Source: a candidate division Kazan bacterium
Lineage (GTDB): Bacteria > Patescibacteriota > Kazan-3B-28
Length of the DNA stretch: 36,072 nucleotides
Direction of reading: 5' to 3'
Assembly (NCBI GenBank): GCA_003647645.1
Contig: QMNG01000006.1
Span: forward strand, 1 to 36,072
The position numbers were made by a program, and so were the translations under genes. The notes beneath the pieces are model-generated. The model was not told the DNA's origin. It was given only the letters and a program-made list of their open reading frames with translations, and did no database searches. Positions within the stretch are counted from its first letter, which is position 1. Each line of letters opens with the position of its first letter. This document shows positions 1 through 36,072 of this stretch, one piece after another.

Positions 1-1970
1 AAGGGCTCTACAACCGGTTCGTTCACATTAAACCAGTTGGACTGACCATAAGGAAGTCCCCAATTATTATGAGCATCTTCTTCGTTCATTCTGACGGCAA
101 TTTCAACTTCATCCCAATCGTAACTGTTGGGCAACGTTATTAAATTCCATTCATCATTGGATTGAATGTATGTGTAGCCCACCTGCCAATCAAACGAGCC
201 AGAAAGCTCAGTGACATCATACATAGTTTCAAACCAAATTGGCGCAAAGGGTGTGCCTGAACCGGTCTCTCCCTTGAGCCGATAGACATAACTGCCGAAT
301 ACCCGGGTTGGCGGGGTTACAAGGCTATCAGCCAGCTGCCAAGAGATAGTTTGCGTATCTCCCAGCATCAAATTTTCGCCTCCTGCCGGACTAGTGATTT
401 CAATGGCAGGCCCCACGACAACAGCGGAACTATCACTTATGTCAGTGATTACACCGTCGTCTATATAAGTAGCAGTAACTCTATATCGATCAACCGCAGT
501 TTTATCAAATGTACCCTGAGGAGTAGCATTATCCCAAATGAATTTTAAAGGATTATCGGTAATTAAAACACCATCTTGATTGTATGCTGAAGCAGTAAAT
601 TGGACTGTTTCTCCGGTTCTAATCGCTAATGGCCCTTCAGGTTTAAGCTCTATGTTGTTAACCTGAGTGTCTTCTATTGTAAACCATTCTGAACGATCGG
701 ATGCACCACCATCAATAATCACCCCAATAGTCACCTTAATTTCATCCCAACTGTAACCATAGGGTATAGACATTGGTGTCCAATTGCCGTCAGATTGGAG
801 GGTATACCCTACCTGCCATTCAAATGAATCAGATAAAGAATTGGTTCTGACACCCAGAGGACCCGCTGGAAAGCCCAACACAATGTCGTACCAATTGCTC
901 CCTTTTGGTGAAAAATACAAAACCGGAATTACGGTCACGGTGGCCGGCCACTCAACATCAGCTAACTCCCAAGAGATAGTTTTGGTTTCACCAACAACCC
1001 ACTCCTCGCCTCCTGTTGGATTTGTTAGCTCAATACTAGGCGGAGGAAGCGGAGCAGGCAGGATTTCAAACATTCGGCTCGCCACACCGGTCTCATAGGT
1101 AGTATCTGAATAATACAAACGGGACCATAGCTGCACTCTATCGGACGGCAAGCCGGGGAAGATTTCACCATATGCATAACCAACTTTATCCCAAGGAATT
1201 ATAAAATATGTGCTGGTACCGCCTCCGGCAATAGAAAAGGATGTAAAGAAAAATCCTGAATCAGTGGCCTTATCATCTCCGTTCACCCGAATACCCAACT
1301 TGAGATCAACATCTGCACTAGGAGCCTTGGCAAACTGTACAGCAATGTTCTGTGTCTCACCCAACTGCCACTTGGTCGTTTGGTCAGGTCTCTTAAACGA
1401 CATCTCTGCCAGAGCAAATGATGTACTCCAGCCAAATTCGCTCAAAGCATCCATGTAATCCGTACTATTAAGCAACTGGGCCACAATGATTGTTTGGCTA
1501 GATGGCAGCCCGGGGACAGGATAAGTGTCTTGCTGACCATCTCGATCTGCATCCCAATATCCCGGAGCCCACGCATATGTATAGTATTCGCTGTTGGGGT
1601 CAAAAATTTCCTGGCGCTTAATTCCGATTGGCGACCATTTCCATGTATTTAGATCTTGATCGGCCACTCCTACCCAGTAAGCTATAGCGCTCCAGGCGGT
1701 TTCCGGCACTGTGACCGAACTTTTAAGAATACTAATTCTTAAAGCATCCCCATTGGGTTTAACCGGGTCGTTTTCATTAATCGTCCGATAACCGCCGACA
1801 TTTAACGAAATAGTAAAATCACCTCCGGGGAAGTTGGGGTCAATATCATCAAAAGCTGAAGCAGTTTGAAATAAACCATACCCCAAATAGCTGGCGGCAA
1901 TAACCAGCACCGCAAATGCGCCTATTAGTTGCGAGCTGAACGGTTTTTGTTTTTGATTTTTGTTTTCCAT
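1..1970 (-). CDS. Secreted/membrane-anchored modular surface protein, C-terminus truncated by window edge
   Basis: Minus frame from ATG at 1970 (MENKNQKQKPFSSQLIGAFAVLVIAASYLGYGLFQTASAFDDIDPNFPGGDF...) has no stop codon down to position 1 (read codon by codon). Contains ITSPAGGENLMLGDTQTISWQLA, similar to Kre9/KNH-type Ser-Thr-rich modules. Not in the supplied ORF track, probably because it has no stop in the window. Confidence 0.85.
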   Translation of the reverse strand, partial: MENKNQKQKPFSSQLIGAFAVLVIAASYLGYGLFQTASAFDDIDPNFPGGDFTISLNVGGYRTINENDPVKPNGDALRISILKSSVTVPETAWSAIAYWVGVADQDLNTWKWSPIGIKRQEIFDPNSEYYTYAWAPGYWDADRDGQQDTYPVPGLPSSQTIIVAQLLNSTDYMDALSEFGWSTSFALAEMSFKRPDQTTKWQLGETQNIAVQFAKAPSADVDLKLGIRVNGDDKATDSGFFFTSFSIAGGGTSTYFIIPWDKVGYAYGEIFPGLPSDRVQLWSRLYYSDTTYETGVASRMFEILPAPLPPPSIELTNPTGGEEWVVGETKTISWELADVEWPATVTVIPVLYFSPKGSNWYDIVLGFPAGPLGVRTNSLSDSFEWQVGYTLQSDGNWTPMSIPYGYSWDEIKVTIGVIIDGGASDRSEWFTIEDTQVNNIELKPEGPLAIRTGETVQFTASAYNQDGVLITDNPLKFIWDNATPQGTFDKTAVDRYRVTATYIDDGVITDISDSSAVVVGPAIEITSPAGGENLMLGDTQTISWQLADSLVTPPTRVFGSYVYRLKGETGSGTPFAPIWFETMYDVTELSGSFDWQVGYTYIQSNDEWNLITLPNSYDWDEVEIAVRMNEEDAHNNWGLPYGQSNWFNVNEPVVEP

Positions 1971-1999
1971 TTTTTAAATTAGGGACAAGTTTTTGGGTT

Positions 2000-2281
2000 T
2001 TATTGGTCGCTAGGTCCTTGCGCCCATGGAGCAAGCTCTAGTCTTATGGGAGTATTCCCGCTAGGTTCAACAATCATTAGGTCACCCTCCGTGGATCCAA
2101 GTGGCAGATTCGAGCTATCTAATTCAATCGTGGTACCCGCTTTGGACGGTTCTTGCTTTAACAAATCTCCAATTTGTTCTGAAAACATCACAATCAAAAC
2201 CACCGCGACCGCGGCGGCTACCATTAGCATGATTCTAAATATGCGTGTCTGAAACCAATATTGTGATGTTTGATTTTTCAT
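2000..2281 (-). CDS. Small single-TM secreted/anchored protein ending in APWAQGPSDQ
   Basis: ORF with N-terminal TM segment (IFRIMLMVAAAVAVVLIVMF); AT-rich leader before ATG; same strand as neighbours. Confidence 0.7.
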   Translation of the reverse strand: MKNQTSQYWFQTRIFRIMLMVAAAVAVVLIVMFSEQIGDLLKQEPSKAGTTIELDSSNLPLGSTEGDLMIVEPSGNTPIRLELAPWAQGPSDQ

Positions 2282-2337
2282 TTTTATTTAGCTAGAAGCT
2301 TTGTCGATCTTGTTTGCTTATTATACTATAAAGTAAA

Positions 2338-3573
2338 TTAAAAGTCAAGTGATGTGAAGTCCGTTTTGCCAAACTGTTCCAAAAATAGTTGATAATCGAT
2401 TGAGTTTACTGAGCCGTCGCCATTTAAATCAGCAGATTTGGAAAATGAACTACCATCACCCTCGGCGCTGTCATCAGCGCTGGGATAAAGTGCCCCAAAA
2501 GTAAATTCGTAGGTGGCCTCCGGCTCATAACTGGCTGCAAAGTAGAGTATCTTGCGATCCATGCCCGGAACTTCCAAAACTATTACATATTCTTCACCAG
2601 TCAGCAATTCTACATCTTCAAAAACAACTCTTGGATGTTTGGAAAGAATCACCCCGTCTAAACGGGCCACTTTTCGGCCGTCTGCGGCGGTGTTGATACG
2701 GACACTTCCTTTCTTGTCGTTGATAATGGTGGTTTCGTTGTAGTCAACAATAATTTCCTTAGCAATTTGGGAATTGCCTTTTTCCATATCGCCCCATTGT
2801 ACCGGTTGAGTAGAAACCACCTCTTTATCTGCCGGCTGAAAAGCGATTTTAATCTCAGCAACGGCAGTGAGATTATCAGGGTTTACGTTCAAAAATGTAA
2901 CCTCAAGCTGTAAGTATCGCGAAACTGGTGTTTCCTGGAGTGACTGATGTTCAATTACTTGCGAATTAGAATGAGAAAGCGACGCCGAAGTATCTTCAAT
3001 AGTGATAAAATTACCGGATAGATTAGCGCCAGCCCCCGTGCGATACCCATAGCGAATCTCTGAACCTAGCGGACGGATATCAAACATTGTAAAACTTCTG
3101 AGTGTACTGCCCTCAGCGCCCAGATCAATTACCGGCGAAGTATAGCAGTATTCTTTTTCTGTTTCGACCGGCTTGGTCTCCTTTTTGGGCTTCCGGGAAT
3201 CGTCCCCAAGGAGCGATTCGTCCTTATTGCTGGGCAAATCAGATTTTTTTATACCCTGTACCTCAACTCCGGCGTAAGGAACCAAAAATCCGTTGAAAAT
3301 TGGATCAGCTGGTTCAATATTCTCGATGATCTCAACATTTTCCAGTTTTGGGCTACTATCTTCTACCCACCAGTCGCCGGCCTTGCCCCGCCATTCATTG
3401 ACATTTGAAATAACTATCTCTTCGGTTTGTGACGCGCCGGCACCGATAAGTTTTAGCACACCCTCAAGAAAATTACCCTGGAAAACTATAGTGCCAGTTA
3501 TAATTAGAGCCACGCCAAAGACAGCAATTTTGATTATGAGAGAATAGTTTTTGGGTTTATTTTCTACTTCCAT
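2338..3573 (-). CDS. Membrane-anchored extracellular protein with C-terminal dockerin-like EF-hand repeat
   Basis: ORF track 2338..3753; likely true start MEVENKPKNYSLIIKIAVFGVALIITGTIVF near 3573, because the upstream extension is translated palindromic repeat. C-terminus ADLNGDGSVNSIDYQLFLEQFG is dockerin-like. Confidence 0.75.
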   Translation of the reverse strand: MEVENKPKNYSLIIKIAVFGVALIITGTIVFQGNFLEGVLKLIGAGASQTEEIVISNVNEWRGKAGDWWVEDSSPKLENVEIIENIEPADPIFNGFLVPYAGVEVQGIKKSDLPSNKDESLLGDDSRKPKKETKPVETEKEYCYTSPVIDLGAEGSTLRSFTMFDIRPLGSEIRYGYRTGAGANLSGNFITIEDTSASLSHSNSQVIEHQSLQETPVSRYLQLEVTFLNVNPDNLTAVAEIKIAFQPADKEVVSTQPVQWGDMEKGNSQIAKEIIVDYNETTIINDKKGSVRINTAADGRKVARLDGVILSKHPRVVFEDVELLTGEEYVIVLEVPGMDRKILYFAASYEPEATYEFTFGALYPSADDSAEGDGSSFSKSADLNGDGSVNSIDYQLFLEQFGKTDFTSLDF

Positions 3574-3619
3574 TTTAAATTTGAGTTGTGAATTATGGAT
3601 GTTTTTGTTTTTGCTTTCT

Positions 3620-3739
3620 GTCATTCTGAACTTGTTTCGGGATTTGGTCTGCCCGGCCAGGGATCCTGAACTAAATTCAGGATGACAGTGGATGTGTTCA
3701 GGATGACAGTGGATGTGTTCAGGATGACGGGATGACGGA
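3620..3739. repeat. Related palindromic element with 21-bp tandem amplification
   Basis: gtcattctgaacttgtttcggga...ggatcctgaactaaattcaggatgacag; 21-bp units at 3676-3696 and 3697-3717. Confidence 0.8.
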
Positions 3740-3776
3740 TAATGCCGGTTCATTCTTCATTCTTCATTCTTCATTC

Positions 3777-4841
3777 TTACAGTCCTCCACCTAGTTGATA
3801 ATTTCCCCCGTCACTCTGGCTTCTAAATGGCCACAAATCATGGACATTGACGCTGCCATCATTATTAAAATCACCAAGTAAGGTTGTTACAACATCGCTA
3901 ATCTCACCAAATAGGCCTTCAAATATGGCCCAGTCTGAAGAGGTCACGGAATCGTCCCGATTAGCCAGCTCACCGTAAGGTAAACTATTACCGCCAATGT
4001 CTCCCGCCCTGAGTGTGCCGAAATTAATCTCAACGGGAGCAGTCGTCGGCCCAACACCATCTTTTAAAACGACCTCAACATCGCGCGGTTGGCTAGATAG
4101 GTGCTTGGAAGTTTTAACATATGCCTTGTAGATAGCCGCTTCCAATTTGGATGAATCGATTGCGATCGGTCCGCCCAGATATTGGTCTGCGGAGGATGAA
4201 TAGGTCACAGCCGGAGCTGATGTGAATGTGGGGCTGGAAGTATTTTCTTTGAAAAAGTAAAAATAGAACGGCAGAGCAGGATCGGCCTTGCCGAACCCAT
4301 GATCGACTTTCGCCAAAAAAGTAATGGAAAGATTGGGAATATGCTGGTCGGTTGGCTCCCCCGGCTCTGGTTCCGGGGTAGTTGTTTCGGTTGTGTAACT
4401 CAATTCGACTGAATCAACAACCGGCAGCTCAGTTTCGACAGTTGCAGACAGCTCAACCACGAAGCTGAAGGCCTTAACCGGCGAGAGAGTATCAATGGTT
4501 AAACCACTAAGTTGCGACCTACCTATGTCAGATATAATTGCAGAACCACTTTCATCGTAGAAATAGAACTTATAGTTAGTTGTCGCGCTAAGCGGAACAG
4601 TTTCGGTTATGATAGCACCCTCAATCCCCGTGACAAACTCCTCATCAGAGAGATTTAAGCTAATTATTGGAGAGCTATAGGAACCTGTAGTGGCTGCCGC
4701 TTGAGCCTGGGTGGAGTTGGTAATTCCGTGATAGATAAACCAGCCGGCGAAGACAATAACAGCCAAAAGAGACAAAACCACATAACTATGTGAATGGCCC
4801 GAAGTTTTGTTTCTTAATTGTTCGGATAGCCGGTCGATCAT
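3777..4841 (-). CDS. Membrane-anchored extracellular protein with dockerin-like C-terminus
   Basis: N-terminal TM (SYVVLSLLAVIVFAGWFIYHGI); C-terminal RDDSVTSSDWAIFEGLFGE and GDFNNDGSVNVHDLWPF motifs. Confidence 0.8.
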   Translation of the reverse strand: MIDRLSEQLRNKTSGHSHSYVVLSLLAVIVFAGWFIYHGITNSTQAQAAATTGSYSSPIISLNLSDEEFVTGIEGAIITETVPLSATTNYKFYFYDESGSAIISDIGRSQLSGLTIDTLSPVKAFSFVVELSATVETELPVVDSVELSYTTETTTPEPEPGEPTDQHIPNLSITFLAKVDHGFGKADPALPFYFYFFKENTSSPTFTSAPAVTYSSSADQYLGGPIAIDSSKLEAAIYKAYVKTSKHLSSQPRDVEVVLKDGVGPTTAPVEINFGTLRAGDIGGNSLPYGELANRDDSVTSSDWAIFEGLFGEISDVVTTLLGDFNNDGSVNVHDLWPFRSQSDGGNYQLGGGL

Positions 4842-4890
4842 TTTATTTTGGTTTTTTATGTTATGGCAAAGAAATATATTTGAATAGAAT

Positions 4891-5550
4891 CTATGGCATC
4901 AGGCCGACGCCCGGCACAGCGGGATCTATGTCAGAATTCGTATCAGAATCAGACCCCGTGGAAGAACTGGAATCCGTGTCAGAATCAGATTCTATTACAG
5001 GGGGTTCATCTACCACGGGAGGTTCCGTCACGGGAGGTTCCGTCACAAAAGGATCTGTATCAACCCCATCACCGACGCCGTCACCATCAGTATCTGGGTT
5101 AAGCGGATCTGTTCCGTTTGCAACTTCGCCTCCATCACCAACGCCGTCACCATCGGTGTCTGGGTTGATTGGATCTGTTCCATAAATTGTGACCTCGTCA
5201 TCGTCAGTTAGGCCATCGCCGTCGGTATCGGTAGTTGGATCTTCGTTGGGGTCTTCGTTGGGGTCTTCGTTGGGGTCTTCGTCTTGAACAGGCAAACAAA
5301 GAGTTAGCTTGCCGCCATCGGTGTTTGGCTCTATTACACAAGCTTCGGGTTGAAGACTGGCTTGATAGTTAAGCCAAGGATTGGCGGAATTTCCCCAAAC
5401 TACTGAATGGGAAATTCCAGCTTTGGAGCCAAAGAGAGAAAGCAAATTACCGATTTGGGTAGAAAACAAAGTAACCAAAACCACCGCAGCCGCAATTGCA
5501 ACTCCTAGACATATCTTAAAACCAGTTTTTTGCCAAAAGTACATTTTCAC
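4891..5550 (-). CDS. Membrane-anchored thrombospondin type-3-like Ca-binding repeat protein
   Basis: N-terminal [62 protein letters not shown]. Confidence 0.8.
5240..5283. repeat. 12-bp tandem repeat (tcttcgttgggg)x3 plus partial copy, encoding (EDPN)n
   Basis: Exact direct repeats read in sequence; in-frame within the TSP3-like CDS. Confidence 0.9.
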
Positions 5551-5780
5551 AGGTTTGATTTTTGTTTTTACAATTGTCCCATTATACTAAAAAAATCTTG
5601 CTTTGTCAATCCTAGAGCTCTCTCCGCTGTATAATTCTCTTGTGCAATACAGTTTATTCCCTGCTACCACAGTAATGTAACCCATAAAAACAGGTTGTTA
5701 TTGACTTGTTCGGTGCTAAGTGTTAATTTTTGGACATTGTATAGAAAATCATCACCCGTGCCGTTGGAAATTTAGAAGAT

Positions 5781-6017
5781 ATGAAAAAAGACATCCATCC
5801 AAAATATTATGATAAAGCTAAAATCACCTGCGCTTGCGGAAATGTATTTGAAGTTGGTTCAACTATTGAATCAATTAAAGTAGATATCTGCTCTAAGTGC
5901 CATCCATTTTATACCGGGAAACAAAAATTAATCGATAAAGCCGGACGAGTCGAGAAATTCCAAACTAAAGTGGCCAAAGCTACCAAGTTAAAGAAAAAAA
6001 CAGCCAAAAAGAGATAA
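5781..6017 (+). CDS. rpmE: 50S ribosomal protein L31 (zinc-binding type)
   Basis: [60 protein letters not shown] with CxC/CxxC pattern. Confidence 0.95.
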
Positions 6018-6156
6018 GTAAATAACAGGCAGTTTGTGTTTCATTGTTTGTTTATCGGCATCGGGTTGCAAACAGCGATTGTGAATAGAAACTGATTTGG
6101 CAACAGGTTGGCGGTTTTTGCTTGATACCTGATACTTGATACTGGATACTAACTAT

Positions 6157-7212
6157 ATGGATACTGAAAAGTTAAAACAAGAATTGGAGGAGCTCCAGAA
6201 AAAATTGGAGAACATATCCAATATCCCCCAAGACGAGCAGACTAGCATTTTTAAACGCCAGAGTGAGTTGCAGGAAATAATTAGAATACTGGAAGATATT
6301 CAAACAACTAAGATCGAAATTGAAGATTACAAAAGCACAATCAGCTCTGGCGATGTTGAGCTGAAAGAGCTGGCTGAAACCTCCCTGCCAGCTTCTGAAG
6401 AAAGATTGAAAGACCTGGAATCTAAATTGGCCGATTTAACAATCCCAAAAGACCCTATGGATGAGAGAGATGCCATCATCGAAATCCGCGCGGGCACCGG
6501 AGGCGACGAAGCCGCTATCTTCGCCGGAAATTTAATGAGAATGTATACCCGCTTCGCTGAAAATAACAAGTGGAAGGTTGAGATTTCGAGTTCTAATCCT
6601 TCAGAGAGCGGCGGATTTAGAGAAGTGATATTTAAAGTCAAGGGTAGTAACGTTTTTGGAACACTAAAATATGAGAGTGGGGTTCACCGCGTCCAGCGAG
6701 TGCCGGAAACCGAAGCCAAAGGCAGAGTTCATACCTCGGCGGCAACTGTAGCTGTGTTGCCCGTGCCCGAGTCGGAAGCTGACATAGACATTAAACCAGA
6801 AGATTTGAAAGTAGATGTCTTCCGTTCGTCCGGACATGGCGGACAGAGCGTCAATACCACCGACTCGGCCGTACGAATCACCCACCTGCCCAGCAAGCTT
6901 GTGGTAACTTGTCAGGACGAAAAATCGCAATCACAAAATAAATTGAAAGCTATGGAAGTGTTGCGAGCCCGGTTGCTAGACATAGAAATGAGGCAACAAG
7001 CCAAAGCCAGAGCTGATTTGCGCAAATCTCAAATCGGCACCGGCGACAGAAGCGAAAAAATCCGCACTTATAATTTCCCCCAAGATCGAATCACAGATCA
7101 TCGCATAAAAAAAAGCTGGGGCAACATTCAAAAGATCTTAGATGGCAACCTCCAACCCATCATCGATGCCCTGAAATCAGCGGAGTTGAAACAACTCAAA
7201 AATGAAGATTAA
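6157..7212 (+). CDS. prfA: Peptide chain release factor 1
   Basis: GGQ motif ([21 protein letters not shown]), [30 protein letters not shown] at 6157 preferred over the TTG at 6136 used by the ORF track. Confidence 0.95.
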
Positions 7213-8026
7213 AGAAGCAGTTGACTGGGGAACAAAACAGCTCAAATATAGCTCGTCCCCGCGCCTAGATGCTGAAGTGCTGCTGAGTTTTGCATCCCAA
7301 AAACCCAAAACCGATTTATATGCGAGGCCTTTTGCAATTATCCCAACATTACGGACTAAAAAATACAAAGCGCTAATTAAAGAACGGGCTGCCTCGGTCC
7401 CTATTGCCTATCTCACAAAACAAAAAGAGTTCTTTAACATAACCTTTTATGTAGACCACCACGTGCTAATTCCCCGTCCCGAGACTGAAGCCATTGTAAA
7501 AAACGCCATCGAACTCGCCCGCAAGAAAAAAATAAAAATTATTTACGACATAGGAACGGGTTGCGGTAACATCGCTATCGCTTTGGCAAAAAATCTGCCA
7601 AGCGCCAAAATCGTAGCCAGCGACATATGCAGACAAGCATTGAGTGTGGCTAAACGCAACATTTTGAACCAAGGATTAGAGAATCAAATTGAAATAGTCC
7701 ATTCAAATCTGGCCGAACATATAAAAACTGCCGAACTTATAGTCGCCAACCTGCCGTATATTCCTGAATACTATAGAGTTTCAAAAGATATTTTGTTTGA
7801 GCCGCAAAAAGCATTGTTCGCAGGTATGGATGGGCTAAAATTCTACCGGAGATTGTTTAAAGAAACATTTCCAAGACTGTTCCGCGGAACAGTTCTTATT
7901 GAACTAGGAACCAAGCAATATGAACCGATGAGCAACTGGCTTATACAGCATTTTTCAAATGTACAAACAACCCCAATTAATAATATTGACGGGTCCATTT
8001 GCGGTTTAAAAGCTAACTTTAGTTAA
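7202..8026 (+). CDS. prmC: Peptide chain release factor N5-glutamine methyltransferase
   Basis: SAM-binding [21 protein letters not shown] motif, IPRPETE; overlaps prfA end by 11 nt. Confidence 0.92.
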
Positions 8027-8582
8027 TCTCTCGCTTTACTATCTCAGCAACTTCATTAACGACATTTTCTAACTTGCCGTTATAATTGATGACCCGATAG
8101 TCAAACTTCGATGACTGCTTCAACTCTTCGCGGGAGATTTTTAGACGTGTTCTAATATCGGCCTCAGGAGCCCCTCTTTTTTCCAGCCGGTCCCGTAACA
8201 CGCTGAACGAGTGTGGAACAATAAAAATTACTACTGATAACTTTTTGTAGCGCTTTTTGAAGTACTCAGCTCCTTCAACCTCTGTTATCCACAGGGGATG
8301 TTTGCCGGATTTTATTATTTGCTCCACATGCCGTTTTTGGCTGCCGTAGTAATGATCAGCATACTTCGTCCATTCAAACATCTGCCGATCCTTAATCAGT
8401 TGCTCAAATTTTTTACGAGTGATGAAATGATAATTATAACCGTCTCGCTCACCCTTGCGCCTTTGACGAGTGGTTGTTGTGACAACTTTTTTTAACGGCA
8501 AGCCAAGCTTAATAACATGCTTGGCAATTGTTGTTTTTCCAACTGCTGAGGGGCCTGTAATAATAAATATTTTTTTGTTCAC
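8019..8582 (-). CDS. gmk: Guanylate kinase
   Basis: P-loop GPSAVGKTTIAKHV, TTTTRQRRKGERDGYNYHFITRKKFEQLI; GTG start; 3' end overlaps prmC convergently by 8 nt. Confidence 0.92.
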   Translation of the reverse strand: MNKKIFIITGPSAVGKTTIAKHVIKLGLPLKKVVTTTTRQRRKGERDGYNYHFITRKKFEQLIKDRQMFEWTKYADHYYGSQKRHVEQIIKSGKHPLWITEVEGAEYFKKRYKKLSVVIFIVPHSFSVLRDRLEKRGAPEADIRTRLKISREELKQSSKFDYRVINYNGKLENVVNEVAEIVKREIN

Positions 8583-8731
8583 TTGTTAGTATTTAATATC
8601 CAGTATTTGGTACCTTTTATTCTCTGAGCGCAGTCGAAGAGTTTCCATAATGCAATCCTTTAACTCACTTTATTCACTCAGGAAATGCTATTTTTTTATT
8701 CTCTGTTCTCTATCCTCTGTCCTCCCCTAAT

Positions 8732-9397
8732 TCATGATTCATGATTCAGAATCTTTTTCAGCTTAGATGGAAGTGGAGCAACAAACTCGCGTTTTTTACC
8801 CGCAGAATCTATAAAGGATATTTGGTAAGCGTGGAGAAACTGAAAATCAAACGTATCATCCCTTTTGCCATAGGTTTTATCACCGACTATGGGGTGTCCA
8901 ATACTGGCTAGATGAATTCGAATCTGGTGAGTGCGCCCTGTTTGGGGACATACCCTGAGATAGGTGAACCCCGGTTTATATTTAATGACTTCATATTTAG
9001 TTTCAGCCGGCTTACCGGCTTCAGCAGGTTCAAAAGTGGTTTTTTTGACTAGGCCACGAGCCAGGGGAATTTTAATAATGCCTCGACGGGGCGTCACTTT
9101 GCCATGCACCAAAGCTAAGTATTCCTTCTTTATTCGTCTGGTTTTAAATAAATTCTTCAGATGGTCAAAGCTTGCTTGGTTTTTGGCAACCAGCAAAACC
9201 CCCGAGGTTTCCTTGTCCAAACGATGCAATAATCCGTATCGTTTGCCCTTTAGCGGAGAATCGGGAAAATGCTTGACGATCAGATCGGTTAGAGTTTTAG
9301 CGGTTTTTACGCCTTCATGCACAACCAAACCGCTGGGCTTATTTATGACCAGTATATTTTTGTCTTCAAATATAATATCTAGTTCATCTGCTGCCAT
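8732..9397 (-). CDS. rluD: RluA/RluD-family 23S rRNA pseudouridine synthase
   Basis: HRLDKETSGVLLVAKN, GRTHQIRIHLASIGHPIVGDKTYG. Confidence 0.88.
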   Translation of the reverse strand: MAADELDIIFEDKNILVINKPSGLVVHEGVKTAKTLTDLIVKHFPDSPLKGKRYGLLHRLDKETSGVLLVAKNQASFDHLKNLFKTRRIKKEYLALVHGKVTPRRGIIKIPLARGLVKKTTFEPAEAGKPAETKYEVIKYKPGFTYLRVCPQTGRTHQIRIHLASIGHPIVGDKTYGKRDDTFDFQFLHAYQISFIDSAGKKREFVAPLPSKLKKILNHES

Positions 9398-9821
9398 GTG
9401 CGTACAAAAACTTTATTACAATCAGTATGATCCCCGAAAAAATAAAAATATCAGCCAAATTAATGGTGGTAATGCCGAAGCAGCCCCAGTAATCTGCTAC
9501 ATTGCCGTTAAACAGCAGCCTCTCAAATAAGTTGCTGACACCCCCGCCTAATAACAGGCCAAATGCCAAACTGATAACTGTATCTTTGGCGGCTAACCGA
9601 AAATACCAAACTACAATAAGAATCAAAAACAACGCCACCGCTGCTATTATTAGCCATTTGGGCAGAATAATATTAAACGCCAACCCGGGGTTATAGATAA
9701 TTTTGTCCGAAAAGTTTAAGCGCACCAGTTGCGATACCAATACGGCAGCAATCCAGGTCCCATAAAACATACCTAGCCCGGCGCTGCTCGACTGAGGAGA
9801 GGTGCGGTGATTCATCGGCAT
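9384..9821 (-). CDS. lspA: Lipoprotein signal peptidase (signal peptidase II)
   Basis: Four TM segments; NPGLAFN, GGGVSNLFERLLFNGNVADYW, INLADIFIF correspond to LspA motifs with both catalytic Asp positions. Confidence 0.85.
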   Translation of the reverse strand: MPMNHRTSPQSSSAGLGMFYGTWIAAVLVSQLVRLNFSDKIIYNPGLAFNIILPKWLIIAAVALFLILIVVWYFRLAAKDTVISLAFGLLLGGGVSNLFERLLFNGNVADYWGCFGITTINLADIFIFSGIILIVIKFLYAHGSR

Positions 9822-9833
9822 AATAAAACTATA

Positions 9834-10202
9834 TTATTTATCCATTCGGGTGCGAGCTGCAGGATAGGTTTTTAAACGCTCTTCGCTGATCCATTCCCCG
9901 GTATCTTCACACCTGCCGTAGGTGCCCTTATCTATTTTGCTCAATGCTAATTTGATTTCGTCCAGAGACTTATCCAAATCATCTACTCTTGATACTCGTT
10001 CCTGCAGGGCCTCCGCCTCGACCCCACTGTCAATGCTATCCTCGACACTGCCCTCGTCATATTCCGGCTGCAGAGCAATATATTTGCCCGAAGCTTCGTC
10101 GAATTCAGAAATGGTTGCAAGCTCTTTTTCAATTTCAGCCTTCCGCCTTTTAAGATCTTGTTTACGTGCTTCTATAAATTCCGGACTATAGCGCGACATC
10201 AT
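9834..10202 (-). CDS. DksA/TraR-family protein with degenerate zinc finger
   Basis: Coiled-coil N-terminus plus LSKIDKGTYGRCEDTGEWISEERLKTYPAARTRMDK; SD-like AGGAT upstream. Confidence 0.85.
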   Translation of the reverse strand: MMSRYSPEFIEARKQDLKRRKAEIEKELATISEFDEASGKYIALQPEYDEGSVEDSIDSGVEAEALQERVSRVDDLDKSLDEIKLALSKIDKGTYGRCEDTGEWISEERLKTYPAARTRMDK

Positions 10203-10217
10203 AGTAATTATCCTTTC

Positions 10218-11240
10218 TTATGCGTTAACTTTACCTTCTAATATTTGTACTACTCTGGCTAATTTAGACTTAGTCCCCAACAAGATCAGCCTATCTCCTG
10301 CTTCAATTATGGCATCACCGACAGGATTGATAATAGCGTTGCCGTCGGGTTTGTGGATAGCCAGTACCGTAGCGCCATAAGTTCGGTTCGATAACCGATC
10401 GGCAATGCTGTGCCCGGCGACTACAGATGACTCCGCTACTATAACATCGTCTATTTCCACTTCGGAGTTCGCCAAATCCTGCACATCATCCAAAAAATCA
10501 GCCACGGTTGGATTGAGAGCAAAGTTAGCCATACGGAACGCTCCGATTTGGTGCGGCAGCACTACCCGATTGGCGCCAATCTTGGACAATTTGGCCGGCG
10601 AGCTGCCCTGGTTAGCCCGCGCCACGATAAAAATGTCATTATTTAGTGATTTTGCCGTAATAATAGTCAAAACAGCATCGCTGTCCCGTCCCAGCGCTAC
10701 AATAATCGTCTTGGCATCCATCGTTCCGGCGCGTTTCAAGGTCTCTTCCTCTGTAGAATCGCCCATTAAACACAGGTATCCAGCTCTCTTGCATCGCTCA
10801 AATGACTCCAAATTTTTTTCGATAACTACAAAACTAACCCCCTCTTTGGCTAGTTCCAGAGCGATTTGCCTACCCACTCTGCCAAAGCCGGCGATGATGT
10901 AGTGATCGGACAAGTTTTTTAGTGTCTTTTCCAATTTACGCGATTCTAAATTCTCTTCTAGTTTATCCTCTATTACATATTCTCCCAATAGCCGCAGGAC
11001 ATAATAGAGAGTCACCAACCCAAAAACAATCAGCAGAATTGTAAAAATTGTTCCCGAGGGTGATAGCTCGTGCACTTCGCGAAAGCCGACTGTAGCCAAA
11101 GTTATCACCACCATATAGAAGGCATCCAAGAAGTTCCAACCCTCAATCAACATAAACCCGAGTGTGCCAACGCTAACCATGACCAATATTAAAACGGCCA
11201 GTCCAGCTAAATTAACTTTGCGATTTTTTGTTTTGTCCAT
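10218..11240 (-). CDS. Ion channel plus TrkA-N (RCK)/TrkA-C protein, potassium channel family
   Basis: Two-TM pore region (VVITLATVGFREVHELSPSGTIFTILLIVFG), Rossmann HYIIAGFGRVGRQIALELAKEGVSFVVIEKN, C-terminal TrkA-C. Confidence 0.88.
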   Translation of the reverse strand: MDKTKNRKVNLAGLAVLILVMVSVGTLGFMLIEGWNFLDAFYMVVITLATVGFREVHELSPSGTIFTILLIVFGLVTLYYVLRLLGEYVIEDKLEENLESRKLEKTLKNLSDHYIIAGFGRVGRQIALELAKEGVSFVVIEKNLESFERCKRAGYLCLMGDSTEEETLKRAGTMDAKTIIVALGRDSDAVLTIITAKSLNNDIFIVARANQGSSPAKLSKIGANRVVLPHQIGAFRMANFALNPTVADFLDDVQDLANSEVEIDDVIVAESSVVAGHSIADRLSNRTYGATVLAIHKPDGNAIINPVGDAIIEAGDRLILLGTKSKLARVVQILEGKVNA

Positions 11241-11390
11241 CCCGCTATAAATTAAACATGGAATATCTTTCTGGAATTAATATTTATAGGTAAGCATTCG
11301 TCCATTCACTGGCTAACTATATTGTAATCTATTATCTCCGCCAGATTCGTAACAGAACTCAAGTAACAGCTAAACCAAATTTCTTCCAGT

Positions 11391-11795
11391 TTAAGTAAAA
11401 CTCAAGAACGACATAACGACAACAGCTACAATAATCAATGACACAACTACATACAACAGCCATACTCCCAGCCAGATGGCATTGGTAACAGCCAATTTTT
11501 TGACCTGAAACTTTGGAATAAACAACAAAATAACAAATATAGCTGTAATAATTATTGAACTAACATTCACCAGCCAGACTTGCCACGATACTCCGCTGGC
11601 ATTGATCAGAGCAATAAATTTATCCGGATTATCGGAGAGGATATTGGTATCCAGAATTGCTTTAGTAGCGGTCTGAATCCTAAACAACTGGCATAAATTC
11701 AAAATTAAAACACCCAGCAACAAAAAATCCCCCACTAGTAAGACGGCACGAGTGCGATTACTTATCCGTTTTGCTTTCAAGCTTTTTCGATTCAT
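11391..11795 (-). CDS. Hypothetical integral membrane protein (about 3 TM)
   Basis: ORF with three hydrophobic segments; overlaps rmuC 3' end. Confidence 0.65.
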   Translation of the reverse strand: MNRKSLKAKRISNRTRAVLLVGDFLLLGVLILNLCQLFRIQTATKAILDTNILSDNPDKFIALINASGVSWQVWLVNVSSIIITAIFVILLFIPKFQVKKLAVTNAIWLGVWLLYVVVSLIIVAVVVMSFLSFT

Positions 11796-12750
11796 AATTA
11801 GTCAAAGATAGCGCCTCTCCGCGAATTTTACTGACGATTTGCTGGTATTCGTCATAGGCGTTTTTAATCATGACATTGCCTTTGGCCACTTTGTTATCCA
11901 GAATATCATCCATCTTCGACAGAGACAGGCCGAGATTCTCCAAAAATATTTTAACCCTCTCTTCATCTATCCGCGCACTGTGCTTCCTTTGCAAATCCAA
12001 AAAGGAAAGAATGTAAGGAATCGTCATGCTGTAGGGCACGATGATAACATGGTAGTCGCGGTGCGCCCGAATGATCGATTCCTTTAAAATATAGTGCAAG
12101 GAATCCGGCACAGCCATAATCGCCGACTCGTACGTTACCGGCGGAGAGATATAGGTGCTAACCTCGCGAGCTTTGCGCAGCACTTCTATCTCAATTTTAC
12201 GGATAATCTTAAGTTTGGCATCCTCATCATTTGATTGATGAAGCATACTCAACTCATCAACAGCAACCATCTTTGAATCGACTGGCAGAATTCTTCCGTC
12301 CGGCAACTTCAGCCCGAACTCCACCACCTTGCTGCCAACTTTAAAATCATAGACCATCGTACCTTGGGGGAATAATTTTAAAATCTCACGAATAATATTT
12401 TCGCCGGCCATTCCTTTGGACTTAGATCCCCGCATTACACTTTCGATACCCTTGGTCGCTGCTAAAATATTTTGAAAATAATCCTGGTCGCGTTCCCGAC
12501 GTTCCCGATGCTCCGTTACAAGGTCCTTAAGATTGTCCGTACTAGAGCGGATTTCAGACTTCAAATCACGCTGAATTTCCTGAGCCGCCCGCTGCTCAGT
12601 TTTAATTTGGTCAACCATCCTGATTAAATCATTAATAATTTTCGCAGCTCCTTCTGATGTTGATACGTTCGGCCTGCGCATAATCAGCACAGCCAGCGCT
12701 ATTAATAGCGATAGCCCCAAAACTAAAATGATTATCATTTCAATTCCCAT
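11758..12750 (-). CDS. rmuC: DNA recombination protein RmuC family
   Basis: N-terminal TM, coiled coil, FPQGTMVYDFKVGSKVVEFGLKLPDGRILPVDSKM, HVIIVPYSMTIPYI. Confidence 0.88.
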   Translation of the reverse strand: MGIEMIIILVLGLSLLIALAVLIMRRPNVSTSEGAAKIINDLIRMVDQIKTEQRAAQEIQRDLKSEIRSSTDNLKDLVTEHRERRERDQDYFQNILAATKGIESVMRGSKSKGMAGENIIREILKLFPQGTMVYDFKVGSKVVEFGLKLPDGRILPVDSKMVAVDELSMLHQSNDEDAKLKIIRKIEIEVLRKAREVSTYISPPVTYESAIMAVPDSLHYILKESIIRAHRDYHVIIVPYSMTIPYILSFLDLQRKHSARIDEERVKIFLENLGLSLSKMDDILDNKVAKGNVMIKNAYDEYQQIVSKIRGEALSLTNYESKKLESKTDK

Positions 12751-12816
12751 TCCGCCAATTAAAATTCATTGCTTATAACCAATACCATCGTAGAAAAATT
12801 TATTCAATTTAATTAA

Positions 12817-13689
12817 TTATTCATCTCTATTTTTAAATTGGTTAAGTGGGCTTTTTTGTCTTAACCACCAAACACTCAAAGCAATTATGGCCAGGCTCGC
12901 CCATTGGGCTATAGTAAGAAACCACCAGTGATCGCTGTCTATCCGCACAAATTCAACTGCAAACCTCAAGCTACTATATAGTATCAGATACCAAGCCAAA
13001 ACACCGCCATCCTTGAGACGCAGCTTGAGCAAACGTAACAATATAAAAAATATGATGAAGCTGCCAACCGCTTCATATAGGAAAGTGGGATGAAAATGGG
13101 TGAATTCCTCCAAACCCAGAGGCCGGCTCTGTGGGCTAACATACATCTTCCACGGCAGATTAGTCGGGCCGCCAAACGCTTCTTGATTGAAAAAGTTGCC
13201 GAACCGTCCGATCGCCTGCCCTAAAATTATTGCTGGAACAAAAACATCGGCAACTTTTTTAAAATCTAACTTATATATCTTTGTTGCCCACAATGTGGTT
13301 AGCGCTCCCCCCAAGATCGCCCCGTGAATGCTCAATCCACCCTGAGTGATCAGCACAATCTCGGCCAAGTTATCAATATAGAGAGGCCATTTCAAAATCA
13401 CAAACATCAGCCTGGCACCAACAATACCACCAACTAAGCCCCAAATAACCACATTGAGCAATAAATCTGCATTTAAATTCCGCGACCCGGCCAAAGACCT
13501 AACCACTACAAAATATCCGATCAAAATGCTTAGAGCAATTAACATTCCATACCAACGAACACTAACTGGTCCTACTTCAAAAGCAACCGCGTCCACAATT
13601 TTGTCGCCAGCAAAATACGGAGCTAAAATAAAATAAATTACAACAATTAATGTAGCTCCCAGAGCGTACTTTAAGAATTTTTTATCCAT
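12817..13689 (-). CDS. lgt: Prolipoprotein diacylglyceryl transferase
   Basis: VRWYGMLIALSILIGYFVV, GGLSIHGAILGG, GRFGNFFNQEAFG, HPTFLYEAVGSF. Confidence 0.95.
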   Translation of the reverse strand: MDKKFLKYALGATLIVVIYFILAPYFAGDKIVDAVAFEVGPVSVRWYGMLIALSILIGYFVVVRSLAGSRNLNADLLLNVVIWGLVGGIVGARLMFVILKWPLYIDNLAEIVLITQGGLSIHGAILGGALTTLWATKIYKLDFKKVADVFVPAIILGQAIGRFGNFFNQEAFGGPTNLPWKMYVSPQSRPLGLEEFTHFHPTFLYEAVGSFIIFFILLRLLKLRLKDGGVLAWYLILYSSLRFAVEFVRIDSDHWWFLTIAQWASLAIIALSVWWLRQKSPLNQFKNRDE

Positions 13690-13874
13690 ATTAACTTGCC
13701 CTTTTATGTGAACCTATCTTATCATAAAGCGTTGGGGGGAAGCACCGCCACTCACTATTTATTTGGTATCTTGGAAAACTTCGCTTTATAATAAAGTAGA
13801 ATTAAAAACCAAGAGTCAGAGAATAAAAACAGAAGCAACCCACAATTTATAATTCTTAACTCCCCTCGGGGCAG

Positions 13875-13928
13875 ATCTCCGGTTCAAAAAACTTCAAAAC
13901 TCAGAAAAGACCGTTTTGTACCGGAGAT
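13875..13928 (+). promoter_or_regulatory. Hairpin in presumed 5' UTR of the 770-aa gene
   Basis: Arms ATCTCCGGTTCAAAA and TTTTGTACCGGAGAT (one internal mismatch) about 24 nt apart, 17 nt upstream of the ATG at 13945. Confidence 0.55.
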
Positions 13929-13944
13929 ATAGTTCAGACCCAGG

Positions 13945-16257
13945 ATGAACGAAAACGCAGAAACAATTCCAACAGTAACCAAGCCAAGCCTAGCTGCAAG
14001 AATAGGCAAGGTTCTGTCCCACCATGCCACCAAAAGCGGTTTTTCAACTGCCCTGGTTTACGAGCCAGACGAGGCAGCATTTTTGGAGCATGGCAGCCTA
14101 TATTTTGTAATTGATATCGCCAGTCCCAGCCCACTCTCGGCTGACATTGCCTATAATCTTATTGATATTATCAAGGAAGAGTACTACAGCGATCTGGCCT
14201 TAAGCGCCGGAGAAAGCTTTGAGAATGCTCTGAAAGCTGCCAACTCGGAACTAGCGGCTATCGCCAAAGAGGGAGAGAAGGATTGGATCGGCAAAATGAA
14301 CATAATAGTAGCTGCTGTCCAGGGCAAAAATATGTTCATTGTCCAACGCGGAACAGCTGAGGCTCACCTGCTCCGCCAAGGCAATATGACCAATCTCTCT
14401 AAGGGCATGTATACGCCGGGGGAAACCTATCGGCCGGAGGAAACCCTATCAAATCTTATAGAGGGAGAAATTGAAGTTGAAGATAAAATTGTCGTTAGCA
14501 CCTCAGAACTTTTCTATTATATTTCAATAGATAATCTCAAGCGGCTAATTGCTAATAACACCCCGGCCCAAGCGGCCAAGTCACTAGCAACTATGCTGGA
14601 GCAGGAAGACGAGATAAACCGAACCAGTGTTTTAATATCCGAATTTAATACGCCCGAACTATTGAGCCAAGAGGAAGAAACTGGACCCAGCGAAAACTGG
14701 GTTGGCAAACCGGCGGCGATTAAATCTAAGACCGCTCCGCGACGAGCCAGGGTTTGGCCTGCGGTGGCACCAAAAGAAATCAACAAATCCCAAACTGTTG
14801 AAGAGGCCATGGACACAACAGATGAAACTGCTGAGATAGTTGATGAGCCAACCCAGGCTAAAGAAAAAAGCCACCCCCGAGAGCGAGAGGCCATTGTTAT
14901 CAAAGAGGAAGAAGAAACCCTAAAGACAAAAAGATCTGCGCCCTCAATCAGGAGTTATCAGACAAAGGTTGGATTTGATTCAGACAAACTTAAAAATATT
15001 GGTGATATAACCCTGAAAATTGTTAAAGCCACAGGATTGATATTGCTGGCAATAGCAGATATAATTGCAACCTTTGTTGCCAATGTTGTTAAACAAATCA
15101 GAAAACAGCCCAACGGCGATAAAATCCTTATCGGTATTGCGGTGGTGCTGGCGGCGGTAATCGTAGTTTCCACTTTTGCGCTAGCCCGCGGATACAGCGG
15201 AAGAGTCAGCACCAGACAAGCCACCGCTGCTCTTACTGAAGCCCAGCAAAAGCGCGATGCGGCCCAGGCTTCGTTAATATATGAAGATGTAGTCAGAACC
15301 AGAACTCTGTTGGCCGAAGCGTATGTCTTGGCTGAGTCTGCCACCACCAATGCCCGGACCGAGAAGGAGGCCGCGCTCTTGTTGGCCGATTTGCGGGAAC
15401 AGCTTGACGATGTTAGCGCAGTCAATCGCTTCACCGGAGTTCAGCCGCTGGTTGATTTTGATGTTTTGTCCGCTCAGCTGGCATCCAGTGCTGGAAGCGA
15501 GGCAGCTGTTCAAATTGGCGAGTTAGTTATCTTGGGCGGCAATGTTTACACAATCGATCCGAGCAATAATAAGGTTTACAAATTTAAAACCTCCAGCGGC
15601 GAAGCAGTTATTTCAAATTCCCTGGTCAGCTCCAATAAGGCGTTATCCTTGGCTAGCGCGATGGGAGACAGTGAAATAATTTTCTATACTGTCCCACCAT
15701 CCATTTACAGTCTGAACCTAGTCAACAACAGCATGGTCAATGTGCCTTTGGATGAAGGAGATTGGAACAACGCTGACAATCTAATCGCCTACACTGATAA
15801 ACTTTACTTTTTAGACAGAGTTAACAGCCAAATCTGGAAGTATAAAAAAACGCCAGACAGTCAATATACCCAAATCGCTGCATACTTTGAAACCGGAGCA
15901 GCGGATCTAACTAAAGCCCTAGACTTCGCCATCGATGGAAATATTTTTGTTCTGTCAGATGGAAATATCATCGAAAAATATCTGGGCGGCGAAAAGATCG
16001 AGTTTGCTTTGGCAGAATTGCCCCATCCCTATCCTGCCCTCGGAAATATTACTCACATCTACACTGACGCGGCCAGCCAGCTTTATCTTTTGGATGCCAC
16101 TAACAACCGGGTGGTCAAATACGATAAAGAAGGCACCTACTTGGGCCAGTACATCTATGACAACATTGAAAATCCCCAAGATTTGTTTGTAGATGAGGCA
16201 ACTGGCTATATTTATCTGAGTGCCGGAACCAGTGTTTATCGGCTTCCGCTAGAGTAG
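13945..16257 (+). CDS. PP2C-like N-terminal domain, TM, extracellular NHL/beta-propeller-like C-terminal domain
   Basis: N-terminal ~230 aa resembles a PPM/PP2C fold; single TM (ILIGIAVVLAAVIVVSTFALARGY); C-terminal repeats such as NRVVKYDKEGTYLGQYIYDNIENPQDLFVDEATGYIYLS. Confidence 0.7.
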   Translation: MNENAETIPTVTKPSLAARIGKVLSHHATKSGFSTALVYEPDEAAFLEHGSLYFVIDIASPSPLSADIAYNLIDIIKEEYYSDLALSAGESFENALKAANSELAAIAKEGEKDWIGKMNIIVAAVQGKNMFIVQRGTAEAHLLRQGNMTNLSKGMYTPGETYRPEETLSNLIEGEIEVEDKIVVSTSELFYYISIDNLKRLIANNTPAQAAKSLATMLEQEDEINRTSVLISEFNTPELLSQEEETGPSENWVGKPAAIKSKTAPRRARVWPAVAPKEINKSQTVEEAMDTTDETAEIVDEPTQAKEKSHPREREAIVIKEEEETLKTKRSAPSIRSYQTKVGFDSDKLKNIGDITLKIVKATGLILLAIADIIATFVANVVKQIRKQPNGDKILIGIAVVLAAVIVVSTFALARGYSGRVSTRQATAALTEAQQKRDAAQASLIYEDVVRTRTLLAEAYVLAESATTNARTEKEAALLLADLREQLDDVSAVNRFTGVQPLVDFDVLSAQLASSAGSEAAVQIGELVILGGNVYTIDPSNNKVYKFKTSSGEAVISNSLVSSNKALSLASAMGDSEIIFYTVPPSIYSLNLVNNSMVNVPLDEGDWNNADNLIAYTDKLYFLDRVNSQIWKYKKTPDSQYTQIAAYFETGAADLTKALDFAIDGNIFVLSDGNIIEKYLGGEKIEFALAELPHPYPALGNITHIYTDAASQLYLLDATNNRVVKYDKEGTYLGQYIYDNIENPQDLFVDEATGYIYLSAGTSVYRLPLE

Positions 16258-16264
16258 TTTGTTT

Positions 16265-16288
16265 TGATACTTTTCTAGAAAAGTATCA
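16265..16288. repeat. 24-bp perfect palindrome TGATACTTTTCTAGAAAAGTATCA
   Basis: Read directly; lies 7 bp after the stop codon. Confidence 0.9.
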
Positions 16289-16295
16289 CAAAAGT

Positions 16296-16321
16296 CCCGG
16301 CTCATGTTCGTCGGGCTTTTT
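16296..16321 (+). terminator. Rho-independent terminator
   Basis: CCCGGC-tcatgttc-GTCGGG stem followed by CTTTTT. Confidence 0.75.
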
Positions 16322-16482
16322 CATTGGCTAAATCCTCTTACCGCTAATGGTCGAAACTCGGTTCATTCCTTCACCTCAAACATCTCCCCGCGGCAAGGAT
16401 TTAGCTCAATTCAAGACAACCCTCCTCCAATGGCCGGAGAAGGTTCTTTATATATTTTATAAAATGATAGAATAGACGCGAT

Positions 16483-16929
16483 ATGAAAATCATTAACCCC
16501 CAAGCTAAATTTAATTACCAGATTCTTGATACCATCGAAGCTGGTATTTCCCTATTAGGGGCTGAAGTAAAATCAGTTAGAGCTGGACAGGTCAGTTTAA
16601 AAGAAAGCTTCGCCAAAATAAAGAATAAGGAGATCTGGCTAATGGGCGCTCACATCGCCCCGTACAAACAAGGAACTCCAAAAAATTACGATCCAATTCG
16701 ACCCCGGAAACTGCTGTTGCACAAAAAAGAAATAAACCATCTCATTGGCAAACTCAATGAGCAGGGCTTGAGTTTAATCCCGATGAAGATGTATTCAAAG
16801 AAGAATAAGATCAAACTTGAGTTGGGATTGGGCAGAGGCAAGAAAAAATACGATAAGCGGGCATCGATTAAAGAAAGAGAGTTCAAGCGGACCCAACAGC
16901 GAGTTTTGAAATACAAAAAGAGAAAGTGA
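16483..16929 (+). CDS. smpB: SsrA-binding protein SmpB
   Basis: NYQILDTIEAGISLLGAEVKSVRAGQVSLKESFAKI...YDKRASIKEREFKR. Confidence 0.95.
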   Translation: MKIINPQAKFNYQILDTIEAGISLLGAEVKSVRAGQVSLKESFAKIKNKEIWLMGAHIAPYKQGTPKNYDPIRPRKLLLHKKEINHLIGKLNEQGLSLIPMKMYSKKNKIKLELGLGRGKKKYDKRASIKEREFKRTQQRVLKYKKRK

Positions 16930-16934
16930 GAATA

Positions 16935-17312
16935 TCAATCGCTTGGGCCTTGCCCCCAGGGTGTACCGCCGGGAGTTGGCAACGGCGGCGGCTTGGCAGA
17001 TGCAGATGTTTGGTCACTAGGGCCTTGTTCCCAAGGAGTTTGTGTAGGCGGCAAGGGGACGGGCAGATCACCGGAGGAATTGCCACTACTTGTTGGCGGG
17101 GCAATTTTTTCAAACTCTTCTGTGTAATCACCTATCCAATCGCCATCTCCTGAAAAATCGTACGGCGAAATATTTGTTTCATTTGAGGGGGTGATAATAA
17201 ATCTGGTTTTCCCATCAGGAGCGCCCCTATAATAAATAACCACTACAACAACAAGACCAATGGCAACAATCACGCCGATAATCCAGTAGATATTATTGCG
17301 TACGAATTCCAT
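16935..17312 (-). CDS. Small single-TM protein with Pro-rich tail ending in TPWGQGPSD
   Basis: N-terminal TM (IYWIIGVIVAIGLVVVVVIYY); two TPW[EG]QGPSD copies in the tail. Confidence 0.7.
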   Translation of the reverse strand: MEFVRNNIYWIIGVIVAIGLVVVVVIYYRGAPDGKTRFIITPSNETNISPYDFSGDGDWIGDYTEEFEKIAPPTSSGNSSGDLPVPLPPTQTPWEQGPSDQTSASAKPPPLPTPGGTPWGQGPSD

Positions 17313-17386
17313 CAGCCGAATTATAACATTCCAGATGTAAAACCAATAATATATACTATTTTGTTAGAAGAATCCTAAAGAGCCGA

Positions 17387-17644
17387 CTATGATTTCGACA
17401 GATACTCTCGTAATAATTGTTTAATCATTGTTCTGCCTTTATTGCTTTTGAGATATCGCTCCCGACGTAATGCATCGAATTTATCGACAAAAGATTCATA
17501 GAATATCAGATCAAATGGTTTGCGTATTCGTGTAGATAAATTCTTGCCGGAATTATGATCTAAAATCCGCTGCTTGAGATTTTCACTGAATCCAACATAA
17601 AAATTTTCGTCTACTTTACTACGGAGAATGTAAACATAGTACAT
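17387..17644 (-). CDS. GIY-YIG domain protein (UPF0213-like)
   Basis: MYYVYILRSKVDENFYVGFSENLKQRILDHNSGK...ERYLKSNKGR. Confidence 0.9.
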   Translation of the reverse strand: MYYVYILRSKVDENFYVGFSENLKQRILDHNSGKNLSTRIRKPFDLIFYESFVDKFDALRRERYLKSNKGRTMIKQLLREYLSKS

Positions 17645-17798
17645 ATAAATATTATAAAGCCCCGGAACCAGTCACTCCATTCCGGCCACGCCCTGAACCC
17701 ACTGCTGTGGTTCCAGGGTTCGGGGCACTCCCACTTTTCGATATTAATAATATAGTTCGTGGCGGCGCCACGAACCTGAACCGAAGGTGAGTGGTTCG

Positions 17799-18202
17799 TG
17801 GTGGAGCTGGGGGGAATTGAACCCCCGTCCAGAGAATAATTTTTATAAACTTCTACATACATAGTCTATTTGGTTTGTATCCCCTACTGTTCACAAATAG
17901 ACAAAGCAACAATAGGATAAGTCGGATGAATCTTAGTTGTTGGCACCGACATCCAACAATGCAACTCGGCTAAATCGACGCCGATCACAACCTTGCCGAG
18001 TACAAGCTGAAATCAGCGGCACTAGAAATTAAGCCAGTGCTGGCGCGAACCGAAGTCCGCTAAATGCTTTATTGGCATTTGTAAGTTTGTCCGTTGTTTT
18101 ACCGCCGGTCCGGAGTGACCTCTGGTCCGGAGGACGCGTGAGCGAACATCCGCGATATGCAATCCATAAAAATCAATGTCCCTGTCGAAGCCAAACAGCC
18201 CC
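17799..18202 (-). ncRNA. ssrA: tmRNA
   Basis: 5' GGGGCTGTTTGGCTTCGACAGGG and 3' GGACGGGGGTTCAATTCCCCCCAGCTCCACCA (minus strand); acceptor strands GGGGCTG/CAGCTCC; encoded CCA; tag ORF at 18103-18029; smpB nearby. Confidence 0.95.
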
Positions 18203-18212
18203 TTGTGTAGCG

Positions 18213-18241
18213 ATTATATACCACCAGAGCCAAAACTTCAA
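18213..18241 (-). promoter_or_regulatory. Sigma70-type promoter for tmRNA
   Basis: TTGAAG-N17-TATAAT on minus strand, -10 box ending 10 nt before the mature 5' end. Confidence 0.8.
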
Positions 18242-18271
18242 GTTTTTAATCATCCTCTATAGGTAGTACAA

Positions 18272-18300
18272 TTGACATTTAAGCATTTTTTTAGTATAAT
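18272..18300 (+). promoter_or_regulatory. Consensus sigma70-type promoter
   Basis: TTGACA (18272-18277), 17-nt spacer, TATAAT (18295-18300), ~100 nt upstream of the 1641-aa CDS. Confidence 0.85.
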
Positions 18301-18399
18301 AACTTAATAATCTCGGGGGATTCTAACCTGAAAATCCTTTGCATCAGCCGCCAAAAGCCAAAAATAAAATTAACCCTAAAAGCAAAAATTAAAATAAAC

Positions 18400-21300
18400 A
18401 TGCCAAACAACCTGCAAGTCAAACTCAAACGAGTTACCTCGGTGATAGCCACCGTTGCTTTAGTGTTGCAAGGTTTCTTGCCGGGAGGTTTTTTGAATAT
18501 CCAGCCGGCCCGGGCCGCCACCGGCACCTGGCATTTTACCGACCCAAACAACTACACATTGGGCAATGGAACGGTGGTTGGCGATACTTATGCGTTTGCA
18601 AGACTGGATCTGACGGCTTCATCAGATGATTTGGACAGTCACGGGCCAACCACAGATTTAATAGAAACAGACACAGCCGGCCGCATACTAGCGGGAGTTG
18701 GAGAGTGGCCCGCTCCCTACTCTACTAATTACGGAGATACCTGGACTCAGGACAATCCAATAGAAGGAGGAGGTGAGATTAGCACAATCAAGTTTACCAA
18801 AATTACTATGGGCCCAAATGAAGGACGGATCATCGGGGTGGGATACGACCCAGGCACCCCCGATGTTGGCGGATGGTCATACACTGACGACGATGGGGCA
18901 AACTGGACAGGCCACAACACTATAGCCGGAAGCACCAAGTGGGGAGCTGTCTATTATGAACCTATCACTGGCCGAGTTTGGGCAGGCACAAACGACCCAG
19001 ACAATGAAATATATTATTCCCTTGATGATGGTCTTAGTTTTATCAATGTAGACCAAGGCGATCTGTCCAATGTTCTAGAAATTCACGAGATTATTGCCGA
19101 TAGTAGCGGAGATACTATTTACGCAGCAGCCACTATTAGCGGATCTAGTTCAACCACTACATCTATTTTCTATACAACCGACACCGGTCTTACCTGGACA
19201 CAGGCCACCAGAGATACTGCCGGCACCGCCCACGCCAGTGTTTATGATCTGGCTGTCGATTCCAACGATTACATCTACGCCATAACTTCAGGCGCTCATA
19301 TTCTTAAGTCCACTGAGGCCTCGGGAACAGTTTTCAGCGAGGTCAGCATCAGCGACTTAAGTAATGCCCGCTCAATACACATAGACGGAAACGACGAGAT
19401 AATTATTTCCAGTGCGGGAGGTATAATCTATCGTTCATTCGACGGGGGCAATGATTTTATAAATCAAACAGCGGAATCTAGCGCTGACATTAGTTACGTC
19501 CATGCTCTGATCCGAATGTCCAACTACACTTACTTACTGGGGACTGAAGGACCGATGAGCAGCGGTAATGCCTATTCGGGCACCTTCAACAATACACAAA
19601 ATGAGACCACAGGACCGGTAATAACAACTAAATCCGGCACGGGTGTAATATTTTCCTCAATTTCCGCATTCAGTGAAACTTACCCCACTCCCAGCGAGAC
19701 ATCCACGGGCGTGAAATATCGAATTACCAATGACGATAATCAAGCCACCTGGTATTACTGGACAGGCAGCGAATGGGATGTTTCATCCGGCCTTGCCGAT
19801 ATGAACACCGCTGATACAATCAATACCAACATAGGCCAGTTTGACGACGATGTCGGCACAGGCACATTCCATTTTCAGGCATATTTAACCAATGCGGGTG
19901 GAGCGCATGTTAACGCGTCTGTAGCCTTAGATTATGTAGAGATTGAATATATTCTGGGAACAATTACTGTCACCGCGCCCAATGGTAACGAGGATTGGGG
20001 CGTAGGTTCAACCTATGACATTACCTGGACATCCGTAGGGCTGGGCAGCGGCAATATTATAGATATTACATACACAATCGAGGGACAAGATAGTCAAAAC
20101 ATCGTTGAAAACACCGCCAACGACGGCGCTTATGAATGGCAAATTCCCAATACTCCCGACTCACAAATTAAAGTAACCATCAGCAGCGGAGCCATCGAAG
20201 ACTCAAGCGACGACTATTTTACAATTAGCGTTCCCGGGGGCAATGACAGTGATGGAACGAAGCCAACATCATCCATAAACCCCCTGCCCCAATATACGGG
20301 CGAAGCGGAATTCACCATCAGTGTGGCTGCCTCAGATAATGTGGGGGTCAGCTCGGTTAAACTTTATTACAGCAACCAGAGTGAAATTAACCACCAATTG
20401 TGGGGCACGGACAATAGCGCTCCCTTTAACTTCACATTTAACGCTGCCGGTCAATCTGCCTGGGGAGATGGCAGATATAATTTTTATGCCTGCGCTGAGG
20501 ATTTCAGTGGCAACAGTGACTGCGCAGACAAGAATCTGCCTTTTGATGGAGAAACTTTGCCAACAATCGAGGCATACACAATTGTTGATACAATAGCTCC
20601 CCACATGCAGAGCGCCATCCCCAGCAATTTAAATACCAGAACAAGTGCTGACCAAGATGTGGCTATTGGTTTTTCTGAGGCCATAGACACAGCCACATTT
20701 GCCTACCAGCTCTACGCGACAGAAACAGAGGAAAGTGTCACCGGCCTGGAAACGGTCTGGTCAAACAACAACCAACAAGTCAGCATAAAGCACCCCACTC
20801 TCGAATACGATACATGGTATACCTTTAAAATCGTAAATGCCAAGGATTTGGCGGGCCATAACTTGGTAGAAAATTCCACACCGCTGGAGTGGTATTTCAA
20901 GACCATCGTTAAGCTGGACCCTGATTTGACTAACTCGACTATCAGGGCGGCCAAGGGAACCAATCCCGACGGAAGTTATAATACCGGCGATGTCGTCAGC
21001 TACACTATCACGCTGACAAACACCAGCGATTTACCCTCATCTAATACCGTTGCAACGTTAACTTTGAACAAGTTTTTGGTTTACAAAGTTGGCAGCGCCG
21101 ACTCAACCAGCGGCACGGTTTCCCTTCAGCAGCAAAACGGACAAGTTACCGGCCTCAGGTGGAATGGAGTTGTCAGCCAAGGAAGCGACGCCACAATCAC
21201 ATTTCAGGCAATTATAGACGAAACAGTTGATAGTTTTCAGATTCAGCAACAAGTAGTAATTGCAGACGGCATTAATCCTGATTATGTTCCGGCTCCGGCT

Positions 21301-23325
21301 ATTATTAATATTGCCTCTGCCGCCAATTTCAGCGAATCTACCATTACAGTCAATAAAACCGAGGCACCCGTTGGCAGTTCTCTTCACTATGAAGTGACAA
21401 TTAAAAATACCGGCAGCACTATAGCACAGGCAGCTGTATTTAACACTTTACCAAGTGAAACAACCTACATACCGGGAACACTCAGAAGCGAGTCTGACCG
21501 ATTGGTAGTCAGTTACAATAACGTGCTGAATCGAGTTGAGACAATTGCAATTATCCCGATTGGCGGATCAATATCATTCAGCTACTCGGCTTTAATCAAA
21601 CCTCATTACGAAACCGGTTACATTATTGTTAATTCAGTCACTGCACAGGATATCACCAGCTCGAGCGAGGTATTTTCTATGCAGACCGAAACCAAGATAG
21701 ATAACACAATTCTACTGTCGCCGGAGTTGTCTCAAGTCCTCCCCGTTCCAAACGCTACCGGCTTGGCATTGGACACCGAAGTTGATTTGGATTTTAATGT
21801 TGAGCTGAACCCATCAACTTTTCAGTTTACAGTTGGCTTCAAATACTACAATCAGCAACAAAATATCAGCGGCTGGCAGGCCCATTGGTCCAATGGAAAT
21901 ACTCATGTCAAACTAAAGCCCCCCAGTAATTTGGCCGTCGGCGCCACTTACGTTATAGATATCACCAATGCCGAAGATGTGGCCGGCAATATTCTGGCTG
22001 AATCAACTTTTCCCAAGAAATGGACGTTTACAACTGTTAGCCCTTCCATAACTGTATCGGAAACGGAGCCGCTGAAAATGGTAGAGCAGGGCCATTTGGA
22101 GGGGCCTATCATCGTTCAAATAATTGACACTACAACTGGAGAACCATATGTAACCCCGGACAATTTAACAATCAGCGTCCATACCACAAGCCCCACGGGG
22201 GAGATTATGTTAAAAGATCCAGACGGTACATACCGCCCGACGGCACATGTTAGGATCGCAGCTAACACGTCCGAATCCGCGTTTTATTACAGAAACTCCC
22301 GAGCGTCTCTGCCTGGTTTTGACACTTTAACTTTGTTTGAAAATCCATCACTCGGTTTCCCTGATGTGCAGATGCCAATCGTTGTCACCGACACACCGGT
22401 TACGACTACCCCTAAAGACACACTGGACATTTCCCTCCCCAGTCGAGAAATAGAAAATACTGACACTTTTAGCGAACCGCTATTAGTCAAGGCCAAGGAC
22501 ATATTCGGCAACTCAACCCAATTGCCCGAGATATTGTACTTCTACAGCCAGTCTAAAACCGGCAAATTTTATGACGGCAGTCTGAAAGAGTTGCCGACCG
22601 GCGTCCAAGTTCAAAATATCGGTCCGACAAATAACGTTCAGTATTTCAAATCAGAGAGTCCCCTAAATTCGGCCGTGTTTTATTATCGTGATATAACGCC
22701 CGGCGCAAGCATCATCACAATTTCAGATAATCCGCTCTCAGACAAAAAGACCGGTTGTGTAATTACTGCCCCTGACACCGGTTTCCGCAATGCCAGCGCA
22801 GTGCTGGAAGTTTTGGAGTCAATAGAATTCCACCAAAAACAGCCAGCGACCGCTAGATTGGCCAACATCATAGCCATCAACGACAACAGTGACCGCGTGC
22901 TTGATCATATTAAAATACTTCCCACAAGCACTCAGATGTTACCCAATACATCTAAGACATTCTACGCCCAAGGTTATGACACTCAGGGACGTGCAATTGA
23001 AAATTTGGTCTTCAAATGGTATACACCATCAGATGGCGGAACAATTAGCACCGATAGCTCAGATAAAATTGTCTTCACGGCCAATGCGACCATCGGCACC
23101 TTCTATGATGCAGTGATGGTAGTGGCTATGTATAACGGCGAAATCAAGTACGCAACCAGTGATGTAACAATTACCGACATAGTTAAATACGAACAGCCAA
23201 CCACCCTGCCGGTTAGCGGCTGGAATGGTCTGCAAATTGTGTTTATGGTCCTGACTCTCATAGCGGCCGTGCTTCTGGCTTGGGTTGAACACTACGACAA
23301 AGTCCATTTCAAGCCTAAAGATTAG
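18400..23325 (+). CDS. Large secreted multi-domain surface protein (1641 aa) with C-terminal TM
   Basis: Signal peptide; BNR/sialidase-type repeats; Kre9/KNH-like module (ITVTAPNGNEDWGVGSTYDITW); two SbsA/Big_5-like Ig modules; DUF11-like modules; C-terminal TM (GLQIVFMVLTLIAAVLLAW). Confidence 0.85.
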   Translation: MPNNLQVKLKRVTSVIATVALVLQGFLPGGFLNIQPARAATGTWHFTDPNNYTLGNGTVVGDTYAFARLDLTASSDDLDSHGPTTDLIETDTAGRILAGVGEWPAPYSTNYGDTWTQDNPIEGGGEISTIKFTKITMGPNEGRIIGVGYDPGTPDVGGWSYTDDDGANWTGHNTIAGSTKWGAVYYEPITGRVWAGTNDPDNEIYYSLDDGLSFINVDQGDLSNVLEIHEIIADSSGDTIYAAATISGSSSTTTSIFYTTDTGLTWTQATRDTAGTAHASVYDLAVDSNDYIYAITSGAHILKSTEASGTVFSEVSISDLSNARSIHIDGNDEIIISSAGGIIYRSFDGGNDFINQTAESSADISYVHALIRMSNYTYLLGTEGPMSSGNAYSGTFNNTQNETTGPVITTKSGTGVIFSSISAFSETYPTPSETSTGVKYRITNDDNQATWYYWTGSEWDVSSGLADMNTADTINTNIGQFDDDVGTGTFHFQAYLTNAGGAHVNASVALDYVEIEYILGTITVTAPNGNEDWGVGSTYDITWTSVGLGSGNIIDITYTIEGQDSQNIVENTANDGAYEWQIPNTPDSQIKVTISSGAIEDSSDDYFTISVPGGNDSDGTKPTSSINPLPQYTGEAEFTISVAASDNVGVSSVKLYYSNQSEINHQLWGTDNSAPFNFTFNAAGQSAWGDGRYNFYACAEDFSGNSDCADKNLPFDGETLPTIEAYTIVDTIAPHMQSAIPSNLNTRTSADQDVAIGFSEAIDTATFAYQLYATETEESVTGLETVWSNNNQQVSIKHPTLEYDTWYTFKIVNAKDLAGHNLVENSTPLEWYFKTIVKLDPDLTNSTIRAAKGTNPDGSYNTGDVVSYTITLTNTSDLPSSNTVATLTLNKFLVYKVGSADSTSGTVSLQQQNGQVTGLRWNGVVSQGSDATITFQAIIDETVDSFQIQQQVVIADGINPDYVPAPAIINIASAANFSESTITVNKTEAPVGSSLHYEVTIKNTGSTIAQAAVFNTLPSETTYIPGTLRSESDRLVVSYNNVLNRVETIAIIPIGGSISFSYSALIKPHYETGYIIVNSVTAQDITSSSEVFSMQTETKIDNTILLSPELSQVLPVPNATGLALDTEVDLDFNVELNPSTFQFTVGFKYYNQQQNISGWQAHWSNGNTHVKLKPPSNLAVGATYVIDITNAEDVAGNILAESTFPKKWTFTTVSPSITVSETEPLKMVEQGHLEGPIIVQIIDTTTGEPYVTPDNLTISVHTTSPTGEIMLKDPDGTYRPTAHVRIAANTSESAFYYRNSRASLPGFDTLTLFENPSLGFPDVQMPIVVTDTPVTTTPKDTLDISLPSREIENTDTFSEPLLVKAKDIFGNSTQLPEILYFYSQSKTGKFYDGSLKELPTGVQVQNIGPTNNVQYFKSESPLNSAVFYYRDITPGASIITISDNPLSDKKTGCVITAPDTGFRNASAVLEVLESIEFHQKQPATARLANIIAINDNSDRVLDHIKILPTSTQMLPNTSKTFYAQGYDTQGRAIENLVFKWYTPSDGGTISTDSSDKIVFTANATIGTFYDAVMVVAMYNGEIKYATSDVTITDIVKYEQPTTLPVSGWNGLQIVFMVLTLIAAVLLAWVEHYDKVHFKPKD

Positions 23326-23374
23326 AACATACGGAGCAGAAAATATTCTATACTAAATATTGGATACCAAGATA

Positions 23375-23881
23375 ATGAGAAAATTTCTACATCATTTCAG
23401 ACGCGACAGAAAATATTTCCGACACGATCGGTGGACGGTGTTTGGCATATTGGCTGCGGTTACCCTGCTTGTGCTGCTTGTCAACTGGACTCGCCTGTCG
23501 ACTCCCAAGGACAGCAATCTGGTTCTGACAGTTAGCAAAACCGCCATCAGTGAAAATGTAATTCCGGCAGACGGAAGTACATTCAGCAATGTCGGAATTT
23601 GGGTTCAGGACCAAAACGGACTGCCAGCCGATTCGGTCTGGATCGGATTAAAAATATACGAGCCGTCCCTAAGGACACCCGCTATGACTTACCTTGATTG
23701 GTATAGCCCTGAACCCGAAAGGGCGTTCTATCAAACTAACCGGGGCGGATGGGTGGAATTTCCGATCGCGTCGAAGATCGCCGGCGAAATCGAATATCAT
23801 ATTTATACTGCCGATCCAAAAGCTCCACAAAATCAAAAATACCAGAATCTAAATTCTAGCTTTGTAGTTACCTTCGAATAA
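23375..23881 (+). CDS. Membrane-anchored protein with extracellular Ig-like domain, probably cotranscribed with the 1641-aa CDS
   Basis: N-terminal TM (WTVFGILAAVTLLVLLVNW); ATG at 23375 preferred over the TTG at 23360 used by the track. Confidence 0.7.
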   Translation: MRKFLHHFRRDRKYFRHDRWTVFGILAAVTLLVLLVNWTRLSTPKDSNLVLTVSKTAISENVIPADGSTFSNVGIWVQDQNGLPADSVWIGLKIYEPSLRTPAMTYLDWYSPEPERAFYQTNRGGWVEFPIASKIAGEIEYHIYTADPKAPQNQKYQNLNSSFVVTFE

Positions 23882-23949
23882 AATTCCTAATATCCCAAAA
23901 ATTTCTGCTTCGTTTGATGGGGTGAGGGCGTTAAAAAACAGATTCTATT

Positions 23950-23977
23950 CAACGGCTCATATGAGCCGTTGTCATTT
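23950..23977 (+). terminator. Hairpin terminator CAACGGCTCATATGAGCCGTTG plus T-rich tail
   Basis: 22-bp perfect palindrome followed by TCATTTTT. Confidence 0.7.
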
Positions 23978-24024
23978 TTAAGCATCTCCTCCCCTTTGCG
24001 AAGCAAATACTCCCCATTGAACAA

Positions 24025-24132
24025 ATTGTTTAAGCTAATTAGAAAATCACCAAGTTTGGATGAGCATGTTTGAGCCGTAGGCGAGTTTGCGGTTAAACCC
24101 AGACAGGGTGATTTTATATTTTGGCTAACAAT
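24025..24132. repeat. Intergenic long imperfect inverted repeat
   Basis: ATTGTT...AAAATCACC at 24025-24051 mirrored by GGTGATTTT...AACAAT at 24107-24132. Confidence 0.55.
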
Positions 24133-24157
24133 TTATGAATAGGGTGTTCTTTTTTGC

Positions 24158-24185
24158 GTCTCTTTTTGGACAAGCAAAAAGAGAC
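24158..24185. terminator. Hairpin GTCTCTTTTT/AAAAAGAGAC, likely terminator of the RNase HI gene on minus strand
   Basis: 10-bp perfect arms, 8-nt loop, minus-strand continuation GCAAAAAAG. Confidence 0.5.
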
Positions 24186-24211
24186 CGTTGGTGAAGCACA
24201 ACGCTGCGCTT

Positions 24212-24631
24212 CTAAACATGCTTATCCAGCTCCTCATTTACCAACATATCGGCTTCTGCATTTTCTTCGCGCGGAATGTGCGTGTAGGTAATTTTTCTAA
24301 ACGGCAGACTCAGCTTATTTACCTGTTCAAATAACGGCTTTAGGCCCTTATTTTTTACTTTATAATTTCCCTTCAACTGTTTAACGATAAGTTCGCTATC
24401 CAGATACGCATGTATTTCGATGTTTTCCAGCGGCAGCTCTGCCAATTCAACAACCAATTCCAGCGCCCGGATTAAAGCAGCATACTCGGCCACGTTATTA
24501 GTGGCCTCCCCCAAATAGCTGGAAGCTGTTTTTATCTTTTTCTTCTGAGCATCCAAAATCACAACCCCTGTCGCTGCCGGACCGGGATTTCCCCGAGCTC
24601 CTCCGTCGGTGTATATGTAGTATCTGGCCAT
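24212..24631 (-). CDS. Ribonuclease HI-like protein
   Basis: YYIYTDGGARGNPGPAATGVVI, NNVAEYAALIRALEL, YLDSELIVKQLKGNYKVKN, HIPREENAEADMLVNEEL. Confidence 0.92.
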   Translation of the reverse strand: MARYYIYTDGGARGNPGPAATGVVILDAQKKKIKTASSYLGEATNNVAEYAALIRALELVVELAELPLENIEIHAYLDSELIVKQLKGNYKVKNKGLKPLFEQVNKLSLPFRKITYTHIPREENAEADMLVNEELDKHV

Positions 24632-24674
24632 AGCCTTATTAAACTAGCTTTCCTCAAAGAACTCAATGTATCAA

Positions 24675-24703
24675 TTGACAAAAGGATAAAAATATGATAC
24701 AAT
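24675..24703 (+). promoter_or_regulatory. Sigma70-type promoter
   Basis: TTGACA (24675-24680), N17, TACAAT (24698-24703), upstream of the 2261-aa CDS. Confidence 0.8.
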
Positions 24704-24748
24704 GATGATACTAGAAAGATTGTTTCCAAAACAAAAACAAACACGAAA

Positions 24749-27700
24749 ATGACCAAAAAACTGCAAAAAATCCTCAGCTTCTCAGTGGCGTTTTCTTTGG
24801 TTGTCCAGCTAATAGGTGTTACTCCCCTAGCCGGAGCTTTAGCTGCCACCAGGGAGCAAACCAATGACTGGTTCAGACGGAGTTCACAAGCCGAGACCGA
24901 TATCAACGTTCTCATGCCCGAAGTTGAGGAGCTTCAGGCAAAACTTGACGCCGTAATTCAATCAGAAGCCAATTTAGAAAGGACTGCCAGTACAATCCAT
25001 CAAAAATTAGAGGAAGCTAAAGTATCACTCTTAAGTGGTCCTCTGTCATTGGCCAGTATATATATGCTTGCAGACAAGGCAGGTGGATTTGCTGACTTCA
25101 TCAGAAAATATGGCGTCTACTGGAATGTTAAAATGAACGCCGAGCAGTATAAAGATTGGTTCGAAGAAAACAGAACTAAATATGAAAAAGCCCTGGCAAG
25201 CGCGGAATCAGAAGAGAAAGAAGCTGAATTGTCAAAATATCGGCTTGATTATCGTGTCCCCAACCAAATCCTCCACGAGAGTGAGATCAAAGAGATCAAC
25301 GGACAAATCGCCCACATTCTTGATGGTGTTGCCAGCCACAATATTGATGATGAATGGGCCAAGATTGCTGCTGAAACACTAGACAATATAGATATTTCTG
25401 AACTGCTAGTGGAAGGAATTAAATTATCAGATATCGGGACTTCTGATGAAATCAGAAAAAGCTTGGATGAAAAGCGCAGGAAATTGATTCTGTCCAAGTC
25501 CCAACTCAATCAGGTTGAGCGAGAAAAACTCGAAGATATCTTCATCGAACACGAAGACGAAGCAATTAGAACGGCTTACCAAGAGGCCTCTAGAGTTATT
25601 GATGAAAATATTACAACGATTGCCGAAACAGAGGCCAAGCTGGCAGGCATAATCAAAACTAAACAAAATTTTCAAGAAGCCATTGCCTTTGCCCGCGAGC
25701 GACTGGGACTGGCTAAGGCGGTCTATCTGCATGAAGCGCCTAAATTTTCCAGCCTCTCAATGCTGGAAGCAGCCGGCGGCTTAAAAGATTTCGTTAAAAA
25801 GGGCTCTTATGACGGCGTAGTTATCGATTTGCCGACATATGAGAAGCTATTCGAAGATAACAAAACAAATTACAAACGGTTGTCTGAAGAGATCAAAAAA
25901 CTAAATGATGACATTAAAAGATTGGAGGAAGATACAGAGCTTGATGAAGCTGGGCGAGAATCGTTGGCTGAGAAACAAACAGCGTTAGTCGAAAAACAGG
26001 CAAAGCTAGAAGAAGAATACGGACTAACCCACACCATCCCCAATGAAATTTTATACAAAGAAGCCATTGAACAGATTGATGAATGGGACGAGTACATCCG
26101 TGATTCTGACATCAGCGACAGCACTTGGATGGACAGATTAGGAATAGTGTTAGGAGCCACAGACAAATACACTTTGGCGGACTACTTCGCCGGCATCGAG
26201 GAGACCGCCGGACACATAAAAGACATTCAGACACTCTTTGAAGATGGAATTACCCTTGATGATTTAACCAACGAAGAAAATATAGACTTCGAGCTCCGGG
26301 AAGCCCAAACGCAAATTAAAGAATCCTTGGATACAATGTTGGAAATACTCCCCCGGCAGGCATCTACAACTCTGATTCCGACTCTTAACAATGGTACTAA
26401 TTTCTTCACCGAGCTGGTAAACGCATACATCAACATCGAAATCATCTCTACGGAATCCACTCTTATGGTGCCATTTGATCCGAACAACCCAGCCGATTCC
26501 AGTACGCTCATTACCGCCCGGGTCACCGATATTAATAACGAGCCAGTAATTGGCGCTCGGGTCACTTTCTCCAGCGGCAATGCCTACTTCCCTGATAATT
26601 CCGGCGGCTTTTCAGCCACAGCTACTCAATTGACTGTCCAAGATCCAAATATTGGCGGAACTTTCAGTGGAACAGCTCAAATCGAATATACTGCCACTGA
26701 TGGCGAAAAACAAGCTAACCGATATGAGGAGGACACAGTTGATATCTATGCCGCAGCCACCATCGAGCTTGAGGACGGCACAACCAGCAAACCGGTATTT
26801 GCCCACCTTGAATTAACCAAGAAAAACCGCAATCGACTAAAATCTAGCCCGCTGGACCCTGAAGAAGAGAGGCAAAAAGACGAACAAGCCAATAAAAAAG
26901 TTGAAGAACTGGCTTTCGCTGCCCGGTCTAATCCCGGCAATTTAGTTTTTGATATGACTGCCGATATTTCCCCTGAGAACAATCTTGACGGCGCTAAAGA
27001 AGCTATCGCGACTATTAGGGTGCAAGCTGCTTATTCCACGCAAGTTACCGGCAAGCGCGATGCCAAAACTGGCATCCCCCAGTATGTGGACGAAAATGGT
27101 CGTGAGATCAGACAAGACCAAAAACCAAGCCTTGCCCCCGAGCTACAAATGTTTGTTCAAATGTCAGATGGCGAGAAGATGGCAGCTTCATTCAAATACA
27201 AAAATAAGAAAAACAAGTTTCGCAATTGGGTAATGACGGACAGTGAAGAGAGGGATATTAACGAAGCCGAGGGCTTAGTAGAAAAAACTGTATCTTGGAC
27301 ATTGAATGAAAAAGTTGAGCGGGTATTAGCCCTTAATCCCAATATCCCCGGTGTTCGGACCATTGATATTTTGGCCGAGCTAACTTCCGGCAGTTTGCAC
27401 AATGCCCGGGAATTCAGGGATACCCTGCGCGAGCAGGGCTACCCGGAATACAAAGCCGAGGCTAACAGCTGGCCACGCTTGGCAGTCCAATCGGCCTTTG
27501 ATCGGACAATCAGATGGTTTGCACCTGCATTCGCCCAAGATATTCCCGAAGATTCTGAAGAAGATCCAGAGCCAATCGTCGATCCAGAGGAAAATCCCAA
27601 GGAAATCCCACCTGAGGAAACTCCAGATGATCCCGAAGATACTCCCGAAGAACCAAATTGGGACAGAGGCCAAACTGTTCAATATGATGAAGACGGAAAA

Positions 27701-30700
27701 CCCCTCCCCGGCCAGGATAGCGCCAGCAATATATTCGTGTTGGCTTCAAGAACAATCAGCTTCTTGCAGGATAATCCACTTCCAGAACAAGAGGTTGAGT
27801 TTGAACTATCTGCTAACCCGTCCAAAATCGAAGAAGACGGCCAAACCGAAGTTCAATTAACTGGTAAGCTCACTGGTATAACATGGGAAACCGCCCACGA
27901 AACAAATAATAGCTCAATAAAGAGTAAATCTTGGCCCCTCCACGCTTTTGCCAATATATCTATTACTAGTACGGATGATGAGCTTGGTTCCGTAGAAAAT
28001 GAGATTGTTGAAATCGGCAACAATGGCATATTCAAAACAATTTATAAAACACCTTCAACCAAAGGCAACAGAACTATTACTATCTCTGTTAGCGGCGATG
28101 AGGCATACGATAAGGACAATCAGAATTTTGGTGCGTTTTCCGCTTCCGTAACTATAGAACACGGCCAGCCAATCGAGAAGATGACTGAAGGCGACGCCAG
28201 ATTCTTGCTGGGAGAAGACAGCAACTCAGATCGCATACTAAGAGTTTACGGCAGCAGAATTGATGCCGTTACCGATTATAGTTTTAGAGGCCGCTATGTA
28301 AAAATCTACGGGCCACTGGGAGGACTAACCCAAAATCTTGGCACGCGAATCAATGATTTGTCTTACCTTACTCCCCCAACACCAACTCGTAATCCCACCA
28401 TTGATCAAGAAACACTAAAACAAAATCAAAATCTTTACGAAAATAATCTTAGCCGATGGGAGAATATCAAGCCCCTGCGGGCCGACTTTGGTTCCACTAG
28501 CGACTTCAACGATGCTCTTGAAAACTGGCAGAACAACAAACCAGATCCAGAAGATTTTGGACTGGCAGTTGAATATCGCTACGTGATAATTAACACCGAA
28601 CTGACAGACCTGTCCGGCAATCCGATTACTGAGGGAACTGTCGTAGGAGAATCATTAAATCGAACACAAGCCAAGGCACATGAACATTTGATCGCTGCCG
28701 AGGGTGAAAAGGATGAGTACTTTTATCGAGGTGGCACTAGCGGAGCTAAATTGGAGCCTCGCATTAATTCAGGCGGGGAATCAACATTTTACTATGCCCC
28801 CGGACAAGCCCCGGCAGGAGACATCGGCAAGTTACGTTTTTCAAACACCTATTCAACTAAAGGCAGACGCAAAACATTGGAAGTAAATGTTGATATCCCC
28901 GTTGTTGATATTGAAGAAGCTCTTAAAGATAAAAAGCCAACAATTAAGGTTATAGTTGTTCCTCCCAAATATGCTGAAACTCAACGGGAAAAAATTGACA
29001 AGTGCAGAGAACTTTACGACCCTCGTAACCACGAAGAAAGTACAAAAAAAGTCCAAGAATGTATTGCTAATGTTAGAAAAGAAAATCTTGAAGATTTTCG
29101 CGAAAGGCTTCTTGGAATCGGTGATGAAAATGAAACCGAATACGAACACTTCGCTAAGCAGGCCTATAAATTAAAAATAACTGTAAAACCACCCAAGGAT
29201 GGTGACGATCCAGCCGGCAGAGTAGTCACTGCATCTGCCGAGCCTGTAGCTACATTCATCCCGCCTCCCGGGAAAAAAGTGGCCTACAAAAAAGACCCAT
29301 TTGGCAACCTCATCCCAGAAAACTTTGGCGATGACGATAATAACAATCCCTATCCTCCTCCAGAACCTCTACCGGGTGATTTTGGCGGCATCGAAGTGCC
29401 AATTGATAAATCTTTAGATACACCGGGCACAATCAGTTTTACATTAGATGAAAAGGGAGAATTTGGAACCCAAACAGGCAGAGAACTTCTAATTTTGCCC
29501 AATTCGCTGCCTACTCGAATTGTATTTATGTACACCGATTCCAAGGGTGTCCATACTTATACAGTTGTAATTAAAGGAAAACAAAAGTTGAAGGAGATGA
29601 AGGATCCGGCAGTACCAAGTCCATTAAAACAATGTAACCGTGATGGACTATTTGAGTTGTGTATCGAAACTACTGCAAATACTATAGCCCCCAAAGGTAC
29701 GAGAAAAATTACTGTTAGCTTGGACTTCACTAATGAAGCTAAAGAAAAAGATCGTAGCATTATTGAAAAAATATTGGGTGGAGGAGTCAGTCTGCCTGTC
29801 GGATTAAGAGTGGATGGAATTGGTGATATGGGACAATTCATTGGCTACAGTGAAACCAACAAACAAGGACAACCAAATGTTGCTTGGAATTTTAAAGGTA
29901 AAGTTCCTAATAGTGAATGGGTATTATACGAAGCCGATGCGGCCCCCAATAAACCGGTTCATCTAGAAGCTGGAGTACTTTACAAAGCAGGTTTGAGTAT
30001 TTTCCCAACAGACACAAGAGTTAAATTGACATTGAAAAAAGATCCCAATTCACCGACCGAATCTGAACTTAACGAGATAAAACAAGAAAATCTAATCACT
30101 GAGAAAACAAAGCCAATTGACACTGATGGTGATGGTGTCTCAGATAAAGATGAGAAAAAGGCTGGAACCGATCCCAACGATCCAGATGATAAACCTAAAG
30201 ACACTGATGGTGATGGTAAATACGATTATGAGGATCCGGACATAGATGGAGATGGCATAGCCAACGAGAATGACGAAACACCCTATGGCGATACTGACGA
30301 ACTAGGCGACAAGGACGATGATGCTGGTGAAGGCGACTCTGATAATGGTGAGGATGAAAATGGCGAACCAGGCGACGAAGACTCATCCCCGGAATCTCTC
30401 CCAGCATTTGAATTTGACACCACCAAGCCATTTGGCTCTGCCGTCGACATAGATGAATCTTGGAATAGCGCTAAGGCCGTAATCCAGAACAGCCCACTGC
30501 TTTCTCCAAGGCAAAAAGACGATTTAAATAAAGCACAAGGAATGGCCGCTGCTAATCTTTTAACTAACATAGTCCGGCTTAACCTTAAAGACACCACATT
30601 CAAAGATGACCCTGGATTAAAAGAGCTAGCCGACACAGCTATTGGGCTCAGGCTACTGGCAGAGTTATCTGCGACAGAAAACAGCAACAGCAGCGAAAGA

Positions 30701-31534
30701 GAAAAACAGTTCTTTGAACAAGCTGTCGATTTCTATCTTGAAAACAACAGCTTTGAGAGTATCGAAGCACTCAGTGATTTAAACAGATGGAAGTTTGACA
30801 GATTAATGGAAGAAGTTTTACGAAGTTATGAAAGTATGGGGTTTGACCCATACACTAACCAAACAAATATTCCAGAGTTAAGCCCGTATGCGCCTGACTT
30901 TGAAGCAACTATTATTAAAGCCAGGCAGACCGTCCGTAATAATTCTCTGCTTGATGCTTCTGAAAAAGATCGGCTGAACCACAATATCGACATCATTGGA
31001 AGCAATCCAACTATGTTGGCCGGAGGTACGTACTACGGTTACATAGAATCTGCTGTTCGACAAGCTACTGAGGGAGTTGCTAGCGGCAATCCAGAAGTCA
31101 AAGAATTATATGGCATGCTTAATGATATTTTGCTAGACACTATTTTAATATCCAGCTTAAAAAACAACAGTGAAACCGATAAAGCCAATGCCAAAAAGTG
31201 GGTGGATAGAGCCCGCGGTGGCCAGCTGTCTGAACTGGAAAAATTAACTACCACGCCCGATTGGAGCGGCAGTTCCGATGCGCGAAGAATCCAGCGCTTA
31301 ATTGAAAAACTCCGGTATAATAGAAATCGAATGGGCTTAGACAGCGATTCACCGAACGATGGTTCGGGCGAGGATATGCCATTGTGGGGCGGCGGCATCA
31401 GCAGCGCATTTGATAACCTGTTTAACATCTTCGGCACTTATGCCGGGACTGACGGGGCTGCCAGCGCTAATCCGGTAGTAAATATATGGAATCTAATCAC
31501 TAATTTCTTCAGCAACCTGTTTTCAAGAAATTAA
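24749..31534 (+). CDS. Giant secreted protein (2261 aa): helical duplicated N-terminus, Ig-like modules, acidic TSP3-like Ca-binding region, helical duplicated C-terminus
   Basis: Signal peptide (KKLQKILSFSVAFSLVVQLIGVTPLAGALAA); DTDGDGVSDKDEKKAGTDPNDPDDKPKDTDGDGKYDYEDPDIDGDGIANENDETPYGD; internal repeats by eye. Confidence 0.88.
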   Translation: MTKKLQKILSFSVAFSLVVQLIGVTPLAGALAATREQTNDWFRRSSQAETDINVLMPEVEELQAKLDAVIQSEANLERTASTIHQKLEEAKVSLLSGPLSLASIYMLADKAGGFADFIRKYGVYWNVKMNAEQYKDWFEENRTKYEKALASAESEEKEAELSKYRLDYRVPNQILHESEIKEINGQIAHILDGVASHNIDDEWAKIAAETLDNIDISELLVEGIKLSDIGTSDEIRKSLDEKRRKLILSKSQLNQVEREKLEDIFIEHEDEAIRTAYQEASRVIDENITTIAETEAKLAGIIKTKQNFQEAIAFARERLGLAKAVYLHEAPKFSSLSMLEAAGGLKDFVKKGSYDGVVIDLPTYEKLFEDNKTNYKRLSEEIKKLNDDIKRLEEDTELDEAGRESLAEKQTALVEKQAKLEEEYGLTHTIPNEILYKEAIEQIDEWDEYIRDSDISDSTWMDRLGIVLGATDKYTLADYFAGIEETAGHIKDIQTLFEDGITLDDLTNEENIDFELREAQTQIKESLDTMLEILPRQASTTLIPTLNNGTNFFTELVNAYINIEIISTESTLMVPFDPNNPADSSTLITARVTDINNEPVIGARVTFSSGNAYFPDNSGGFSATATQLTVQDPNIGGTFSGTAQIEYTATDGEKQANRYEEDTVDIYAAATIELEDGTTSKPVFAHLELTKKNRNRLKSSPLDPEEERQKDEQANKKVEELAFAARSNPGNLVFDMTADISPENNLDGAKEAIATIRVQAAYSTQVTGKRDAKTGIPQYVDENGREIRQDQKPSLAPELQMFVQMSDGEKMAASFKYKNKKNKFRNWVMTDSEERDINEAEGLVEKTVSWTLNEKVERVLALNPNIPGVRTIDILAELTSGSLHNAREFRDTLREQGYPEYKAEANSWPRLAVQSAFDRTIRWFAPAFAQDIPEDSEEDPEPIVDPEENPKEIPPEETPDDPEDTPEEPNWDRGQTVQYDEDGKPLPGQDSASNIFVLASRTISFLQDNPLPEQEVEFELSANPSKIEEDGQTEVQLTGKLTGITWETAHETNNSSIKSKSWPLHAFANISITSTDDELGSVENEIVEIGNNGIFKTIYKTPSTKGNRTITISVSGDEAYDKDNQNFGAFSASVTIEHGQPIEKMTEGDARFLLGEDSNSDRILRVYGSRIDAVTDYSFRGRYVKIYGPLGGLTQNLGTRINDLSYLTPPTPTRNPTIDQETLKQNQNLYENNLSRWENIKPLRADFGSTSDFNDALENWQNNKPDPEDFGLAVEYRYVIINTELTDLSGNPITEGTVVGESLNRTQAKAHEHLIAAEGEKDEYFYRGGTSGAKLEPRINSGGESTFYYAPGQAPAGDIGKLRFSNTYSTKGRRKTLEVNVDIPVVDIEEALKDKKPTIKVIVVPPKYAETQREKIDKCRELYDPRNHEESTKKVQECIANVRKENLEDFRERLLGIGDENETEYEHFAKQAYKLKITVKPPKDGDDPAGRVVTASAEPVATFIPPPGKKVAYKKDPFGNLIPENFGDDDNNNPYPPPEPLPGDFGGIEVPIDKSLDTPGTISFTLDEKGEFGTQTGRELLILPNSLPTRIVFMYTDSKGVHTYTVVIKGKQKLKEMKDPAVPSPLKQCNRDGLFELCIETTANTIAPKGTRKITVSLDFTNEAKEKDRSIIEKILGGGVSLPVGLRVDGIGDMGQFIGYSETNKQGQPNVAWNFKGKVPNSEWVLYEADAAPNKPVHLEAGVLYKAGLSIFPTDTRVKLTLKKDPNSPTESELNEIKQENLITEKTKPIDTDGDGVSDKDEKKAGTDPNDPDDKPKDTDGDGKYDYEDPDIDGDGIANENDETPYGDTDELGDKDDDAGEGDSDNGEDENGEPGDEDSSPESLPAFEFDTTKPFGSAVDIDESWNSAKAVIQNSPLLSPRQKDDLNKAQGMAAANLLTNIVRLNLKDTTFKDDPGLKELADTAIGLRLLAELSATENSNSSEREKQFFEQAVDFYLENNSFESIEALSDLNRWKFDRLMEEVLRSYESMGFDPYTNQTNIPELSPYAPDFEATIIKARQTVRNNSLLDASEKDRLNHNIDIIGSNPTMLAGGTYYGYIESAVRQATEGVASGNPEVKELYGMLNDILLDTILISSLKNNSETDKANAKKWVDRARGGQLSELEKLTTTPDWSGSSDARRIQRLIEKLRYNRNRMGLDSDSPNDGSGEDMPLWGGGISSAFDNLFNIFGTYAGTDGAASANPVVNIWNLITNFFSNLFSRN

Positions 31535-31536
31535 TT

Positions 31537-32886
31537 ATGGAAAATCAAAATAATCCTAACCCAAATAGTGAGAATCAAAATTCTGCTGAACAGCAGAATA
31601 ATCCACAATCGGGTAAAGACAAGCAGGATTCTGCCGAAAGGCAGGATAATCAGCAACCAAACCAAGGAAATGAAAATCAACCTCCGAATCAAGAACCGAA
31701 GAACACTAATACCCCTCCCCCCGAACCTACATCCCCCCGTCCTGATGAACCCACACCCCCTCGTCATTCTGAACTTGGTTCAGAATCCCAAAGCAAAATC
31801 CCGAAACAAGTTCGGGATGACAGTGTAAAAAAAGATACAGCGCCTGTCGAAGAACCGGAAGATATGTTAGCCGGTACTGATGAAACTCCAGCTTCTACAC
31901 CCGAAACGCCAGTTGCTTCAACACCCACTCCTCCGCTCCATTCTCCTGAGCCCCTATCTCCTCGTCATTCTGAACTTGGTTCAGAATCCCAAAGCAAAAT
32001 CCCGAAACAAGTTCGGGACGACCAAGAAAAAAACAATATTGGTACAAAATCCAAAAAGGGTTGGATTTGGTGGATAGTCATAAGTTTAATATTAGCTGGC
32101 GCTGTCGCCACTTACTTTTTGGATCTTTGGCCGGATTGGCTGAGTTCTCCCATTAGCTCTATCAGCGAAGTTTCAGAACCGGAAGAAAGTTTTGTTCCGC
32201 TATTTCCCCGCTCCTCGACTATGCCCAATGGCAGCATTACTATACAGGGCAAAACTCCGAGAATAATAATTTACAATTTAGAGCCGTCCTTCGACAGACA
32301 ATTCAGCTACCAACTAGTTTTGTCCGGGGACAGTTCTCAGTTTGAAGTCGGAAGTTTCGATGGCAGCAATGAAGAAGGAGAGCCAATCAACCTAGACGGC
32401 AGCGATGTAAAGCTGAGGTCCATAGACGATGCTACAAATTATGACACAGCCACAATCAAAATAGTTTCAAGATCGTCTAGTCCGCAAACATCTACTATCA
32501 TGGAGGGTTCGCTTGTAGCGAAGACAAGTTCCGTAGTTTCAGCTGATCTAAATTTCCCCTACTTGTTTGACAGAATTGGTGCGGGAGTTGAAATGAGCAT
32601 CGTTCGGGGCGGAGAAAGCACTATTAATTTTGACGCTACATCTCTCCCCGACTTAAACGCTATTGGCTATGAATACGAACTGCGGCTTGTTGAATTTGAA
32701 GGCCCTAATGTGGCTGGCGAACTTACCCTGGGTCGGTTCCAGGGCAACACTGCTGGTTCGACTAATTTCACTGCCAAAACCAGCAGAAACTTGAGTCGAT
32801 TCAATCAAGTGGTTGTAAGTTTGGAACCGGTTTGGGACACCAACCCGACCATTTCTCAAATAAAACCCTTCTCTGGAGAGATTTAA
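31537..32886 (+). CDS. Single-TM protein with low-complexity N-terminus carrying in-frame palindromic repeat insertions and an extracytoplasmic domain
   Basis: Starts 2 nt after the 2261-aa CDS; TM (GWIWWIVISLILAGAVATYFL); RHSELGSESQSKIPKQVRDD twice. Confidence 0.85.
   Translation: MENQNNPNPNSENQNSAEQQNNPQSGKDKQDSAERQDNQQPNQGNENQPPNQEPKNTNTPPPEPTSPRPDEPTPPRHSELGSESQSKIPKQVRDDSVKKDTAPVEEPEDMLAGTDETPASTPETPVASTPTPPLHSPEPLSPRHSELGSESQSKIPKQVRDDQEKNNIGTKSKKGWIWWIVISLILAGAVATYFLDLWPDWLSSPISSISEVSEPEESFVPLFPRSSTMPNGSITIQGKTPRIIIYNLEPSFDRQFSYQLVLSGDSSQFEVGSFDGSNEEGEPINLDGSDVKLRSIDDATNYDTATIKIVSRSSSPQTSTIMEGSLVAKTSSVVSADLNFPYLFDRIGAGVEMSIVRGGESTINFDATSLPDLNAIGYEYELRLVEFEGPNVAGELTLGRFQGNTAGSTNFTAKTSRNLSRFNQVVVSLEPVWDTNPTISQIKPFSGEI
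31580..31599. repeat. Perfect palindrome ATTCTGCTGAACAGCAGAAT within CDS
   Basis: Read directly. Confidence 0.85.
31628..31647. repeat. Hairpin ATTCTGCC-GAAA-GGCAGGAT within CDS
   Basis: 8-bp stem with one G-U pair and a GAAA loop; similar coding context to 31580. Confidence 0.75.
31761..31822. repeat. Double-palindrome element, copy 1 (in-frame in CDS)
   Basis: tcgtcattctgaacttggttcagaatcccaaagcaaaatcccgaaacaagttcgggatgaca; two hairpins. Confidence 0.9.
31962..32023. repeat. Double-palindrome element, copy 2 (in-frame in CDS)
   Basis: Differs from copy 1 at 2 of 62 positions. Confidence 0.9.
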
Positions 32887-32895
32887 ATATAATAT

Positions 32896-32925
32896 GTCAT
32901 TCTGAATTCATTTCAGAGAATCTTA
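32896..32925. repeat. Half-element gtcattctgaattcatttcagagaatctt
   Basis: Shares gtcattctgaa and imperfect ATTCTGAA/TTCAGAGAAT hairpin with the copies above. Confidence 0.65.
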
Positions 32926-32930
32926 GTAAT

Positions 32931-32962
32931 AAAAAAGAGCAGGATGTGTGGCGCACCCTGCT
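32931..32962 (-). terminator. Rho-independent terminator of the lipoprotein gene
   Basis: Minus strand AGCAGGGTGcgccaCACATCCTGCTCTTTTTT. Confidence 0.75.
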
Positions 32963-32984
32963 ACTTTGGATTTGTGAGGAGCAG

Positions 32985-33527
32985 CTACTTGGTGATATTC
33001 ACCAACTTGTGAATAATTGAAACAAGGAAGACTCCTTCTTCATACGGAGTAACTATCAAGTAAAATAGTGATTCTTCGGAATCACTCCACATTGATAGTT
33101 GGAGCAGCTTGTCACAACTATAGGTCATTGTACTACCGTCAACAGCAACTGGTTCAATGTATTCATTTTTGGTAAAAACATACCTAATGTTGCTACCAAC
33201 AGTTTCTTGTTTCCCGGTAGTAGAGTACAAACCGTGAACAGACGAATTCCAATCATCAGAGAAATCAGAATAGTCAACAGTAATCTCATCACCACGCGGA
33301 AGATACCATGGCCCATTCATTAAGGCGACATCAAACTGTTCAGAAGTTGCCGACTCACTCAGACCCGAATCCCAAACTACCGTTCCAACTTCCCCATCAG
33401 CCCATGGCACGCTGTTGACCTCGGTGCCATTAATGATGAGCTTGGGGCCACCGGATGAAGTTGGCAACAGATTGCAACTGGCAACCAGCCACAAAACCAC
33501 AATGATAATGAACGCTATAGTTCTCAC
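32985..33527 (-). CDS. Putative lipoprotein, unknown function
   Basis: GTG start at 33527 with SD GGAGGTGAT; signal peptide TIAFIIIVVLWLVASC with lipobox VASC. Track start (33596) runs through the upstream hairpin and is less likely. Confidence 0.8.
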   Translation of the reverse strand: MRTIAFIIIVVLWLVASCNLLPTSSGGPKLIINGTEVNSVPWADGEVGTVVWDSGLSESATSEQFDVALMNGPWYLPRGDEITVDYSDFSDDWNSSVHGLYSTTGKQETVGSNIRYVFTKNEYIEPVAVDGSTMTYSCDKLLQLSMWSDSEESLFYLIVTPYEEGVFLVSIIHKLVNITK

Positions 33528-33592
33528 TCTTATCACCTCCAAGGTGAGAATACAGTTTGTTGCCTGTATGTTAGCTCTCAGAGCTAAAAAAG

Positions 33593-33614
33593 TCAACGGC
33601 TCATGAGCCGTTGA
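33593..33614 (-). terminator. Palindromic hairpin TCAACGGCTCATGAGCCGTTGA, terminator-like for the tRNAs on minus strand
   Basis: 22-bp perfect palindrome followed on minus strand by CTTTTTT. Confidence 0.7.
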
Positions 33615-33651
33615 AGATTTAAATCTAATCCCGTACCATCTGGTACCGACA

Positions 33652-33726
33652 TGGTCGGAGTGGGCGGATTCGAACCGCCGACCTCATCGTCCCGAACGAT
33701 GCGCGCTACCCCTGCGCCACACTCCG
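33652..33726 (-). tRNA. tRNA-Pro (anticodon CGG)
   Basis: CGGAGTG...CATCG-TTCGGGA-CGATG...GGTTCGAATCC...CACTCCGACCA cloverleaf, CCA encoded. Confidence 0.93.
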
Positions 33727-33729
33727 CGG

Positions 33730-33801
33730 AGCCGGAGGGGAGATTCGAACTCCCGGCCTCTACTTTACGAAAGTATTGCTCTACCCCTGAGCTACTCCGG
33801 C
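33730..33801 (-). tRNA. tRNA-Thr (anticodon CGT)
   Basis: GCCGGAGTAGCTCAGGGGTAGAGCAATACTTTCGTAAAGTAGAGGCCGGGAGTTCGAATCTCCCCTCCGGCT; CCA not encoded. Confidence 0.92.
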
Positions 33802-33835
33802 TTACCTCTACTTCTAATATACTTTACTCAAATAA

Positions 33836-33980
33836 ATAAAAAACACCAATAATTTGCCGTCCATTTTGTTCCTGGGGAAACCAGGTGGGGTTCCTCATGC
33901 CATGCCCCCGAGCACAACATATGCAGATCCCCTAGTTGATAGTGTAGGATCAAATGCAGAAACGACAAGTTAATGGTGCT
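33836..33980 (-). ncRNA. Candidate structured small RNA (6S-like long closed hairpin), unassigned family
   Basis: TATAAT -10 at 33987-33992; closing pairs CACCA/TGGTG, TTGTCG/CGGCAA, CATTT/AAATG between the two ends; T-run immediately 3'; no ORF. Confidence 0.5.
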
Positions 33981-34033
33981 ACTCCTATTATATCACGGAA
34001 AAAATAAGTCAAATTGGAACCTGGGGATAAAAT

Positions 34034-34693
34034 CTAGAACGGCATAATGCTAGAGCCAACTACCCATTGTATTAATGCAATTACCGGCTCTAGCAGCGTA
34101 AAAATAATATTCGTACCAATTAGCCTGTCAGCGAAAATAAGCAACAGCAAAAGAATAGGCCCAGTCCGCTCCAGAGCCAAGATTCGGCTGTGGCTCATAC
34201 CAAAATTACTCAAAATCAAATACAAAACTTTGGAACCGTCCAGCGGTGGAATTGGAATAAGATTAAACGCCGCCAAAAAAATGTTCAGTGTAACCACGAT
34301 GGCCAGAAAAACATAAATCGGGCTGTCTGGCAATGCTTGGTGGGTTATAAGATAGATTCTGCCCGGCAGAGCGAATAAAAAAGCCAACAAAATATTCGAC
34401 ACTGGCCCGGCTAGCGCCACCATCATTTCACCAAACCTGCCCCTTTTAACAAAACTGGGGTTATATGGCACCGGTTTCCCCCATCCAAAGCCAACCAAAA
34501 ATATTAAAATGGTACCCATCAGATCTAAATGGGATATAGGATTAAGAGTTAGACGGCCAGCCATTTTAGCAGTTGGATCACCCAGCATTGTAGCTGCCCA
34601 AGCATGCGAAAATTCGTGGATGGTGATCGCTATTATCAGGGCCACGACAAAAAACACAAAGGTGTCGAGTTGTTGGAAAATCCCCAGCAGCAT
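34034..34693 (-). CDS. M50-family site-2-protease-like zinc metalloprotease
   Basis: HEFSHAWAATMLGDPTAKMAGRLTLNPISHLDLMGTILIFLVGFGWGKPVPYNP; NLIPIPPLDGSKV. Confidence 0.92.
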   Translation of the reverse strand: MLLGIFQQLDTFVFFVVALIIAITIHEFSHAWAATMLGDPTAKMAGRLTLNPISHLDLMGTILIFLVGFGWGKPVPYNPSFVKRGRFGEMMVALAGPVSNILLAFLFALPGRIYLITHQALPDSPIYVFLAIVVTLNIFLAAFNLIPIPPLDGSKVLYLILSNFGMSHSRILALERTGPILLLLLIFADRLIGTNIIFTLLEPVIALIQWVVGSSIMPF

Positions 34694-34787
34694 AAAAATC
34701 TTGTTCTAATTTATCTTTTTTGTTAATCTAACTTAGTCATTATAATTCTTTATTAGTTTATCAGTCTATCAGTTTATTAGTCCACTT

Positions 34788-35030
34788 ATGTCCAAAGTAT
34801 GCGACATCTGCCACAAGGGCCCGACCACCGGCCACAATGTCAGCCACTCGAAGCGCCACACCAAACGCACCTGGCATCCTAATTTGATTACCAAAAGGAT
34901 GATGATCAACGGGCACATGCAAACTCTGAGAATTTGCGCTAAGTGCCTAAAAACTTTGTCCAAAGCTCCGCGTAAAAAGCCTACTCGTACTGTTGTATCT
35001 GCCACGGGCAAGCCAAAGCCCAAATCATAA
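34788..35030 (+). CDS. rpmB: 50S ribosomal protein L28
   Basis: MSKVCDICHKGPTTGHNVSHSKRHTKRTWHPNL...RICAKCLKTL. Confidence 0.95.
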   Translation: MSKVCDICHKGPTTGHNVSHSKRHTKRTWHPNLITKRMMINGHMQTLRICAKCLKTLSKAPRKKPTRTVVSATGKPKPKS

Positions 35031-35069
35031 AACCAATCGGCCCGTACTTGGGCCAATTATCAGTATCAC

Positions 35070-35100
35070 TTTTAACGGCTCAAAATATGAGCCGTTAAAA
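35070..35100. terminator. Hairpin TTTTAACGGCTCA-aaata-TGAGCCGTTAAAA downstream of rpmB
   Basis: 13-bp perfect arms, 5-nt loop, A/T flanks. Confidence 0.7.
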
Positions 35101-35153
35101 AATATCTACGCCAACCCGCAGACAGCTCTAAATGTTATATTGTAAATAGCCGC

Positions 35154-35227
35154 GCGGGTGTAGTTTAATGGCAGAACGTGACCTTCCCAAGGTTAAGACG
35201 GGAGTTCGATTCTCCTCACCCGCTCCA
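35154..35227 (+). tRNA. tRNA-Gly (anticodon CCC)
   Basis: GCGGGTGTAGTTTAATGGCAGAACGTGACCTTCCCAAGGTTAAGACGGGAGTTCGATTCTCCTCACCCGCTCCA. Confidence 0.93.
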
Positions 35228-35329
35228 ATTAGGAAAACACTTTGGAGTATGGACGAACCTAGCCTTGCGGCGGTTCTCATCCTGTCAATCACTACGGGCT
35301 GATGCCCAAACAAGTTGGGCGCCAACCCG

Positions 35330-35421
35330 TGGCGGAGAGGGTGGGATTCGAACCCACGATACCGGAAATCCGGTATAACGCTTTTCGAGAGCGCCCCTTT
35401 CAACCACTCAGGCACCTCTCC
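35330..35421 (-). tRNA. tRNA-Ser (anticodon CGA)
   Basis: GGAGAGGTGCCTGAGTGGTTGAAAGGGGCGCTCTCGAAAAGCG... with long variable arm and encoded CCA. Confidence 0.92.
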
Positions 35422-35860
35422 GTAATTTTTTAAAAAATTTCTGTAGCAACCCCTTGGTTTTATCTTTATCTTTTACCTTTTCTATTTCTAATTTCGGAAA
35501 AAGTTTTTTTAATTGTTTTTTAGTGAGCTTACTTGCAACCGAACCGAATAGGGGGTCATCCAAGAAATAGATTATTTTTTTGATTCTGGCGTTGGCTACA
35601 GCTCCCAGGCACATTAGACACGGTTCCAAATTAACTATCAGTGTACAGTTGTCCAATCGCCAATCACCAACTTTCCTAAACGCCTGTCTCAATGCCCTAA
35701 TCTCAGCGTGTTCTGTTGAATCCCTTCTGCCGTGAGACAAATTGTACCCTCGACCGATGATGTTACCTTGGCCATTGATAACGATAGCTCCGATCGGAAC
35801 TTCTTTTTTATCAAAGGCCTTTTGAGCCAGTTTAGCGATTTCGTTGATATATTTTTCCAT
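35408..35860 (-). CDS. tadA: tRNA adenosine(34) deaminase
   Basis: HAEIRALRQAF, NLEPCLMCLGAVANARIKKIIYFLDDPLFGS zinc-deaminase motifs. Confidence 0.9.
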   Translation of the reverse strand: MEKYINEIAKLAQKAFDKKEVPIGAIVINGQGNIIGRGYNLSHGRRDSTEHAEIRALRQAFRKVGDWRLDNCTLIVNLEPCLMCLGAVANARIKKIIYFLDDPLFGSVASKLTKKQLKKLFPKLEIEKVKDKDKTKGLLQKFFKKLRRGA

Positions 35861-36072
35861 ACGAGTTTTTAAAATAATCTTTCAACATAGATTTAATTGT
35901 TGTTTTACCTTTTGCTGTTTTAAGATACATTTCTCTTCTTTCCCCATCTCTTTTTGACTGATATGCCTCATAAAATATTAATTTTAATGGCTGTCTATTT
36001 TGGGTTGATGGTGATTTGCCGGAATTGTGTTCGTAAAATCTGCGCTTTAGATTCGATGTTGAACCCACATAC
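35832..36072 (-). CDS. GIY-YIG domain protein, N-terminus truncated by window edge
   Basis: YVGSTSNLKRRFYEHNSGKSPSTQNRQPLKLIFYEAYQSKRDGERREMYLKTAKGK; frame continues off right edge. Confidence 0.85.
   Translation of the reverse strand, partial: YVGSTSNLKRRFYEHNSGKSPSTQNRQPLKLIFYEAYQSKRDGERREMYLKTAKGKTTIKSMLKDYFKNSYGKIYQRNR

Follow-up and report, generated by a model that had tools for sequence, protein, structure and literature searches.

In-frame palindromic repeats in genes of a Kazan-related Patescibacterium and their probable identity as CGTC-class REP dimers

Two nearly identical palindromic segments within one gene of a Kazan-related Patescibacterium are very probably intragenic REP dimers of the CGTC class, i.e., REPIN-like inverted pairs. 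They are located in a stretch of 36,072 nucleotides, hereafter called the window, and the order to which the organism belongs carries a family of such dimers. The elements are discrete hairpin units which are repeated in the genome, feature covarying stems and occur in frame in unrelated proteins with homologues lacking the segment.

A first-pass annotation of the window had described positions 31761-31822 and 31962-32023 as near-identical 62-bp segments with two hairpins each. Direct reading confirmed 2 differences in 62 positions (T31820/C32021 and A31822/C32023), and DNA folding of the first copy yielded both stems as described. The conserved unit comprises 59 bp from GTC to GAC (31763-31821 and 31964-32022, both on the forward strand) and is identical at 58 of 59 positions, with a preceding C completing the motif CGTC in both copies (C31762, C31963). 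It represents an inverted pair of 24-nt hairpins, each consisting of the tag GTC, an 8-bp stem starting with AT and a 5-nt loop. In copy 1, the left half (31763-31786, forward strand) is composed of GTC, the stem ATTCTGAA, the loop CTTGG and the closing arm TTCAGAAT, and the inverted right half (31798-31821, reverse strand) of the stem ATCCCGAA, the loop ACAAG and TTCGGGAT followed by GAC; the respective halves of copy 2 occupy 31964-31987 (forward) and 31999-32022 (reverse). The sole difference within the unit, a C of copy 2 at about 32019-32021, turns GAT into GAC; Asp is retained, but the right stem loses its outermost pair. As single-stranded DNA, copy 1 folds into exactly two hairpins (-14.4 kcal/mol, z = -4.9), with 0 of 200 shuffles being as stable. 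As RNA, one long hairpin is possible for copy 1 (-22.8 kcal/mol, z = -5.0) and two hairpins are obtained for copy 2 (z = -3.5). Allowing up to three mismatches, the half-element was detected at 3 places in the window and at none in 100 dinucleotide shuffles, and no Rfam family matches the window elements. A degenerate single half, extragenic, is located at 32896-32919 on the forward strand, 10 bp downstream of the stop codon of the host gene. A further dimer of the family (L003; 67 nt, about 3618/3620 to 3686, forward strand) lies at the extreme 5' end of an open reading frame on the reverse strand (2338-3753). As a plausible start (MEVENKP) is found downstream of it, this dimer is probably extragenic, and the window region 3618-3686 was left out of the intragenic set on account of both its extreme N-terminal position and this start.

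The host gene (31537-32886, forward strand) is an open reading frame of 449 amino acids. Its product features a low-complexity N-terminal segment rich in Pro, Asn and Gln, followed by a single hydrophobic stretch (WIWWIVISLILAGAVATYFL, window positions about 32064-32130) and a C-terminal region, and a Pfam search gave no match for this protein. In agreement with the first-pass annotation, both copies are placed in one frame of this gene, N-terminal to the hydrophobic stretch, and each is read as the peptide RHSELGSESQSKIPKQVRDD, with copy 1 encoding (R)HSELGSESQSKIPKQVRDD. A second reading frame (VILNLVQNPKAKSRNKFGMT) is open across each copy as well, thus openness alone is insufficient to fix the coding frame, which was instead identified by the long open reading frame and by its start, placed directly behind the upstream gene like those of two orthologues. 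The annotated N-terminus might nevertheless be wrong, leaving copy 1 untranslated as an ordinary extragenic REP, given that REPs in the 5' part of open reading frames often lie outside the true coding region (PMC3733652) and that an ATG occurs at about codon 109, between the copies. This is quite unlikely, because a single open frame of 449 codons runs through both copies and because the window gene, like its orthologues, begins no more than 7 bp from the stop codon of the upstream gene. Moreover, copy 2 would be translated in any case, as no ATG, GTG or TTG follows it in frame before the hydrophobic stretch. Directly upstream of the host gene, positions 24749-31534 encode a protein of 2261 amino acids with a bacterial TSP3 repeat, and the host-gene orthologues in the genomes G005 and G006 likewise have a large open reading frame directly upstream. 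The window further contains a tmRNA gene on the reverse strand (17799-18202, tag peptide ANKAFSGLRFAPALA) and four tRNA genes at 33652-35421.

The two host-gene orthologues detectable in the order (L036, 35% identity; L037, 30%) lack the peptide, and their segment before the hydrophobic stretch comprises about 75-85 amino acids compared to about 180 in the window protein. The alignment of orthologues proposed by the first-pass annotation thereby revealed two relatives without the insertions, but at 30-35% identity the exact empty site is unreadable; clean absence can be seen in LeuRS and TrmD, conserved proteins in which this type of element occurs. The disordered N-terminal segment of the window gene would have tolerated two insertions. 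A tandem duplication of the repeat together with its flank (201-bp offset), in which the second copy would not be a separate insertion, was considered as well. The 60 bp upstream of the copies match at 29 positions, compared to a maximum of 23 in 64 other in-frame windows, and the repeat designated D1 spans 101 nt at 84%. Against codon-shuffled controls, however, the 100 bp upstream show borderline similarity (local p = 0.05; ungapped p = 0.29), and the downstream flank shows none (p = 0.59). The copies thus lack significant similarity in their flanks, and a larger duplication is unsupported. In addition, the identity of the copies drops sharply at GAC, with a few shared bases upstream (CCTC), and the 59-bp unit type has further copies in this genome and in others. 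A tandem duplication is therefore unlikely, and the second copy probably arose as a discrete unit by insertion, local copying or conversion. Separate insertion of both copies, as envisaged before, is unproven, since the unit may also have been copied locally or converted.

The presence of further copies in the genome, suggested before as a check, was borne out by a pattern search allowing 3 mismatches, which detected 22 half-elements in the window assembly (G000) and 0 with the reversed pattern. This number is modest for a REP family. All 22 are situated on the contigs C1-C6, the largest ones of this assembly. Within the order, copies were present in 6 of 9 genomes, with zero in G001, G002 and G007, and within the phylum half-elements were found in 70 of 290 genomes (reversed control 0). 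The exact 60-mer had no match in the GTDB genomes, a set which possibly does not include the window's own genome. The assembly bin of the window is probably mixed, since the contigs C10, C20, C60, C88 and C100 (L211, L213, L217, L220 and L221) show tetranucleotide correlations of -0.04 to 0.29 with C1-C6 and since the assembly comprises 138 contigs and 1.14 Mb compared to 0.4-0.8 Mb in the relatives; for C7 and C14 the correlation is 0.95 or more.

From fetched stretches of six genomes, 89 distinct elements were collected, 37 of which were called inverted dimers (><), and many of the singletons show a degenerate partner. A complete 8-bp stem, counting G-U pairs, is present in 117 of 124 half-elements. 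The compensatory stem changes that the first-pass annotation had proposed to look for are evident: 98.5% of the cells are paired, and both sides are changed in 36 cells compared to a mean of 9.5 after shuffling, a value reached in 0 of 500 shuffles, with sliding of the pairs destroying the signal. Stem types covary, as the third pair occurs as C-G, G-C, T-A or A-T and the fifth as T-A or C-G, and among 51 distinct halves the first two stem pairs are A-T (49) and T-A (50). The tag GTC is invariant in these 51 halves, which the scan required, although mismatch-tolerant searches also return GTC. The halves analysed have loops of 5 nt, with 4 or 5 nt permitted by the scan, and the inner flank after the stem reads CTA, CTT, CTG, CCA or CCC. 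Orthologous intergenic REPs (L059, L071, L103) differ by extra sequence in one hairpin loop, which is sometimes palindromic itself (TCCGCCAGTTGGCGGA), with the stems being largely intact.

Twelve of the 89 elements are dimers well inside long open reading frames, the two window copies included. Dimers share the same site in TrmD of G003 and G004 (the latter matching candidate division Kazan bacterium RIFCSPHIGHO2_01_FULL_44_14, METB01000001.1, which puts the window into a Kazan-related family), in IleRS of G005 and G006 and in LeuRS of G004 and G005. Fpg of G006 holds another one, and G003 and G004 carry the element at this site with one changed half. Further dimers reside in ThrRS and MnmA of G003 and in a reverse transcriptase-like open reading frame of G006, and single halves were found within ArgRS (G004) and again in MnmA. 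The main host families of the intragenic dimers were confirmed by Pfam. Homologues of LeuRS and TrmD with solved structures lack the segment and align well on both flanks; this absence is less sharp in the solved homologues of IleRS, ThrRS and MnmA. The element in LeuRS of G004 is missing in G003, a member of the same genus with 84% identity in this protein, as well as in G001, G002, G006, G007 and G008. The best match of the window copies, at 52 of 59 positions, is the element in IleRS from another family, and no intergenic dimer comes as close. Other inserts were observed in these genes as well. In LeuRS of G003 (L225), a short tandem repeat of AAATTCC units occupies the REP site of G004 and G005, i.e., this loop collects different repeats. 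MnmA of the window genome contains a different in-frame palindromic insert (L246, 2399-2469; G000:C2 at about 113551-113621; TGTCATCCTGAGCGAAGCG...CTCGGAATGAC; CHPERSVAKSKDLIKQIPRQARND) in the loop where G003 has its CGTC REP dimer, and Fpg of G005 carries yet another insert (CGTCAT...ATGAC).

Intragenic dimers measure 53, 56, 59 (seven), 65 or 68 (two) nt. Their length is of the type 3n+2 in 12 of 12 cases as compared to 7 of 24 other dimers (p = 5e-5), and the same proportions apply to being free of stops in some frame. The other dimers are mostly 52 nt long (12 of 24) and in no case 59 nt, and stops interrupt all six frames of the common intergenic form of 52 nt. The frame used by all 12 intragenic dimers is xGT-CAY, encoding RHPE..., RHSE... 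or CHPE.... As the open reading frame criterion favours frame-preserving and stop-free copies, it partly predetermines these figures on length and frame, and the pattern shows what survives in genes and not where insertion occurs. Insertions into genes would survive only if the added length is divisible by three and the unit is free of stops, and the survivors would be those landing in a loop or disordered linker.

For insertions shared by two genomes, codons with an unchanged amino acid were compared inside the element and across the remaining gene. In TrmD (G003/G004), none of 19 such codons had changed within the element, compared to 71 of 188 elsewhere, and in IleRS (G005/G006) the respective numbers were 1 of 19 and 361 of 738. 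Synonymous change outside the element thus amounts to 38-49% in these genes, and the pooled difference is significant (p = 3e-9); no other stretch of the same length in the same gene was as low as the element (0 of 172 for TrmD, 0 of 870 for IleRS). LeuRS showed 0 of 12 changed codons compared to 213 of 450. The effect was weaker in Fpg, with 3 of 15 codons changed compared to 76 of 198 elsewhere, and with 21 of 254 and 6 of 255 other stretches being as low as the elements with 3 of 15 and 2 of 14 changes, respectively. Since permissive loops of LeuRS and Fpg may have received the element more than once, so that these insertions would not be orthologous, the claim of a synonymous freeze rests on the two loci TrmD and IleRS. 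Stems changed at 0, 1, 2 and 2 of 32 positions in TrmD, IleRS, LeuRS and Fpg, respectively, and loops plus linkers at 4 of 30, 1 of 21, 9 of 21 and 5 of 21. In every pair compared, both members retain all sixteen stem pairs, G-U included. In the second stem of LeuRS, both sides were changed from C-G to T-A, which keeps the pair and alters two amino acids. Shared intergenic copies keep their stems, too. The nearly frozen synonymous sites in the shared insertions suggest that the nucleic-acid hairpin and not the peptide appears to be kept. Inside genes, the element would hence be maintained as a hairpin or a protein-binding DNA or RNA site, as synonymous positions barely change while loops and linkers do; such keeping of stems could reflect selection on a hairpin function as well as a structure-directed correction process.

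It is most improbable that the module RHSELxSES..K..KQVxDD is kept for the protein, as a linker or binding motif with an incidental palindrome. Such a role would fit the same reading frame in 12 of 12 intragenic dimers, even though a second frame is open in some, those of the window included. In TrmD (0.83 compared to 0.87) and LeuRS (0.60 compared to 0.73), however, the amino acid identity of the element does not exceed that of the remaining gene and synonymous sites are frozen; in IleRS the element is above the remaining gene (0.95 compared to 0.81). Besides, the majority of copies is intergenic and the host-gene orthologues do without the peptide. Distant conservation of the peptide combined with synonymous drift and a lack of other copies, named at the outset as speaking against inserted palindromes, was accordingly not encountered, and the relatives' copies show the reverse.

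A stronger competitor, still rather doubtful, sees the elements as selfish passengers without function, the stems of which look conserved through recent insertion or refreshment by gene conversion. The patchy distribution with zero copies in three genomes of the order (G001, G002, G007) is in line with this, as are the gain or loss at one site within genera for LeuRS and Fpg and the near-identity of the window copies (58 of 59) among otherwise more diverged copies of the genome. Nevertheless, the copies in TrmD (G003/G004) and IleRS (G005/G006) share locus-specific linkers and arm types unseen at other loci, thus they look vertically inherited and not overwritten, and 40-50% of third positions have changed in their flanks, with stem changes at just 0 and 1 of 32 positions. 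Returning to maintenance at the nucleic-acid level, the in-frame dimers could tentatively be seen as a coding-adapted subtype (mostly 59 nt, stop-free and with a hydrophilic frame) that is held in housekeeping genes by selection on the nucleic-acid hairpin, an idea which is conceivable rather than probable. If true, a binding site or a signal for mRNA stability or translation would be carried inside genes for tRNA synthetases, tRNA modification and repair, and an unneeded peptide loop would be the price of a structural DNA or RNA element within a gene.

The copies most likely spread as short non-autonomous units through an activity acting in trans. A Y1/RAYT transposase was rejected as the mobiliser owing to its absence from REP-rich relatives: Y1 domains (PF01797) are absent from the REP-rich genomes G003-G006 and from G008. 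They are present in G007, a genome with zero REP copies. The two Y1 genes of the window assembly are located on the small contigs C88 and C81 with no REPs nearby, and C88 exhibits an alien tetranucleotide composition. The missing Y1/RAYT genes in REP-rich relatives agree with CGTC REPs having no dedicated transposase (PMC3733652).

CGTC REPs were described to feature the tag (C)GTC, a stem of 8-9 bp with A and T first, a loop of 4-5 nt and a short unpaired tail, most fitting CCA, and to occur predominantly as inverted dimers in the orientation named HH (PMC3733652). Intragenic dimers encode 20-30 amino acids, with some open reading frames hit twice and with hits in tRNA-related and DNA-repair genes; the phyla concerned were Proteobacteria, Chlorobi, Bacteroidetes, Spirochaetes and Thermotogae (PMC3733652). 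The elements reported here resemble these repeats (Di Nocera et al., 2013) in the tag, the 8-bp stem starting with AT, the 5-nt loop, the inverted dimers and the multiple copies, as well as in their in-frame position within genes, twice in one open reading frame and in tRNA-related and repair genes. They differ in the host, a member of the Patescibacteria, and perhaps in the tail, which is mostly CTA, CTT, CCA or CCC. REPINs likewise constitute an inverted pair of short palindromes with a spacer acting as a unit (Bertels and Rainey, 2011; PMC3116915). Compared to these, the tag is GTC instead of GTAG, many copies lie inside genes, REP-rich relatives lack a Y1/RAYT-type gene and the Y1 genes of the window assembly are not beside REPs.

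Palindromic elements of Rickettsia have been described as deteriorating with age, unlike the shared copies investigated here, which keep 16 of 16 pairs. These Rickettsia palindromic elements (RPEs) lie in frame inside unrelated, conserved protein genes, and those first reported comprised about 150 bp (PMC10969869). The same kind of placement is seen here in TrmD, IleRS, LeuRS, Fpg, ThrRS and MnmA, with homologues lacking the segment, but the elements are shorter (53-68 bp) and belong to a different lineage. The first-pass annotation had regarded RPEs as an analogous precedent, which fits but is understated: since RPE-4 and RPE-6 of R. conorii were classed as CGTC-4 and CGTC-1 REPs, respectively (PMC3733652), the relation is more than analogy, the tie being the shared CGTC class as cited.

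Thus, the element class and its in-frame occurrence are known; novelty lies in the phylum, in a 59-nt type compatible with coding and in synonymous sites that are nearly frozen. Among open papers, no earlier report of REPs in Patescibacteria was found and a text search gave no match for the encoded peptides. Frozen synonymous sites in shared in-frame copies are not described in PMC3733652, the text of which contains neither "compensatory" nor "selective". The range of CGTC REPs gains a phylum, and its insertions, resolved as to reading frame, offer a system for seeking the missing mobilising enzyme. Palindromic repeats in protein genes, i.e., RPEs and intragenic REPs, are usually read as tolerated selfish DNA. 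In this order of very small genomes, such repeats reside in several essential-type genes of species pairs close enough to be compared. If the freeze holds in more pairs, intragenic REPs would be functional nucleic-acid sites and the view of mere passengers would need revision.
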